A stretch of 64,000 nt of DNA. It comes from Balneolaceae bacterium (GTDB lineage Bacteria > Bacteroidota > Rhodothermia > Balneolales > Balneolaceae). Made by a program: the position numbers and the translations under genes. The stretch spans positions 62,001 to 126,000 of the forward strand of contig VEMX01000012.1 of assembly GCA_009711805.1 (NCBI GenBank), given 5' to 3'. This document shows, piece after piece, positions 1-64,000 of the stretch. The notes under the pieces are model-generated. The model worked only from the letters and a program-made list of their open reading frames with translations, was not told the origin of the DNA and ran no database searches. Positions within the stretch are counted from its first letter, which is position 1; each line of letters starts with the position of its first letter.

Positions 1-448
1 CCAAGCCAACAATACCGAGTGTTTTACTATGTACTTCGGTACCCATATAGCTTTTTCGGTCCCAGCCTCCACTTTTAACCTTGGCTACAGCCTTAGGTAT
101 ATTCCTGGAAAGAGCCAGTATTAATCCACAGGTATGTTCAGCGGTAGAAATGGTATTCCCATCCGGGGTATTCATTACCAGTACCCCTTTTGCTGTTGCG
201 GCTTTAATATCAATGTTATCTACACCCACACCGGCGCGGCCTATTACTTTCAGCTTATCTGCTTTTTCCAGTAATTCGGTTGTTATAGTGGTTCCGCTCC
301 TTACCACCATTCCGTCGTATTCAGCTATAGTATCATATAATTCTTCAGTAGTAAGTTTAGCCGGAACATCTGCCTGTACCCCTCTTTCAGCAAATACCTC
401 CGCGCAAACCGGGTCTACATTGTCGAGTAATAAAACTTTAAATGACAT
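1..448 (-). CDS. serA: D-3-phosphoglycerate dehydrogenase, N-terminal part (runs off left edge)
   Basis: First step of serine synthesis from 3-phosphoglycerate (NAD-dependent, cytoplasmic). Reading the minus strand from the ATG at 448 gives 149 residues starting MSFKVLLLDN, with VVRSGTTIT, the VIGRAGVGVDNID segment and a start of the nucleotide-binding fold (KTLGIVGL) just at the window edge. This is the substrate-binding half of the 2-hydroxyacid dehydrogenase family; the cofactor-binding and any regulatory domains are outside the window. It lies 39 nt downstream of ysxC on the same strand and probably belongs to the purF-ysxC-serA transcript. The family is clear; serA rather than another 2-hydroxyacid dehydrogenase is very likely from the N-terminal sequence. 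Confidence 0.9.
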   Translation of the reverse strand, partial: MSFKVLLLDNVDPVCAEVFAERGVQADVPAKLTTEELYDTIAEYDGMVVRSGTTITTELLEKADKLKVIGRAGVGVDNIDIKAATAKGVLVMNTPDGNTISTAEHTCGLILALSRNIPKAVAKVKSGGWDRKSYMGTEVHSKTLGIVGL

Positions 449-487
449 TTTTAGATCGATTTAAACAATTTTGTATTGGATGTTTAG

Positions 488-1075
488 TTATTGGGTAAAT
501 TCAGTAATTAGCTGTTTAATTTCATCAAGCCCTTCCCGCGAATCGGCTGAATACGCCAGGATTGGCACTTCAATATTCATTTCATCTAATATTCGTTTAA
601 CCTCTGCTTTAGATTGATTGACTTTATTTTTGGATATCTTATCCGATTTTGAAAGTAACACTGCAAAAGGTTTTCGGTTTGATCCCATCCAATAAAAGAA
701 ATCCTGATCCAGTGCTGTGGGTTTATGACGTGCATCTACCACCGAGAGTATGAGCCTTAAAGACGCTCTTTCCAACAAATACTTTCTGATACTCCGGCCC
801 CATCGTTCCCTTTCCTTTTTGGGGACTTTGGCATATCCGTAGCCTGGCAAATCAACAAAATAGAGCTCTTCCCCTATTTGGTAGTAATTCATTTGTTGGG
901 TTTTTCCGGGTACGTTAGAGGTACGAGCTAGTTTTTTTTTATTCAGCAACCTGTTGATGAGCGATGACTTTCCCACATTAGATCGCCCTGCGAAACAAAC
1001 CTCCGGCAAACTACTTCCCGGACATTCCTCGAGCTTAGTGGCACTGGTGATAAACTTGGTGGGAGCGTTGAACAT
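488..1075 (-). CDS. ysxC: Ribosome biogenesis GTPase YsxC/EngB
   Basis: TRAFAC-class GTPase involved in late assembly of the 50S ribosomal subunit. Its 195 residues match the usual family length. Visible motifs are the G1 loop GRSNVGKSS (residues 30-38), G3 DLPGYG (75-80) followed by the family-typical YAKV, and a G4-like SKSD near 142. The start codon overlaps the last base of the purF stop codon (position 1075), so the two are translationally coupled. No anomalies seen. Confidence 0.95.
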   Translation of the reverse strand: MFNAPTKFITSATKLEECPGSSLPEVCFAGRSNVGKSSLINRLLNKKKLARTSNVPGKTQQMNYYQIGEELYFVDLPGYGYAKVPKKERERWGRSIRKYLLERASLRLILSVVDARHKPTALDQDFFYWMGSNRKPFAVLLSKSDKISKNKVNQSKAEVKRILDEMNIEVPILAYSADSREGLDEIKQLITEFTQ

Positions 1076-2577
1076 TAAACTAATTCGTTATCCTCCTTTT
1101 CAACTCCGAAATTAACCGGAACTGGATAATTTGCCGTAAAACAGGCTGTACAATAGTCGTGCCCGGATGGGTTGGCTTCCTTCACTGCACTTACAAGTCC
1201 ATCCGCAGACAGGTACCTGAGACTGTCTACTCCAATTTCGTTGGCCATTCTCCCAATATCCCGATCAAACTTATTGGCTATTAATTCTTCCGGTGTGGGA
1301 AAATCCATTCCATAATAACATGGACTTATGATGGGGGGAGAACTCACTAAAAAGTGTATCTCAGCAGGATTACAAGCCCGTATCATATCAACTAAATAGC
1401 GGGAGGTGGTACCTCTCACAATAGAGTCATCTACAATGATAATGGTTCTTCCTTCAATTACCCCCCGAACCGGGTTGAATTTGGTACGCACTTTTTGTTC
1501 CCGCGACTTCTGCCCCGGTGATATAAACGTTCGGCCTACATAGTGATTTCGGATAAGCCCAATATCGTATTTGCAGTCGAAGCCCATTTTTTGACATTCC
1601 CGGGCATAGCCGATGGCTGCTGTATTACTGGAATCCGGAACCGATACTACCACCGGCTTTTTATCAGAGGGGCTATTTTTAGCAACTTCATTAACCGGAT
1701 GTTCTTTAGCCAGCTGTTTCCCCAATTTTCGGCGTACTTTGTCAACCATCTCCCCAAAAATCATGCTATCCGGGCGAGAGAAATATACATACTCAAAAAT
1801 GCACTGACTGGTTGATGTACCCTCCTGAGGTTCTATGAAATAGGACTTGGGTTCATCGGCCTCGGTAGCTTTCTGATCAATTACAATAACTTCGCCAGGC
1901 TCAACATCCCGAATGTATTTTGCTCCGTTTATATCAAAAGCACAGGTTTCACTGGCTACACAAAAGGCACCATCAATTTTACCCAGCGCCAGAGGTCTGA
2001 AGCCATTGGGATCCCGAACGGCAATCAACTTATCATCAGTTAACAGAACCAGGCAATAGGCCCCTTCAATTTGATGAAGGGCATCCATAATTTGATCCAT
2101 TTGAGTTTCTTCCTTGCTTTGGGAAATCAAATGAAGAATAAGCTCCGTATCAGAAGTACTCTGAAATAACACTCCCTCCTGCCTGAACCGCTCCCGTATC
2201 TGTTTGGCATTCGACAGGTTACCATTATGGCCAATGGCCAAATTTCCCTTCTTGTAATGAACCCTAAATGGCTGAATGTTGGCCGGGTTTTTTGAAGAAC
2301 CTGAAGTAGAATACCGATTATGCCCTATAGCAGACTTCCCTTTCAGGATTTTCTTAAAAACTTTGGATTTTCGGAATACGGAGAGAACCAGCCCAAAATC
2401 TTTGTAGGCAGGCATCACATAACGGTCTTTCTCTTCATCGAAATATGAAGTTACTATTCCTGCTGATTCCTGACCTCTGTGTTGAAGTGAATGAAGTCCA
2501 TAATAGGTATGAAGGGCCGCTTCCGGATGATCAAAAATCCCAAAAACTCCACAATACTCGCGGGGCTTGTCGCTCAT
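1075..2577 (-). CDS. purF: Amidophosphoribosyltransferase (glutamine PRPP amidotransferase)
   Basis: Committed step of purine synthesis: PRPP plus glutamine to 5-phosphoribosylamine. The 500-residue protein has a short leader MSDKPREY before Cys9, the N-terminal nucleophile exposed on processing (CGVFGIFDH). Class II glutaminase signatures follow (GHNRYST, GHNGNL), then the phosphoribosyltransferase domain with the PRPP loop VDDSIVRGTTS at about 382-392. Cys259, a Cys near 402 and the C-terminal CTAC pair resemble the [4Fe-4S] ligands of the Bacillus-type enzyme, so an iron-sulfur form is inferred. First gene of the purF-ysxC-serA group. Confidence 0.96.
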   Translation of the reverse strand: MSDKPREYCGVFGIFDHPEAALHTYYGLHSLQHRGQESAGIVTSYFDEEKDRYVMPAYKDFGLVLSVFRKSKVFKKILKGKSAIGHNRYSTSGSSKNPANIQPFRVHYKKGNLAIGHNGNLSNAKQIRERFRQEGVLFQSTSDTELILHLISQSKEETQMDQIMDALHQIEGAYCLVLLTDDKLIAVRDPNGFRPLALGKIDGAFCVASETCAFDINGAKYIRDVEPGEVIVIDQKATEADEPKSYFIEPQEGTSTSQCIFEYVYFSRPDSMIFGEMVDKVRRKLGKQLAKEHPVNEVAKNSPSDKKPVVVSVPDSSNTAAIGYARECQKMGFDCKYDIGLIRNHYVGRTFISPGQKSREQKVRTKFNPVRGVIEGRTIIIVDDSIVRGTTSRYLVDMIRACNPAEIHFLVSSPPIISPCYYGMDFPTPEELIANKFDRDIGRMANEIGVDSLRYLSADGLVSAVKEANPSGHDYCTACFTANYPVPVNFGVEKEDNELV

Positions 2578-2751
2578 GAAATGATGATAAAAGTGAGTTA
2601 AACCTGATTGATAAAGATAATAAATGATTTGCCTAAGTGGGAATAATAAGCAGTAGAAGTTTTCTACATGTTATTAACAAAAACCAAGACTCCCTCCCTT
2701 GCATTCACTTTCAATACTGAGCTGGCACGGAGCATTTTACAAAACACCCAC
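2578..2751. other. Divergent intergenic region between purF and the haem-receptor gene
   Basis: AT-rich spacer between two divergently transcribed units. It must contain the purF promoter, but I cannot place it with confidence. The right part leads into the operator and promoter elements listed from 2752. Confidence 0.4.
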
Positions 2752-2834
2752 TATTTAAAATAATTCTAAATAATGTTTGCCTCCATACTCCGCCGCCCGT
2801 ATCTTTCCCTCGTTATTTAAAACAAGTCTAAATT
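2752..2834 (+). promoter_or_regulatory. Promoter bracketed by two matching 21-bp operator-like palindromes
   Basis: Positions 2752-2772 and 2814-2834 are near-identical 21-mers, each with ATTTA and TAAAT arms nine bases apart (shared core TATTTAAAA-x-A-x-x-TCTAAAT). Between them lies a Bacteroidota-type promoter: TTTG at 2776-2779, a 20-bp spacer and TATCTTTC at 2800-2807 (consensus TAnnTTTG). The first operator abuts the -33 box and the second covers the expected start point, the layout expected for repression. The downstream genes are a TonB receptor and a HmuY-like lipoprotein, so a metal or haem-responsive repressor (Fur or DtxR type) is inferred. The motif itself is seen directly; the regulator is not identified. 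Confidence 0.6.
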
Positions 2835-2851
2835 AATATAGTGGTATTTCG

Positions 2852-5158
2852 GTGAATATAAGAATGGTTTGTTTCTTCTGGATAGTCGGACTTCTAATCT
2901 CAGCTAATACTTCGGCACAAGAGGCTCATTTTTCGGGTACTGTTTATACTAAAAAGGGAGCTCCTGTCTCTCATGCACATGTGCAACTACATCACCAGGA
3001 AAAACCCCTTCTCTTTACCGTTGTCAGCCAAACAGATGGTTCTTTCCTTTTTGACGGAATCGAACAGGGTTCTTATATACTCACCATCCAGAGCCTTGGG
3101 TTCAACTCCCTAAGCACTCCCATCTCTTTTACATCCGGGGAGCAAAAGCAACATGACTACCGGCTATCTCCCAAAACCTATACGGCGGGCACTATGGTAA
3201 TAACTGCCTCCAGAACCCACCAACAACTGGAAGATGTGGGAGTGCCGCTTACGGTTGTTGATAATAAAGAAATTGAACTCAGCGGAAGTACCCGTTTAAG
3301 TGAAATTTTGGCCGAACAAACGGGATTGACTGTAGTGTCTGATCATGGGGAAGGAATACAGGTACAGGGCTTTGATCCCGATTATACGCTTATAATGATT
3401 GACAACCAGCCCGTTATTGGACGCGTTGCCGGAACTCTGGACCTGGATCGAATTTCCCTGGGAGCCATCAAACAAATTGAAATGGTTAAAGGCCCCTCTT
3501 CCGCCCTTTGGGGGAGTGATGCTCTGGCCGGGGTTATCAATATCATAACAGAGAAACCGGAGGAGGCCCTTAATTGGGATATAAATGGTCGATATGGCTC
3601 GCACACTTCTTTCGATGGAGGTACAAACCTTCGTTTTAAACACAACAAGCTGCAAGGAGCTCTTTTCGGGAATATAAATGGCTCTTCCGGCTTCGACCTA
3701 AACACCACTACTATTGAACCCACCGTGCCCGAATACACCAGCTATACTTTTTCAGCTTCACTGGATTATTCTCTTTCCAAGCGGATCTCAATTGGTATCC
3801 AATCCCGCTACTATCGTGAGAATCAAACCTACCTGAGTGATATAGACATTGACCAGAATACAAGCCGTGTTAACGGTTCTGAGTTTCAGGAAGATTACCA
3901 CATTACCCCCCGGTTAAGCATCAATCTTGGAAGCAAGCAGCTGTTTGAGATTCATAGTTACCTGAGCAGGTTTAACAGCTCTACTGAGCTTGATATTGCT
4001 AAGACCGGGGCAATGTACAGTCATTCAATGTTTGATCAGACCTTCAACAAATATGAACTCAAAAGTTCTACCTTTTGGAACGATAGAAACATTACCGTAA
4101 CCGGAGCCGGTTTTATTCAGGAAGATCTTGTTTCCGAAAATTATGCGGATGTGCCAGGATTTAACAGCTACTTTTCATATGGTCAGCATGAATGGAAGTT
4201 ATCCCCAAAACTCTCGGTTACCGCCGGTTTCCGGTTTGATGCTCATAGCGAATATTCATCTCAGCTGAGCCCGAAATTCTCCGGAATATATAAGCCTAAT
4301 AAGGTCATACATATCCGGGCATCGCTTGGGGGTGGATTTAAGGCTCCTGAATTTCGACAATTGTTTCTCAATTTCACCAACCCCCGGGTGGGCTATAGTG
4401 TATTTGGTTCTTCCACCGTATCTGAAGGAATAGCCAAACTTGAAGAAAGGGGCCAGATTAAAGAGCTCTTGATTGAGCCTTCCACGATTGAAGAAATAAA
4501 AGCCGAACGATCCTTTGCCTACAATGCCGGTATGGATCTTTACCTAACAGAAGATATACAGCTTCGGTTTAATATGTTTAGGAATAACGTTGATGACCTA
4601 ATTGAAACCCAACGCATAGCCTTAAAACACAACAACCAGTCAGTCTTTTCCTATTTCAACCTGAGTAAAATTTATACCCGGGGAGTTGAGTCTGAATTCA
4701 AATTCAACCCTTCATTTATAAATGGCTTACGTATCACCCTGGGCTATCAATTTCTGGATGCCCGTCGTCTCATACAACGAGAGCATGACGATGTAGTAAA
4801 TGGAGAAGTGGTCACTGTTACCGAAAGCGAATATATCCCCATCTTAAATCGCTCTAAACATTCAGGCAATGCCAAAATATACTATACCCATAACAAACTG
4901 GGGCTGGAATCGAGCCTTCGTCTTCGATATAACGGCCGGTACTGGTTTACTGACAGTTACCAGAGAAATCAACAAATTGATGCAAATGAATGGAGCGATC
5001 CCTATCTGCTTGTGAATGCTTCTGTGGCCAAACGGTTTTTGAAGCGATTCCGTCTTCAGCTCGGCATCAATAATTTGACCGATTATCAAAGCCCGGCGTT
5101 CTTGCCTTCAAACCCCGGCATCACTTTTTATACACAACTAAACGTTCAACTACATTAG
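2852..5158 (+). CDS. TonB-dependent outer-membrane receptor, probable haem/haemophore receptor (HmuR-like)
   Basis: Outer-membrane active-uptake channel of 768 residues. A signal peptide (cleavage near TSAQ) is followed by a carboxypeptidase-regulatory-like beta-sandwich (about 25-110), the plug domain starting at VITASRTHQQLEDVG with a run through GPSSALWGSDALAGVINI, and a beta-barrel ending in an aromatic-poor LNVQLH. The frame opens with GTG at 2852; an ATG at 2864 gives an equally good signal peptide. The HmuY-like lipoprotein follows 19 nt downstream, which suggests haem or haem-protein as substrate. The substrate is inferred from that neighbour, not from the receptor sequence. Confidence 0.88.
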   Translation: MNIRMVCFFWIVGLLISANTSAQEAHFSGTVYTKKGAPVSHAHVQLHHQEKPLLFTVVSQTDGSFLFDGIEQGSYILTIQSLGFNSLSTPISFTSGEQKQHDYRLSPKTYTAGTMVITASRTHQQLEDVGVPLTVVDNKEIELSGSTRLSEILAEQTGLTVVSDHGEGIQVQGFDPDYTLIMIDNQPVIGRVAGTLDLDRISLGAIKQIEMVKGPSSALWGSDALAGVINIITEKPEEALNWDINGRYGSHTSFDGGTNLRFKHNKLQGALFGNINGSSGFDLNTTTIEPTVPEYTSYTFSASLDYSLSKRISIGIQSRYYRENQTYLSDIDIDQNTSRVNGSEFQEDYHITPRLSINLGSKQLFEIHSYLSRFNSSTELDIAKTGAMYSHSMFDQTFNKYELKSSTFWNDRNITVTGAGFIQEDLVSENYADVPGFNSYFSYGQHEWKLSPKLSVTAGFRFDAHSEYSSQLSPKFSGIYKPNKVIHIRASLGGGFKAPEFRQLFLNFTNPRVGYSVFGSSTVSEGIAKLEERGQIKELLIEPSTIEEIKAERSFAYNAGMDLYLTEDIQLRFNMFRNNVDDLIETQRIALKHNNQSVFSYFNLSKIYTRGVESEFKFNPSFINGLRITLGYQFLDARRLIQREHDDVVNGEVVTVTESEYIPILNRSKHSGNAKIYYTHNKLGLESSLRLRYNGRYWFTDSYQRNQQIDANEWSDPYLLVNASVAKRFLKRFRLQLGINNLTDYQSPAFLPSNPGITFYTQLNVQLH

Positions 5159-5177
5159 ATCTCAAATACATAAAACC

Positions 5178-6248
5178 ATGAAACATCGGTTAATCTATCT
5201 CTTCACTACCTTATCATCCATCCTTATTATAAGCGCATGCAGCAGCAGTACAAATACTGGTCCTGCTCCCGTAGAAGCTGAAATAGCTTACGACATTCCC
5301 GGGAATATAAATTCGCTGCAGGAAACCCGAGCCCCCAAAGAAGACATCAATGATCATCCTCAGGAAGACGATCGTTATACCTTTTACGACCTTGATACCG
5401 GGGCAACCGTATCCGATTCTTCCTCTTCTGAATGGGATATTGCTTTTGATAGAACCACCGTACTAGCCAACGCTGGTCATGGCGGGGGGATTCTATTGGC
5501 TGATGGAGCATACCCGGATATTCTGGATGCTCCTTCTTCGGGCTATACTGAAAGCAATGCCAGCTGGTATACCTATACCGGCCAGGCTGCTTCCGGCCCC
5601 CAACATGCCATCCTTCCAAAAGAAGATAAAACACTAATTGTATACACTCCTGACGGACATTATGCCAAAGTACAAATCCTGAGTTATTATGAAGGGAATC
5701 CGGATACTTCCACTGACGAATTTGCCGATATGCAAAGCCGGCCGGCCAGTGGTTATTTTACCTTCAACTATACCCTTCAGACAACCGAAAGCCCTCAACT
5801 TCATCATATCGACCGTTTCACCTATTTCGATCTTGAATCCGGTGAAATAATTGAAGACTCGGCATCTGCTCAATGGGATATTGGGTTTGCAGGCACCACT
5901 GTTATTGCCAATGCACAGCAAGGAGGTGGCATACAATCACTAAATATAGCTTTCGAACAAGTTGATGAAGCTGCCACCTCAGGGTATCAGGCAGAAGCAT
6001 CCGACTGGTATACCTACACCGGGCAAGCATCTTCCGGGCCTCAGCATGCCGTACTTGTAAATGAAGGCACTACCCTTTTACTACAAACTCCGGATGGTAA
6101 TTACGCCAAAGTACGTATGATGAGCTACTATAAAGGAAACCCGGATCCCTCTACCGATACCTTTATTAACCTACATACCCGGCCGGCCGGCCGTTATTTT
6201 ACCTTTGAATATGCCGTGCAAGGTGACGGATCAGTCTATTTTGAATAA
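5178..6248 (+). CDS. HmuY-like haem-binding lipoprotein with two tandem domains
   Basis: Predicted surface lipoprotein of 356 residues: signal peptide with lipobox ending at Cys21 (IISAC). The rest is two similar repeats, about residues 65-200 and 210-355. Each carries FxYFDLxxG, WDIxFxxTTVxANAxxGGGI, WYTYTGQAxSGPQHA and TPDGxYAKVxxxSYYxGNPD. The WDIAF-type block is characteristic of the HmuY family, which captures haem and hands it to a TonB receptor; the known family members I recall have a single domain. It shares the operator-controlled promoter with the receptor upstream. Haem ligands cannot be assigned by eye. Confidence 0.8.
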   Translation: MKHRLIYLFTTLSSILIISACSSSTNTGPAPVEAEIAYDIPGNINSLQETRAPKEDINDHPQEDDRYTFYDLDTGATVSDSSSSEWDIAFDRTTVLANAGHGGGILLADGAYPDILDAPSSGYTESNASWYTYTGQAASGPQHAILPKEDKTLIVYTPDGHYAKVQILSYYEGNPDTSTDEFADMQSRPASGYFTFNYTLQTTESPQLHHIDRFTYFDLESGEIIEDSASAQWDIGFAGTTVIANAQQGGGIQSLNIAFEQVDEAATSGYQAEASDWYTYTGQASSGPQHAVLVNEGTTLLLQTPDGNYAKVRMMSYYKGNPDPSTDTFINLHTRPAGRYFTFEYAVQGDGSVYFE

Positions 6249-6304
6249 TTGTGTTCAAGCCAAATAAAAGAAGGCTTTGAAAAAGCTTCTAAAAATAGCA
6301 CCAA

Positions 6305-6338
6305 TACAAAGAGCCTGCTTTTAAAGCAGGCTCTTTTA
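6305..6338. terminator. Bidirectional rho-independent terminator
   Basis: Perfect palindrome AAAGAGCCTGCTTT / AAAGCAGGCTCTTT at 6308-6321 and 6323-6336, with A-rich and T-rich flanks. It sits between the convergent HmuY-like and OsmC-like genes and can stop both transcripts. Confidence 0.9.
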
Positions 6339-6351
6339 AGATCATATAATT

Positions 6352-6780
6352 TTAATTCTGAAGGGTAGCATCTAATTCTATATCTACCGCATCCAGGGCT
6401 TTAGAAACCGGGCAGCCGTTCTTTGCAGCTTCTGCTATTTCCTGAAATTTAGCCTCGTCAATATCCGGCACTATCCCCTTGGCCGATAGTTTGATGGTGG
6501 TAATAGTTGGTGCTCCATCAACCATACCCAGCGTTACCTCTGCGTGCGTTTCTACAGATTCGGGAGAAAACCCGGCTTTGGCCAGTTCATTGGAAAATGC
6601 CATAGAATAACACCCGGCGTGAGCAGCCCCAATGAGTTCCTCGGGATTGGTGCCATCTCCATTTTCAAAACGGGAAGCGAAGGTATAGTTTCCTTCATAG
6701 GTTCCACTGCCTAATTTAACGGTTCCCTGCCCCGATTTAAGATCTCCATTCCACTTAGCTTCTGCTTTTTTAACAGCCAT
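6352..6780 (-). CDS. OsmC/Ohr-family thiol peroxidase (OsmC type)
   Basis: Predicted cytoplasmic organic-hydroperoxide reductase of 142 residues. Both redox cysteines of the family are present, in AHAGCYSMAF and NGCPVSKAL. The frame is open further upstream, but the ATG at 6780 is chosen because AAAGGAGA lies just before it and the protein then begins MAVKKAEAKWNG like typical OsmC proteins; the upstream extension has no family features. It is monocistronic, bounded by the terminator at 6305-6338. A second, different OsmC-family gene lies in the met operon at 49083. Confidence 0.92.
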   Translation of the reverse strand: MAVKKAEAKWNGDLKSGQGTVKLGSGTYEGNYTFASRFENGDGTNPEELIGAAHAGCYSMAFSNELAKAGFSPESVETHAEVTLGMVDGAPTITTIKLSAKGIVPDIDEAKFQEIAEAAKNGCPVSKALDAVDIELDATLQN

Positions 6781-6981
6781 ATTTTTTCTCCTTTGTGTTA
6801 ATTTGTTCAATTTTGTAGCGACAACATACACCTGTACTTCTACATTCCATTTCATCCCATAATTTGCAGGAATTGAGACTTTAGTGTATCTGCAGTTTAC
6901 ACCCAAGAATAATTGATAAGTAAGGGGAATTCAACTGCAAGTGGATTTTCAAAGCCCTCTTAAACCAGGCTCTCCACAAAA

Positions 6982-7905
6982 CTAACCGGCTATCTTTTTT
7001 ACCAGGTGTTTATTTTTCCGCTGGGTAGCTAAAGACATAGGAAAAGTAACTTTAAATTCGGTGCCTGAGGAAGTGTCCATATCAAGTGTTCCACGCAACT
7101 GATCTACAAAAGCTTTTATAAGCATATACCCGAGCGAAGTAGGATTTTCCAAATCAACGGAATCCGGAAGCCCTATACCGTTGTCAGAAATCACAAGCTG
7201 AATCATACTTTTATTCAACCTGAAGAACTTAATCTTTATTATTCCCTTCTTAGCCACAGGGTAGGCATACTTGAGAGAATTAATGGTTACTTCATTTGTA
7301 AGCAGGGCAATGGGGATCGCTCTTTCCATATCAACAATCAATGCTTCCGCCTCCATCTGAAAATCTATATCAAGATCCTCCGGCCTGAAATTATTCAGGA
7401 TCGTCTGTACCAGATCATACAAGTACTTTTCCATGTTGATTGATGAAAATGATTTATTCTCATACAACATCTCATGAATCATAGACATGGAGTGGATACG
7501 ACTCTGCGTTTCCTGAAGCTTACTCTTTGCCTTGCCTTCAGCTTCCGTTTCGGCCTGCAGGTACAATAAGCCAGATATTACGGCCAGGTTATTTTTGACC
7601 CGGTGATGGATTTCCTGAAGGAGTATCTCTTTTTCATCTACAGAAGCCTTCAGCTTTTTTTCTTTTTGGATCAACTTTTCCTGTACTTCAATCAGTTTGG
7701 CATTTTCTGCCTGTAAACTGTTATTGCGTTCAACCAGTTCAGATGAGGTTAATTCCAGTGATCGTTCCAGTAAACTCCTATCTTCTTCAAAATCGTTGTA
7801 AGCCTGGCTTACCCATTTCAATAACTGCTTCAGTTTATCCGAAGCAGTATCGAGGGTACCAATAGATTTTTTTATCTGTCTCTGCAGTAATTTGTGATAT
7901 TTCAT
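6982..7905 (-). CDS. Cytoplasmic sensor histidine kinase, HisKA_2 family
   Basis: 307-residue kinase with no membrane segment. Residues about 30-95 form a probable coiled coil; the dimerisation/phosphoacceptor motif EIHHRVKNNLAVIS follows at about 98-111. The C-terminal HATPase domain is intact, with an N-box asparagine in LLTNEVTINSLKY and the G1 box SDNGIGLP. The start ATG overlaps the stop of the FIST gene by four bases (ATGA at 7902-7905), so the FIST protein is very likely its input module. No response regulator is adjacent; the partner must be elsewhere. Confidence 0.9.
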   Translation of the reverse strand: MKYHKLLQRQIKKSIGTLDTASDKLKQLLKWVSQAYNDFEEDRSLLERSLELTSSELVERNNSLQAENAKLIEVQEKLIQKEKKLKASVDEKEILLQEIHHRVKNNLAVISGLLYLQAETEAEGKAKSKLQETQSRIHSMSMIHEMLYENKSFSSINMEKYLYDLVQTILNNFRPEDLDIDFQMEAEALIVDMERAIPIALLTNEVTINSLKYAYPVAKKGIIKIKFFRLNKSMIQLVISDNGIGLPDSVDLENPTSLGYMLIKAFVDQLRGTLDMDTSSGTEFKVTFPMSLATQRKNKHLVKKIAG

Positions 7906-9047
7906 TTTTCAGACAGGGTTGTAATACACATAGTTTGATTATGTAATAAGGCTCTTGACCCTCCCAATATAGGAGCGATTTCACCAAAAGAGTAGAACCC
8001 TGATAATACAGTATCTCTCCCATACACTTCCCGAACTGCTTCCAGTTCTTCTTCGACTCGCTGTTTTAAAACTTGTCTGCGGCCGATACAACTAAAAAGA
8101 AAAGCCAGGTCAGGGGAACCGCTTGCACCATTATTAACCGACTCCATCGCCGCTTCATAAGCTCCTTCAATCAGGCGGTGATGATTGGCTTTCATTAATC
8201 TGCCGTATTTTCCTTCCGGAATATCACCGGCAAATATCAGTGATTGGTTTTTCTCGTTCACTCCCAGGATTGTCCTCACTATTCCCGGTCCTTCTTCATC
8301 GGTTGCAATACAGAGGGGAAACAGAAGCCCGCTTGAGGGCAGTTGTTTGGCATAGTCTCCCAAGTAGGTTTTATATAATTCCAGTGCTGGTTTGTTGTCT
8401 AACTCAAACAATTCGTTTTTTGAAGACCTGGTGATGAGACGGTCGGGACCAAAGGTGTCCCACCCCCCATAGCAGCCAAATCCAACTTTTATGGCGTCAC
8501 CGTAAAAGCCTACAACCACAATTTTGTCCGCTTGCCATTTCCCGTCTAACATCACCGAGGTACTCTGAAATTCCCCGGCATCCCCGGCTAAGCCTCCGGT
8601 TACCTTTACGTTGTCCGGCAATACTTCCGAAATTCCACGAACGACTTCGCTTCCGTTAATATCCAGCCCTTCCGAGAGCACCATAACATGGCTTAAATCT
8701 TTTTTTGGTAATTTTAAAGTCACCTCTTTTCCGGCTCTGTAAACCTCTGATGTATCGTTAAATATGATAGACGCAGTCTCCACACGGCTATGTTCCAGTT
8801 CAATAGCTGTGAATACTATAGTTCCATCATGAATTTCTGTGTCTATTATTTCACCTGCAGTAGTACAACCGGCGGTTACCATATTTGGAAACATCTCGCT
8901 TATTTTTTCAAATGCTCCGCTGTCTGTGTAGTCTGTGTGGTCTGTGTGGTTTCCAAATACAAACCCGATGTCCGGATCAGTCATGGTTTCATCAGATTTT
9001 TTACACAGCCATCTCTCTTTGTTCCAAACAAATTGCTGAACTTTCAT
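7902..9047 (-). CDS. FIST domain sensor protein
   Basis: 381-residue soluble protein with FIST_N (about 30-215) and FIST_C (about 235-365) segments, including VTGGLAGDAGEF and FGCYGGWDTFGP typical of the family. FIST proteins are thought to bind small ligands, possibly amino acids, and feed signalling proteins. A clear Shine-Dalgarno AAGGAAGG precedes the ATG at 9047. Near the N-terminus three 9-bp direct repeats (8922-8948) encode an HTD-HTD-YTD run, an in-frame expansion in an otherwise normal protein. Overlap with the downstream kinase indicates a two-gene sensing unit. Confidence 0.88.
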   Translation of the reverse strand: MKVQQFVWNKERWLCKKSDETMTDPDIGFVFGNHTDHTDYTDSGAFEKISEMFPNMVTAGCTTAGEIIDTEIHDGTIVFTAIELEHSRVETASIIFNDTSEVYRAGKEVTLKLPKKDLSHVMVLSEGLDINGSEVVRGISEVLPDNVKVTGGLAGDAGEFQSTSVMLDGKWQADKIVVVGFYGDAIKVGFGCYGGWDTFGPDRLITRSSKNELFELDNKPALELYKTYLGDYAKQLPSSGLLFPLCIATDEEGPGIVRTILGVNEKNQSLIFAGDIPEGKYGRLMKANHHRLIEGAYEAAMESVNNGASGSPDLAFLFSCIGRRQVLKQRVEEELEAVREVYGRDTVLSGFYSFGEIAPILGGSRALLHNQTMCITTLSEK

Positions 9048-9485
9048 ATTTTCCTTCCTTAAATAAACCTAAGCTGATATTTAGTTATCGGCGAAAATGA
9101 TTATCTGTTAAGTTAGACTATCTTAATTGAGAGTAGCTATTGAAGCGTTTACCAATACTTCTGTTGCCCTATCCAAAACCTTAGCTATGCTCTAACCTCA
9201 ATAGTATGTTAACAAATGATAAATACCTTACCATATATAGCATTCTATCCGAACATAATCATCTCCAAATCTCCAACAGATTGTACTTAGTTATTACAAA
9301 CATCTTCATGTGTACATACTACTTATAAAAAGACCCAACGGGTTAACTCCGGGAATACTTCTTTTTGGGTGAGCAGAAGATGAAGTTTTGGCATGGCCTG
9401 CATTTGGTTAATTTCATACTAAAGCATGCCTCCAAAATCTCTCCCTGTGATAATACGTTAATCCATACGAGGTTGTCATCATGAA
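9048..9485. other. Intergenic region, no gene recognised
   Basis: About 440 bp of AT-rich sequence upstream of the FIST gene. I see no convincing ORF, RNA gene or strong terminator. Its left end should hold the FIST promoter; its right end is the original 3' flank of the interrupted GIY-YIG gene. Confidence 0.4.
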
Positions 9486-9559
9486 CTATCCATTCTCAGC
9501 TTCATTTTCTTCAGAGGCTATCAATGTTTCAATAAACTCCCGACTCTTCTGCCGCTTAA
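9486..9559 (-). pseudogene. Detached 3' end of the GIY-YIG gene (displaced by the MITE)
   Basis: Read on the minus strand after removing the 228-bp element and one 4-bp target copy, this stretch continues the GIY-YIG frame from ...EKHI as KRQKSREFIETLIASEENEAENG and ends at the TAG at 9488-9486. EKxIKxxKSRxFIExLI is the canonical C-terminal block of small Bacteroidota GIY-YIG proteins. It is the ancestral C-terminus, now separated from its promoter-proximal part by the insertion. Confidence 0.8.
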
Positions 9560-9787
9560 CCCGAATTATTCACGAATGGATGCAAAATGGCGATCTATAT
9601 ATTTGAATATATTATCGTTGAATTGCTTTATGTAATAGCCCAATTTTGAGGTACGGATTAGGCGGCGAAATTTCCCCGTACGCTGCGTTCAAGTGAAAAT
9701 TGGGGTACTCAGGGTACCACAGTACCCTTCCGTTCCCATTTCCACTTCGCCTTGCGTACGATTAAATTTCTTGGTGAATAATCCGGG
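9560..9787 (-). mobile_element. 228-bp MITE, copy A (inserted in the GIY-YIG gene)
   Basis: Same 228-bp element as at 42641-42868 and 51943-52170, in inverted orientation. Ends are 14-bp imperfect terminal inverted repeats of the form CCCGRATTATTCAC. Flanks are TTAA (9556-9559) and GTAA (9788-9791), interpreted as a 4-bp target duplication with one base changed. It has no transposase gene. The inner part holds a nested inverted repeat (AAATTT-N3-CGTACGC and its complement). Confidence 0.88.
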
Positions 9788-9984
9788 GTAATATGCTTCT
9801 CCCACCTCAATGATTCCGATTTAGACTCAAAATTCTTCACATACTTCAGCTCCCAGGGAATTCCTGATTTGGTAGAATGCTTCCACCCCTCGTTATGCCG
9901 CTCCAACCGGATAATTACCCCCCCCGTAGCTCCAACATAGTACCGGTCTTTGTGCTCGCTATATATGATGTACACCTGATACAT
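9709..9984 (-). CDS. GIY-YIG endonuclease-like protein with MITE-derived C-terminus
   Basis: Small GIY-YIG nuclease-fold protein, 91 residues as it stands. MYQVYIIYSEHKDRYYVGAT contains the YIIY...YVG signature, with a conserved Arg and His in IRLERHNEG and Glu in LRWEKH. The last 25 residues (PDYSPRNLIVRKAKW onward) and the stop codon lie inside the 228-bp MITE, so the natural C-terminus has been replaced. The truncated protein keeps the catalytic block but loses the KSRxFIExLI tail. Whether it is still functional is unknown; it may be a pseudogene. Family role in these bacteria (DNA repair or mobile-DNA related) is not established. Confidence 0.75.
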   Translation of the reverse strand: MYQVYIIYSEHKDRYYVGATGGVIIRLERHNEGWKHSTKSGIPWELKYVKNFESKSESLRWEKHITPDYSPRNLIVRKAKWKWERKGTVVP

Positions 9985-9990
9985 GCCCTT

Positions 9991-10033
9991 AAAATAACAA
10001 AGGCAGCCAAATAATCACCTGACTGCCTTTGTT
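9991..10033 (-). terminator. Terminator attached to the tRNA-Gly remnant
   Basis: Stem AACAAAGGCAG (9996-10006) with CTGCCTTTGTT (10023-10033), followed on the minus strand by a T-rich tail. It resembles the terminator after the intact tRNA-Gly and lies at the same place relative to the tRNA remnant. Confidence 0.75.
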
Positions 10034-10036
10034 CCT

Positions 10037-10083
10037 GAGTGGGAAACGAGCTTTCCCGAATCCTCGGGACGACCCCAACCTTA
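10037..10083 (-). pseudogene. Decayed 3' half of tRNA-Gly
   Basis: On the minus strand this stretch repeats AAGGTTGGGGTCG and CTCGTTTCCC from the anticodon 3' arm and the acceptor end of the tRNA-Gly at 10163-10234. The T-arm between them is altered and the 5' half is missing. With its own hairpin terminator downstream it duplicates the tRNA 3' end and terminator as a unit. Confidence 0.6.
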
Positions 10084-10119
10084 ATTGGCTACTTATTGAG
10101 CAGTAAAATAGTATTGAAA

Positions 10120-10156
10120 TAAAAAAAGCAGCCAAGTTTAAACTTAACTGCTTTTT
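10120..10156 (-). terminator. Terminator of tRNA-Gly
   Basis: Stem AAAAAGCAG (10123-10131) and CTGCTTTTT (10148-10156) with an inner AAGTTTAAACTT palindrome; on the minus strand it ends in a T run directly after the tRNA. Confidence 0.8.
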
Positions 10157-10162
10157 CATAAG

Positions 10163-10234
10163 AGCGGGAAACGAGATTCGAACTCGCGACCCCAACCTTG
10201 GCAAGGTTGTGCTCTACCACTGAGCTATTCCCGC
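10163..10234 (-). tRNA. tRNA-Gly (anticodon GCC)
   Basis: Minus-strand cloverleaf: acceptor GCGGGAA pairs with TTCCCGC, D-arm GCTCAGTGGTAGAGC, anticodon arm CAACC-TTGCCAA-GGTTG giving anticodon GCC, T-arm with GTTCGAATC. The discriminator is T and no CCA is encoded. 72 nt including the discriminator. Confidence 0.95.
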
Positions 10235-10311
10235 TTAATCAATAATTTTTCCTTTTTGGAAAGGCTCCAAATATAAGAGCCTTTTGGTGTACATATCAAG
10301 AAATTATTCCA

Positions 10312-10761
10312 TCATTTTCTAATTTTTTTCTTAACCTCTGGGTTTGCCACTCTTTCATCCAGATAATCCTCATCGGGGAGAGTTGGGCGATCCCGATATC
10401 GGTCAACCACACAAATAAAACCAAGCTTTTTATTGGCATCGGCATGAAACTGGTGTAAAGTTCCCGGTGATATATACACTACATCATGCAGACTCAACTC
10501 ATATATATTATTATCCAACACCATCATCCCTCCTCCCCGGATGACTACTACAGAGTGTGGGTGTTGATGAAATTCCAATGAGGTGTATCCACCTTCCTCT
10601 ACTTCAAAATACCGGGTTTGAAAATTGAGTTCCTGTTCATCTTCCCTTTCCCCTAACAGGGAATATCTATGCACGCCTTTATAACAAGAAGTAGCCGATT
10701 TATAGTCTTTTCGATCTACTCCCTGCCACTGGTAGTTATTGCACTTTAGTACTTTTGACAT
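10312..10761 (-). CDS. Small cupin-domain protein
   Basis: 149-residue single-cupin protein. Metal-binding motif 1 is visible as FHQHPHSVVVIRGGG (His65, His67, His69) and motif 2 around PGTLHQFHAD (His103). Such cupins can be dioxygenases, isomerases or binding proteins; the sequence gives no specific substrate. The ATG at 10761 lies four bases from seven copies of a CAATTAT heptamer (10766-10814), so the promoter or leader contains a slippage-prone tract. Stands alone, with tRNA-Gly downstream. Confidence 0.8.
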   Translation of the reverse strand: MSKVLKCNNYQWQGVDRKDYKSATSCYKGVHRYSLLGEREDEQELNFQTRYFEVEEGGYTSLEFHQHPHSVVVIRGGGMMVLDNNIYELSLHDVVYISPGTLHQFHADANKKLGFICVVDRYRDRPTLPDEDYLDERVANPEVKKKIRK

Positions 10762-10765
10762 TGTT

Positions 10766-10814
10766 CAATTATCAATTATCAATTATCAATTATCAATTAT
10801 CAATTATCAATTAG
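10766..10814. repeat. Heptanucleotide tandem repeat (CAATTAT) upstream of the cupin gene
   Basis: Six perfect CAATTAT units and a seventh ending in G, immediately 5' of the cupin start codon. The unit is seven bases and lies outside the coding frame, so copy-number change would alter leader length or promoter spacing. Confidence 0.95.
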
Positions 10815-10890
10815 GTTAAGCAATGAAGTATCAGTTTTAAAAGCTAATAGACTCATTCTTAATTATCTAAATTTTTCATGGTTAATTGCT

Positions 10891-12810
10891 TTAGTTTTTG
10901 AGTGATATCTCACCTACAGAACGCAACAATTTGCCCAGAAATTTATTTCCATACACCTTCTGTACGTGTTCCATATCTGCTATTACTACCAACAGATTCT
11001 TACTCCGGGAAAAAGCAACATTCAACAGGCGGGGAACACTTAACCCATTTTTGGCTTCATCAAAGGGACGCACTGAATAATGCCTCTTACTCCCGTTTTG
11101 CCATTCTCCGCTCATTACAGTATCGAAGATAATAACCTGCTTTTCCCTTCCCTGGAAAGTATGAATGGTACCTACTTCAACATCTTTGATACCCTTTTCC
11201 CACAAATGGTTTCTCACTTTATACACACTGTTTCGAAATGGGACAATGATGCCTATTTCTTCAGAGCTGTAATTTCTGAACAGCCGTTTCAGGCTTTTAT
11301 CAATCAGGGCATGATGTACTTCATTAATTGGTTTAAATCCCCGTTCTCCTTTCTCCTGCTCCAGAAAGGGATTGTATTTTGATGTATCCACCAAAGCTAC
11401 AGACTTTTCGGAGGCGGGAACTTCCTGCTTCTCCCCCGATTTCAACCTTCCTTCATAAAATACTGAGCTTATTACCCCAGCCAGGTCGTCTTTCAGGCGA
11501 TACTGTACATCAAAAAAGCAGGTAAATTCAGGATGTTGATCATGCCAGTTAAATAAGGCTTCGGTGGTTTTTGATTCTGAAACAAAAGTGAAAATATCCT
11601 GTTCCAGAAAATCGCGGGCTTCCCGGTCGTCGGTGATAGCAATAGGGGGTAATTGCATAGGATCGCCTGCGATAATAAGATGCTTTTTGCTTTTGGCTGC
11701 CATCAACAACAGATAGGGAAGACTCGCCATCGATCCCTCATCCACTACCACGGCATCGTAACTGAGGTTATAAAACAGTTCTGACACGCACACCTTAGCC
11801 ATAGTTGTTGCTACCAGCTGCTTCTTTTTAAGTTCATACCGTTCGTTCAAGTTTAACAGCCGGTCAATTTTATCTTCCAGCTCCGGTTTCCCGCCTTCCC
11901 GGTCAATTTTCTCGCCTGCCAGCCGGCATTGCATATCCAGTTTTTGCGGCACTTCTTTACCGGCCCGCATCAGTTCATCGGCCTGTTCCTGTAGATTTTC
12001 ATAATTATTCAACAGATTGCTTAGCTCTACTGCTTCAGCTTTACGGGCATCCGTTTTCAGAGTCACTTGGTGCTCAAATAGTATCTGCTCCAGGCGGCCA
12101 TCATCCAGGGCAGCCTCCCCAAAACGGGTAGTATTCTTCAAATTGAAGGATGGCTCGATCTCACCAAGAGCTTCAATCACACTAAGCATACCTACATCTA
12201 CGGCACGGTTGGTGTTCGATACAAATAACACTCGTTTGTCTTCACGCAACAGATTGGCGATGACATGCCCCAGCGTAGCTGTTTTACCCGTACCCGGAGG
12301 TCCCCAGACATACAGTATATTATTGACCAGCGATTTTCGGATAGCCTCTTTTTGGGATACATTGCGAAGCTCATCAAAGACAGGCTTTTTTATCGAAGCT
12401 CTTTCTTCGAAAAACTCTGCCGGCTGCAATAATGCTTTTAACTGTGGGATGTCATCTGCTTTGTCATGAAGGGTAAACAGGTGTTCTTCTACCTTTCGGA
12501 GCACAAAATCGTTTTCCCATTCCAGAAACACTTCGTCAATTCGCTTTCCCCTGTTTTCGGGAAATTCAATCCGCACCTTTTTATCCTTAAACTCAACTAC
12601 ATGCACCTTATATTCTTCGGAACCAATCCGGGCCTTTATTTCCTCAGCAAAATTCAATCCTTTGTTTTGAGATTCAAACTCATAGATCCACTCACCTGAA
12701 ACTTTCTCGAGTTCCCCTTGAAATAACACATCCGTCGATGGGGTTTCCCGTACAGCTTCAATTTCTTTTTCTATAGCCTGAATAGCATTATGCAGTACTT
12801 CTTCTACCAA
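10891..12810 (-). CDS. Superfamily 1 (UPF1/DNA2-like) helicase
   Basis: 639-residue ATPase. Walker A GPPGTGKT at 170-177, motif II VVVDEGS (DEGS rather than the usual DEA), GDPMQLPP as motif III, and C-terminal VGTIHTFQGREKQVIIFD and NVAFSRSK as motifs V and VI. The N-terminal 150 residues resemble the beta-rich region before the helicase core in IGHMBP2-like proteins. Probably acts on RNA or DNA in the cytoplasm; polarity and substrate cannot be told. The frame opens with TTG at 12810 after in-frame stops, with no good ATG nearby, so a TTG start is likely. Confidence 0.85.
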   Translation of the reverse strand: MVEEVLHNAIQAIEKEIEAVRETPSTDVLFQGELEKVSGEWIYEFESQNKGLNFAEEIKARIGSEEYKVHVVEFKDKKVRIEFPENRGKRIDEVFLEWENDFVLRKVEEHLFTLHDKADDIPQLKALLQPAEFFEERASIKKPVFDELRNVSQKEAIRKSLVNNILYVWGPPGTGKTATLGHVIANLLREDKRVLFVSNTNRAVDVGMLSVIEALGEIEPSFNLKNTTRFGEAALDDGRLEQILFEHQVTLKTDARKAEAVELSNLLNNYENLQEQADELMRAGKEVPQKLDMQCRLAGEKIDREGGKPELEDKIDRLLNLNERYELKKKQLVATTMAKVCVSELFYNLSYDAVVVDEGSMASLPYLLLMAAKSKKHLIIAGDPMQLPPIAITDDREARDFLEQDIFTFVSESKTTEALFNWHDQHPEFTCFFDVQYRLKDDLAGVISSVFYEGRLKSGEKQEVPASEKSVALVDTSKYNPFLEQEKGERGFKPINEVHHALIDKSLKRLFRNYSSEEIGIIVPFRNSVYKVRNHLWEKGIKDVEVGTIHTFQGREKQVIIFDTVMSGEWQNGSKRHYSVRPFDEAKNGLSVPRLLNVAFSRSKNLLVVIADMEHVQKVYGNKFLGKLLRSVGEISLKN

Positions 12811-12856
12811 CTAACTACCTACTTTTAAATCTGAAAATTAATGTATTAATAACTAT

Positions 12857-13750
12857 CTACTGATCCCACAGTTCGGCCCGAATCATATCAGAACTTTTAT
12901 TTGATAACTGGTACTCCAGCCTGATCCGGCTTTTCTCGGGTACTTTTTGTTCTACCATGCGGGCGCTTTCGGGGGTGTACATTATAAGATCAGAATTTCT
13001 CACAAAAAGAGGCAGCGACTTCCCATAAATGGTGCCCGCTACAAAAGAGCCTTCAAAATGAATGGAACGTTTTAATTCTTCTATGATCATGGGAATAGAC
13101 TCCTCTTTTCCCGTTACAAGTCCGATGGTTCCCATAGCTGCCTGATCGATAATCGAAAGCAGGATATTGGGATCGTAATCGTAAACTATGGGTAATATAA
13201 GGATGCTGTCTCTAAGACTCCGAAACCTGTTCACCAGGTGTATAGGAACAAAAAGAGCATCATATTTAGCAGCACTTTCATATTGATTTATATCCAGGAT
13301 CTTACTTTTTACCCCTACCTGCTTTTTAATAGCGTCAGCAAGCATACGGGCCATTTCCGGGTTCTCTCCCACACTGGCACAGGTCTGAATGCGATCGGGC
13401 CACTCCATATACCCCAGTTGTTCCTGAAACAAAAGTTCAATTTCGGACTCATCCAACCCATAGCCGATAAGCTCCTCTACCAAAGCCTGTACTTTTTCAG
13501 CCCCTTTTTCCAGGCGATCGGATTTATCCAGCAGCGGCGTCTGGTTTTTTACTACAAAACCGCGCCCCTGTTCTCCCTTGATCAGTCCCTCATCCTCAAG
13601 TATGTGATACGCTTTTCGAACGGTATGAAAACTGGCTTCCAGCTGTTGCCCCAACTCCCGGGTAGAGGGCAGCAGTTCCCCCACCTGGAACTGTTTGGTG
13701 GAAATCATCAACCGGATGCGATCGGCTATGTATTTAGCAGAGGATTTCAA
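12857..13750 (-). CDS. GntR-family transcriptional regulator
   Basis: 297 residues. The N-terminal winged helix (about 1-70) has the family pattern ELLPSTRELGQQLEASFHTV...LEDEGLI. The C-terminal ~200 residues are not an aminotransferase domain and look like an alpha/beta periplasmic-binding-like or ligand-sensing fold; I do not recognise a specific effector. The longest frame starts at TTG (13750), and no upstream ATG is available. Target genes are unknown; the neighbouring helicase and mutS give no obvious clue. Confidence 0.8.
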   Translation of the reverse strand: MKSSAKYIADRIRLMISTKQFQVGELLPSTRELGQQLEASFHTVRKAYHILEDEGLIKGEQGRGFVVKNQTPLLDKSDRLEKGAEKVQALVEELIGYGLDESEIELLFQEQLGYMEWPDRIQTCASVGENPEMARMLADAIKKQVGVKSKILDINQYESAAKYDALFVPIHLVNRFRSLRDSILILPIVYDYDPNILLSIIDQAAMGTIGLVTGKEESIPMIIEELKRSIHFEGSFVAGTIYGKSLPLFVRNSDLIMYTPESARMVEQKVPEKSRIRLEYQLSNKSSDMIRAELWDQ

Positions 13751-13861
13751 GGTTCGTAGTAGTTCATGGGATTAAAAATATGTTTATCCTATCGAGATAC
13801 ATTCTGTTACAAAGTTCTGGCGGACATTCGCATAGCGCTAACAGAACCGGCTGTTTCTGAT

Positions 13862-16531
13862 CTACGTATCTACCATCCGTTTAAGCTCCGATACCAGCAT
13901 CAGGGCCTCGATAGGAGTCATTCGGTTGGGATCTGTAGCTTCTATTTTATTCAGCACCGTTTCAACCCGGGGATCAACATGGGTTTGGAACATGGATAAC
14001 TGATCAACCTCTTTCTGCTTTTCGATATTGGCCGATATTTTCTGAGTGGCCTCTTTCTTTGCCGATGCTTCCTTCTCAATACTCCCGTTTTTATTGGTGA
14101 TATCGAGGCTGTGACTTTCCAGGTTTTTTAGAATTTCTTTGGCTCTGTTAATGACCGTAGCTGGTAGTCCGGCCATATCGGCCACCTGTATACCGTAACT
14201 GTGGTCTGCCCCGCCCTGAATTAGTTTTCGCAGAAAAACGACTTTACCGTCATGTTCTTTTACCTGTACATTAAAATTCTTCACCCGTTCGTACATTTGT
14301 TCCAGCTCATTCAGTTCATGATAGTGAGTAGCGAACAGGGTTTTAGCGGCTACCGGTGCATGATTATGCAGATACTCTGCAAGCGACCAGGCTATACTCA
14401 ATCCATCAAACGTACTGGTTCCCCGGCCCACCTCATCTAACAGAATAAGTGAGCGTTTTGTGGCATTGTTTAAGATATTGGCAGCTTCATTCATCTCAAC
14501 CAAAAAGGTGCTTTCGCCGGCAGCCAGGTTATCGGAGGCGCCCACGCGGGTAAATATCTTATCCACCATACCTATAGATGCTGATTCAGCCGGCACATAG
14601 CATCCGATCTGGGCCAGCAGTACAATAAGCCCTGTTTGGCGAAGTACAATACTTTTACCCGCCATATTAGGCCCGGTAATAATTAATATCTGCTGATCCG
14701 AATTATCCAGCATAATATCGTTTGGAATAAAGGGTTCTCCCATTGGCAAGGTTTTTTCTACCACGGGGTGTCGTCCCTTTTTAACATCAATCACATCCCC
14801 ATCTTTTACTTCTGGCTTCGCATAGTTATTTCGGAATGCTACTTCAGCAAAACTCTGCAGGCAATCTAACTCGGCAATAGCCTGGGCCAGCTGCTGAATC
14901 TCATCGGCGAAATCAGCTACATACAGCCTCAGCTCCTCGAACAATTCATATTCCAGGGTTTTACTCCGTTCCTCTGCCGACAACACCTTTTCCTCTACGT
15001 CCTTCAGTTCAGGGGTAATGTACCGCTCAGAGTTTACCAGGGTTTGCTTCCTGATAAAACTTTCGGGCACTTTATCCTTGTGGGTATTGGTCACTTCTAT
15101 GTAGTAGCCAAATACCTTATTGTAGCCGATTTTCAGGGAAGGTATGTTATGTTCTTTAGCAAGATCGTCTTTTATCTCGGCTATATACTGTTTTCCATTT
15201 TGAGCAATATCCCGGAGTTCATCCAGCTCATCGTTAAACCCGTAGCGAAACATGCCGCCATCCCGAATACTGGCGGGGGGATCTTCATCCAAAGCGGTGT
15301 TAATCCGCTCCTGAAGCTCAATAAGCAGCTTCATACGTTTGGCAATATCTTCGAGCAGTGGATCTTCAACACTGGAGAACTGGCTTTTTAAGCGGGGTAC
15401 CTGTACCAGTGAAAGCCGGAGTTGCACGAGGTCGCGGGCGTTGGTTCTGCCCATACAGATACGCGAAATCAGGCGTTCTAAATCTCCCACCTGCTCCAGT
15501 TCCTCCCGAATACCATTGCGAATCTCATGATTGCCAAAAAACTGCTCAACAGCATTCAGGCGCTGCTGAATAGGCTTTAAACGCTTAAGGGGACGCATCA
15601 CCCAGCGACGCAGCAAACGTCCTCCCATGGCTGTACAGCTTTTATCAAGTATTGAAATTAATGTGCCGTCTATGCCACCTTCCTGTATAGACGAAGCCAA
15701 TTCGAGGTTCCGCTTGGTTGCTGCGTCCAGCGACATATATTCTTTACTTTCGTATGCATACAACCTTTTGAGATGTCGCAGATATGCTTTTTGAGTTTCC
15801 TGCATATAATGCATGAGGGCGCCGGCAGCCACATGTGCAGTCTCAAGATTTTCAACTCCAAAACCTTTTAATGAATGTACTTCAAAATGATCCGTCAGCA
15901 GATTGTATCCATAATCGCCGTCATACACCCAATCTTCTATATAGGTGATATTATAATGGCTGAGATTCTGCTCAAGTTTATTTTTCTTTTTGGCCTGCAC
16001 CAATATCTCTGCCGGTTGAATAGCAGCCAACAAACTCTCAGTATCCTCTTCTTTCACATGGCTAAGGGCAAACTCTCCGGTAGAAATATCAGAAAAAGCA
16101 ATACCAACCAGAGAACCCGACCAGTGCAGAGAAGCGATGTAATTATTTCTTTTATGTTCTAACAACTTTTCGGAAAGGGTAACCCCCGGCGTTGTAATTT
16201 CGGTAACTTCCCGTTCTACAATTTTACGGCCTGCTTTCTTTGCTTCTTTGGGATCTTCAGATTGTTCGCAAACCGCAACCTTGTATCCCTTCTTCACCAA
16301 TTTAGGCAAGTAATTATCGAGTGCGTGATAAGGAAAACCTGCCAGGGGCGTCTGATCTCCCCCATTATTTCGTTTGGTGAGGGTGATCCCCAGTTCTTTA
16401 CTTACCAGTTTGGCATCTTCTGAAAAGGTTTCATAAAAATCTCCTACCCTGAAAAGTAATATAGTTCCCGGATGCTGCTCTTTAATTTTATTATACTGCC
16501 GCATCAAGGGTGTTTGCTTTTTAACACTCAT
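13862..16531 (-). CDS. mutS: DNA mismatch repair protein MutS
   Basis: Mismatch-recognition ATPase of 889 residues, normal for bacterial MutS1. The mismatch-binding loop is visible near the N-terminus (LLFRVGDFYETF, containing the Phe-x-Glu reader as FYE). The C-terminal ATPase has Walker A ITGPNMAGKSI, Walker B LLDEVGRGTSTFDG and TLFATHYHEL. The tail after about 800 is a charged linker followed by DPNRMTPIEALMLVSELKRM, the dimerisation segment. Single gene with ATG at 16531. Confidence 0.97.
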   Translation of the reverse strand: MSVKKQTPLMRQYNKIKEQHPGTILLFRVGDFYETFSEDAKLVSKELGITLTKRNNGGDQTPLAGFPYHALDNYLPKLVKKGYKVAVCEQSEDPKEAKKAGRKIVEREVTEITTPGVTLSEKLLEHKRNNYIASLHWSGSLVGIAFSDISTGEFALSHVKEEDTESLLAAIQPAEILVQAKKKNKLEQNLSHYNITYIEDWVYDGDYGYNLLTDHFEVHSLKGFGVENLETAHVAAGALMHYMQETQKAYLRHLKRLYAYESKEYMSLDAATKRNLELASSIQEGGIDGTLISILDKSCTAMGGRLLRRWVMRPLKRLKPIQQRLNAVEQFFGNHEIRNGIREELEQVGDLERLISRICMGRTNARDLVQLRLSLVQVPRLKSQFSSVEDPLLEDIAKRMKLLIELQERINTALDEDPPASIRDGGMFRYGFNDELDELRDIAQNGKQYIAEIKDDLAKEHNIPSLKIGYNKVFGYYIEVTNTHKDKVPESFIRKQTLVNSERYITPELKDVEEKVLSAEERSKTLEYELFEELRLYVADFADEIQQLAQAIAELDCLQSFAEVAFRNNYAKPEVKDGDVIDVKKGRHPVVEKTLPMGEPFIPNDIMLDNSDQQILIITGPNMAGKSIVLRQTGLIVLLAQIGCYVPAESASIGMVDKIFTRVGASDNLAAGESTFLVEMNEAANILNNATKRSLILLDEVGRGTSTFDGLSIAWSLAEYLHNHAPVAAKTLFATHYHELNELEQMYERVKNFNVQVKEHDGKVVFLRKLIQGGADHSYGIQVADMAGLPATVINRAKEILKNLESHSLDITNKNGSIEKEASAKKEATQKISANIEKQKEVDQLSMFQTHVDPRVETVLNKIEATDPNRMTPIEALMLVSELKRMVDT

Positions 16532-16672
16532 GTAATATTGTTACCGTTTCCTTTTTATTCTCTGAGTTAAAAGGGGAACATACCAATGAATTGATTGAAA
16601 AACTAAGTCATAAAATGTCTGTTTGGAATTAATTTTCAATCACACTTATCTTGTCAATTCACCAAACTGAAT

Positions 16673-17587
16673 GTGATTTTGCAAACCTTTAAAGACTTTT
16701 GGAAAAGAGCGACCAGCTTAGCTGGCAAAAAGGACATCTTTTTTAACGCCTCTGCCATCACCTTTAATCTTTTTATTTGTGCTGTTCCTTTCATCCTTAT
16801 CCTGATGTCTATTATTGGATACGTGCTTTCTATAGACGAAGCTTTTAATGAAATTGTTCGGTATGGGCGCGAATTCTTCCCAAGTTTTACTTATGAAACC
16901 CAGAATAACGATGTGTTTCAAGGCGCGGTTACCATTGAAACTTTACTACGCCCATTGGTTGGTGCTCGCCAAATTTTTGGTATTGTGGGTATTGTCATAC
17001 TGCTGTTTTTTACACAGGGCCTGTTACACAGTCTGAAACATGTACTCTTCGATATTTTTGATATTGAGGAACGTAAACATCCCGTACTCGAAGCTATTTA
17101 CAATTTCTTTGGTTTTGGATTGATTGGTGCCGTTTTTCTCTTTTTCAGCCTGTTTACTTCGTTTACCTCTCTGCTGAATTTAAGTCAACTGAGCATTCCT
17201 TTCACCGATATTGTAATTCAGCTACCCTGGATTTATGATCTTATCAATTTTGTGCTTCCCATTATTCTCACCTTTTTTGTGATGTATGTAGTATTTCGTT
17301 TTGGAAGCGAACGTAAAATTAAACCACGGGTGGCAATAATGGCGGCTCTCACCTATACTTTTTTGTTTGAGATAGCCAAATATATTCTGGGCACCTACCT
17401 CCAGTATGCCTTCACCTCTTATCGGTATTTTTACCAGGGATACACCATCTTAATTATTATTGGTGTATGGACTTTTTACACAGCCATCCTCTTTGTGGTA
17501 ACCGCTATTCTGGCTCGTGCCTTCAAAGATACTTATGTGGCTAATAAACCATCTATAGAGGAGAATCCCTACACCGCTATTTCGTGA
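16673..17587 (+). CDS. YihY/UPF0761-family inner-membrane protein
   Basis: 304-residue membrane protein with six likely transmembrane helices, starting after an amphipathic N-terminus (FFNASAITFNLFICAVPFIL). The family was once named ribonuclease BN, but that role belongs to another protein; its function is unsettled. The frame starts with GTG at 16673. Its stop codon overlaps the glycosylase start (GTGATG at 17584-17589), so the two are co-transcribed. Confidence 0.85.
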   Translation: MILQTFKDFWKRATSLAGKKDIFFNASAITFNLFICAVPFILILMSIIGYVLSIDEAFNEIVRYGREFFPSFTYETQNNDVFQGAVTIETLLRPLVGARQIFGIVGIVILLFFTQGLLHSLKHVLFDIFDIEERKHPVLEAIYNFFGFGLIGAVFLFFSLFTSFTSLLNLSQLSIPFTDIVIQLPWIYDLINFVLPIILTFFVMYVVFRFGSERKIKPRVAIMAALTYTFLFEIAKYILGTYLQYAFTSYRYFYQGYTILIIIGVWTFYTAILFVVTAILARAFKDTYVANKPSIEENPYTAIS

Positions 17588-18186
17588 TGCAATCAAAATT
17601 ATCCCGCTCATTTTATAGCCGTGACGATGTAGTTCAAATCAGTAAAGAACTGGTAGGCAAATATCTATGCACCCATATTGAAGGGGAATATACCTCCGGT
17701 ATGATTGTAGAAACAGAAGCCTATAACGGACGCAACGACAAAGCATGTCATGCTCATGGCAACACGCGCACCAAGCGGACGGAAGTTATGTATGGCCCAC
17801 CCGGGCACGCTTATGTATATTTATGCTACGGCATTCATCATCTATTTAATGTAGTAACCAATAAAACAAACCTGGCCGATGCCGTTTTAATCCGAGCTAT
17901 AAAACCTATTGACGGCATCAATTTGATGCTGGAACGCAGAAACAAACAAGCATTACATCCCTCGGTGGGAGCTGGTCCGGGCATTCTTTCACAGGCTCTT
18001 GGAATAACTACGGCTTTGGATGGAATCGATCTTTTGGGTAACCAAATATGGATTGAGGATAGAGGGTATGACATCCCTGAAGAGGACATTAGCCCTGGCC
18101 TGCGCATTGGAGTCGATTATGCCGGAAAAGACGCTCAGTTACCCTGGCGGTTTTCGCTTAGAAAAAGTAAATGGGTAAGCAAATAA
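17587..18186 (+). CDS. mpg: DNA-3-methyladenine glycosylase (AAG/MPG family)
   Basis: Base-excision repair enzyme removing alkylated purines, about 199 residues as usual for bacterial AAG. Seen are the catalytic region GMIVETEAYNGRNDKACHA (Glu in VETEAY), MYGPPGHAYVYLCYGIH and GAGPGILSQALGI. The frame permits GTG at 17584 directly followed by ATG at 17587; the ATG is taken as start. Overlaps the YihY-like gene. Confidence 0.93.
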   Translation: MQSKLSRSFYSRDDVVQISKELVGKYLCTHIEGEYTSGMIVETEAYNGRNDKACHAHGNTRTKRTEVMYGPPGHAYVYLCYGIHHLFNVVTNKTNLADAVLIRAIKPIDGINLMLERRNKQALHPSVGAGPGILSQALGITTALDGIDLLGNQIWIEDRGYDIPEEDISPGLRIGVDYAGKDAQLPWRFSLRKSKWVSK

Positions 18187-18219
18187 AAAATCCCATACGT
18201 AATAAAGCATGGGATTCAG
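18186..18219. terminator. Bidirectional terminator between convergent genes
   Basis: Stem AATCCCAT (18189-18196) and ATGGGATT (18209-18216) preceded by an A run. The A run gives a good T tail for the minus-strand DUF4168 transcript; the plus-strand tail is weaker. Confidence 0.7.
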
Positions 18220-18245
18220 ATTCTACCAAAACAGACAACCGTTAT

Positions 18246-18737
18246 TTAATTATCTTTATTTTCCTCAGCTATCTTCTGCAATCTTTGCTGAAGTTCAGGT
18301 GTTTGCCGAATAGTCATTGCCAATTGCTGAAATTTCTGCGGGCTTATTCCTTCTTCTGAAATAATTCCCATCATTTTCTGCTGCATCTTTTGTTGCTGCT
18401 GCATCATTTCAGGCTGAATTTCTTGCATAATCTTTTTCTCGGCTTCTGTGATTTTCAAGCTATCAGGTGCCACTTGTGGATTTTGCTGCAGCATTACCAA
18501 TTGCTGAAAACGGCTATACTTCATCCCACCTTCTTCTACAATAACCTTAAATTTTTCCACTGCTTTTTGTTGGGCAACTTGAAACTGAGCTGAAATTGCA
18601 GAAAATGTCTCCAACTGCTCATCTGTAACACTTTCGGGATCTAAGGGTTGTACCTGTTGTGTTCCCTGTGCAAAAACTGTAGTTGAAAAAAGCAATATAC
18701 CAACCAGCAACAGAACTGATTTAAAAAATACTCTCAT
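18246..18737 (-). CDS. DUF4168-domain secreted protein
   Basis: 163 residues with a signal peptide (cleavage near TVFAQG) and a helical, Gln-rich mature part. Two similar segments, EGGMKYSRFQQLVMLQQ and EEGISPQKFQQLAMTIRQ, mark the DUF4168 repeat pattern. A long run of Gln and Met (MMQQQQKMQQKMM) joins them. Probably periplasmic; function unknown. Divergent from the YceI gene. Confidence 0.85.
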   Translation of the reverse strand: MRVFFKSVLLLVGILLFSTTVFAQGTQQVQPLDPESVTDEQLETFSAISAQFQVAQQKAVEKFKVIVEEGGMKYSRFQQLVMLQQNPQVAPDSLKITEAEKKIMQEIQPEMMQQQQKMQQKMMGIISEEGISPQKFQQLAMTIRQTPELQQRLQKIAEENKDN

Positions 18738-18974
18738 TATGATAGTCCTTTATTATATGATTTAGTTAAACAGACCGAAAGAACCCGGTTATTACCACCA
18801 ACTTCAACTTCAACTTCATTTCGGGAATTTTTCTTTCCACGCTCCTAAATTAATAGCTTTTGACTAAATGGCGCGGAAAAAAATAAAATTTAATTTAATA
18901 TTAAACTAAATTATTTCGAAATTACTGCTGTCACAGCTAAAATTAACTCTCAATACATTTACATTTATTCAAAT

Positions 18975-19580
18975 ATGAAAACCAATAAAAAACTATTCAC
19001 TTTATTAACTGTTTCTTTAGTTGCTCTTTTTGCTGCAGCTTTTACTATACCGGAACCAACAAGTTGGACAATTGATAAAACCCATAGTGCCATTAATTTT
19101 AAAGTTATCCACTTTTTTACTCCTGTAAATGGAGAATTCCGTGAATATGAATCCACTATCCACTTCGACCCGGAAAATCTGGAAGAAAGTATGATAGATG
19201 TAAAAATAATGGTTAGCAGTATTGACACTGATAACCAACGCAGAAATAATCACCTTCAGTCTGGTGATTTCTTTAATGCTGAAAAATATCCTCATATCAC
19301 CTTTACCAGCAACAGTATAAGATCAACAAATGATGATACATTTGTTGCGGAAGGGACACTCACCATTAAAGATGTAAGCAAAGATTTTTCACTCCCCTTT
19401 AAGCTTCTCGGAATCAAAGATCATCCGATGAGAGATGGTAAATTAATAGCAGGGATGACTTCCAACTTCACTCTTGACCGTACGGAGTTTGATGTTGGGG
19501 TTGGTGACTGGGCTTCAGATGCTGTAGTTGGTGATGAAGTTACGGTAGATCTTAATCTTGAGCTTAACGCTGACAAGTAA
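18975..19580 (+). CDS. YceI-family periplasmic protein
   Basis: 201 residues with a signal peptide (cleavage near AAFTIPEP). The mature part is a YceI lipocalin-like barrel starting WTIDKTHSAINFKVIHF, with VDIKIMVSSIDTDNQRRNNHL and FTLDRTEFDVGVGDW. Members bind isoprenoid-type lipids or quinones in the periplasm; the ligand here is unknown. Followed by a strong terminator. Confidence 0.92.
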   Translation: MKTNKKLFTLLTVSLVALFAAAFTIPEPTSWTIDKTHSAINFKVIHFFTPVNGEFREYESTIHFDPENLEESMIDVKIMVSSIDTDNQRRNNHLQSGDFFNAEKYPHITFTSNSIRSTNDDTFVAEGTLTIKDVSKDFSLPFKLLGIKDHPMRDGKLIAGMTSNFTLDRTEFDVGVGDWASDAVVGDEVTVDLNLELNADK

Positions 19581-19605
19581 ACAAAAAATAAATCGTATAA
19601 AATTG

Positions 19606-19641
19606 AAAGCATCGTTTCATTTGAGGCGATGCTTTTTTTAT
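19606..19641 (+). terminator. Rho-independent terminator after YceI gene
   Basis: Stem AAAGCATCG (19606-19614) and CGATGCTTT (19627-19635) followed by a T run. Confidence 0.9.
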
Positions 19642-19672
19642 TTTAGGAATCCAAACCAATTGACCTTCACAA

Positions 19673-20224
19673 ATGAATAAAAAAAGAATTTATCTTTTAT
19701 CCGGATTTATCCTTGTAGCAGCTTTCTCAAGGATTATACCACATCCTTACAATTTTGCCCCTATTGGTGCCATGTCTATTTTTGGGGCGGCTTACTTTTC
19801 GGATAAGCGACTCTCGCTTATGCTCCCCCTTGTTGCCATGTTTATAAGCGACCTTTTGGTTAACAATATTCTTTATGCTTCTTTTTATGAAGGCTTTGTT
19901 TGGGTTAGTCCTGGTTTTTGGTCGGTATATGGGGCTATAGCCCTTATCGTACTGGCAGGATGGTTTATCCTGAAGAAAGTAAATACCAAAACAGTTATTG
20001 CGGGAAGTCTTTCTGCGTCCATCATTTTCTTTTTGGTTACAAACTTTGGCGTATGGCTAAGCAGTCCAACCTACCCTCTTACCTTTGGTGGGCTAATGAC
20101 CAGCTACACAATGGCAATCCCCTTCTTCCACTTTACCGTGCTGGGAGATCTGTTTTATTCAGGAGTATTGTTCGGAGCGTTTGAGTTTGTCAAGAGCCGG
20201 AATACGGTCTTTCAGCAAGGTTAA
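19673..20224 (+). CDS. DUF6580-like integral membrane protein
   Basis: 183 residues, about five transmembrane helices, with a conserved-looking PHPYNFAPIGAMSIFGAAYF near the N-terminus and PTYPLTFGGLMTSYTMAIPF. This resembles the small DUF6580 family, which has the look of a transporter substrate-binding subunit. No cobalamin or other riboswitch is seen in the short upstream gap. Substrate unknown. Confidence 0.7.
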   Translation: MNKKRIYLLSGFILVAAFSRIIPHPYNFAPIGAMSIFGAAYFSDKRLSLMLPLVAMFISDLLVNNILYASFYEGFVWVSPGFWSVYGAIALIVLAGWFILKKVNTKTVIAGSLSASIIFFLVTNFGVWLSSPTYPLTFGGLMTSYTMAIPFFHFTVLGDLFYSGVLFGAFEFVKSRNTVFQQG

Positions 20225-20331
20225 TTTAATTTCACTTTGCTTAAGCCGATAAACGCGGTATAATTGAGTTGTTTTAATCCTTTAGTGATCAGCAGCCTCT
20301 GAAGCATTATATGAGGTCTTAAAATTATACC

Positions 20332-21009
20332 ATGTTTGAATTATTTCCAGATCAACCGGTCTACGACTATCCAACAATACTAAATGTTTTCTATTCCCTG
20401 ATATGGGCTTTTGTGCTTTCGTCGCTGATTGCTATAACCCACAGGCTTACTTTTTCAGGGCATCAATACCCTAAAAATTATTTCCAGGGTTTAGCCCTGG
20501 GTTCTATTGTAGCTGCTATGGTTATGATGGCTATTGGAGACAGTCTGGCCCGGGGATTAGGGGCATTTGGTGCTCTTGCTATCATTCGGTTTCGAACTAA
20601 AATCCAGGATGTTCGAAATATTCTTTTCATTTTTGCCTCACTTAGTGTGGGGCTGGCTATTGGTGTTTTTGGATATACAATAGCTTTCGTGGGCACAATT
20701 TTGTTCTGCACGATGGCCCTTATACTTCATTTTACCTCTTTTAGTACCAAAGGAGGGGTACGGGGTACGCTCACTTTCAGGCTAGAGGATGGGAGAAATC
20801 ATAACAGGGTTGTGGAGCTGTTGGATGAATATTGCTCTGATTATAACGACATTGAGATTACTGCCCGAAACAGTGGGCGCTACGACTATGAATACTTTAT
20901 TGAATTCAATCACGAGCGTGACAATACGAAATTTCTTCAAAGAATAAGAGCAATAGAAAACACCCAGCGGGTGCGAATCAGTTTTAAAGATTATCAGGAA
21001 AATAATTAA
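20332..21009 (+). CDS. DUF4956 membrane protein
   Basis: 225 residues: about four transmembrane helices (to residue ~130) and a soluble C-terminal alpha/beta domain. The signature GALAIIRFRTKIQDVRNILF with the following FASLSVGLAIGVFGY is that of DUF4956, distantly like MgtC. In other bacteria DUF4956 genes occur beside VTC-type polyphosphate polymerase domains; none is seen here. Instead it heads an operon with a periplasmic adaptor (12 nt downstream) and a TolC-like protein, so it may be the inner-membrane part of an envelope-spanning assembly. That role is inference. Confidence 0.82.
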   Translation: MFELFPDQPVYDYPTILNVFYSLIWAFVLSSLIAITHRLTFSGHQYPKNYFQGLALGSIVAAMVMMAIGDSLARGLGAFGALAIIRFRTKIQDVRNILFIFASLSVGLAIGVFGYTIAFVGTILFCTMALILHFTSFSTKGGVRGTLTFRLEDGRNHNRVVELLDEYCSDYNDIEITARNSGRYDYEYFIEFNHERDNTKFLQRIRAIENTQRVRISFKDYQENN

Positions 21010-21020
21010 AGGAGGGGATG

Positions 21021-22016
21021 ATGTTTAAAAAAATTAACTCTTTCTATGTCTTTATAGCCATTTTCTTTATTGGTTTGCTTACCGTGAACACCCACTACTT
21101 TAAAGGCAGCAATTCTTTTCTGGGGGTTACTTATTCCAAAGAGTATAAAATTAACATCGAAAAACCGGCTATTGTAAGAGCTACCCATATAGTTCCCGGA
21201 GAAACGGTGCAACCGGGAGACCTTTTGGTTGAACTTGACAGCCCTGAACTCTCGCTGGAAATTGAGAAGCTGAAGAAAGAAATTGAGTTATACCAGTCTC
21301 AAAAAGCAGAGAGAGAAAAATTGGTAGAATCGGAACTGAATCTGCTGCTATCTGAAAAAAAGATCATCCAAAGTGAGATTAACAACGAGATCCGTATCAT
21401 TGAAAAACAGATAGTATTAAACCGCTCATTAACAGATTCCATCCTGAAAAGAAGAAATAAAATATTTGTTGAAGATTCGTTGAGTTCCCTTAAGCTGGAA
21501 ATCAACTCTATCCGTGAAAAGGGAGCCCTCGAACTTAACGCCGTGGATATTAAGATTACCGATTTAAAACAAGACCATAACTTTGATCAATCTCAGATTC
21601 AGGCAAAAATTGAACTCACCCAACAAGAACTGGAATGGAAACTTAAAGAGCAGGAAAATCTCAACAAATATGCCACTTTCCCCGGAGTTATTGAGAATGT
21701 GTATGTAAAACCCAATGAACAGGTAGAAGAATTTACTTCCCTGGTTTCAATTAATCCCATTCACCCCACTTCTGTAGTCGGATATCTGGTTGGCACTAAA
21801 GAACGTGACAAAAGACTGGGAGAGAAGGTTATTGTTCGTTCACTGGAACATCCAAAATTTGAAACTACCGGTAGTATTATCGGCTTTGGCTCTGTGGTTA
21901 AGCTTCCAAATATTCTTCAAAAATCCACTACTATACAAACTTTTGGTCTCGAAGTATTCATCCAAATTCCCGAGGATAACGGTTTACCGGTTGGGGAAAA
22001 AATCATTGTAAAATGA
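21021..22016 (+). CDS. HlyD-like periplasmic adaptor protein
   Basis: About 331 residues. One N-terminal membrane anchor, then a split lipoyl domain (first half VPGETVQPGDLLVELDSPEL, second half PGVIENVYVKPNEQVEEF) enclosing a long coiled-coil hairpin (about residues 75-205), then a beta-barrel segment. ATG codons occur at 21018 and 21021; the second has better spacing from GGAGGGG, which touches the first. Its end overlaps the TolC-like start (ATGA at 22013-22016). Such adaptors join inner-membrane transporters to TolC channels, but no ABC, RND or MFS gene is present here. Confidence 0.8.
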   Translation: MFKKINSFYVFIAIFFIGLLTVNTHYFKGSNSFLGVTYSKEYKINIEKPAIVRATHIVPGETVQPGDLLVELDSPELSLEIEKLKKEIELYQSQKAEREKLVESELNLLLSEKKIIQSEINNEIRIIEKQIVLNRSLTDSILKRRNKIFVEDSLSSLKLEINSIREKGALELNAVDIKITDLKQDHNFDQSQIQAKIELTQQELEWKLKEQENLNKYATFPGVIENVYVKPNEQVEEFTSLVSINPIHPTSVVGYLVGTKERDKRLGEKVIVRSLEHPKFETTGSIIGFGSVVKLPNILQKSTTIQTFGLEVFIQIPEDNGLPVGEKIIVK

Positions 22017-23254
22017 AGTCCAGCTTTATCATTTTCATATGCAGTTGCATGGCATGGTTTTTTACTGCAAGTCCGGTACAGGCTCGCCAAACGGTCTCTG
22101 AATTTCTACTGACGGCTTTTGAAGATCGGAATTTAAGCCAGTATGATGCCCAAATATCTTTCCTGAGGCCCTCTAATTATCGCTTTCCTGTGGTTGACGA
22201 GGTAGAAGTACGAATGGGAAACGATGAATTAACGTACGAAGATCTACAATACGCTCTTCGTCTCAAGCCGGGTAACCCGTGGAAAATAAGAAGAAATAAT
22301 GCGTTCTTTAATGCCACGAAAAAAGAAATTGATCTTCGGAAAAAGCTGGAATACAAAGAGAATCTTCAGCGCCGGTACGAGGTAGTATTAGATTATTTCC
22401 AGCAAAAGAACACTGCAGCACTGATTGAAGAGCGCTTGAGTATTGCTTCTAAACAGACTTCCATAATGGAAGAAAATTTTGAAAGTGAATTATTTGATGC
22501 TGAAGACTATGCGGAAAGTAAAATAAACCAAGTAGAAGATATTGAAGACCTTGATGAGGTTCTGGTAAAGTTAAACGAAACCAAAGTTGAAATTCAGCTC
22601 ATACTGGAACACCGCCCGCCTGATTGGGAAATGTTCAATCTCATTACTATCTCTTCTATAGAAAAAGTAGTCAACGAGATTGTCAATGCCACTTTTGATG
22701 ATGCAGAGCTTGAACTAATTGCCCAGCAGATAGAAGTAGCCCGGCAGGAAGTACGGGTAGAAAAAGCTGATTTTGATATTGGATATATACAGCTCGAATA
22801 CTTCCCCTTCCGGGATATTGATGATTCGGAGTACGGGGTTTCTGTAGGGCTGACTCTTCCTCTTTTTAGGGATAACAAACCTCAGATAGCCGAACGCAAG
22901 CTGGATGAGATAGAACTAAAGAACGAATTTACCCTTGAGCAGTATCAGGACTCAGTGAATAAAATAAAATCGTACGAACATCTCAAAAACCTGATCGCTC
23001 ACCACCAACTTATTGTTGACAAAACAGAAGAGTTAAATTTGGATGCAATGAGCCAGAATCTTGCAAACAGCGAAGACTATAACCCCATTATCATACTAGA
23101 ACTGGAAGAAAGCATTCTACAGCTGGAAGAAGTTTTATTAAAATCAAAATACAGGGTATTGACACAGTTTATTGATTTTCTTTTTACCTTTGATGCCCTT
23201 ATTCAAAAGCCATTAACCAATTACATTTCTGAAGATCTAGATCTTATAGAATGA
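22013..23254 (+). CDS. TolC-like outer-membrane factor
   Basis: 413 residues with a signal peptide (cleavage near VQARQ). Long alternating helices with Glu/Gln/Lys heptads and a strand block YGVSVGLTLPLFRDNKPQIAE, which matches the TolC-family strand-helix junction. It is a little shorter than usual and only one such strand block is obvious, so it is a divergent member. Overlaps both neighbours by four bases (ATGA), which argues for production in fixed ratio with the adaptor. Confidence 0.7.
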   Translation: MKSSFIIFICSCMAWFFTASPVQARQTVSEFLLTAFEDRNLSQYDAQISFLRPSNYRFPVVDEVEVRMGNDELTYEDLQYALRLKPGNPWKIRRNNAFFNATKKEIDLRKKLEYKENLQRRYEVVLDYFQQKNTAALIEERLSIASKQTSIMEENFESELFDAEDYAESKINQVEDIEDLDEVLVKLNETKVEIQLILEHRPPDWEMFNLITISSIEKVVNEIVNATFDDAELELIAQQIEVARQEVRVEKADFDIGYIQLEYFPFRDIDDSEYGVSVGLTLPLFRDNKPQIAERKLDEIELKNEFTLEQYQDSVNKIKSYEHLKNLIAHHQLIVDKTEELNLDAMSQNLANSEDYNPIIILELEESILQLEEVLLKSKYRVLTQFIDFLFTFDALIQKPLTNYISEDLDLIE

Positions 23255-23973
23255 ACATTATCATTACCGGTGCCACCTCAGGAATTGGAAAAGAATTAGC
23301 CCTTCAGTTCGCTGCCAAAGGAAATAAAGTAGGACTTATTGGCCGCAGAACTGAACGTCTGGAAGAACTAAAACATGAAATTGGTGAGCTCGCCTATATC
23401 CGAACGCTGGATGTAACCAACTTTGAGCGTGCAGAGAAGGTTTACCAAGAACTCATCGATGAAATGGACGGACTGGATATCATGATTTTAAATGCAGGTG
23501 TTGGTAGAATTAAAACCCGGCCAGCCTGGAGAATCGATGAGAGTATTATAGAAGTAAATGCCTTTGCCTTTGCCCATGGCTGCCATTTCGCCTTCGAATA
23601 TTTCCTGAAACAGGGGTATGGCCAAATTGTAGGAATGTCTTCAATTGCTGCTCACATAGCCTCAGGAAGGGCTGCCGCATACACTGCATCCAAACATTTT
23701 ATATCCAACTACATGACAGGGTTCCGGCAAAAGGCAAACCTGACGGGGGCTGATATCACAATTACAGACCTCAAACCCGGATATATATGGACGGAGATGA
23801 CTGAACGAAATAATAATATGTTTTGGGTTTCTTCGGTACAAAAAGCTGTTCAACAAATGGTAAGAGCCATCGAAAAAAAGAAAAATCATGCCTACATTAC
23901 CAAAAGATGGCGGTTGCTGGCATGGGCAGCAGAATTGGTTCCCCAATGGATTTGGGATCGGTTAAAAGTATAA
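23251..23973 (+). CDS. Short-chain dehydrogenase/reductase
   Basis: 240 residues, classical SDR. Cofactor loop GATSGIGK (about 7-14), NAG motif LNAGVG, catalytic Ser in MSSIAAH and YTASK. The Arg pair after the first strand (GRRTE) suggests NADPH. Start overlaps the TolC-like stop, making it the fourth gene of the DUF4956 operon; its substrate is unknown and its link with the envelope genes is only positional. Confidence 0.88.
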   Translation: MNIIITGATSGIGKELALQFAAKGNKVGLIGRRTERLEELKHEIGELAYIRTLDVTNFERAEKVYQELIDEMDGLDIMILNAGVGRIKTRPAWRIDESIIEVNAFAFAHGCHFAFEYFLKQGYGQIVGMSSIAAHIASGRAAAYTASKHFISNYMTGFRQKANLTGADITITDLKPGYIWTEMTERNNNMFWVSSVQKAVQQMVRAIEKKKNHAYITKRWRLLAWAAELVPQWIWDRLKV

Positions 23974-24007
23974 CTTTCCGGAGTAGATAAACACTACTAC
24001 CCTTACC

Positions 24008-24280
24008 CTACTCTTCTCTGTCCTGATCATCATCAACGGCAGATAACCGGATAGGACCTTTAGCCCGGTCAATATTAATCGGTTTGCCCTGCTGAATGAT
24101 TCTGATCTTGCCCTTAGCCTGAAGTTCACCAGCCATACCCCTCACCTCATCTAAATGCTCTTCCCATACATTCGAAAATAAATCCCGGGCCACCTCAGAA
24201 GGACTTACTGATTTACCTGCACCTCTTGACTTTGTAAGCGACAGTATCCTGCTTTCAATTTCCTCTTTCGACTTCTTCAT
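24008..24280 (-). CDS. DUF3253 domain protein
   Basis: Small protein (about 90 residues) matching the DUF3253 pattern: ILSLTKSRGAGKSVSPSEVAR, then ELQAKGKIRIIQQG and KGPIRLS. The fold is predicted to be a winged helix. Two in-frame ATGs exist (24292 and 24280); the inner one is preferred because GAGGA precedes it by a suitable distance. Function unknown; convergent with the SDR gene. Confidence 0.85.
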   Translation of the reverse strand: MKKSKEEIESRILSLTKSRGAGKSVSPSEVARDLFSNVWEEHLDEVRGMAGELQAKGKIRIIQQGKPINIDRAKGPIRLSAVDDDQDREE

Positions 24281-24675
24281 AACGATCCTCATTGTTTATT
24301 CAACAATCGTAATTATCCATTCCAATATCCAGTCCACATAATAACCGTTGTAATCTTTATTTTTTGTGTAGCTTTTTAAAACCCTTAGAGAAAATATGAG
24401 TTATTAATAGCCTGATTGGCCTGGATGATTCATCTATTTTAGTTATTCCCTATATATGGGAAGGTTAAAACCAATATGGACTTAAAATAGTTACCAGCTC
24501 AATATCTGTCAATAGCTGAACCCAAGCCTTATCACCATTTTACCAGTTCCCCTTATCCAAGATCCCTAAAAATACCGGATTCCTTTTCATTCCATGCTGC
24601 TTGTAAAAATTTAACTAAGCTCTTGTATTTGATCCTCACATGTAATTCATTAGTTCATAAATAAATTCCCTTACT
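24281..24675. other. Intergenic region, no gene recognised
   Basis: About 395 bp between divergent genes. No convincing coding frame, hairpin or RNA seen; it must hold the promoters of the DUF3253 and sugar dehydrogenase genes. Confidence 0.4.
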
Positions 24676-25815
24676 ATGAGACTATCACTAATACTCACTG
24701 TACTGCTATTACTAACTGCCTGTAAAACTGAACCTTCCGAACCTCAACCATCGGGTACTGCTGTGTCTCTCGGGTATCTTGAAACACCTGCAGGTTTTAA
24801 AGTTGAAGTATTTGCAGAAAATGTCCCCAATGCCCGACAAATGGCTATGAGCCCAAATGGGGTTTTGTATGTAGGATCCCGGCGGGATGGACGTGTACAT
24901 GCTGTAGTTGATGCTGATAATGATTATAAAGCGGATACCGTATATACTATTGCTTCAGACTTGCGGCTACCTAACGGGGTGGCCTATAGAGACGGCTCAC
25001 TATTTGTGGCCGAGGTAGGTAAAATATGGCGGTATGACGATATTGATAATCATCTAAACTCCCCCCCTTCACCTGTATTAATTACTGAGGACTATCCTAC
25101 TGAAGGGCATCATGGATGGAAGTACATTGCCTTTGGGCCCGACGGAAAATTATATGTGCCCGTGGGCGCCCCCTGCAACATTTGTAATGAAGCCGAGAAC
25201 AATCCAGTTTTTGCATCTATAACCCGAATTAATCCTGATGGCACTAACCGGGAAATTGTTGCACACGGTGTGCGCAATACGGTAGGCTTTACCTGGCATC
25301 CGGAAACAGGCAATCTCTGGTTTACCGATAATGGGAGAGACTGGCTTGGCGATGATATGCCACCATGCGAGCTAAATGAACTCACTGAAAAAGGGCAGCA
25401 TTTCGGTTATCCTTTTCTTCATGGAAATGACATCTGGGATCCGGATTTTGGAGATGAGGGTAAACAAAAAAATATTGACTTTAAAACTCCAGTTCAGGAA
25501 CTGGGGCCTCATGTAGCTCCATTGGGCGTCATTTTTTATACCGGTAACATGTTCCCTGACAATTTCAAAAACCAGGCGCTTATAGCAGAACACGGTAGCT
25601 GGAACCGAAGCGAAAAAGTTGGTTACCGAATAACGATGGTTACATTTGACGATGAAGGACACCCTACCTCCTATGAGCCCTTAGTAACCGGCTGGCTACA
25701 GGGAGAGGAAGACATGCGAGGACGTCCGGTATCCATACTTCAGCTTCAGGATGGCTCCCTTTTGATTTCAGATGATTATGGCAGCAAAATATACAGGCTT
25801 AGTTACAAAGAATAG
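24676..25815 (+). CDS. PQQ-type sugar (sorbosone/glucose) dehydrogenase-like lipoprotein
   Basis: 379 residues with a lipobox at about 13-17 (LLTAC), so a lipoprotein of the cell envelope. The rest is a six-bladed propeller of the GSDH/sorbosone dehydrogenase family: PAGFKVEVFAENVPNARQM, HGWKYIAFGPDGKLYVPVGAPC, GVRNTVGFTWHP, WFTDNGRDWLGDDMPP and AEHGSWNRSEKVG. These blocks contain the cofactor- and calcium-binding positions of the soluble PQQ enzymes. No PQQ synthesis genes are in the window; whether it binds PQQ or has another role is open. Confidence 0.85.
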   Translation: MRLSLILTVLLLLTACKTEPSEPQPSGTAVSLGYLETPAGFKVEVFAENVPNARQMAMSPNGVLYVGSRRDGRVHAVVDADNDYKADTVYTIASDLRLPNGVAYRDGSLFVAEVGKIWRYDDIDNHLNSPPSPVLITEDYPTEGHHGWKYIAFGPDGKLYVPVGAPCNICNEAENNPVFASITRINPDGTNREIVAHGVRNTVGFTWHPETGNLWFTDNGRDWLGDDMPPCELNELTEKGQHFGYPFLHGNDIWDPDFGDEGKQKNIDFKTPVQELGPHVAPLGVIFYTGNMFPDNFKNQALIAEHGSWNRSEKVGYRITMVTFDDEGHPTSYEPLVTGWLQGEEDMRGRPVSILQLQDGSLLISDDYGSKIYRLSYKE

Positions 25816-25913
25816 CTTTTGAAACAGATATCGGAGGGAATCTGGCCTACGCAATTGCAACCTTAATTCCTTATATTCCGGCTTCCTTAAAATTTTGAAA
25901 TAAACTTTGTTTC

Positions 25914-26921
25914 ATGAAAGATGTAGTATTAATTGCCGGCGACGGAATTGGATCTGAAATAACAGATTCCGTAACAAAAATTCTTGATAAAGCTGGCGCA
26001 GAGATAAACTGGGTTGAGAGATCAGCCGGTTTAGGGGCCCATGAAGAGAGTGGTAATCCCATTCCAGCAGACACTATAGAAGCAATAGATGAGCACCGTG
26101 TAGTGCTTAAAGGTCCGCTTACAACACCTGTAGGTTCAGGATTCCGTTCAGTAAATGTAGCCTTACGCCAAAAATTTGAACTATTCAGTAACATTCGCCC
26201 GGCTCGCACCCTCCCAAATATCGACAGTCCCTTTAAAAATGTAGATATGGTGATTTTCCGTGAAAACACCCAGGGACTTTATATCGGTAAAGAGCAGTGG
26301 ATAGACGATGATACTAAAACACATGCCGAAGGTATTGCCGTTGTAACTGAAGAAGCCAGTAAAAAAATCATCACGGCTGCTTTTGAGTATGCTCTTGCTA
26401 ACGATCGCAAGAAAGTAACGCTGGTCCATAAAGCAAATATTTTGAAACTGACTTCAGGCTTGTTTCTCGACATTGGTCGTGAAGTAGCCAAAAATTATCC
26501 GGATGTAGAATTTGAAGATCTGATTGTTGACAATATGGCCATGCAGATGGTGATGCGTCCGGAACGCTTCGATATTGTTGTAACAACTAACCTCTTTGGG
26601 GATATTTTATCTGATCTCGCCTCTGGTTTAGTTGGCGGGCTAGGTGTTACCGGAGCGGCCAACATTGGAGATGATGCAGCTATGTTTGAAGCTGTCCATG
26701 GGTCTGCTCCCGATATTGCCGGGCAAAACAAAGCAAATCCCCTGGCTCTCCTGTTTTCATCCGTTATGCTGCTTGAACACATCAACCAAAAACAGATAGC
26801 CGAAAATATCCGAAAGGCAATCTATAAAACACTGGTAGAGAAGAAAGTGTATTGCACCCCTGATATAGGAGGCGAAGGTACCACCTCAACATTTACCCAG
26901 GCTGTGTGCGACAATATTTAG
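25914..26921 (+). CDS. icd: Isocitrate dehydrogenase, NAD-type (isocitrate/isopropylmalate family)
   Basis: 335 residues, the length of NAD-dependent IDH and IPMDH rather than the longer E. coli-type enzyme. Motifs: IAGDGIGSEIT at the N-terminus, NVALRQKFELFSNIRPA, the substrate loop FRENTQGLYIG, KANILKLTSG and DNMAMQMVMRP, then DLASGLVGGLGVTGAANIG. The substrate-loop FRENTQGLY form is that of isocitrate rather than isopropylmalate enzymes, and there are no leucine genes around it, so IDH is favoured. The stop codon TAG lies inside the 9-bp direct repeat flanking the hairpin element that follows. Confidence 0.85.
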   Translation: MKDVVLIAGDGIGSEITDSVTKILDKAGAEINWVERSAGLGAHEESGNPIPADTIEAIDEHRVVLKGPLTTPVGSGFRSVNVALRQKFELFSNIRPARTLPNIDSPFKNVDMVIFRENTQGLYIGKEQWIDDDTKTHAEGIAVVTEEASKKIITAAFEYALANDRKKVTLVHKANILKLTSGLFLDIGREVAKNYPDVEFEDLIVDNMAMQMVMRPERFDIVVTTNLFGDILSDLASGLVGGLGVTGAANIGDDAAMFEAVHGSAPDIAGQNKANPLALLFSSVMLLEHINQKQIAENIRKAIYKTLVEKKVYCTPDIGGEGTTSTFTQAVCDNI

Positions 26922-26925
26922 TTTA

Positions 26926-27093
26926 ACGCGTTTACCGGTTGGAGATTAGCTTAAAACAGTATTGAAAGGGAGTAACCTCGCAGCGTCCGTAGGTCCTGCG
27001 AGCGTTACGGGATTCTCGCTGGAAAGCCGAACGCTACGAGGACCTGCGGACGCTCGTAGGTTCTCTAAATGGTACTTCTAACCGGTAAACGGG
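26926..27093. mobile_element. 168-bp palindromic element with 9-bp flanking repeats
   Basis: Ends are inverted repeats of the form CSCGTTTACCGGTT (26927-26940 and the complement ending at 27093). TTTAGTTTA occurs on both sides (26917-26925 and 27094-27102). Inside is a large imperfect hairpin, with arms around AGCGTCCGTAGGTCCT and its near-complement AGGACCTGCGGACGCT. There is no coding frame. Read as a MITE or palindromic repeat that landed on the icd stop codon. Confidence 0.65.
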
Positions 27094-27126
27094 TTTAGTT
27101 TATATTTTTTTATAGCACAGATACAG

Positions 27127-27154
27127 AAAAGGCTGCCCAAAGGCAGCCTTTTTT
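27127..27154 (+). terminator. Rho-independent terminator downstream of icd
   Basis: Stem AAAAGGCTGCC (27127-27137) and GGCAGCC (27142-27148) followed by T6. It lies beyond the hairpin element, as if the element had inserted between the gene and its terminator. Confidence 0.88.
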
Positions 27155-27262
27155 ATTACAATCTAATGTTGCACCCACTAAATAAGTAAAGTAAAGTTTC
27201 TATATAAAACTTGCCTGATTTACTTATAACATTGGCCTAATCAATAACCACACTAATGTTAA

Positions 27263-27592
27263 TCAGCCAAATATACTAAAGAGAACCCAGCTTATTACCG
27301 ACATTACCATTCCAAATATAAGAGCCCAGCCAAAATTCCGAACTTTGAATCCATCAACAAGGCCGTCAACAAGCATAATCAACAATGCATTTATCACCCA
27401 TACAAATAAACCAAAGGTGATGATAGTGAGTGGCAGGCTAAGGAATAGAAGGATAGGTTTTACAAAAATGTTTACCAGTGCAAGAAGTGCTGCAACAAAA
27501 ACTGCGCTCCAAAAATTTTTGATTTCAACTCCATTTAGCAATTTTGCAGTAGCATAAACGGAAATACTATTTAGTATCCAGGCCCAGATCAT
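27263..27592 (-). CDS. Phage-holin-4 superfamily-like membrane protein (Phage_holin_4_2)
   Basis: 109 residues with four hydrophobic segments. The pattern LLNGVEIKNFWSAVFVAALLALVN..PILLFLSLPLTIITFGLFVWVIN is typical of the chromosomal holin-4-like family found in most genomes of this group. No phage genes are nearby; the function is unknown and unlikely to be lysis. Confidence 0.88.
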   Translation of the reverse strand: MIWAWILNSISVYATAKLLNGVEIKNFWSAVFVAALLALVNIFVKPILLFLSLPLTIITFGLFVWVINALLIMLVDGLVDGFKVRNFGWALIFGMVMSVISWVLFSIFG

Positions 27593-27672
27593 AATTATAA
27601 AATTTTGTTGATAGTTAAAGGGACCTTACGGCCATTAATAAAAAATGTTTACCTTTACCGGAAAAAAGTGCC

Positions 27673-28107
27673 ATGAATATTATTTTCTCTCCTTTTGATA
27701 AGCTTAGTCCCCAACAACTTGAGGACTTGTTTCGCCTCCGGCAGCAGGTCTTCATCATAGAGCAGCAATGCTTTTATGAGGATATAGATGGAGAAGATGA
27801 CAAAGCTGAACATCTTTTGATTTATAAAGAAGATCAACTGGCTGCATATATGCGAATTTTCCAGGCGGGTGCTAAATATAAGCAGCAATCAAATATGGGA
27901 AGAATTGTAGTACATCCTGATTTTCGCGGAACTGATATAGGCCCTTCTCTAATTAACAAAGGGATTGAATTTTGTGAAAACACGCCCATACGTATTGAAG
28001 CACAAGCTGCCCTTATTGGTTATTACAATCAATTTGGTTTTAAAGAAGAAGGAGAAACATATGTGGTAGACAATATCGACCACATTCAGATGGTATTATC
28101 AGTTTAA
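27673..28107 (+). CDS. GNAT N-acetyltransferase, ElaA-like
   Basis: 144 residues. Begins with the ElaA-type pattern LSPQQLEDLFRLRQQVFIIEQ, followed by DGEDDKAEHL, the acetyl-CoA loop RIVVHPDFRGTDIGPSLI and the C-terminal QAALIGYYNQFGFKEEGE. Substrate unknown. Its 3' end overlaps the convergent Hpt gene by nine bases. Confidence 0.9.
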   Translation: MNIIFSPFDKLSPQQLEDLFRLRQQVFIIEQQCFYEDIDGEDDKAEHLLIYKEDQLAAYMRIFQAGAKYKQQSNMGRIVVHPDFRGTDIGPSLINKGIEFCENTPIRIEAQAALIGYYNQFGFKEEGETYVVDNIDHIQMVLSV

Positions 28108-28449
28108 TAGTTCGGCCTTCTTCTCTTTAAGCTCGTCTATCACTTCATTAAAGCCGTCTTCAATATCATTGATCAAACCTGGTATGTCATCCAGGTTTTT
28201 TTCCTTTCGCCCATTTTCTTCCAGCGCCAATGCTACTTCATGCAAATCTTTCAGTCCCACATAGAGAAGAGTCGGTTTTAATTTATGAACCTCTGCCCCT
28301 ACATTTTGCCACTCTTCGTTAGCCAGTTCACTTCTCATGTTTATAATATGCTTGGGAGTTTCTACTAAAAAAAGGTCTATCATCTCAACCATAATTTCAG
28401 CATCACCACCTGTAATATCTGTCAAGTAGCCTAAATCTATTTTACTCAT
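28099..28449 (-). CDS. Histidine phosphotransfer (Hpt) domain protein
   Basis: 116 residues, a stand-alone Hpt. The phosphoacceptor His is in EVHKLKPTLLYVG (about residue 55; usual AHxLKGxxxxxG), after the helix IMVEMIDLFLVETPKHI. Pro replaces the Gly normally found after HKLK, a mild deviation. It would shuttle phosphate between a hybrid kinase and a receiver; neither partner is adjacent, although two HisKA_2 kinases lie in the window. Confidence 0.85.
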   Translation of the reverse strand: MSKIDLGYLTDITGGDAEIMVEMIDLFLVETPKHIINMRSELANEEWQNVGAEVHKLKPTLLYVGLKDLHEVALALEENGRKEKNLDDIPGLINDIEDGFNEVIDELKEKKAELLN

Positions 28450-28765
28450 GACTATAATCTGTATTCAATAACACCCCTTTTCATCGTAATCAGGATAGCT
28501 CTATAATAATCAATCTAAACTTATTTCAATAATGTCAGATACAGAAAAAGCCCTCTTCTATCGAAAAGATAGAATCTACAATGGTATCTGTAAGAAGTAA
28601 CGGAGGTTGGCTTAGGCAGTAAATAACACAATGACTACCAAAACAAGTATCACAACTTTAAATAGTAAAGATTTCCAGTCCTTCATTGGAATAGCTTTGA
28701 TATGAAAATGCTAACAGACTGGATAGAAACAATTAATTGGCAAAAAATCAAGTGTACACCTATAT
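28450..28765. other. Intergenic region holding a possible tiny membrane ORF
   Basis: About 315 bp between the Hpt and glmS genes, both on the minus strand. Apart from the small frame at 28612-28686 and a short TTCTATC/GATAGAA hairpin near 28558-28576, I see nothing specific. Confidence 0.4.
28612..28686 (-). CDS. Possible 24-residue membrane peptide
   Basis: Minus-strand ATG at 28686 to TAA at 28612 encodes MKDWKSLLFKVV followed by an uninterrupted hydrophobic stretch ILVLVVIVLFTA. A charged N-terminus and one membrane span is the form of many real small membrane proteins. There is no clear Shine-Dalgarno sequence and no homolog that I can recall, so this could be chance. Confidence 0.3.
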   Translation of the reverse strand: MKDWKSLLFKVVILVLVVIVLFTA

Positions 28766-30598
28766 CTACTCCACGGTTACACTTTTTGCCAGGTTCCTGG
28801 GCTGATCCACATCACATCCTCTGTTCACCGCTATGTAATACGATAGCAATTGAAGTGGTATCACTGTTAAAAGAGGAGATAGAACATCCATCGTTTCAGG
28901 AATCGAAAATGCAAATTCAGCCAGATCTTCCACTTCATTATTATCGGGAGTAATGATGGCTATAATGCGGCCTTTCCTGGCTTTCACTTCCTCTATATTA
29001 CTTACCATCTTTTCATTGGTATGTTGGGTGGCTGCGATCACAACCACCGGCATCATCTCATCAATTAAAGCAATAGGGCCATGCTTCATTTCGGCAGCCG
29101 GATACCCCTCGGCATGAATATAGGAGATCTCTTTTAGTTTAAGTGCCCCCTCCAACGCTACCGGAAAACTATATGAGCGCCCCAGATATAAGAAGTTTGG
29201 AGCATAAGTAAACAAATTGGCTATTTTTTCAATTTTTTCGTGATGTTCAAGTATCTCCCCAATTTTTTCGGGTACCAACGCCAGCTCTTTCACCAACGTT
29301 TTAATACGTTTCGGCGATACCGTCTTTTTATGTTGAGCAATACTTAAGGCCATGAGTGTAAGCACGGTAACCTGGGCTGTAAATGCTTTAGTTGAAGCAA
29401 CTCCAATTTCGGGACCTGCATGTATGTAAACACCTGCATCTGTTTCGCGGGCTATGGTAGAACCTACCACGTTTACAACTCCCAGCACAAGAGCTCCTTT
29501 TGATTTTGCTTCTCGGAGGGCTGCAAGCGTATCCGCGGTTTCTCCACTTTGAGAAACTACAATCATCACATCATCCTCATCAATCAATGGCTCCCGGTAC
29601 CTAAACTCTGATGCATACTCTACCTCAACCGGTATTTTTGCGAGATGTTCAAATAAATACTCTCCCACCAGTCCCGAATGCCAGCTTGTTCCACAAGCTG
29701 CGATAATCAATCGTTTGGCGTTCACCAATTTATCCATTACACCTTCAATGCCACCCAGGGTTATCTGCCCCTGCTCTACATCTAATCGTCCTCTAAGACA
29801 ATCAGAAATCACTTTAGGCTGTTCAAAAATTTCCTTAAGCATAAAGTGTGGATACCCGCTCTTTTCCATTTCCTCCAGGCTTAAAGCCAGCTCATGCACC
29901 TCCTTGGTCAGCTCAATATGCTCAGCTGATTCTACAATGTAGCTGTCTTTCTTGATGATAGCTATCTCCCCATCATCCAGGTATACTACCTTATCGGTAT
30001 ATTCTGCCACCGCTGAGGCGTCTGAAGCCAACAGCATTTCATCTTCTCCTATACCAATCAATAAAGGCGACCCTTTACGAGCAGCAATAATCTGGTTCGG
30101 AAAATCGGTATGTACTATGGCAAGCCCATATGTACCTGTAACCTGGTGAAGTGCATGATGTACTGCTTCCAGGAGCGAATCTTTGTTATTTTCAATAAAA
30201 CTTTCAATTAGTTTGGCAAGTACTTCTGTATCTGTATCTGAGTAAAACTCATATCCCTGCTCAATAAGCTTCTTCTTCAGTATAGAATAGTTTTCAATAA
30301 TTCCGTTATGAACCAAAGCCAGCTTATTTCTCTGGCCTGTATGCGGGTGTGAATTAATATCGTTAGGAGCGCCGTGAGTGGCCCAGCGGGTGTGGCCGAT
30401 ACCTACGGTGCCTTTTCTTACACTGCTAAGCATTTTCTCAAGATTTGCAACCTTTCCTTTTCCTTTCTTAACGTTCAACTCGCCATTAACAATAGCAATA
30501 CCTGCGGAGTCGTATCCTCTATACTCTAGCCTCTTGAGGCCATTTATTATCACTTCACTCGCTTGTTTATTCCCTATATAACCTACAATGCCACACAT
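28766..30598 (-). CDS. glmS: Glutamine-fructose-6-phosphate aminotransferase (isomerising)
   Basis: Makes glucosamine-6-phosphate from fructose-6-phosphate and glutamine, the entry to cell-wall amino sugars. 610 residues: N-terminal glutaminase with Cys2 nucleophile (CGIVGYIG), HTRWATHG and HNGIIEN; then two SIS domains (AACGTSWHSG, VSQSGETADTL, LGRSYSFPVALEGALKLKE); C-terminal QPRNLAKSVTVE. No glmS ribozyme or other leader was recognised upstream. It is divergent from the GlmU-like gene, which acts in the same sugar pathway. Confidence 0.97.
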   Translation of the reverse strand: MCGIVGYIGNKQASEVIINGLKRLEYRGYDSAGIAIVNGELNVKKGKGKVANLEKMLSSVRKGTVGIGHTRWATHGAPNDINSHPHTGQRNKLALVHNGIIENYSILKKKLIEQGYEFYSDTDTEVLAKLIESFIENNKDSLLEAVHHALHQVTGTYGLAIVHTDFPNQIIAARKGSPLLIGIGEDEMLLASDASAVAEYTDKVVYLDDGEIAIIKKDSYIVESAEHIELTKEVHELALSLEEMEKSGYPHFMLKEIFEQPKVISDCLRGRLDVEQGQITLGGIEGVMDKLVNAKRLIIAACGTSWHSGLVGEYLFEHLAKIPVEVEYASEFRYREPLIDEDDVMIVVSQSGETADTLAALREAKSKGALVLGVVNVVGSTIARETDAGVYIHAGPEIGVASTKAFTAQVTVLTLMALSIAQHKKTVSPKRIKTLVKELALVPEKIGEILEHHEKIEKIANLFTYAPNFLYLGRSYSFPVALEGALKLKEISYIHAEGYPAAEMKHGPIALIDEMMPVVVIAATQHTNEKMVSNIEEVKARKGRIIAIITPDNNEVEDLAEFAFSIPETMDVLSPLLTVIPLQLLSYYIAVNRGCDVDQPRNLAKSVTVE

Positions 30599-30685
30599 AA
30601 ATTTTTCTTAAATAATTTGGATTATGTTATACTGAAAGATACGTTGTGTTCAATAAGTAACGATACCGGAACTTAAAGTTTGAAA

Positions 30686-31876
30686 ATGCAGATTTGTTTC
30701 TTTACTGATAATAAAGCGCTTAATTTTAACCCGCTTACTTTAACGCGTCCTCTCGATGATCTTAGGATCGGGATTTTTTCCCTCAGAAGAAAATGGGAAT
30801 ATAGACTGAAAGTAAATAATACCTGTAGAACTGTTTTGCCTTACCTGGAGGGGGAGTTCCCAAAAGGAACGTTAAATAAAACCGATGACTGCCTGTGGAT
30901 TAATTCTCGGTGTTTACCGGATCAACAGCTTATACATCACATTCAGAAACTACAGACAGGCCAGGCCCTCACCCATAACAAAGACATTGTTGCAGCCAAA
31001 GTTGACGGAGATACATCAAGCCGGCTTTTCAACAACAACCAATTTGACCCCGGGGTAGTTGATCAAACTTCAGTTGTTGAGAGTCGATTAATTGAGAATG
31101 TATGGGATTTGTTAACATACAATGCAGATGAAATAGAGCGGGATCTTACTCTCACAAACCTTTCTGCTTTAAAGCCCTCACGGCACCCTTCCCTGGTAAC
31201 CTCTGCTTCAGAAAATATCTATGCAGCTGAAGATGTTACCATTGAACCCGGGTGTATTTTCTTGGCAAATGAAGGTCCTGTTATACTTCAACAAGGAGTT
31301 ACCATTCAGGCTGGCAGTATTTTACGTGGACCAGTCTCCGTTGGGGAAAACTCTACTGTAAAGATGGGAGCGCGAATCTACGGAGGAACTACGCTGGGCC
31401 CTTTTTGTAAGGCCGGGGGAGAAGTGGCAAATTGTATTTTTCATTCCTACTCAAACAAAGGACATGAAGGCTATACCGGGGATTCCGTGTTTGGGCAATG
31501 GGTAAATATTGGAGCTGGCACCAATATCTCTAACCTCAAGAATAATTATAACACAGTGAAATTACCTCACTGGGATTCGAAACAAGAAGTAGAGAGTGGC
31601 CAGCAATTTTTGGGGACTATCATGGCAGATCATTCCAAAACAGCCATCAATACCAAGTTAAATACGGGTACCATGTGCGGAGTAAGTGCCAATATTTTTA
31701 TGTCAGGCTTTCCTCCCAAACTCATCCCTTCGTTCTCATGGGTAGGTTCATCCGATATGCAAACCTATCATTTTGAAAAAGCACTGGAAACCATGGCTGC
31801 TATGATGGTCCGTAGAAATAAAGAATTGGATAGTGACTATCAACATATGATGCGGCACCTCTTTAAGAACCGCTAA
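30686..31876 (+). CDS. GlmU-like sugar nucleotidyltransferase with left-handed beta-helix
   Basis: About 396 residues from the ATG at 30686 (the open frame also allows TTG six bases earlier). The N-terminus has NFNPLTLTRPLDDLRIG, a diverged nucleotidyltransferase start common to the Bacteroidota GlmU-like family. The C-terminal half has hexapeptide repeats (VTIEPGCIFLANEGPVILQ onward) and GAGTNISNLKNNY as in acyl/nucleotidyl transferases. Position opposite glmS supports a role in UDP-GlcNAc or related synthesis. The exact reaction is not certain. Confidence 0.82.
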   Translation: MQICFFTDNKALNFNPLTLTRPLDDLRIGIFSLRRKWEYRLKVNNTCRTVLPYLEGEFPKGTLNKTDDCLWINSRCLPDQQLIHHIQKLQTGQALTHNKDIVAAKVDGDTSSRLFNNNQFDPGVVDQTSVVESRLIENVWDLLTYNADEIERDLTLTNLSALKPSRHPSLVTSASENIYAAEDVTIEPGCIFLANEGPVILQQGVTIQAGSILRGPVSVGENSTVKMGARIYGGTTLGPFCKAGGEVANCIFHSYSNKGHEGYTGDSVFGQWVNIGAGTNISNLKNNYNTVKLPHWDSKQEVESGQQFLGTIMADHSKTAINTKLNTGTMCGVSANIFMSGFPPKLIPSFSWVGSSDMQTYHFEKALETMAAMMVRRNKELDSDYQHMMRHLFKNR

Positions 31877-33441
31877 CCAATTGCGCTAAAAGAACCCTTT
31901 TTATCCAGTCTGTTAAATTGAATTTGAATAATATCCGAATCAGTAATGGTTTTAACTTCAGCACTCAATTGCTGAGACAGTACTTCAGCAATCTCTGAAA
32001 AATCATGAACCGTAGGGATTTTTTTAAATATATCGTGTAGTGATTCATCTCTTATCTGCACGGTCAGGTTATCATCTTCAAGATTTATACCGATAAATAT
32101 CTGATCGGGTATATGGTAGGTAAATTCTTCTTCCTGGTAATGAAATGAACGATGATACATCTCACTTATCAACAGCGTAAAGGGAATCGCTTGATTCACA
32201 TTAAGAAATATATTCTCCTGATTCTTATCCATTAGGATATCAGGCTGTGCATTCCATTCTATATTATAGATTACAGTAAGCAGCTTCCTTAGCGTTTTAG
32301 CTATATCTACATTTATTAACGAACCGGATTCATAGATGAGCTCCTGTACAATAGCTATGGATTTAATACGAAGCAGATTTGTGTCTAATACTTCGTTTGG
32401 ATCCGAATCTGTGGGGTTAAATTTCTCCAATTCCAAGAAACTGGATATAAGCGCGAGGTTATTCTTTACCCGGTGGTGGACTTCTGATAAAAGCACCTGC
32501 TGTTCTGCCAGTGATGTCCCCAACTCAATATTTTTGCGTATCAGCTGTTCGGTAACCTGTTTTTCTTTTATGGCATGCGATATTAGACCAGCGGCTGTTT
32601 TTAACATTCGCTTAAGCGACTCTGACCATTCACGAGGACCTCTTGTTTCGTCTAAACCTACAAAACCATCCGTACAGCTTATATGAATTGGATAAACCAG
32701 GATAGCCTTGATTTGCTGGGGTTCCAGTATTGTTTGAAAAGCTTTGGGCAATTGTCTGATGTCGTTACTCTGAATTTGCCCATTTTTGTGCATGTATTCT
32801 TTCCATCCCGGAACGTCTTCTTCATAAGACAAATCCTGAAGGTATTCTATTTGAGGGTTCACCCCTTCAGCACACCATTCATAAGTGTTTTTGCATCTTC
32901 TTCCGTTATCAAAGTCCTCAAAAATATAGACTCGGGATACTTCGGATACCTCTCCCATAATAGCTAGTACATTCTCTATTCTTACCTCAAGGCCCTCAGG
33001 AGTATTCAATGCAGCTGATATATCAGCCAGAGCCTCTTGTACTTCAAAGTTTTCTTTTAACTCTTTTCGATTATTGATATTAGACACCACCCGTTGTACA
33101 GCAAAAGTCAGACGAGCGAGATTTGTCATTGAGATGACCTCGTCTGCTTCATAGCGAGATAAAAAAGCATTTACTTCCTCCGACCAGTGTTCCACTAATA
33201 CAAAAACAGAACAATCAGGATGTTTATCCTTCAAATACAGAAGAGGTTTATACCCCGCTTTTTTAATGGATTCGAAATCTACCAAAACAATCTGAGGGGC
33301 AAACCGATCTGCACATTTTGACAGATTAAGCACATCTTCATGCCTGGAGAGTTCTACCTGGTCCATCATCTCACCCAACTCTTGGTTGATAAGAGTAGAG
33401 TTCCAGCTATCTCCTTCTAATATCGCTATTCTAATTTTCAA
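31873..33441 (-). CDS. Receiver-like/GAF/HisKA_2 protein with degenerate ATPase domain
   Basis: Domains in order: a receiver-like alpha/beta domain starting KIRIAILEGD with LVDFES at the usual phospho-Asp strand, a GAF-like domain (about residues 140-290), and a HisKA_2 phosphoacceptor motif SEVHHRVKNNLALIS. The ATP-binding domain lacks the N-box Asn (LLISEMYHRSFHY in place of LxNELxxNxxKY) and the G1 DxGxG (IRDESLHD). It is therefore probably not an active kinase; it may accept phosphate or act as a scaffold. The frame is open to a TTG at 33516, but the TTG at 33441, just before the first strand, is preferred. Convergent with the GlmU-like gene, overlapping four bases. Confidence 0.7.
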   Translation of the reverse strand: MKIRIAILEGDSWNSTLINQELGEMMDQVELSRHEDVLNLSKCADRFAPQIVLVDFESIKKAGYKPLLYLKDKHPDCSVFVLVEHWSEEVNAFLSRYEADEVISMTNLARLTFAVQRVVSNINNRKELKENFEVQEALADISAALNTPEGLEVRIENVLAIMGEVSEVSRVYIFEDFDNGRRCKNTYEWCAEGVNPQIEYLQDLSYEEDVPGWKEYMHKNGQIQSNDIRQLPKAFQTILEPQQIKAILVYPIHISCTDGFVGLDETRGPREWSESLKRMLKTAAGLISHAIKEKQVTEQLIRKNIELGTSLAEQQVLLSEVHHRVKNNLALISSFLELEKFNPTDSDPNEVLDTNLLRIKSIAIVQELIYESGSLINVDIAKTLRKLLTVIYNIEWNAQPDILMDKNQENIFLNVNQAIPFTLLISEMYHRSFHYQEEEFTYHIPDQIFIGINLEDDNLTVQIRDESLHDIFKKIPTVHDFSEIAEVLSQQLSAEVKTITDSDIIQIQFNRLDKKGSFSAIG

Positions 33442-33516
33442 CGTTAACCCATTTTTTACTTTTTTATCCAAACGATTTATGTACCCTGATTTGATACAGT
33501 ACAAGCTTAGCTCCAA

Positions 33517-33847
33517 TAATCACATTCGCGCCAAACACTGCCTTGAGTACTTTATGCGTTCATTATTTATCGTTTACTTCCTTTCGATCTTAACAAATTT
33601 CAGAAACGAAGTATCCCTGCCATACTAAATCTGCTTCATCATATGAAGTTGCGGATCGCTGGTTTTTTATGTCCTTCCATTTATTTCTTTATCTCAATCC
33701 CAAACGTATCCAAAATACCGGTACTGTCCATAATTAAACATATACCCTTAATATTAATGAATAACTCAATAATCTTTTTTGGCAAGAAATATCAAAATTT
33801 ACTATTACTGATTGATACTTTTTCTGATATCCTAAACATTCCATTTT
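33517..33847. other. Intergenic region, no gene recognised
   Basis: About 330 bp of AT-rich sequence between two minus-strand genes. Presumed promoter of the receiver/GAF/HisKA_2 gene at the left; no hairpin, repeat or convincing small ORF seen. Confidence 0.4.
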
Positions 33848-36800
33848 CTAATCTTTAATCGGTGGTGCCCCAGCTGCCTCCAGTGCACGTTCCAATACCG
33901 GCAATTCTGAATCAACAAAAGCTTGCACCTTCAGTTGAATAGCTTCCATTTCACCTATTCCTACCTCAATTGCCTTCTTATGGGTTGGGGTAGGTCCATA
34001 GGTAGAAAACAGTGCTCTCATCCCTACAAACATCCGAGAAGAAGGAGTGGGGGCAGAACGCTCTCCAACTTCCCCTTTAACATCACTTCCCTGTAATTCT
34101 TCCTGAATTTCAAGCAGTTTTAACCGGGCTTCGTGAAGCTTTTTTTCAAGATCGATATTTTCTTTTGATGCACGGGAAAGGGCCACCTGCATGGCCTTTA
34201 TATGATTGATTTGTTCATCAAGCTCATCAGATAACAAGGAGAGGTCTTGCTGAAAACTTGTCAATGTTTCCCTGAAAGCTGCAATTTCACTATTTGAAGC
34301 TCTTTCCAAAGTTCCATCCCTCAGTGGTTTAACTTCAAAAGTTACCGGATTAGAGAGCGGGCTTACCTCTCCCCTTATTTTCTTATATAATGTAGCCGTA
34401 TAGGTACCGGGCGTTACTTTAAATCCGCCGCCAAACCAGCCTCCCGGCTGCTCATTAACCTCTACCACATCTTTAGAAGCATAATCCAACTCCCAGTTGA
34501 TGCGGTGAAAACCAGCAGCAGTAGCTCCTTGTACCCGCTTCACTACATTTCCACCACTATCTTTAATCGTAATAAACACCTGGGGGCCTTCTTCTCTTTT
34601 TTCTGCTTCCAGACTATCCCAGCCAGGGAATATAACATCTTCATCTTCCTCAAGAGCTCGTTCTGTTTCTTTCCGCTGCTGGGTTAAACTCTTGTACCCA
34701 TCTTTAAGATAGTAGGTAAACACAGCCCCAAACGGTGGGTTTTCTGCAGTAAAAAAGTTAGAGCCCAAATCATCTACTTCCTGGTCGGGTTGATACCAGT
34801 ATGCATCTTTTGGCTGAAAAAATGTTGCCTCTTTTTCAAGCAGTTCCTCATTTACATTGCGCAAGGGGGCGTAGTTATCAAGGATATAGAATCCTCTGCC
34901 AAAAGAAGCCCCAACCAGGTCATCTTTTTCGCGTTGTAGTTCAAGATCGCGGAATGAGATCGTTGGAACTCCTCCCTTCAGTTTAATCCATTCTTCACCT
35001 CCGTCTACGGTAAAGAAAATTCCAAACTCCGTAGCCGCAAACATCAGTTCTTTTTTCTCATCATCCTGAATCACGCGCCATACCAGATGCCGGTCAGGAA
35101 GATCTCCGCTGATTAGTTTCCACGACTTACCACGGTTGGTACTCTTGAGCAGGTAGGGATTATAATCTCCATTCTTATGATTATCCAAAGCGGCGTACAC
35201 CGTATTTACATCAAACAGGTCAGCCTTTATATCATTCACAAATGCATGAGAGGGAACCTCGTCAATATCACCAACATCAATACGGCGCCAGTTTTCGCCA
35301 CCATCTTCGGTTACATGAATCAGGCCGTCATCAGTACCGGCATATATCAGTCCTTCCTGTTTGGGTGATTCTGCCAGAGAGGTAATCGTATTATAATTTG
35401 ACATCGCGCCCATATCCCATGGGTTGTCCCAGCTTTTTTGTTTTCCCATAATCGGGAGTGTAATACGCTCCTGGTTTCGGCTCAGGTCTCCGGAAATAGC
35501 TTCCCAGTTATCGCCCCGGTCTTCCGATATCCATACTCTTTGGGACGCAAATAACAGTTTGGTTGGACTGTGAGGGCTAACTTCGATGGGGGCATCCCAG
35601 TTAAATCGCTCAAAACCTTCACCCTCTCCGGCCTGTGGCTGAATAAAAACGGCATCCTGTGTTCTCCGGTCCACCCGGTGCAGCCCACCTTGTTGTGTTT
35701 CTGCATAAAATATATTGGGATTGCCCGGTTCTGTAGCCGTATCATGCCCATCGGCTCCAAGGGTTTTCCACCAGTCGCGGTTGGTGATACCTATACTATT
35801 TTCCGTTCGTGAAGGCCCGCTCTGAGAGCCATTATCCTGAGTACCGCCATACACATTATAAAAAGGCTGGGCATTATCTACAGCTACTTTATAGAACTGA
35901 GTGATAGGCAGGTTACGAATCATATTCCAGCTTTTAGCATGGTCTCTGGTTTCGTACAGCCCCCCATCAGAACCTACAAGCAGGTAATCCGGATCGTCTT
36001 TCTTAAATGCGATAGCATGATCATCCACATGCTTATTGTTTACACTAAGTCCGCTAAAATTAGCCCCGTGATCTTTTGAGTACACGGTATAGTTACTCAC
36101 CAGGTAGATGGTTCCGTATTCATGAGGAGAGGCGTACAACTCCTGATAGTAATGCGGGCCGGTTCCACCTGAAACCGTGTTCGACATTTTTCTCCAGGAT
36201 GCTCCTTTATTTTCCGACATATAGAGTCCCCCCTTCGACCTGTCCAATTCTATAGCTGCATAAATAACATTGGGGTTTTGAGGGGAGATATCCATGCCAA
36301 TCTTACCAAGATTAGACCCCGGTAAACCATTTTTTAGCTCAGTCCAGCTTTCTCCACCATCGGTACTTTTATGAATACCCGAACCTGGCCCTCCTCCCAT
36401 ATAAGCAGCTACGGTACGATGGCGATCCCAGGTAGCAGCATACAGTACATCGGAATTCTCGGGATCTAACTCAATGTCGGTAACCCCCGTCCATTCATCA
36501 TTACCTAATGTTTTTTCCCAGCTTTCTCCACCGTCTGTGGATTTATATAAACCGCGTTCTCCACCTTTACTCCAAAGTGGCCCCTGGGCAGCTACCCATA
36601 TGATGTCTGAATTTTCGGGATGTACTACAACTTTGGAGATATGCTCAGAGTTTTTGAGTCCCATATTCTTCCAGCTTCTACCGCCATCCGTACTCTTATA
36701 TACTCCATCCCCGTAGCCTACATGCCGGCCTCCTACATTTTCACCGGTTCCAACCCAAATGGTGTGCGAATCATTAGGGTCGATAGTCACAGAACCTATA

Positions 36801-37069
36801 GAATATGATGATTGATGATCAAAAATTGGCTTCCAGGTTACCCCTCCGTTTTCTGTCCTCCAAACACCTCCGGATCCTACAGCTACAAACCAACGGTTAG
36901 AGTCGTTTTGATCTATAGCAATGTCGGCGATTCTACCTGAGAATAAGGCAGGCCCTATATTCCTAAGTTTTAATCCTCCGTAATTTATGTCTGTGATATT
37001 TTCTTGTGCTAATAAAGGTGTGCTTCCAATCAAAAGAACAATAATGAAGAGACGGTATAATGATTTCAT
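33848..37069 (-). CDS. Exported BNR/sortilin-like beta-propeller protein
   Basis: 1073 residues with a signal peptide (cleavage near LLAQE). The first ~750 residues carry many BNR/Asp-box repeats (KSTDGGRSWKNMG, KSTDGGESWEKTLG, HVTEDGGENWRRID and others), forming one or two large propellers of the VPS10/sortilin-like kind. The C-terminal ~300 residues form a beta-sandwich (GTYTATLYKK) and a helical bundle. It is widespread in this group as a WD40/YVTN/BNR-like protein; some relatives are annotated glycosyl hydrolases, but no catalytic residues can be named. Likely periplasmic or surface-exposed. Confidence 0.82.
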   Translation of the reverse strand: MKSLYRLFIIVLLIGSTPLLAQENITDINYGGLKLRNIGPALFSGRIADIAIDQNDSNRWFVAVGSGGVWRTENGGVTWKPIFDHQSSYSIGSVTIDPNDSHTIWVGTGENVGGRHVGYGDGVYKSTDGGRSWKNMGLKNSEHISKVVVHPENSDIIWVAAQGPLWSKGGERGLYKSTDGGESWEKTLGNDEWTGVTDIELDPENSDVLYAATWDRHRTVAAYMGGGPGSGIHKSTDGGESWTELKNGLPGSNLGKIGMDISPQNPNVIYAAIELDRSKGGLYMSENKGASWRKMSNTVSGGTGPHYYQELYASPHEYGTIYLVSNYTVYSKDHGANFSGLSVNNKHVDDHAIAFKKDDPDYLLVGSDGGLYETRDHAKSWNMIRNLPITQFYKVAVDNAQPFYNVYGGTQDNGSQSGPSRTENSIGITNRDWWKTLGADGHDTATEPGNPNIFYAETQQGGLHRVDRRTQDAVFIQPQAGEGEGFERFNWDAPIEVSPHSPTKLLFASQRVWISEDRGDNWEAISGDLSRNQERITLPIMGKQKSWDNPWDMGAMSNYNTITSLAESPKQEGLIYAGTDDGLIHVTEDGGENWRRIDVGDIDEVPSHAFVNDIKADLFDVNTVYAALDNHKNGDYNPYLLKSTNRGKSWKLISGDLPDRHLVWRVIQDDEKKELMFAATEFGIFFTVDGGEEWIKLKGGVPTISFRDLELQREKDDLVGASFGRGFYILDNYAPLRNVNEELLEKEATFFQPKDAYWYQPDQEVDDLGSNFFTAENPPFGAVFTYYLKDGYKSLTQQRKETERALEEDEDVIFPGWDSLEAEKREEGPQVFITIKDSGGNVVKRVQGATAAGFHRINWELDYASKDVVEVNEQPGGWFGGGFKVTPGTYTATLYKKIRGEVSPLSNPVTFEVKPLRDGTLERASNSEIAAFRETLTSFQQDLSLLSDELDEQINHIKAMQVALSRASKENIDLEKKLHEARLKLLEIQEELQGSDVKGEVGERSAPTPSSRMFVGMRALFSTYGPTPTHKKAIEVGIGEMEAIQLKVQAFVDSELPVLERALEAAGAPPIKD

Positions 37070-37215
37070 GGGATAGACTAAAGATTTTATTAAACAAAAA
37101 GCAAAATGAATGACCTTACTTTACAGTATCCGATCTATTCATTCCACTCACTTTACAGATTTTATAATAATAAAAACTGAACAACACAATAATTCTAAAT
37201 ATGGCAATTCCTCTT

Positions 37216-39627
37216 TTAAAAATTAGCACGTATCGAAAAAATCACATTACGGCCGGGAGCAGTGATACCTGAAGAATAGGGACGGTATCGTTCATCAAGA
37301 ATATTTTCCAAGCCAACATAAAAGCTTAAATGTGTTGACAACTCCCAGGAGGTTTTCAAATTAAGGGTATACCATGCCGGTGAATGGGGATTGCCTGCCG
37401 TATTAGTAGCATACAGGTGGGGTTTTCCCCTCTCGGATGGTGCCAGCCGGCGGTACGATATTTCCCCGTTATAGTCTGCATAAAGATCGAAGGTAAAGTG
37501 GCTGTATGTCCAGTTGATATGAGTACTCCCAAAAGTGGGGGCTACATGCCGCAAAGGAACCTGGCCTTTCTCTTTTGCTTCTTCGTTTCCTTTCTGAAAA
37601 TTCATGGTTGAAGAAATGGTGACTGTTGGGTGCAACCGTAATTCCATTCCGGCCTGAATGCCCTTCACTATTGCTCCGGATACGTTTTGAATAGCCTGCA
37701 CCTGGCTTTTTGCACCGTCGTACATCACACTATCCTGTCCATTCAATGTAAAATCTCTGCGAACCATAGCGTTATCCAGGAGAGTATAAAATGCAGTAAC
37801 ATCCAATTTCAACCGCTTATCTATCACTTTTTGAACTCCCAGCTCAAAATTATAGGCATGTTCGGGTGAGAGATTGGGATTGGGAATAACAACCGAACCG
37901 GGTTCCGAATCAAATACTTTACCTATATCGTCTATATTCGGGGCCCGGAATCCACTGGAAATATGCGCGTTCACCTGCCAGCTTTCTCCTCCTCTGAAAA
38001 CACCCCCTATACTCCCGGTTAGGGCTCCTTTATTGAGTTCGGCTTTACTAAAAGGAAAGTCAAAGAAACGGTCTGAAAAAGAAGCGTCAATCACATACCG
38101 GGTGTATCTGCTGCCGGCAGTAATCGTCCACCTTGAATTAAGGTTGTTTTTATATTTGGCAAATAACGCATACGATTGCCACAAAGCTCCATCCGGGTAT
38201 CGGCTGGCAACGGCGCTTTTTTCAGAGGTTTCAATATTCATCCGGTGGGCCCGGGAATGCACTTTGTTAACAACGGCTTCGGCACCATAAAATAACGTGC
38301 TTTGAGCAGAAAGCAGCTTCTCAAAATCAAAAGTGGCAGAATAGGCTTTCAACCGCTCTTCCCGGTTTCTTAAAAAGGAACTTCCAAAACTCCGGTCATT
38401 TCTGCTTTCCTCAAAATCCTGGTAAGCAGCTGTAACTTTAGCCTGGTCAAATAACATGGAGGGAGTATGGTATAGAGCACTAATGCTGGTCATCAACCAC
38501 TGCTGAGGGCCATAATACCATTCTGCTTTTCTGAATTGACCCTCTCTCTTTTCAATAAGCCGGTCGTAACGGGGAATATCTCCTGTTGATGAATAATGCA
38601 TCCCCATACGTATATCCCAATCATCTGATGGTCGGTAACGCAATTTCTGCATCAGGTTAAACTGCCGGTAAGCTGTTGGATATTGAATGGAGGGGCGGTC
38701 ATTGTTAACCACTACATCCTTACCATCAATCCGGGCCACATATTGCTTTCGCAAATATTCTTCAGGGCCTTTGGATCCCATTCTCATATTATCAAAATCA
38801 GAATAGGTAAAACTGCTAAGCCCGGCCCATTTTTGAAATCCATATTTGAGATTAACATGTGCGGTATTCTCCCAGTTTGCCGACGCAATTCTGGTTAAGG
38901 CGACTCCTTTAAATTCAGTTTCATCCCCTGCACTTAATTTGGGAGCTGCTGTATTAAAACTCATAACCCCACCCAGTGCATCACTTCCATACATCACAGA
39001 ACCCGGACCAAATATCACTTCGGTATTTTCAATGATATTCGCATCCAAAGAAATTACATTTTGGAGATTCCCACTTCGAAAAATGGCATTATTCATGCGT
39101 ATGCCATCCACAACCAAAAGAACACGGTTGGTCGCAAACCCCCGAATCATAGGGCTTCCCCCTCCCATCTGGCTTTTTTGCACAAATACCCGATTGGAAA
39201 CTCCCAACAAATCAGCTGCTGTTTGAGGGTTTTGAAGCTTCATCTCTCCAGCTGTAATACGCTGTATAGTCAAGGGTATTTCTCTGGTGTTTTGCTCCCA
39301 TCGGTTTGCTGATACCACCGTTTCGCCCAAAGTGAGAGCTTCACTTTCCATAACAACCACCAGGCCGTCCCTAACAATTTGCGGGTATGTGAGCCTGCGA
39401 TCTTTATACCCCAGATAACTGAATATAATCCCTCTTTTATGTTGAAATGCAGCTATTGAGACGGTGCCTTGGGTATCGGTAACTCTTGTTACTTTACTAT
39501 CTTCAGATACAATATAAACTCCGGTTAACGGCTCTTTACTTTGGCTATCTACTACCGTTATTTCCTGGGAAAATGCAGAAACATGATATACAAATACGAG
39601 TAGTGTAGACAGAATATACTTTTTCAT
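37216..39627 (-). CDS. TonB-dependent outer-membrane receptor (siderophore/haem type)
   Basis: About 803 residues from the ATG at 39627, which gives a normal signal peptide (MKKYILSTLLVFVYHVSAFSQ is the start; cleavage after SFSQ-like site). The open frame continues 18 codons further upstream without family features. Order: carboxypeptidase-regulatory-like domain (about 22-100), plug (VVSANRWEQNTREIP to GPGSVMYGSDALGGVMSF), 22-strand-type barrel with the end IFSIRANF. The plug resembles haemoglobin/haem and colicin-type receptors. Substrate not determined; no operator like that at 2752 was seen upstream. Confidence 0.88.
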   Translation of the reverse strand: MKKYILSTLLVFVYHVSAFSQEITVVDSQSKEPLTGVYIVSEDSKVTRVTDTQGTVSIAAFQHKRGIIFSYLGYKDRRLTYPQIVRDGLVVVMESEALTLGETVVSANRWEQNTREIPLTIQRITAGEMKLQNPQTAADLLGVSNRVFVQKSQMGGGSPMIRGFATNRVLLVVDGIRMNNAIFRSGNLQNVISLDANIIENTEVIFGPGSVMYGSDALGGVMSFNTAAPKLSAGDETEFKGVALTRIASANWENTAHVNLKYGFQKWAGLSSFTYSDFDNMRMGSKGPEEYLRKQYVARIDGKDVVVNNDRPSIQYPTAYRQFNLMQKLRYRPSDDWDIRMGMHYSSTGDIPRYDRLIEKREGQFRKAEWYYGPQQWLMTSISALYHTPSMLFDQAKVTAAYQDFEESRNDRSFGSSFLRNREERLKAYSATFDFEKLLSAQSTLFYGAEAVVNKVHSRAHRMNIETSEKSAVASRYPDGALWQSYALFAKYKNNLNSRWTITAGSRYTRYVIDASFSDRFFDFPFSKAELNKGALTGSIGGVFRGGESWQVNAHISSGFRAPNIDDIGKVFDSEPGSVVIPNPNLSPEHAYNFELGVQKVIDKRLKLDVTAFYTLLDNAMVRRDFTLNGQDSVMYDGAKSQVQAIQNVSGAIVKGIQAGMELRLHPTVTISSTMNFQKGNEEAKEKGQVPLRHVAPTFGSTHINWTYSHFTFDLYADYNGEISYRRLAPSERGKPHLYATNTAGNPHSPAWYTLNLKTSWELSTHLSFYVGLENILDERYRPYSSGITAPGRNVIFSIRANF

Positions 39628-39971
39628 TGAAGCTGTAAAAATTGATGATCTTTTGCCCGATGAATGCCGGTAGTTGCTCAAATATATCTTTTGATAATTT
39701 TGCTCTGCTGATCTGATTTATAGAGGACTTTGGAGAACCAAAGATTTTGTTCAATGTCAAGGCCAGAAAGAAGTTGAAACCGCAGCATCTAACCCATACC
39801 CGAGGATTTCAACCACCGGATAACGCAAACATTGGGCAAAAGACCGGTTTTTCAAAGTGCCCTTAATAATGTGTTCAACACGCTAACCAACAAGATACTC
39901 ATCCTCTGCGCTACAATCTTTTAAGGGTTGTTAACTCTTTTCTTTAACTACTTTTAATTCACTCAACAAAC
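39628..39971. other. Intergenic region upstream of the second TonB receptor
   Basis: About 345 bp. I looked for a cobalamin or thiamine riboswitch on the minus strand and saw none of the conserved boxes. Function presumed promoter and leader of the receptor gene. Confidence 0.4.
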
Positions 39972-40520
39972 TTATAAGATCCGTCGAGCCGTATAATAGA
40001 CCTTTTTCCAGTAGTTGTTCTGTAAATTCGAAATGCGGACCCCCGTACTTGTGGAAGCATGCAGAAACTCAACCTCATTCACCATTACCCCTACATGTAA
40101 GGTTTTAGCTCCCGTCTTAAAAAAAACAAGGTCGCCCGTGTGTATGTCCCTCTTATTAACCTTGCTGCCTACTTTAAACTGTTCCCGCGTATTCCTGGGC
40201 AGGTCCATATAAAAATAATCCTCGAACACAATCTGCATAAACGAAGAACAATCTACACCACTATACCCTTTACTTCCGAGCACATAGGGTACTCCTTTCC
40301 AGTCGTTATAAGCTCGTTCCAGTGATTTTTTAATATCTTTTACCTCAGCGGATGAACCGTTGGATAAACTGGCCGCCACAGCTGGTTCTGTCCCTGAATC
40401 ATCTTTTAAATCACTTGAAGCCTGTTTTTGCTTCCAGGGAATGGTACCTCTTTTAACCACACCGCACCCCTGTGAAACGATGATAAAAACCGCTAAAAAT
40501 AAAATGTACCTAACCGTCAT
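39972..40520 (-). CDS. NlpC/P60 (C40) peptidase lipoprotein
   Basis: Cell-wall hydrolase-like lipoprotein of 182 residues. Lipobox at Cys19 (VSQGC), then a linker and the NlpC/P60 domain from about residue 60, with catalytic Cys91 in YSGVDCSSF, His in TLHVGVMV and a third polar residue (His) in EFLHAST. It probably cleaves D-Glu-meso-DAP bonds in peptidoglycan. Divergent from pdxJ. Confidence 0.93.
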   Translation of the reverse strand: MTVRYILFLAVFIIVSQGCGVVKRGTIPWKQKQASSDLKDDSGTEPAVAASLSNGSSAEVKDIKKSLERAYNDWKGVPYVLGSKGYSGVDCSSFMQIVFEDYFYMDLPRNTREQFKVGSKVNKRDIHTGDLVFFKTGAKTLHVGVMVNEVEFLHASTSTGVRISNLQNNYWKKVYYTARRIL

Positions 40521-40593
40521 GTCTGCTTTATTCCTTTGATGTTAATATAAGCGGATATGCCTATTTTGAAACAGAAAATTCTTAGTCGGAAAA

Positions 40594-41337
40594 ATGGTAG
40601 ACCCCAGTATGAATTTATTAGTAAACATCGATCACATTGCAACACTCAGAAACGCCCGCGGTGAAGGATATCCTGATCCGGTTGAAGCAGCCATAGTCTG
40701 TGAAACAGCTGGAGCTTCGGGTATTGTATTTCATCTGCGGGGCGACCGCAGGCATATCAGGGATGAAGATGTAGCCCGCCTCAAAAAAACCGTTAAGGGG
40801 AAGCTGGATTTTGAAATGGCCGCTACGGATGAAATGATCAAAATCCTTAAAAATACGCACCCGCATTTATGCACCCTTGTTCCCGAAGGCCGGGAAGAAC
40901 TTACCACCGAGGGAGGCTTAAATATGAATACGGTCTACGATGATTATAAAGAAAGGGTGTTTCCAGCTATCCGGGAAACTGATATTGAAATCAGTCTCTT
41001 CCTGGATCCGAATATTGAGGATATAGACCTGGCCCATAAACTGGGTACCGATGCCATTGAACTACATACCGGAAATTTTGCCAATGCCAAATCACTTGCT
41101 GAGCGCTCCACTGAAATTGAACGTTTGAGAAAAGCTGCCATATATGCACACCAGTTAGGTATTAAAGTAAATGCAGGACACGGACTGAACCTGGAAAACT
41201 TCCCGGTTCTCCTTAAAGAAGTCCCCCACCTTAATGAAGTAAGCATTGGACACGCCCTGATTAGCAAAGCCGTATACCTCGGGCTCGATCAAACCGTGAA
41301 GGCCTACCTCGAAATAATGGATTCCTATGACAAATAA
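40594..41337 (+). CDS. pdxJ: Pyridoxine 5'-phosphate synthase
   Basis: Last step of DXP-dependent vitamin B6 synthesis. 247 residues with VNIDHIATLRNARGE, the substrate-binding HLRGDRRHI, the catalytic Glu in DFEMAA, TLVPEGREELTTEGG and VNAGHGLN. ATG codons at 40594 and 40609 are both possible; the second would match the usual family N-terminus more closely. Overlaps the era start by 11 bases. Confidence 0.96.
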   Translation: MVDPSMNLLVNIDHIATLRNARGEGYPDPVEAAIVCETAGASGIVFHLRGDRRHIRDEDVARLKKTVKGKLDFEMAATDEMIKILKNTHPHLCTLVPEGREELTTEGGLNMNTVYDDYKERVFPAIRETDIEISLFLDPNIEDIDLAHKLGTDAIELHTGNFANAKSLAERSTEIERLRKAAIYAHQLGIKVNAGHGLNLENFPVLLKEVPHLNEVSIGHALISKAVYLGLDQTVKAYLEIMDSYDK

Positions 41338-42238
41338 ACCAAAAGCCGACTCAAAAAAGAAGCCGACTCATAAATCCGGATATGTAGCTATTGTGGGTAA
41401 ACCCAATGCCGGAAAATCCACCTTAATGAATCGCATTCTTGGAACCAAGCTCTCCATCACCACACATAAGCCACAGACTACCCGCCACCAGGTACTTGGA
41501 ATTCACTCCAACGAGCATGCCCAACTTATTTTCCTGGATACTCCCGGCATTATCAATCCCAAATATGAGCTGCAAAAGGCGATGATGCGTTTTGTCAATA
41601 AAGCTGAGAAAGATGCCGATGTAGTCCTGTTTATTGTAGAAGCTGGTGAGGATAACCTCCCCGAATACGCCTTCGATTCCCTGAAGCACCTACAGAAACC
41701 CGTCATCCTGGTTATTAACAAAATTGATCTTAAACCTAAGGATGAGGTACAACAACTGGCCACAAAAATTGAAGATATGCACCGCTTTGAAGATACTGTG
41801 CTTATTTCAGCTTTGGGTGGAGAAGGGATCCCTTCTTTAATGGAAGCTATTACCAAGTATATCCCCGAAGGTCCACCCTTTTATCCCAAGGATGAACTCA
41901 GTGAACATCCGGTCCGCTTTTTTGTTGCTGAACTGATCCGGGAACAAATATACCTGCAGTTTCACCAGGAAATTCCCTACTCAGCTACCGTTTCTATTGT
42001 ACAATATGACGAACGGGACGATCTCGACTACATCAGTGCCGATATTATTGTGAACCAGAAATCCCAAAAGGGAATGCTGATTGGCAAAGGAGGCAAAGCT
42101 ATCAAAAAACTGGGAATGGAATCACGCAAAACCATTCAGGAATTTGTGGGCCGCAAAGTCTTCCTCGATCTTCATGTAAAAGTGAGAGAGAAATGGAGAG
42201 AGAAAGAAAACATGGTAAGGTACCTGGGGTACAACTAA
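41327..42238 (+). CDS. era: GTPase Era
   Basis: Ribosome-assembly GTPase binding 16S rRNA. 303 residues with an N-terminal Lys-rich tail, G1 GKPNAGKS (24-31), G2 TTRHQ region, G3 DTPGI, G4 NKID and a C-terminal KH domain (MLIGKGGKAIKKLG). Its start lies inside the pdxJ 3' end, so the two are coupled. Confidence 0.97.
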   Translation: MTNKPKADSKKKPTHKSGYVAIVGKPNAGKSTLMNRILGTKLSITTHKPQTTRHQVLGIHSNEHAQLIFLDTPGIINPKYELQKAMMRFVNKAEKDADVVLFIVEAGEDNLPEYAFDSLKHLQKPVILVINKIDLKPKDEVQQLATKIEDMHRFEDTVLISALGGEGIPSLMEAITKYIPEGPPFYPKDELSEHPVRFFVAELIREQIYLQFHQEIPYSATVSIVQYDERDDLDYISADIIVNQKSQKGMLIGKGGKAIKKLGMESRKTIQEFVGRKVFLDLHVKVREKWREKENMVRYLGYN

Positions 42239-42640
42239 GGTGTGTTGACAGCCTATGACATCGCTGGCTTAACCGATCAATTCATTTTCATTGGCCGATT
42301 TGGCAATATATCATAAGCTGTAATTGAGTCATTAGCCTGAGTTTTAATACAGCAGACACTCAGACACTGATTACACAAAACCCTTTCTTTATCTCTTGAT
42401 CTGAAGTCCGTCAGATTGGATACAGGGTGGTTTGGCTTACTTCCTCAGTCTCCGGTTGAAGCTCGTCCGATTGCCCGATCCAAGCAACCCAACCTTTATC
42501 TTTCCCCAATTCATCACAACCATCCTGTTTATCATATCCATCACGGTTAAAACCGGGAAAAGAATAAACTAAAACTATTTTGGATTGAAAGAATGAACAG
42601 AATGCTTCCTATGATCCTGCACATCCTGGTAACCCCTTAA
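42239..42640. other. Intergenic region left of MITE copy B
   Basis: About 400 bp with no convincing gene. No good terminator could be placed directly after era. The last bases (TTAA, 42637-42640) are the left target-site copy of the MITE. Confidence 0.4.
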
Positions 42641-42868
42641 CCCGGATTATTCACCAAGAAATTTAATCGTACGCAAGGCGAAGTGGAAATGGAAACGGAA
42701 GGGTACTGTGGTACCCTGAGTACCCCAATTTTCACTTGAACGCAGCGTACGGGGAAATTTCGCCGCCTAATCCGTACCTTAAAATTGGGCTATTACATAA
42801 AGCAATTCAACGGTGATATATTCAAGTATATAGATCGCTATTTTGCATCCATTCGTGAATAATTCGGG
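42641..42868 (+). mobile_element. 228-bp MITE, copy B
   Basis: Terminal inverted repeats CCCGGATTATTCAC (42641-42654) and GTGAATAATTCGGG (42855-42868), with perfect TTAA target copies at 42637-42640 and 42869-42872. Inner inverted repeats: AAATTT-N3-CGTACGC (42659-42674) with GCGTACG-N3-AAATTT (42745-42760), and a GGGTAC-TGTG-GTACCC hairpin. No ORF of its own. By eye about eight differences from copy C. Confidence 0.92.
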
Positions 42869-43175
42869 TTAAACCCTGGTTCATAATGCGGGGCTTTAAA
42901 CCAGAGTTTTACAGGATGTTTTGGATGCACCGGATTTACCCTTGTTGCCAATTCGACCTCTGAAATACGGGAGGTCAAGCCAAAAGCACATCTCCGTTGA
43001 GAGGGATTTGTCTGACTTCTACAAGGATGACAAGTGCGAAACGAAGGCACATCTAAGACAGCCGGGAAAGCAATCCATTCCTTGAGTGTCTATAACAGCT
43101 TTTTTACAAACTTTCTGCAGCCTTACTTTGTGTTTTTACTTTTGATTACCTACTCTTTTGGAAAATTCAAATCCA
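42869..43175. other. Intergenic region right of MITE copy B
   Basis: About 300 bp upstream of the tricorn-like protease gene. No gene seen; presumed promoter region of the protease. Confidence 0.4.
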
Positions 43176-46100
43176 ATGGGTGCTGTCGTGTACAAGAAAA
43201 TCTATCAACCTTTCCTCCTTTTAACAATTGCATTAATAACCCTTCAAAACGGCTTTTCACAAAATACGGTCCGTTTTACCTCAAGCCCGGCCATCTCACC
43301 GGATGCTTCGGTTATTGTGTTTTCTTATGAAAGCGATCTTTGGAAAATACCGGCTGGGGGTGGTACCGCTGTGCGTCTTACCGGGATGGACGGAGAAGAA
43401 ACCGCTGCAAGTATTTCTCCCGATGGCAAGTGGCTGGCCTTCAGTTCTAACCAGTATGGCAATAATGACATTTACCTTATGGCCCTGGGTGGCGGCCCCA
43501 TAAAACAATTAACTTACCACCAGGCCGGAGACCAGGTTGAATCGTGGAGCTGGGACTCTCAACGTATATATTTCCGCTCCGGACGCTACAATCGTGTAAG
43601 TACTTACGAAGTAAATATTGAAGGAGGCACTCCCAAACGACTCTTTGGCCACTACCACAATAATGTACACAACCTGATTGAAGCACCATCATCTGACACC
43701 TACTTTTTTAATGAATCCTGGGAAAGCTTCATCTTTCCCCAGAGAAAAAAATACCGCGGGCCTTTCAATCCCGACATTAAATCCTATGATACCAATTCCG
43801 GCACTTTCACTGTTCACACAGAATGGGACGGCAAAGATATGTGGCCTACCATCGACCGGGATGGAAACCTGTATCTTGTATCTGATGAACACAATGGTGA
43901 ATACAATCTCTATTCGCTGGAAAATGGAGCCAAAAACAGACTTACCTCCTTCGAAACATCGGTTATAGAGCCACAAGTGAGCGCAAACGGACAAACCATA
44001 GTCTTCGAAAAAGAATACCAGGTTTATACCTATGATGTGGCCTCCGGAAACAGTAAAAGACTGCCCATTTCCATTTACCAAAACAACACCCTGACCAAGG
44101 AACAAAGTTTTGGCGTAAAAGATAATATTACCGCTTTTGATGTATCCCCGGACAAGAAAAAACTGGCCTTCATCTCCCGGGGAGAACTTTTTGTTTCTGA
44201 TATTGACGGGAAATTTATCCGCCATATTAAAACCGATCCCATGGGGCGGGCGCTGGAAGTGAAGTGGCTGAAAGATAATCGGAATCTCATTTTCAATCAG
44301 ACCGTGGGTGGCTATCAAAACTTTTTCTCTGTTGCTGCGGATGGTTCCACAGAAGCAGAACAACTTACCAATGACCAAGGTAACAACCGGGCCCTGGAAC
44401 TCAACTCCGACCGTAGCAAAGGCATCTATCTCAGTGGAAGTAACCAGCTCCGAATGATCGACCTGGAATCATTTGAGACTGAAACCATTGTAGAAGATGA
44501 ATTCTGGGGATTCCAAAACCAGCAGCCCCGCTTCTCTCCCAATGATGAATATGTTCTCTATACAGCCCGCCGGGATTTTGAACGCGATATCTTCACCTAC
44601 CATATTGAATCCAAAGAGATATTAAATCTCACTGGTACAGGGGTTTCTGAAAACGCCCCCTTCTGGTCGCCCGATGGTAGATACATCTACTTTTCGGGAA
44701 ATCGCACGGCGCCTTCGTACCCGCGAGGCGGCGGAGAAGCTGATCTCTTTAGAATGGCCCTTGACAGCTATGAAGCTCCCTACAAATCGAGCAAGTTTGA
44801 TGACTTATTTAAGGAAGAAGACAAAGAAGAAGAAAAAGAAAGTGATAAAGAATCTGAGGAGGAATCAGAAGAACAAATTGAAATCACCATTAACTCCGAA
44901 GGTCTTATGCGACGCCTTGAGCGCATAGGCGAAGGGTTTGGCTCTCAGTTCTCCCCTTATGTAGTTCGGGATGGGGATAAAACCCATGTATTCTATTTAA
45001 GCAATCACGATGAAGGCAATACCGGTTTATACATTACTACTTTGCAGCCATATGAAAATCCAAAAACAAAAAAAATAGATGGAGTAAACTATGTAGCCAA
45101 CATCACCGAAGTAGATGGCAGTGTATACGGGCTTTCCGGCGGAACCATTTATAAACTGGATATCGGATCAGCCAAAGCCACCAAAATTGAAACAGAATTT
45201 AATTTCAAACGCAATTTGCGGGCTGAATTCAACCAAATGTTTGATGAGCTGTGGGCTAATATGGAAGAAAATTTTTATCACGAACATTTTCACGGGATCA
45301 ACTGGCCACAGGTTCGCGATCAGTACCGGGATTACCTTCCCTATGTGAACAACCGCAACGACTTCAGCCGGATGATGAATGATATGCTGGGCGAACTCAA
45401 CTCCTCTCACCTGGGCTTTAGTACGTTTGGAGAGGAAGAAGAGGAATACCATTCCACAGTTTCAATGTCGTCCGGCTTGATATTCGAAAATGATGCCCCT
45501 TATACCGTTGCTTCCGTTATAAAAAGAGGAGCTTCTGATGTAGCAGGCAAAGACATTCAGCCTGGAGATGTACTGGTTGCCGTAGATGGAAATGAGATAA
45601 CAACCGGAGCCAATCGCGAATCGTATTTCACCCGGCCGGCCATGCAGGAAGAACTGAGCCTTACTTTCCGCCGGGGCAATGACACTTTCACTGCCAAAAT
45701 ACATCCTGAATCCTATTCCTCTGCCCGAGGGAATTTATACGACGAATGGGTAAACCAAAAGCAGCAGATTGTAGACCAGCAAACAGACCGGAAAGTTGCC
45801 TATGTACATATGAAAAATATGGGCGGCGGCGAACTGGAAAACTTCCTCATTGAAATGACTTCAGAAGCTTATAAACGGGATGCCCTTATCCTTGACCTTC
45901 GGTATAACACAGGCGGTAATGTGCATGATGCTGTACTTCAGTTTCTTTCTCAACAGCCCTACCTGAAATGGAAATATCGTGACGGTGCCTATGCAGCCCA
46001 GCCTAATTTTGCTCCGGCAGCCAAACCCATTGTTCTGCTAATCAACGAACAATCGTTAAGTGACGCCGAAGTTACAGCAGCCGGCTTTAAAGAACTTGGA

Positions 46101-46346
46101 CTTGGAACCATAGTGGGAACTGAAACCTACCGCTGGATTATCTTCACTTCCGGCAAAGGCCTGGTAGACGGCTCCTTCTATCGACTGCCATCCTGGGGAG
46201 TGTATACCCTGGGTGATGAGAAGAACCTGGAACGCACCGGGGTACAACCCGATGTGGAAGTGGATAACACCTTCAAAGACCGACTCACCGGCAGCGACCC
46301 GCAGCTGATGAAAGCTATTGAACTGGTGATGGAGGAGTTAAAATAG
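43176..46346 (+). CDS. Tricorn-like S41 protease, exported
   Basis: About 1056 residues from the ATG at 43176, chosen because it gives a signal peptide (MGAVVYKKIYQPFLLLTIAL, cleavage near GFSQ); the frame also allows TTG at 43158. Order: beta-propeller with TolB/tricorn blades (FTSSPAISPDASVIVFS, ASISPDGKWLAFSSN), a Glu/Lys-rich acidic insert near 550-580, a second domain, a PDZ-like segment (IQPGDVLVAVDGNEI), then the S41 catalytic part. SSHLGF holds the tricorn-type His and INEQSLSDAE the nucleophilic Ser, followed by GLGTIVGTETY. Predicted periplasmic peptidase. Confidence 0.9.
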   Translation: MGAVVYKKIYQPFLLLTIALITLQNGFSQNTVRFTSSPAISPDASVIVFSYESDLWKIPAGGGTAVRLTGMDGEETAASISPDGKWLAFSSNQYGNNDIYLMALGGGPIKQLTYHQAGDQVESWSWDSQRIYFRSGRYNRVSTYEVNIEGGTPKRLFGHYHNNVHNLIEAPSSDTYFFNESWESFIFPQRKKYRGPFNPDIKSYDTNSGTFTVHTEWDGKDMWPTIDRDGNLYLVSDEHNGEYNLYSLENGAKNRLTSFETSVIEPQVSANGQTIVFEKEYQVYTYDVASGNSKRLPISIYQNNTLTKEQSFGVKDNITAFDVSPDKKKLAFISRGELFVSDIDGKFIRHIKTDPMGRALEVKWLKDNRNLIFNQTVGGYQNFFSVAADGSTEAEQLTNDQGNNRALELNSDRSKGIYLSGSNQLRMIDLESFETETIVEDEFWGFQNQQPRFSPNDEYVLYTARRDFERDIFTYHIESKEILNLTGTGVSENAPFWSPDGRYIYFSGNRTAPSYPRGGGEADLFRMALDSYEAPYKSSKFDDLFKEEDKEEEKESDKESEEESEEQIEITINSEGLMRRLERIGEGFGSQFSPYVVRDGDKTHVFYLSNHDEGNTGLYITTLQPYENPKTKKIDGVNYVANITEVDGSVYGLSGGTIYKLDIGSAKATKIETEFNFKRNLRAEFNQMFDELWANMEENFYHEHFHGINWPQVRDQYRDYLPYVNNRNDFSRMMNDMLGELNSSHLGFSTFGEEEEEYHSTVSMSSGLIFENDAPYTVASVIKRGASDVAGKDIQPGDVLVAVDGNEITTGANRESYFTRPAMQEELSLTFRRGNDTFTAKIHPESYSSARGNLYDEWVNQKQQIVDQQTDRKVAYVHMKNMGGGELENFLIEMTSEAYKRDALILDLRYNTGGNVHDAVLQFLSQQPYLKWKYRDGAYAAQPNFAPAAKPIVLLINEQSLSDAEVTAAGFKELGLGTIVGTETYRWIIFTSGKGLVDGSFYRLPSWGVYTLGDEKNLERTGVQPDVEVDNTFKDRLTGSDPQLMKAIELVMEELK

Positions 46347-46718
46347 TCAGTTTCGGTAACTACCAGCTGATCCAGGCCCATAACGACCGGTTGAACAGTG
46401 ACAAGGGACGGTGGAAAATACATTCTATTCCGGACTACACTACGGTGGTGGATGAAGCTTGGTCAACCATTCCTTTGTTGCCTCCCTTTAACTCCTTTCA
46501 AGTCAATAATAAAGTATCGTGGACCTGACAGGTTTCTGTAGGCAAAATTTGTATGAAATACATCTTACTTTTTAAAACCTGTCAGGTCTTTTTTGGGGTC
46601 GATCTACCAGGTCTGCTCCCGCTTATGCGGTGGTCCATGGTCAATCGTCTCTCCTCCCTCGTCCACCGTCCCTTGCCAATCATCTAAATAGATTTTTTTC
46701 ATTTCCATCAAAAATTAA
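46347..46718. other. Intergenic region with nested inverted repeats
   Basis: Holds a perfect 14-bp inverted repeat GACCTGACAGGTTT (46522-46535) and AAACCTGTCAGGTC (46575-46588) followed by T6, which may serve as terminator of the protease gene or be a palindromic repeat element. An outer pair CAAGGGACGGTGG (46402-46414) and CCACCGTCCCTTG (46663-46675) encloses it. No coding frame is credible. Confidence 0.7.
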
Positions 46719-46750
46719 TTTGCTCCTTCCAAAAACTACTCTTAGCTTTA
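46719..46750 (+). promoter_or_regulatory. Bacteroidota-type promoter of the met leader
   Basis: TTTG (46719-46722), 20-bp spacer, TAGCTTTA (46743-46750; consensus TAnnTTTG). The spacing equals that of the promoter at 2776-2807. The expected start point is within a few bases of the leader-peptide ATG at 46756. Confidence 0.55.
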
Positions 46751-46755
46751 GGGTA

Positions 46756-46836
46756 ATGAAATTTACAAGCCAAAATATCAATTCTCTCACAGCAATTTGC
46801 TGTATGTGTATGTGCATGGACAAAGCGCATACCTGA
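46756..46836 (+). CDS. Cys/Met-rich leader peptide of the met operon
   Basis: A 26-residue frame beginning MKFTSQNINS and ending ICCMCMCMDKAHT, then TGA. Seven consecutive codons (46798-46818) are Cys or Met: TGC TGT ATG TGT ATG TGC ATG. It is followed by a canonical terminator hairpin at 46865-46899 and then the SAM riboswitch of a methionine operon. Such codon runs are the hallmark of ribosome-mediated attenuation; here Cys/Met shortage would stall the ribosome. The TGA overlaps GAGGGC (46835-46840), which can pair with the terminator 5' arm. No homolog search was possible. Confidence 0.7.
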   Translation: MKFTSQNINSLTAICCMCMCMDKAHT

Positions 46837-46864
46837 GGGCAGATATAACTAAAGAAATTTACGG

Positions 46865-46899
46865 AGCCCTTTTGGATGCAATATCAAAAGGGCTTTTTT
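46865..46899 (+). terminator. Attenuator terminator of the met leader
   Basis: Stem AGCCCTTTT (46865-46873) and AAAAGGGCT (46886-46894) with T6 after it. The 5' arm GCCCTT (46866-46871) can instead pair with GAGGGC (46835-46840), overlapping the leader-peptide stop codon, giving a candidate antiterminator. Confidence 0.85.
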
Positions 46900-46943
46900 A
46901 TTGGGTGTAAATTCCAGCGTTCTTTTTAAATACATATTGCATT

Positions 46944-47062
46944 CTCATTACGAAAGGTGGAGGGATCAGGTCCTTTGAAGCCTTGGCAACCGTCCGGTTT
47001 AGCAGCCGGAGAAGGTGCTACATCCTGCTCAATGCGCGAAAGCCGGCATTGGGAAAGATGAG
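46944..47062 (+). promoter_or_regulatory. SAM-I (S-box) riboswitch aptamer
   Basis: P1 is CTCAT (46944-46948) with ATGAG (47058-47062). The conserved S-box core is present: GGTGGAGGGATCAGG, CCTTTGAAGCC, TTGGCAACC, AAGGTGCTACATCCTGC and GGAAAGATGAG. It binds S-adenosylmethionine and here precedes the CoA-binding/metY/metX/hom operon. An expression platform with a terminator follows (47088-47127). Confidence 0.95.
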
Positions 47063-47087
47063 TTCGATAAGATTTTGTTAACAGCAG

Positions 47088-47127
47088 AGCTTCTTTCGGA
47101 TTCATCACCGAAAGAAGCTTTTTTTGT
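47088..47127 (+). terminator. Expression-platform terminator of the SAM riboswitch
   Basis: Stem AGCTTCTTTCGG (47088-47099) and CCGAAAGAAGCT (47108-47119) followed by T-rich sequence, 15 bases before the first gene. High SAM should favour this hairpin and stop transcription. Confidence 0.92.
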
Positions 47128-47142
47128 TTAACGAAATCAATC

Positions 47143-47637
47143 ATGAAAGGAACATTTAACAACTGGTACACAACTAAGACACAGGCTACCGAAGAGCTGG
47201 CCAGGGAGAGCCGGGAGATTGAAACACTCCTTGAAAATATCCGGGCGATTGCCATTGTAGGTATCTCACGCAATCCACACCGCGACAGCCAGTATGTAGG
47301 TAAGTACCTGAAATCTGCCGGTTATAAAGTGGTACCCGTGAACCCTGCGGCCGATACCATCCTGGGAGAAAAAAGCTATCCCAACCTTCAAAGTATTCCT
47401 TTCTCCATTGATGTTGTTGATATTTTCCGCCGTCCTAAAGATATCCCTGCGGTCGTTGACGAAGCTCTTTCTATAAATCCCAAAGCCATTTGGCTGCAGC
47501 TGGGCACCGGAAGCCACCCCAAATTGCAAAAGAAAGTGGAATCAGCCGGCAGCCGGCTGATCCAGAAACGCTGCATTAAAGTAGACCATCAGTTTTTAAT
47601 ACGACCAAAAAATCAACCATCTAAACTCGCTCAATAA
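47143..47637 (+). CDS. CoA-binding (YccU-like) protein in the met operon
   Basis: 164 residues. After a 35-residue helical N-terminus comes the Rossmann-type CoA_binding fold: IAIVGISRNPHRDSQYVGKYL, GYKVVPVNPAADTILGEKSYPNL, DVVDIFRRP, WLQLGTG. Family members bind CoA; their role is poorly known. It is the first gene behind the SAM riboswitch and directly precedes metY (6 nt gap), so a role linked to sulfur or acyl-CoA supply for methionine synthesis is likely but unproven. Confidence 0.88.
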   Translation: MKGTFNNWYTTKTQATEELARESREIETLLENIRAIAIVGISRNPHRDSQYVGKYLKSAGYKVVPVNPAADTILGEKSYPNLQSIPFSIDVVDIFRRPKDIPAVVDEALSINPKAIWLQLGTGSHPKLQKKVESAGSRLIQKRCIKVDHQFLIRPKNQPSKLAQ

Positions 47638-48972
<1,335 letters not shown>

Positions 48973-48996
48973 TCGTCCACTACTCAAACAAAAAAA

Positions 48997-49021
48997 GGGA
49001 GCGAGTTTAGGCCTCGCTCCC
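48997..49021 (-). terminator. Hairpin between metY and the OsmC gene, terminator-like only on the minus strand
   Basis: GGGAGCGAG (48997-49005) and CTCGCTCCC (49013-49021). On the plus strand no T run follows, so it should not stop the operon. On the minus strand it is followed by T7, a normal terminator form, which would stop antisense transcripts before metY. Alternatively it stabilises the upstream mRNA. Confidence 0.55.
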
Positions 49022-49082
49022 CCTCCTAACCATTTACAGAAAAACTGTAAACGATTCACTGAATTCTAAAAATATACATACT

Positions 49083-49619
49083 ATGAGTACTCTTACAACT
49101 CCCAAAAATAAAACTGACTTAAAACTGCAGGATTCTCTTGCCGGTGTTATCAATGCGGTAAAAGACAATCCTGACAATGCAGAAGCAGCCTTTTCTGTGA
49201 CCTCCCGCCTTGAAAAAGGATTCCATTCAACCATCAATACACGTGATTTTGAATTTATTTCGGATGAACCTGAGAGTCTGGGTGGAAAAAACGAAGGCCC
49301 CAATCCCATCGAATATGTACTGGGAGCGCTTGCCGCTTGCCAGGAAATTGTCATAAAGGCTCACGCCACACAGCTTGGTATAGAAGTTAAATCCGTGAAA
49401 GTGGATGCAACCGGTGATCTGGATCTGCATGGTTTCTTCAACTTGTCGAAAGCCCGTCCCGGATTTACTAATGTGAGATACCAAACTGTGATTGAAACCG
49501 AAGAAACCGACCCGGTTAAACTTCAAAAACTGAAAGACATCTCTCTTAAAAACTGCCCTGTTCTGGATGTAATCCAAAACCCGGTGCCCGTTACAGGAGA
49601 GGTTACGTACATCAATTAA
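49083..49619 (+). CDS. OsmC-family protein in the met operon
   Basis: 178 residues, longer than the OsmC at 6352. Family marks are NPIEYVLGALAACQEIVIKAHA with the first Cys, and KNCPVLDVIQNPVPVTGE with the second. This version resembles the YhfA-like/sulfur-associated branch rather than stress OsmC. Lying between metY and metX in a SAM-controlled operon, it may handle sulfane or persulfide chemistry, but this is inference. Followed by a hairpin with a short T run before metX. Confidence 0.87.
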   Translation: MSTLTTPKNKTDLKLQDSLAGVINAVKDNPDNAEAAFSVTSRLEKGFHSTINTRDFEFISDEPESLGGKNEGPNPIEYVLGALAACQEIVIKAHATQLGIEVKSVKVDATGDLDLHGFFNLSKARPGFTNVRYQTVIETEETDPVKLQKLKDISLKNCPVLDVIQNPVPVTGEVTYIN

Positions 49620-49627
49620 TAACTGCT

Positions 49628-49657
49628 GAAGCGGGGTTTAAGCTCCGCTTCTTTTTA
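49628..49657 (+). terminator. Internal (leaky) terminator between OsmC gene and metX
   Basis: Stem GAAGCGG (49628-49634) and CCGCTTC (49645-49651), then TTTTTAA. As metX starts only a few bases later and belongs functionally with metY, partial read-through is expected; it could lower metX-hom output relative to metY. Confidence 0.65.
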
Positions 49658-49663
49658 ATATAT

Positions 49664-50719
49664 ATGAACAAAGGAATTAACATAACAACCATTGACCGCC
49701 CCTGGACCACCGAGTCTGGCGCTACCTTTTCCTCGGTGGATATTGCCTGGAAAAGTTGGGGTACCCTCAACAAACAGCGGGATAATGTAATTTTGATCTG
49801 CCATGCCCTTACCGGACATGCCGCTGCCGATGAATGGTTCAGCGGATTGTTTGCAAAAAATGGCATATTGGATCCCGAAACCCAATTCATAATCTGCATC
49901 AATGCTCCCGGAAGTTGTTATGGATCAACAGGTCCCAAATCAATAAACCCTGAAACAGGCAAGCCTTATAAAGGCGATTTCCCTGAAATTACCATCCGGG
50001 ATATTGTTCACTTCCAACAGCTGCTGCTCGATCATCTGGATATTGAGTCTATTGAACTGGTAATTGGCGGTTCCATGGGAGGCATGAATGCCCTTGAGTT
50101 TACGCTGATAGATGAAAGAGTACAATCGGCCGCATTATTGGCTATGGGTAAATCTCACTCGCCATGGGCTATAGGAATCAGCCAGGCACAACGCCGTGCC
50201 ATTTATGCTGATCCAAACTGGAAGAATGGTTTTTATGATGATGAACACCCTCCGGAAGCCGGGCTTGCTGCGGCCCGCGAAATGGCGATGATTACCTATC
50301 GAACCCCTCAGAATTACGACCAAAAGTTTGGCCGTGACGTACATCCTGAAAAAGACATTTTCCAGGTAGAGTCTTACCTCGATTATCAGGGAGAAAAACT
50401 GGTAAAGCGGTTTGATGCAAATGCCTATGTAGTCCTTTCGAAAGCAATGGATTACCATGATGTATCCAGGGCACGAGGTTCTTTTGAAGAAGTACTTGGC
50501 TCTGTTCAGCAAGCTGTTCTAATCGTTGGCATTGAAAGTGACCTGCTCTACCCCATTAACGAACAGATAGAACTGGCCGAATTGATTCCAAACAGCACCT
50601 TTGCTCCTATTAAATCTCCCTATGGCCATGATGCATTCCTGATTGAATTCGAACAGATCAACGGCCACCTCAAACAATTTTATAAAACACATACCCAAAA
50701 AATTTCAACACAACTATGA
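49664..50719 (+). CDS. metX: Homoserine O-acetyltransferase
   Basis: Acyl transfer from acetyl-CoA to homoserine, giving the metY substrate. 351 residues of alpha/beta-hydrolase fold with nucleophile Ser137 in GGSMGGM, LTGHAAADEW, GSCYGSTGPKSINPETGKPY, Asp in GIESDLLYP and His in PYGHDAFL. Its last bases overlap the hom start (ATGA at 50716-50719). Confidence 0.96.
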   Translation: MNKGINITTIDRPWTTESGATFSSVDIAWKSWGTLNKQRDNVILICHALTGHAAADEWFSGLFAKNGILDPETQFIICINAPGSCYGSTGPKSINPETGKPYKGDFPEITIRDIVHFQQLLLDHLDIESIELVIGGSMGGMNALEFTLIDERVQSAALLAMGKSHSPWAIGISQAQRRAIYADPNWKNGFYDDEHPPEAGLAAAREMAMITYRTPQNYDQKFGRDVHPEKDIFQVESYLDYQGEKLVKRFDANAYVVLSKAMDYHDVSRARGSFEEVLGSVQQAVLIVGIESDLLYPINEQIELAELIPNSTFAPIKSPYGHDAFLIEFEQINGHLKQFYKTHTQKISTQL

Positions 50720-51813
50720 GCCTTTCACTCAAAAAGATAGATTCCGCTTTAGACTCCAAAATAACCAAAAAGAAAAAAATTCCTGTTTTTATAGCCGGTA
50801 TTGGAGCTGTTGGCGGTACACTGCTCTCGCAGATCCATGAGCTAAATCACCCCAAATATGACCTTGAAATACAGGGAGCATGCAACAGCTCATTTACCCA
50901 ATGGAATCCTGATTTCCATGAATTGTTAAACGACCACCGGATAGATGAAGGGGATCTCACCAATTGGGAAAAAATTCCTGAAAAGATCATCGACAAAAAC
51001 CCCGGCAACCTGATTTTTATTGATGCTACGGGAAGCGAAGTAGTTGCACGCCAATATGAAAATCTCCTCTCGCATGGTGTCCATATTGCCACACCAAGCA
51101 AAAGAGCGAACTCATTTGAACAAAGCTATTTCGAAAAGCTGAGCTTTCTCAATAATACAGACCGTGCATATTACCGCTATGAAACAGCCGTTGGCGCCGG
51201 ACTTCCCGTTATCAGTACCATTAACAACCTGCTTGACTCAGGTGATGAAGTTACAGAAATAGCAGGGGTGGTATCAGGAACCATGACGTATATTTTTACT
51301 CAGCTTCAGAATGGCCTTCCTTTCAGTCAGATTGTGAGAGAGGCTCGCGAAAAAGGATATTCTGAACCTGACCCCCGAGATGACCTGTCCGGAGAAGATG
51401 TAGCCCGTAAATTCCTCATCCTTGCCCGTACCTGTGGCTATACTTTTGAGAGGGATCAACTCCGAGTAGATACCCTGGTTCCCGAAAAACTTATCGAGCT
51501 GTCTACCCAGGATTTCCTGAACAAACTTCCCGAGTACGACGGCCACTGGAAAAACCGGAATACCAAAGCGTTGGTAAACAACAAAAAGCTCAGGTATGTG
51601 GGCCGGTTTACTCCGGAAGGTATCAGTGTTGGTATAGATCAGGTGAACGGCGACTCTCCGTTGGGCGGGCTAAGCGGAACAGATAACCTCATTCAAATTT
51701 ACACCAAACGATATAGCGAATCACCTATTACTATTCAGGGACCGGGTGCAGGTAAAGCTGTTACTGCCGCTGGTCTCTTGGGTGATATCATTAAAATAGC
51801 CGAAAAAATCTAA
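50716..51813 (+). CDS. hom: Homoserine dehydrogenase
   Basis: NAD(P)H reduction of aspartate semialdehyde to homoserine, supplying metX. 365 residues without an ACT or aspartokinase domain, similar to the dehydrogenase part of ThrA. Cofactor loop GIGAVGGTL (about 28-36), ETAVGAGLPVISTINNLL, GVVSGTMTYIF, and the catalytic YSEPDPRDDLSGEDVARK. Having hom under the same SAM control ties homoserine supply to methionine demand. Confidence 0.95.
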   Translation: MSLSLKKIDSALDSKITKKKKIPVFIAGIGAVGGTLLSQIHELNHPKYDLEIQGACNSSFTQWNPDFHELLNDHRIDEGDLTNWEKIPEKIIDKNPGNLIFIDATGSEVVARQYENLLSHGVHIATPSKRANSFEQSYFEKLSFLNNTDRAYYRYETAVGAGLPVISTINNLLDSGDEVTEIAGVVSGTMTYIFTQLQNGLPFSQIVREAREKGYSEPDPRDDLSGEDVARKFLILARTCGYTFERDQLRVDTLVPEKLIELSTQDFLNKLPEYDGHWKNRNTKALVNNKKLRYVGRFTPEGISVGIDQVNGDSPLGGLSGTDNLIQIYTKRYSESPITIQGPGAGKAVTAAGLLGDIIKIAEKI

Positions 51814-51845
51814 CTCTTTTTGTGGCCAAGGTCATAAGTCATCAG

Positions 51846-51919
51846 TAGCGCAGAGAAACTGCAGAGTATTCCGAAGTTCCACTCCTTCCATAAGCTCCGC
51901 AGACTCTGTGCTATTTTTT
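51846..51919 (+). terminator. Terminator of the met operon
   Basis: TAGCGCAGAG (51846-51855) pairs with CTCTGTGCTA (51904-51913), with an inner CTGCAGAG/CTCCGCAG pair, then T6. Confidence 0.8.
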
Positions 51920-51942
51920 GATTCCCTACCAGATTAGCTTAG

Positions 51943-52170
51943 CCCGGATTATTCACCAAGAAATTTAATCGTACGCAAGGCGAAGTGGAAATGGGAACGG
52001 AAGGGTACTGTGGTACCCTGAGTACCCCAATTTTCACTTGAACGCAGCGTACGGGGAAATTTCGTCGCCTAATCCGTACTTCAAAATTGGGCTATTACAT
52101 AAAGCAATTCAACGATAATATATTCAAGTATATAGATCGCCATTTTGCATCCATTCGTGAATAATTCGGC
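51943..52170 (+). mobile_element. 228-bp MITE, copy C
   Basis: Same element and orientation as copy B. Left end CCCGGATTATTCAC (51943-51956), right end GTGAATAATTCGGC (52157-52170). Flanked by perfect TTAG copies at 51939-51942 and 52171-52174. No transposase. The TTAA/TTAG targets resemble the YTAR sites used by some IS5-type transposases, which could mobilise it in trans. Confidence 0.92.
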
Positions 52171-52251
52171 TTAGTGGTGTTCCTCTTGTACTTTGGCCAA
52201 TCTGGTACTTTAGCTTTAATGCCTGCCAACTTGTATGATCGCATACTTGTT

Positions 52252-52420
52252 TTATTGTTTTTTGACTAACTCTGGCCCACTACCAGTACAAACTGCCTCA
52301 TAACCCCATTTGTCTGTAGCAGGCCTATTTCTCCCATTATCATACCATGTGGATGAACATCCACAACTGCAACCGCTAGACCAACAATGATCAACATCCC
52401 CTCCAATAATTGCACACCCC
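52252..52420 (-). pseudogene. Second half of the Cys-rich peptide gene, out of frame
   Basis: After the C7 tract at 52417-52423 (G7 on the coding strand) the next frame continues about 56 codons to the stop at 52252 and is again Cys-rich (HCWSSGCSCGCSS, later AVCTG). Deleting one G from the tract would join it to the first 52 codons at 52573 and give a single protein of about 107 residues. See the entry for 52391-52573. Confidence 0.6.
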
Positions 52421-52573
52421 CCCTGCACAATTCCCCTGGCAATATGCCGCAACTGCTTGTCTGCGAGCCATTACTTCACCTCCGTCAGTCGCAAAAAAGA
52501 AAATACCACTGAAAAAAAGTGAAAATACGAAGATCAAAATGGTACTTATTTTACTTATTCTTGTTTTTAACAT
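52391..52573 (-). CDS. Secreted Cys-rich peptide, truncated at a G7 tract
   Basis: 60 residues as read. A very strong Shine-Dalgarno (AAGGAGGAG) precedes the ATG at 52573 and it lies 18 nt after the propeller lipoprotein stop, same strand. The N-terminus is a signal/membrane segment (STILIFVFSLFFSGIFFF); then GGEVMARRQAVAAYCQGNCAGG, where the frame meets G7 and soon stops. The form (hydrophobic leader, small Cys-rich tail, partner 6-bladed propeller) recalls the NVEALA peptides of Bacteroides, although the NVEALA motif is replaced. Either a frameshift mutation, a phase-variable tract, or a sequencing error in G7. Confidence 0.6.
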   Translation of the reverse strand: MLKTRISKISTILIFVFSLFFSGIFFFATDGGEVMARRQAVAAYCQGNCAGGVCNYWRGC

Positions 52574-52591
52574 ATGCTCCTCCTTTTTTTA

Positions 52592-53668
52592 TTAGTTGAT
52601 TAATTCAAACTCATTCGCCAAGCTTCCGTTTCTTTGTATCTTTATTCTTCCACTCCTCTCATTCAGCCCGTTATAGATATACAAATAAGGCGAATGAATA
52701 CGTATATATTCTGCTCCAAATCCTTGCTGGCCATCCTTACTTTGGAGAAGCCAAGCTCCTGTTACTTCAAAATCTTCTAAATCAATGCAGTAAATAACAC
52801 CCGAAATAGAGATATATAAAAACTGATCATTGGAGGCCAGATCATTAAACAATACACGTACCATCTTGGTAACTCCTTTGTATTTGGAGGCTCCTGTGTA
52901 AAACTCTTCCATGTGTTCGCCCACCAATTCAATTACCCATCGTAATTCAAACTCTTCTGTAAAAGAAAATATATAAGGCAGTCCATCATACACCACATAC
53001 ACATTATCACCCTCCGAAGTACTTGTCTTAATATGATTTAGAGCCATAGGCTGGACTCCATACGGCAGAATCCGGGGCATAACTGACCGTACTTTCCTCA
53101 GTGGATATTCACTGGCATACACATCAAGAAGAAATTCATCATTGGTATCTGTCGGAATAAAAAAGTAGTTATCTGTTGCAGCAGCAGTTAAGGCATAAGA
53201 ATTAAAGTGTACCTCTTCAACTTCTCCTTTCTTATCCAAGGCCTCGTACAATACGGATCTTCCATTCCCCACATCATTTACGAACAACAGGCCATTACTT
53301 TCCATTATTCCCTGTACTTTTAAAAATTCATCGGGTCCTCTCCCCTTCCTTCCCAAACTATCAAGGAATGAGAAATTTTCATCCGTTATAAACAACCGCT
53401 GATTACGTGTATCGGTAAAGACTAACTTCCCATTAAACTTTTCTACATCCGTAAGTGCACCTACTTCCTGTATATAAGGCGTGGCGTTGGTATTTCGAAT
53501 AATCTTGTACCTGCCTTCACTCCTGAAATCTATAGGCACTTTTATGGTCTCTTCTGACAAGTAATCTAACCCTTTGGCATAATTTCGAACATCCTGTTTA
53601 TTTGCCGTACTACAACTCAGTCCAAGACAACACAGACAAATGCATACAAACAATCTCTTATAAATCAT
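52592..53668 (-). CDS. 6-bladed beta-propeller lipoprotein
   Basis: 358 residues with a lipobox near Cys19 (LGLSCS). The rest reads as a six-bladed propeller of the BF/DUF5128-like kind: EVGALTDVEKFNGKLVFTDTRNQRLFITD, SLGRKGRGPDEFLKVQGI, NDVGNGRSVLYE. AGGAGGG precedes the ATG. In Bacteroidota such proteins are often beside small leader-bearing peptides, as here. Ligand and function unknown. Confidence 0.82.
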   Translation of the reverse strand: MIYKRLFVCICLCCLGLSCSTANKQDVRNYAKGLDYLSEETIKVPIDFRSEGRYKIIRNTNATPYIQEVGALTDVEKFNGKLVFTDTRNQRLFITDENFSFLDSLGRKGRGPDEFLKVQGIMESNGLLFVNDVGNGRSVLYEALDKKGEVEEVHFNSYALTAAATDNYFFIPTDTNDEFLLDVYASEYPLRKVRSVMPRILPYGVQPMALNHIKTSTSEGDNVYVVYDGLPYIFSFTEEFELRWVIELVGEHMEEFYTGASKYKGVTKMVRVLFNDLASNDQFLYISISGVIYCIDLEDFEVTGAWLLQSKDGQQGFGAEYIRIHSPYLYIYNGLNERSGRIKIQRNGSLANEFELIN

Positions 53669-53885
53669 AACAAACCCTCCTAAAACGGTATTATTCCCAT
53701 TCCCGGTATATCATAAGTCTACAATAGTTATATGCGTTTAAAAAATCACTATCGAATTTTTACATAACTGAACAACGAAGCTCTTTAATTACAAACTCGA
53801 ACTCCTCACCTTTAAATATCTGATAGTTTAGTTTTGCCTATTTTTTCTATTTATTCTCTGAAACCGGTTTATCAAATGAAATCCC

Positions 53886-55022
53886 ATGAGTAAATTACTC
53901 GCATCGTTGCTGTTTATCTTTTTCTCCTATGCCCAAACTTCCCTGGCCCAACATACTAAACGTGCCAGAGATTACGGAGTAAAGCCTGGAATCTTAACTC
54001 CGGGTACTTTTAATGCCATCACCGATGTACAGGGAGTAAAAGTTGGACATAAAACCCTTATTAAGGGATTTGACATCCGAACCGGGGTTACGGTAATTCT
54101 TCCTCACTCTGGTGATATATTTACCAGCCGGGTGCCTGCAGCTGTATATGTGGGAAATGGTTTCGGAAAGGCCCTGGGATTCACACAAATAGAAGAGCTT
54201 GGAGAAATTGAAACGCCCATTGGCCTTACCAATACTCTGAGCATTCATACCGTAGCCAATGGCATTACTGATTATGTGTTGACTCAGCACCCAAACGTCC
54301 GGTCGGTAAACCCTGTAGTTGGAGAAACCAACGATGGATGGCTCAACGACATCCGTAGCAGAAATATAACAATGAGTGATGTACACGAGGCTATTGAGCA
54401 GGCATCCGGCGGAGCAGTGCCTGAGGGGAATGTAGGCGCCGGGACCGGAACCACCGCCCTGGGATTCAAGGGAGGCATCGGAACATCCTCACGGCTGCTC
54501 CCTGAAAATCGTGGCGGCTATACGGTTGGGGTACTGGTGCAATCCAATTTTGGCGGGGTCCTTTCTATTGATGGAGCTCCGGTTGGGGAAGAACTTGAAA
54601 ACCACTATATGGCCGGGGATATACCCTACCGGGTAGATGGCTCCATTATGATTGTGGTAGCAACAGATGCCCCGCTCTCTGACCGAAACCTGAAACGCCT
54701 GGCAAAACGAGCTTTTATGGGAGTGGCCCGAACCGGTGGATTTGCCTCGAACGGAAGCGGCGATTATGTGATTGCTTTTTCAACCCATGAAAAGGTACGG
54801 CGGAATATAAGAGACCGCTCCAAAACGCGGACCATCGAAGATTTAGCCAATAATTATATGAGTCCCCTCTTTCTCGCCGCAGTAGAAGCCACTGAGGAAG
54901 CAATCATCAATTCCCTTTTTGCTGCCCAAACTATGAACGGCCATAACGGCCATACTATGAAAGAGCTTCCGGTGCCCAACGTATTGAGGATTATGAAAAA
55001 GCATCGTTTGATTGAGAACTAA
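53886..55022 (+). CDS. P1 family peptidase (DmpA-like aminopeptidase)
   Basis: 378 residues with a signal peptide (cleavage near SLAQH). Self-processing Ntn-type fold: begins RARDYGVKPGILTPGTFNAITDVQGVKVGH; the autocleavage/nucleophile site is in KGGIGTSSRLLPE (Ser after Thr or Gly-Thr). Members are D-aminopeptidases or beta-peptidases acting on N-terminal residues. Exported, so periplasmic. Neighbours give no clue. Confidence 0.9.
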   Translation: MSKLLASLLFIFFSYAQTSLAQHTKRARDYGVKPGILTPGTFNAITDVQGVKVGHKTLIKGFDIRTGVTVILPHSGDIFTSRVPAAVYVGNGFGKALGFTQIEELGEIETPIGLTNTLSIHTVANGITDYVLTQHPNVRSVNPVVGETNDGWLNDIRSRNITMSDVHEAIEQASGGAVPEGNVGAGTGTTALGFKGGIGTSSRLLPENRGGYTVGVLVQSNFGGVLSIDGAPVGEELENHYMAGDIPYRVDGSIMIVVATDAPLSDRNLKRLAKRAFMGVARTGGFASNGSGDYVIAFSTHEKVRRNIRDRSKTRTIEDLANNYMSPLFLAAVEATEEAIINSLFAAQTMNGHNGHTMKELPVPNVLRIMKKHRLIEN

Positions 55023-55294
55023 TCCCTGACTTACCCCTGCTGACTGGGTACTTCACAATAAACTACCCCGAGACAGAACCATCGGGAAATTCTTTGATTA
55101 AAGTCTACCACTTTCTACCACCGCTTTTAAGCAGTCTCTCAAAATGAAGCTTTTGTACACCTTATATATATAGTCTGCCGCTAATTTCCCTATTCCCTCT
55201 CTTCTATGACCCATATTTATGCTCTTCCAATCAAGGCTTCGGGAAATTGTTTTTAACCACTTGCATTAAATTTTAACCTTCTGAAGAAAATTTC
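55023..55294. other. Intergenic region before the dcw promoter
   Basis: About 270 bp with no recognisable gene. No clear terminator for the P1 peptidase gene was placed. Confidence 0.4.
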
Positions 55295-55350
55295 TTGACA
55301 CGTAGTGGTTCTTTAAGGTACATTAGGGGGTGAAGTGGGAGATCGTGGGG
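55295..55350 (+). promoter_or_regulatory. dcw promoter and MraZ operator
   Basis: A promoter-like pair TTGACA (55295-55300) and TACATT (55319-55324). Just downstream are three G-rich boxes at 10-bp intervals: GGGGG (55326-55330), TGGGA (55336-55340) and TGGGG (55346-55350). TGGGN boxes spaced by five bases are the known binding site of MraZ, so this is autoregulation of the cluster by its first gene. Confidence 0.75.
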
Positions 55351-55400
55351 ATACCCTCTTTTCTAAGTACTTAGCAATCATAAATCGCAGAAGGTCTGTC

Positions 55401-55868
55401 GTGCCTAGCTTTAAAGGACAATACGAGCATAGTGTAGATGCCAAAGGGCGTGTAGCCTTTCCGGCCAAGATGCGTAAATCCCTCAATCCCTCCGCACAAG
55501 AACGCTTCACTATTGTGCGCGGTCAGGAGAAATGCCTCTATTTATACCCCGAAAATGAATGGGAAAATGTAGAAAAAAAATTATCCCGTATTAACAACTT
55601 CACAAAAAAAGGCCGATTGGCTAAACGAAACTTCCTGCGGTATGCAGAAGATCTGTCCCTCGACAAACAAAACAGGCTTGCACTCCCCTCCAGCCTTATG
55701 GAATATGCCGACATCTCTGAAAAAGCAGTATTTGTTGGTTTAAGTGAATACATAGAAGTATGGGATCCCCGCGTACTTGCTGAAATGGACGAAAACCTGG
55801 ATGAAGATACCTTCAATGCTACTTTTGAGCAGGTAATGAGCGTTGAAACGGAAATTACTGATGACTGA
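55401..55868 (+). CDS. mraZ: Transcriptional regulator MraZ
   Basis: AbrB-like DNA-binding regulator of the dcw cluster, 155 residues. Begins PSFKGQYEHSVDAKGRVAFPAKMRK (first SpoVT/AbrB half) with a second half SLDKQNRLALPSSLMEYA. The frame is open upstream to 55335, but that GTG lies inside the operator boxes; the GTG at 55401 is preferred because AGAAGG precedes it and the protein then has the normal family N-terminus. Its 3' end overlaps rsmH. Confidence 0.93.
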   Translation: MPSFKGQYEHSVDAKGRVAFPAKMRKSLNPSAQERFTIVRGQEKCLYLYPENEWENVEKKLSRINNFTKKGRLAKRNFLRYAEDLSLDKQNRLALPSSLMEYADISEKAVFVGLSEYIEVWDPRVLAEMDENLDEDTFNATFEQVMSVETEITDD

Positions 55869-56799
55869 GATGACAGTATATCATGAACATATTCCGGTTT
55901 TATTAAGTGAATCAGTGGATTTCCTGGTTACCGATGAAGAAGGTATATATGTGGACGGCACCTTAGGAGGAGGCGGACACTCTAAAGAAATTTTATCTCA
56001 CCTTGGCGGTAATGCCACTTTATACGGTATAGACCAGGACGACCAAGCCCTGGATGCTGCCACTTCACAAGTTAACGACAATAGATTTACCCCATTAAAA
56101 GGCAATTTTGGCTACCTGTCCACTTTATTACCTCCCCAAACTCACGGGCAGGTAGCCGGAATCCTTTTAGATCTCGGAGTTTCAACACATCAGATTAAAG
56201 AAGCGGAACGCGGTTTCAGTTTCCAGGAAGATGGCCCACTCGACATGCGCATGGGCAACCTATCCGGTGTTTCTGCCTACCAGGTAGTGAACGAATATGA
56301 TTATGAAACCCTTCGGGATATCATTTTTCACTATGGCGAAGAGAAAATGAGCCGCCAGATTGCACGTGCCATTATAGACTCTCGCCCTGTAGAAACTACA
56401 GGGGAACTGCGAAATATAGTTTCATCTGTAGTTAACAAACGGTTTGAAGTAAAATCGCTGGCTCGCGTCTTTCAGGGTATCCGCATTGAAGTAAACCGCG
56501 AGCTCGAAATGCTTAAAAATGTGCTCCAGCAGTCGTTGGAAGTACTTAAGCCGGGGGGGCGCATTGTGGCTATTTCCTACCATTCGCTGGAAGACCGTAT
56601 CGTGAAGCGATTCTTTAAGGCGGGAAATCACGACGGAGAAATAGAAAAAGATTTTTACGGTAACCCCCTCAGTCCAATCCGGCCTATTACTAAAAATATT
56701 GTTACTCCATCTGCTGAAGAAATTGACAAAAACCCAGCCTCAAGAAGTGCGAAGCTGCGGGTTGCAGAAAAAATTGAAGTAGAAGGAGGCACGATATGA
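55861..56799 (+). CDS. rsmH: 16S rRNA m4C1402 methyltransferase RsmH
   Basis: SAM-dependent methyltransferase of 312 residues. HIPVLLSESVDFL at the N-terminus, SAM loop VDGTLGGGGHSKEIL, GILLDLGVSTHQ, ERGFSFQEDGPLDMRM, ALKFR-type segment as FQGIRIEVNRELEML and SYHSLEDRIVKRFF. The ATG at 55861 (overlapping the mraZ stop) or at 55870 are both possible. Confidence 0.96.
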   Translation: MTEMTVYHEHIPVLLSESVDFLVTDEEGIYVDGTLGGGGHSKEILSHLGGNATLYGIDQDDQALDAATSQVNDNRFTPLKGNFGYLSTLLPPQTHGQVAGILLDLGVSTHQIKEAERGFSFQEDGPLDMRMGNLSGVSAYQVVNEYDYETLRDIIFHYGEEKMSRQIARAIIDSRPVETTGELRNIVSSVVNKRFEVKSLARVFQGIRIEVNRELEMLKNVLQQSLEVLKPGGRIVAISYHSLEDRIVKRFFKAGNHDGEIEKDFYGNPLSPIRPITKNIVTPSAEEIDKNPASRSAKLRVAEKIEVEGGTI

Positions 56800-57203
56800 T
56801 TGTACAGTCCCCACTGAAGAAACACGACATTCGGCCTAATCTTCGCAAGGTACCGAAACCCGGTAAACAGGCTGGTAAAAGTACCTCAAACCGAAAGCCA
56901 AAATCTCAATCTTCCCGGCAGGGCATTAAAGTTCCGAAGGTTACTCCCTGGAAGGTCATATTGGGCAGCCTCATTATTGGGGCACTGGGTGTCCTTTACC
57001 TGACTCACGTATTTGCAACACAGTATTTACTGGAAGAAGTAAAACAGTTGGAAGCTGAATACAATATTGCCCGAAGTGCCCACGATGAACTTAAACTACG
57101 CTACGATCGCATGATCGGCCCTTCCGAGATTTATGATAAAGCAGAAGAACAGGGTTTCGTTAATGGCGGCCCTGCTGAACAGGTCATTATTATTGAGGAA
57201 TAG
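56796..57203 (+). CDS. ftsL: FtsL-like cell-division protein
   Basis: 135 residues: basic, Ser/Lys-rich cytoplasmic tail, one membrane helix (VILGSLIIGALGVLYLTHVFA, about 53-72) and a short coiled coil. Poor sequence conservation is usual; the call rests on topology and position between rsmH and ftsI. Overlaps rsmH by four bases. Confidence 0.8.
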   Translation: MIVQSPLKKHDIRPNLRKVPKPGKQAGKSTSNRKPKSQSSRQGIKVPKVTPWKVILGSLIIGALGVLYLTHVFATQYLLEEVKQLEAEYNIARSAHDELKLRYDRMIGPSEIYDKAEEQGFVNGGPAEQVIIIEE

Positions 57204-57209
57204 CTGCTG

Positions 57210-59366
57210 ATGGAGAACCGTACCGCAATACTAAGCCGAATGTTTATCATCCTTGGGTTAGTACTCCTTATACCATGCGCCCTGGCTTTTCAGCTCATCC
57301 GCATAAATTATTTAGAAGGAGATGGCCTGCGTGAACTTTGGAGTAAACAAGCCATTGAAATGCAGCCCATACCGGCACAACGTGGTAATATATATGATGC
57401 CAACGGTACATTATTGGCTACCAACTCGGTAGATTACAAAATTGCGTTTGATCCCAAAGTGGAGGGAGTTAGCCTTGAGAAGATTAAGGCTCTGTGTAAA
57501 AACCTTGGTAAACTCACCAACCGAAGCAGCCGGTATTATCTGCAAAAAATCAACTCGGCACCTAAACGGTCTCGCTATATTGTATTAGCTAAAAACCTCT
57601 CGATACTGGTTAAAAATAAGATTGATGCTCTAAACCTGGAAGGAGTAATCATTGAGGAAAACTACAGACGTAAATATACGTTTGGTTCTTTGGCAGCCCA
57701 TGCTATCGGATTTGTGAATCATGAAATGAATGGACGCATAGGGCTGGAAGCTTATTATAATGATGCCCTGAAAGGAGAAGACGGTGTTCGCCAGGTTCGT
57801 AAAGATCCTCATAACCGAGTGTTTGAGTTTGTAGGAGCCCCCAAAAAACTCCCCCAAAACGGCTATTCTTTAAATACCACCATCGATGCCTATATGCAGG
57901 CCATTCTTGAAGATGAACTTAAGGCCGGTGTTCAGAAACACAAAGCGCGTTATGGAACCGGCATCATCATGGATCCTAAAACAGGAGCCATTAAAGCAAT
58001 TGCTAACTACCCTACGTACGATCCCAACTACCCAGGGAGCGACGAGGATGAGAATCGACGTAATTTTGCTGTTTCTGATATGGTAGAACCAGGCTCAACG
58101 ATGAAACTGGTAACAGCAATAGCAGCTGTTGAGCAAAAGGTGGTTAACTTTGAAGAAATCTTTGAAACACCTGAAAACGGGGAAACCGAAATCCACGGTT
58201 TAACTCTTCGCGACCATGATCCCCTCGGGAATCTGACATTTCAGGAGGTCATTCAGAAATCTTCTAATGTGGCAACCGCTGAAATCGCCATGCGGCTGAA
58301 ACCCGAGGTGTTCTATCAGTATGTACGCAACCTTGGCTTTGGCACCCAAAGTAATATTGATATTTCCGGCGAAGAAAGTGGTCAATTGGCTAAACCCTAC
58401 AACTGGAGCTTGGTAACCCTGCCCTGGATGGCACACGGATACGAAATTTTAACAACCCCAATTCAAGTTGCCCAGGCTTATGCTGCATTTGCCAATGATG
58501 GTAAACTGATGCGTCCCTACCTGGTGGAAAGCATCGAAGACGGCAAAGGCAATACTATTGAGATCAATAAACCGGAACAAATACGCCGGGTAGCCAAACA
58601 ATCCACCCTCAGAAAACTACTTCCTGTATTCGAAAGCGTAGTTGCTGACTCAGGAACAGGCGACCTTGCGCAAGTTGAAGGCCTTTCCATTGCAGGAAAA
58701 ACAGGTACAGCCAAAAAAGTAGTTGATGGACGATACACCAATAAATACCGGGGTTCTTTTGCCGGGTTTTTCCCCTCTACCGATCCCAAATATGTTTGTT
58801 ACATTCTGCTTGATGAACCCGGCTGGCCAGGCTATGGCGGTTATACGGCGGCACCTATTTTTAAGAATATTGCCCTGCGTATCGCAGGCCTGGATGATGA
58901 CATCCAGCGACAAATTATAGAGGATGAACCTGCTTCAACTCAGTTTACCTTAACCCCTTCCCTTAAAGGTCTTCCAAAAAAACAGGCCGAGGAACTTCTA
59001 AGCCAGCTGAATATTCCCCATTCCTTTTCAGGAAAATCGGGATATATAAAAGAGCAGGATCCACAAGCCGGAACTCCTTTAAACAAAGGAAAACGATTGC
59101 ATCTGATGCTGTCGGAAACATATACAGCTGCCGACAGTGCAACTATTAAGAAAGGATATGCTGAGATTCCCGAACTCAGAGGATTGAACATGCGTCAGGC
59201 TACTACATTGCTGGCCAATCTCGGCTTGGATGCATCTATCATCGGGTCTGGAACCATCTATGCACAATACCCTAAAGCGGGAGAACTCTTACGCCAGGGC
59301 TATTCGGTAACGGTACGCGGAAAGGCAAAATCATTAAACACTTTAACACAGACTTCAAAACGATAA
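57210..59366 (+). CDS. ftsI: Septal peptidoglycan transpeptidase FtsI (PBP3) with two PASTA domains
   Basis: Class B penicillin-binding protein of 718 residues. One N-terminal membrane helix (about 10-30), pedestal domain with PAQRGNIYDANG, transpeptidase with Ser296 in EPGSTMKL, SSN near 354 and KTGTA near 497. Two C-terminal PASTA domains follow (about 590-645 and 655-710). PASTA on FtsI is the SpoVD/PBP2x arrangement and not that of Proteobacteria. Six bases after ftsL; the next gene starts directly at its stop. Confidence 0.95.
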   Translation: MENRTAILSRMFIILGLVLLIPCALAFQLIRINYLEGDGLRELWSKQAIEMQPIPAQRGNIYDANGTLLATNSVDYKIAFDPKVEGVSLEKIKALCKNLGKLTNRSSRYYLQKINSAPKRSRYIVLAKNLSILVKNKIDALNLEGVIIEENYRRKYTFGSLAAHAIGFVNHEMNGRIGLEAYYNDALKGEDGVRQVRKDPHNRVFEFVGAPKKLPQNGYSLNTTIDAYMQAILEDELKAGVQKHKARYGTGIIMDPKTGAIKAIANYPTYDPNYPGSDEDENRRNFAVSDMVEPGSTMKLVTAIAAVEQKVVNFEEIFETPENGETEIHGLTLRDHDPLGNLTFQEVIQKSSNVATAEIAMRLKPEVFYQYVRNLGFGTQSNIDISGEESGQLAKPYNWSLVTLPWMAHGYEILTTPIQVAQAYAAFANDGKLMRPYLVESIEDGKGNTIEINKPEQIRRVAKQSTLRKLLPVFESVVADSGTGDLAQVEGLSIAGKTGTAKKVVDGRYTNKYRGSFAGFFPSTDPKYVCYILLDEPGWPGYGGYTAAPIFKNIALRIAGLDDDIQRQIIEDEPASTQFTLTPSLKGLPKKQAEELLSQLNIPHSFSGKSGYIKEQDPQAGTPLNKGKRLHLMLSETYTAADSATIKKGYAEIPELRGLNMRQATTLLANLGLDASIIGSGTIYAQYPKAGELLRQGYSVTVRGKAKSLNTLTQTSKR

Positions 59367-60830
59367 TTGAAATTACCTGAGCTCATAGAACTGTGTCAAC
59401 CTCTGCATGTAACTAATTCCGGTTATGATGGAGAACTTGGTGCGTTCGTACTGGATTCCAGAAAAATTGAAAAAGACGATGTTTTTATAGCCGTACGCGG
59501 CACCCAGGTAGACGGACATATGTTCCTGGATGACGCCATAGACGGAGGCGTCCGGGTCATAATCACTGAAGACTCTTTTTATTCTGAGGATGACTCCGTT
59601 TGTGTAATTGAGGTGGAAAACACTCGAAGTCTGGTGGGTCCGCTGGCCCAGGCTTTTGCCGGATACCCAGCCAAAAATTTACGCATCGTTGGTATTACGG
59701 GTACAAATGGAAAAACAACCACAGCTACCCTGGTTTACCAGGTACTATGTGCCTGCAACCAAAAAGCATCACTGCTTGGCACCGTCAACAAACGAATTCT
59801 GGATGATGCGCTCGACAGTAAACTTACCACCTCCGATCCTATAGAACTGGCCGCCGATATGAAAGCCATGAACAAGGCAGGGTCAGAGTTCCTGATTATG
59901 GAAGTGTCATCACATGCGATTGATCAACAGCGTGTGGCCGGCTTTGATTTTGAAGTAGCTGCATATACCAATTTAAGCCATGATCATCTCGACTACCACG
60001 AAACCATTGAAGAATATGCCTCAGCCAAAAAACAACTGTTCGATACCCTGCCAAAATCGTCCACTGCAGTTATAAACATGGATGACAACCACGCTTCATT
60101 CATGATCCAGGATTGTGAAGCCCAGGTAGAACGGTTGAGTTTTGAGACTGGAGAAGCCCATATCTTAAGTAATTCTCCCAAAGGAGTGACCTTTGTGTTA
60201 GACAATACACAGGTTAAAAGTCCGCTGGCAGGAAAATTTAATGCCTATAATGTAGCCGAGGCATACCTCATTTGTAAATCACTTGGATTAGATTCCAGAG
60301 AGATTGCAGAAGCGTTGCAAAATTGCCCGGGTGCCCCCGGACGAATGGAGACCATACATGTGGAAGGTGAAACCCTCCCTCTTGTAATTGTAGACTATGC
60401 CCACACCCCGGACGCATTAAAAAATGTGCTTTCTACACTCAAATCGGTAAAAGAGGATCACCAAAAGCTGATTGTAATATTTGGGGCAGGAGGTAACAGA
60501 GACGCTGCCAAACGTCCTGAAATGGCCAAAACGGCGGCCGAGCATGCCGACCAAATAGTAGTTACAAGTGATAATCCCCGGAAGGAAAATCCAGACCTTA
60601 TTATAGCCGATATCCTGGATGGATTCGCAAACCTCGGGAATGTAAAAAGTATTACTGACAGAGGTGATGCCATTAAGCAAACCATTGCGGCCTCTTCTTC
60701 TGATGATATTATACTCATCGCAGGCAAAGGGCATGAAGACTATCAGGAAATAAATGGAATAGAACATCCCTTTGATGATCGAAAAGTAGCACGTGAAGCC
60801 CTCAAGCTAAAAGCAAAGGAGGTTCACTGA
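59367..60830 (+). CDS. murE: UDP-MurNAc-tripeptide ligase MurE
   Basis: Adds the third amino acid to UDP-MurNAc-L-Ala-D-Glu. 487 residues with GITGTNGKTTTATLVYQ (ATP loop), the carbamylated Lys region SHDHLDYH and SDNPRKENP, the signature of meso-diaminopimelate-specific enzymes. The start is TTG at 59367, immediately after the ftsI TAA; no usable ATG lies near. Followed directly by mraY, without murF. Confidence 0.96.
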   Translation: MKLPELIELCQPLHVTNSGYDGELGAFVLDSRKIEKDDVFIAVRGTQVDGHMFLDDAIDGGVRVIITEDSFYSEDDSVCVIEVENTRSLVGPLAQAFAGYPAKNLRIVGITGTNGKTTTATLVYQVLCACNQKASLLGTVNKRILDDALDSKLTTSDPIELAADMKAMNKAGSEFLIMEVSSHAIDQQRVAGFDFEVAAYTNLSHDHLDYHETIEEYASAKKQLFDTLPKSSTAVINMDDNHASFMIQDCEAQVERLSFETGEAHILSNSPKGVTFVLDNTQVKSPLAGKFNAYNVAEAYLICKSLGLDSREIAEALQNCPGAPGRMETIHVEGETLPLVIVDYAHTPDALKNVLSTLKSVKEDHQKLIVIFGAGGNRDAAKRPEMAKTAAEHADQIVVTSDNPRKENPDLIIADILDGFANLGNVKSITDRGDAIKQTIAASSSDDIILIAGKGHEDYQEINGIEHPFDDRKVAREALKLKAKEVH

Positions 60831-61966
60831 TGCTGCACGAATTTTTTGTTTGGCTGGATACCGTATATGACTTCCCCGGAGCCGGTGCTGTAAATTTTAT
60901 AACCACCCGTACCGCCCTTGCCGCCGTTACCTCCCTGCTGATTAGCATTTTTATCGGAAGGCGCATTATTCACTGGCTGAGTAAACTACAGCTGCAGGAA
61001 ACAATACGCGAAGATATCGGCCTCGACCATCATCTGGTCAAAGGTTCTACGCCAACCATGGGTGGCGCTATCATTCTGTTGTCAGTCATTATCCCTTCCA
61101 TATTGTGGACCAAGCTGGACAGCATTTATGGCTGGTTAATTGTATTTGTGATGCTGGCCCTCGGTATAGTGGGCTTCATTGATGACTACATCAAAGTAGT
61201 AAAGAAAAACAAGACAGGTCTGGCCGGGCGCTTCAAAATTGTAGGGCAGGTTACTGTTGGGTTGATAACCGGACTTATTTTGTATTTCCACCCCAGTTTT
61301 GAGGCTGTGAATACACTCTCTACCGTACCTTTCCTCAAGAACGTGAATATTGATTATGCCTATTTCGGAGAAGAGGTAGGATGGATCATCTATCTTGGTG
61401 TAGCTGTATTCATTATTACAGCCGTTAGTAATGCCACCAATCTTACGGATGGATTAGACGGATTAGCTTCTGGTATTTCGGTGATCTGCGGAGTGGTATT
61501 TGCTATCTATGCATATATCTCAGGCCGGGTCGATACCTCCGCTTACCTCGACATCATGTACCTGGAAGGAGCTGGAGAACTCACCATTTTTTGCGCAGCC
61601 CTGATTGGAGCTTGTATAGGATTCCTATGGTACAATACCAATCCCGCTTCTGTTTTTATGGGAGATACCGGATCACTTGCTTTGGGAGGGGCTTTCGGAG
61701 CCCTCGGACTAATGCTCCACAAAGAGCTGCTCCTGCCTTTCATCTGCGGAGTGTTCTTTTTCGAAACTCTGTCAGTCATCATACAAACAACGTATTTCAA
61801 ATACACAAAAAAACGATATGGTGAAGGAAAAAGAGTCTTTTTGATGACCCCCATCCACCATCACTATGAGAAAAAGGGATGGCCCGAGCAAAAGATTGTA
61901 GTACGCTTCTGGATCATTGCCATCCTCATGGGAATTATAAGTTTGCTAACGCTGAAAATCAGATGA
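60830..61966 (+). CDS. mraY: Phospho-MurNAc-pentapeptide translocase MraY
   Basis: Makes lipid I from UDP-MurNAc-pentapeptide and undecaprenyl phosphate. 378 residues, about ten transmembrane helices, with GSTPTMGGAIIL, FIDDYIKVV, NLTDGLDGLA, FMGDTGSLALGG and PIHHHYEKKGWPE. Start overlaps the murE stop by one base (TGATG). Confidence 0.97.
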   Translation: MLHEFFVWLDTVYDFPGAGAVNFITTRTALAAVTSLLISIFIGRRIIHWLSKLQLQETIREDIGLDHHLVKGSTPTMGGAIILLSVIIPSILWTKLDSIYGWLIVFVMLALGIVGFIDDYIKVVKKNKTGLAGRFKIVGQVTVGLITGLILYFHPSFEAVNTLSTVPFLKNVNIDYAYFGEEVGWIIYLGVAVFIITAVSNATNLTDGLDGLASGISVICGVVFAIYAYISGRVDTSAYLDIMYLEGAGELTIFCAALIGACIGFLWYNTNPASVFMGDTGSLALGGAFGALGLMLHKELLLPFICGVFFFETLSVIIQTTYFKYTKKRYGEGKRVFLMTPIHHHYEKKGWPEQKIVVRFWIIAILMGIISLLTLKIR

Positions 61967-63318
61967 TAGATCTTCAGAATAAACATTTCGTTGTTATAGG
62001 CGCTGCACGAAGCGGGCTCGCAGCTGCCCAACTCCTTAAGAAAAAAGGAGCTGACATTTTTGTATCTGATTACGGCCCTATTTCTGACAAGGCGAAGTCC
62101 TTATTGGAACAAGCCTCCATTCCCTATGAAGAAGGCGGACACACCGCAAAAGCTGGTGCAGCTGAATTTGCGGTGATAAGTCCCGGGGTACCCACCGAGA
62201 CTGATATAGTGCAGCAGTACCTTAAAAACGGCAAAGAAGTATTCGCAGAAATTGAAGTGGCCAGTTGGTTTGTAAAAAATAACATCTATGCTGTTACCGG
62301 AAGTAACGGTAAAACCACTGTTACACAATGGTTGTCTCATCTATGGCAAACGGCAGGGAAAAACTATACCCTGGCAGGTAATATTGGTTTTGCCTTTTCA
62401 GACAAAGTAGAAAACAATACCGGCGATATAATATTAGAAGTAAGCAGCTTTCAACTCGATCATATCAAGGATTTTAAACCCCGGGTAAGTGTATTGCTAA
62501 ACATCACCCCTGATCATCTGAACCGCTATAACTACAGCCTGGAGGCCTATGCATCTTCTAAGTTCAGAATTACAGAAAACCAGACATCTGAAGACTGCTT
62601 CATCTACAATTTTGATGACCCCGTTATAGCAGATCACCTCCAGGAACTGCAATCTAAAGAAAACCGCCCGGCTCTCTGGGCTTTCTCCAACACACAGGAA
62701 GTTCCCCAGGGAGCTTTTGTACGTGGTGATCATATCATCTTCAAATTCAACAACAAAGAAGAACCCCTTATGTCAGTTAACGAAATAGGATTACGAGGAA
62801 GGCACAACCTGAATAACGGTTTGGCTACCGCTCTGGCAGCTCGAGCCGCAGAAATTAAAAATGATGCTATCCGTGAAAGCCTGCGTAGTTTCTCCGGGGT
62901 TGAACATCGTTTGGAAATGGCTCGGGAGGTGGAAGGTGTAAAATATATTAACGACAGCAAGGCCACCAATGTAAACGCAGTCTGGTTTGCCCTCGACAGC
63001 TTTAATGTACCGCTAACCCTTATACTGGGCGGCCGCGACAAGGGCAACGACTACAGTGAAATTGAACCCCAGATACGCGAAAAAGTACACACTATTATTG
63101 CAATTGGGGAATCCAGGGAACGAATAAAAAAGCAGCTGGAAGAAGCAGCCCCTAATTTTGTAACCGTGGAAACCATGGGGGGAGCTGTACGAGCAGCCCA
63201 AAAAATAGCCAAGCGGGGCGAGGTAGTACTACTTAGCCCGGCATGTTCCTCCTTCGATATGTTCGACAACTATGAGCATCGCGGTAAAATATTCAAAGAA
63301 GAAGTAAACAAACTATAA
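61963..63318 (+). CDS. murD: UDP-MurNAc-L-Ala-D-Glu ligase MurD
   Basis: 451 residues from the ATG at 61963, which overlaps the mraY stop (ATGATAG); the frame extends 28 codons upstream inside mraY but that part is not family-like. VVIGAARSGLAAAQLL at the N-terminus, ATP loop VTGSNGKTTVTQWL, ISPGVPTETDIV, NITPDHLNRY and SPACSSFDMFDNYEHRG. Confidence 0.96.
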   Translation: MIDLQNKHFVVIGAARSGLAAAQLLKKKGADIFVSDYGPISDKAKSLLEQASIPYEEGGHTAKAGAAEFAVISPGVPTETDIVQQYLKNGKEVFAEIEVASWFVKNNIYAVTGSNGKTTVTQWLSHLWQTAGKNYTLAGNIGFAFSDKVENNTGDIILEVSSFQLDHIKDFKPRVSVLLNITPDHLNRYNYSLEAYASSKFRITENQTSEDCFIYNFDDPVIADHLQELQSKENRPALWAFSNTQEVPQGAFVRGDHIIFKFNNKEEPLMSVNEIGLRGRHNLNNGLATALAARAAEIKNDAIRESLRSFSGVEHRLEMAREVEGVKYINDSKATNVNAVWFALDSFNVPLTLILGGRDKGNDYSEIEPQIREKVHTIIAIGESRERIKKQLEEAAPNFVTVETMGGAVRAAQKIAKRGEVVLLSPACSSFDMFDNYEHRGKIFKEEVNKL

Positions 63319-63378
63319 GTGACCTATTCCAACCATAAAATATTAACCACAGCTATTACAACTTCTGTCCAAGAGCAG

Positions 63379-63414
63379 AAAACGGCCGGCTTCCTGGAAA
63401 AAGCGACCGTTTTT
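63379..63414 (+). terminator. Weak hairpin between murD and ftsW
   Basis: AAAACGG (63379-63385) and CCGTTTT (63407-63413) followed by a short T run. Probably a leaky terminator or stabiliser, as ftsW normally follows in the same operon. Confidence 0.5.
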
Positions 63415-63486
63415 ATGGATCGAATAAACGCTCAGCAGCTCTGCGTAATTAACAGTGAGTATGGAATATGGAGTTCAACCTAATAC

Positions 63487-64000
63487 ATGATTTACACTAG
63501 TCCACATAGCGATATTTCAAATGTGATGGGCACTTCCCCGGAAGATATCGATACCCGTGCACAAGGCAGCGACCGCATACTGTTAATGGCAGTTGTTATG
63601 CTAATGATGGTTGGAATACTCGCAGTGTATTCATCCATAGCCTTTTTTGCGCAATCGAAATCAACTACTGCCGGGCAACTTATTATCGGGCATATCATTA
63701 AGCTGGGTATTGCTTTCTTTGTTATGCTGATAGCATCCAAAGTGAATTACAGGATTATTGCCAAATTTAGCCGCCTGGCTATGGTTATAAGCTGGGTCTT
63801 ATTATTGGCCGTACTTGCCTTTGGTACCGAACAGTTTGGAGCCAAAAGATGGCTCAATATCGGTGGCTTCTCGTTTCAACCATCTATGATAGCCACCGTG
63901 TCGTTGTTGGTACATATATGTGTACTGCTCAGTGAAAAGCAGGACTACATCAAGGATTTTAAAAAAGCATTCCTGCCTGTCATGTTTTGGGTGGTTATTA
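63487..64000 (+). CDS. ftsW: FtsW/RodA-family cell-division glycosyltransferase, N-terminal part
   Basis: SEDS peptidoglycan polymerase, cut by the right edge after 171 codons. A cytoplasmic N-terminus of about 30 residues leads into membrane helices, with GILAVYSSIAFFAQ and FGAKRWLNIGGFSFQPSMIA, the SEDS signature (GAKRWLxxGxxxxQPSE-like; here Met replaces the usual Glu). ATG at 63487 is taken; ATG at 63526 is also possible. Position after murD supports ftsW over rodA. Confidence 0.93.
   Translation, partial: MIYTSPHSDISNVMGTSPEDIDTRAQGSDRILLMAVVMLMMVGILAVYSSIAFFAQSKSTTAGQLIIGHIIKLGIAFFVMLIASKVNYRIIAKFSRLAMVISWVLLLAVLAFGTEQFGAKRWLNIGGFSFQPSMIATVSLLVHICVLLSEKQDYIKDFKKAFLPVMFWVVI

Follow-up and report, generated by a model that had tools for sequence, protein, structure and literature searches.

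The window analysed here, a 64,000-nucleotide stretch of a Balneolaceae bacterium contig, contains an operon for methionine synthesis that includes metY, whose product makes homocysteine. Ahead of the operon, a leader with a short open reading frame rich in Cys and Met codons and an intrinsic terminator is placed in series with a SAM-I riboswitch on one predicted transcript (Table 1). The riboswitch, its own terminator and the element GTTCTTT were absent from an earlier sequence-only reading of the locus, which had described a single attenuator; the attenuator is supported, but it is the first of two serial switches. A search at the Rfam gathering scores matched the riboswitch and a tRNA, and no known attenuator family. 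Further upstream, 3' of the gene of a tricorn-like S41 protease (43158-46346), the window contains an inverted repeat, gacctgacaggtttc / aaaacctgtcaggtct, followed by T (46526-46596), which is likely a terminator or a repeat element.

Table 1. Features of the metY leader region and operon, in window coordinates.
Feature	Position	Strand	Details	Basis
Promoter (predicted)	46719..46750	+	TTTG 46719-46722, TAGCTTTA 46743-46750	sequence
Leader ORF	46756..46836	+	26 codons and stop, MKFTSQNINSLTAICCMCMCMDKAHT; probably leaderless	sequence; coding constraint over 58 relatives
Cys/Met codon run	46798..46818	+	C C M C M C M; proposed sensor	sequence
Protector stem, 5' arm	46808..46815	+	GTATGTGC, overlapping codon run	fold; weak support in relatives
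Protector stem, 3' arm	46825..46832	+	GCGCATAC	fold; weak support in relatives
Antiterminator, 5' strand	46835..46840	+	GAGGGC, over stop codon	covariation in relatives
Leader intrinsic terminator	46863..46896	+	5' arm GCCCTT 46866-46871, pairs with antiterminator strand	terminator scan, fold
boxA-like element	46919..46925	+	GTTCTTT, between leader terminator and riboswitch	conserved before riboswitches of relatives
SAM-I riboswitch aptamer	46942..47064	+	Rfam RF00162	68.4 bits, gathering score 44.4
Riboswitch expression-platform intrinsic terminator	47086..47121	+		terminator scan
CoA_binding_2 protein	47143..47637	+	first gene of operon	domain match
metY, O-acetylhomoserine sulfhydrylase	47644..48972	+	gene paired with leader in relatives	TIGR01326, 688.6 bits, cut-off 495
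OsmC-like protein	49083..49619	+		domain match
metX, homoserine O-acetyltransferase	49664..50719	+		PRK00175, 380 bits, cut-off 331
Homoserine dehydrogenase	50716..51813	+		PF00742, 159 bits

The 26-codon frame with seven consecutive Cys or Met codons that the sequence-only reading had reported is present in the window, and its CCMCMCM run is the sole place in the six frames of the 64 kb with at least seven Cys or Met residues per eight codons. A Bacteroidota-type promoter had been claimed in front of the frame; the elements TTTG and TAGCTTTA fit that pattern and place the predicted transcription start at or beside the ATG. The TTG of the promoter is located 36 nt upstream of the ATG, and most relatives share this spacing (-36/-37), which suggests, from the position of the -35 element, that the window transcript probably starts at the ATG and is thus leaderless.

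The strong terminator proposed behind the frame was recovered by the terminator scan. The pairing of its 5' arm with GAGGGC, likewise proposed earlier, exists and covaries in relatives, but for the window sequence alone it is within chance level (p about 0.16), and it is convincing solely through the comparison with relatives. The protector stem, which had been noticed as a further stem over the codon run, is part of the predicted fold of the window leader (z = -3.1), but its support in relatives is weaker. When the window leader is folded alone, GAGGGC is masked by upstream pairing and the terminator is formed. At -7.4 kcal/mol, the window antiterminator is the weakest among 49, and the window terminator reaches -14.7; the medians across relatives are equal, at -16.1 kcal/mol for both structures. 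With the ribosome footprint assumed below, stalling at any of the seven Cys/Met codons of the window would leave the antiterminator strand free. Equilibrium folding of the window copy with ribosome footprints predicted the terminator at every ribosome position tested, with no switching. Therefore, either the switch must operate kinetically or its response in this species is weak.

Relatives of the leader were gathered from two sources, genes homologous to the first one of the operon and a survey of the SAM riboswitches of the class. They comprise 58 different leaders, all from the order Balneolales, including records of Balneola, Gracilimonas and Fodinibius, in which the codon run, the GAGGGC strand and the terminator are conserved or covary, as the sequence-only reading had expected of a true attenuator. 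Purifying selection acts on the leader frame (omega 0.33), and pS about equals pN in the other two frames (118 close pairs). After the start codon, 19.3% of the residues are Cys and 12.7% Met, with three to seven Cys and zero to five Met per leader. By these counts, Cys is the constant signal within the Balneolales and Met the variable one, and Met may be sensed alongside Cys. A promoter TTG is located 34-39 nt upstream of the start codon in 40 of the 58 leaders, versus five expected, which suggests that most of them are probably leaderless; one group of Fodinibius leaders instead has a short 5' UTR. Weaker leaders, such as one with SCMMLC, are present in a fifth family. The leaders have a common N-terminal pattern of MK and, later, Asn-Ile or His-Ile near codons 7-8. 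This dipeptide is found in most leaders and has no clear pairing partner.

A canonical intrinsic terminator is present in 49 of the 58 leaders and a variant terminator in five more. In the 49, a helix of 6-9 bp links the stop-codon region to the terminator 5' arm, and 45 of these antiterminators exceed shuffled sequence at p<0.05. The helix has 27 distinct forms, for example CAGAGGG:CCCTCTG, CGGAGGG:CCCTCCG, CCGAAGG:CCTTCGG, AAGGGCT:AGCCCTT and GGGTTCG:CGAACCC, and it is this variety of compensatory forms that persuades us of the predicted pairing. Permutation of the terminator arms among leaders lowered the mean pairing score from 18.5 to 15.3 +- 0.4 (0 of 5000 permutations). Antiterminator cells changed on both sides number 27, against 6.9 +- 4.7 in shuffles (0 of 500), statistics that are inflated by kinship and refer to a register picked by complementarity. 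Every slid register gave far lower counts of such changes. In some rows of the MAFFT alignment the terminator arms are misaligned by one column; gap-free blocks set in the pairing register were therefore used to count covariation, a choice that inflates the share of paired cells, not the compensatory changes.

The ribosome was assumed to occupy positions -15 to +14 relative to the A site. Under this assumption, the antiterminator strand is covered in all 49 leaders when the ribosome has reached the stop codon, and is left free by stalling at a median of six of seven Cys/Met codons. In relatives, the protector stem has weak support by permutation (1 of 5000), with a small effect. Better supported there, and weak in the window, is a helix in which the start-codon region pairs with the sequence that follows the antiterminator strand, for example ATGAAACAAATT:AATTTGTTTCAT (0 of 5000). 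The protector and the terminator can both nest with this helix, but the antiterminator is crossed by it; it would therefore be expected to promote termination and, once the first ribosome has moved on, to mask the start codon.

The leader model R1, which retained three base pairs only and so behaves essentially as a sequence model, matches 71 of 87 Balneolaceae genomes and 59 of the 66 good ones, with at most one strong match in each. The gene metY is downstream of the leader in every strong match examined and likewise at the survey loci. Second matches above E 0.004, among those read in Balneolaceae, are plain terminators. The second SAM riboswitch in the same genomes, that of metH, has no leader.

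The comparison supports the coding constraint, the covarying antiterminator, the geometry and the strict association with metY, all in agreement with the classical attenuation logic of the sequence-only reading, and from these features we infer the transcription start, the translation of the leader, stalling, amino-acid specificity and the direction of the response. We consider it highly probable that the leader is a ribosome-mediated transcription attenuator that senses charged tRNA-Cys and tRNA-Met in series before the SAM-I riboswitch. A ribosome would begin at the 5'-terminal AUG. Once the peptide was finished, the ribosome at the stop codon would sit over the antiterminator strand, which would allow the terminator to form. 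Stalling on the Cys/Met run would leave the strand free to pair with the terminator 5' arm, and RNA polymerase would read on. With no ribosome on the leader, upstream pairing would mask the strand, and termination would occur by default. The polymerase would next reach the SAM riboswitch, where high SAM would cause termination. The controlled operon, which would provide homocysteine from sulfide (metY, metX and homoserine dehydrogenase), would be fully on only if Cys/Met-tRNA and SAM were both short.

The operon product Met matches codons of the run. No serine acetyltransferase gene cysE above the cut-off is present in the genome of the window, which contains one CBS-like and one CGL-like enzyme gene. 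Therefore, the cysteine of this species probably derives from homocysteine, if transsulfuration operates, and the Cys codons could be read as feedback by the homocysteine-to-Cys branch. No support was obtained for a link between the leader and loss of cysE, as a cysE-like gene is found in about half of the relatives that carry the leader.

The same leader architecture is found before metY and sulfate-assimilation genes in other classes and families of the phylum, and the reverse-strand and shuffle controls of the phylum scan both gave 0 of 94. The region upstream of metY in family f26 contains the riboswitch alone, a leader and the riboswitch, or two tandem Met-rich leader attenuators without a riboswitch. 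The tandem leaders take the place of the SAM riboswitch at loci L329, L333, L218 and L219. Sulfate genes of the same family (sulfate-binding protein; DUF2061-cysH) are preceded by a Cys/Met leader and then a poly-Cys ORF. The Cys:Met counts are 16:53 in ten metY leaders of f26 and 23:15 in six sulfate leaders (p = 0.0003, from few independent lineages). Poly-Cys ORFs ending in CCC(C) occur in 15 of 94 regions from several further Bacteroidota families, versus none of 94 when the reverse strand was scanned. They are mostly located 160-290 nt upstream of cysH or metY, with CCC or CCCC at the stop codon (L268, L276, L277, L282, L283, L348, L349, L351-L353, L355 and L361). A search for intrinsic terminators after the poly-Cys ORFs in these other families found none. 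We lean slightly towards the view that Cys/Met leaders are a Bacteroidota-wide device, tuned to the gene (Met-rich for metY, Cys-rich for sulfate genes), in which riboswitch alone, leader with riboswitch and tandem leaders are interchangeable modules, with a terminator-less poly-Cys form elsewhere.

The heptamer GTTCTTT resembles boxA (Nus) and stands ahead of the riboswitch. It precedes 27 of the 28 leader-preceded riboswitches counted and is kept in genomes that are without the leader by loss (L134, L140). It is also present in rRNA leaders of the relatives G033 and G043 (L183, L184, L186-L188), and was not seen as such in G069 (L185); this comparison was made in relatives, the SSU rRNA being missing from the assembly of the window. 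Four leaders of family f4 (L020, L022, L033, L150) have kept the Cys/Met run and have no terminator, so that part of the leader function may not need it. These leaders retain a helix in which the start-codon region pairs with the sequence preceding GTTCTTT. The leader could work mainly via Rho-dependent termination or the boxA-like element instead of the intrinsic terminator, as the f4 leaders, the conservation of GTTCTTT, the poly-Cys ORFs of other families and the mycobacterial cys leaders, likewise without an intrinsic terminator (PMC1262725), would suggest. However, a mechanism of this kind is unlikely, given that 49 of the 58 leaders have a canonical intrinsic terminator, and five others a variant one, with a covarying antiterminator.

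Less likely again is an arrest peptide, in which the nascent Cys/Met-rich chain would itself be the sensor: bound in the exit tunnel to a ligand (metal, thiol or sulfur metabolite), it would stall the ribosome. The switch would be unchanged, with a signal other than tRNA charging. Ligand-stalled arrest peptides are exemplified by TnaC and SpeFL, soft metals are bound by Cys/Met motifs, and the N-terminal pattern (MK, then NI/HI about codons 7-8) is unexplained by codon counting. However, leaders vary in the length of the run, in the order of its residues and in its Cys:Met ratio (CCMCMCM, CMMLC, CCC, MMCMMM), and in family f26 its make-up tracks the downstream gene, which is better explained by codon counting than by a binding motif.

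The coding constraint is real, and other SAM riboswitches, such as that of metH, do without a leader. Both would be expected if the frame encoded a small functional Cys-rich protein followed by an ordinary terminator, with metY under the SAM riboswitch alone and a second promoter. A plain terminator, however, needs no stop-codon strand that covaries with its 5' arm, the gap of 40-60 nt between terminator and aptamer has no conserved promoter, and the leader has stayed with metY across five families, so that we regard this explanation as very improbable. A chance ORF with a chance pairing, to which the p value of about 0.16 for the window antiterminator alone might point, has a negligible probability and is ruled out by the arm permutation, the coding constraint, the both-side changes and the phylum-scan controls (0 of 94), the codon run being unique in the window and conserved in 58 leaders.

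The proposed Cys/Met attenuator can be compared with those of the trp, his, ilv and leu operons, which have a short ORF with a run of product codons and mutually exclusive antiterminator and terminator. It is like them in the codon-run ORF, the exclusive hairpins and the strand covered by the ribosome at the stop codon, and differs in the mixed Cys/Met run, the probably leaderless start, the serial SAM-I riboswitch and the Balneolales host. A survey of 2010 listed leader-peptide systems as known only in Proteobacteria and Actinobacteria and added Firmicutes (PMC2965389). The Cys leaders predicted for mycobacterial cys operons have no conserved intrinsic terminator (PMC1262725), whereas the Balneolales leader has one. 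The mycobacterial poly-cysteine leaderless sORF attenuators of Canestrari et al. 2020, as cited in PMC9031893, are similar in the Cys codon run and the position before sulfur genes, and their leaderless ORF would be matched by the probably leaderless one here; according to that citing account, they differ from the Balneolales leader in having no Met run, other genes and no SAM riboswitch. The uORFC-8-2 motif before cysS of Rhodobacterales, a proposed Cys-codon attenuator, shares Cys codons and an intrinsic terminator with the Balneolales leader, but has two Cys codons, a cysteinyl-tRNA synthetase gene, an alphaproteobacterial host and no riboswitch (PMC8632094). Long 5' UTRs of B. thetaiotaomicron contain sORFs that resemble leader peptides, with no sulfur specificity (PMC7366714).

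In the literature outside most subscription journals, we found no Cys/Met attenuator described in Bacteroidota or Balneolota, in agreement with the sequence-only reading, which knew of none in the group, and none described in series with a SAM riboswitch. The second serial element is a member of the SAM-I class (S box, RF00162), to which the Cys/Met leader adds an upstream input. Tandem riboswitches exist, as does the combination of a ppGpp riboswitch with a T box. Salmonella mgtCBR, with its tandem attenuators, is alike in having two serial sensors per transcript (PMC3641672), but here a codon-run attenuator for an amino acid would be joined to a riboswitch for its derivative SAM.

The leaders would extend amino-acid attenuation to the Balneolales and other Bacteroidota, where no sulfur attenuator was found described, and one pathway would be read by two serial sensors, of Cys/Met tRNA charging and then of SAM. 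The metH gene, with the riboswitch alone, is an internal control inside the same genomes, and its arrangement is consistent with a double check on the branch shared by Cys and Met and a single check on the Met-only step. The gene-dependent codon make-up opens the question of specificity to direct testing. One more leader with a terminator, MCCASCMCMDGMCM, is located about 1.2 kb before cysH at locus L233 (G085, class Rhodothermia).
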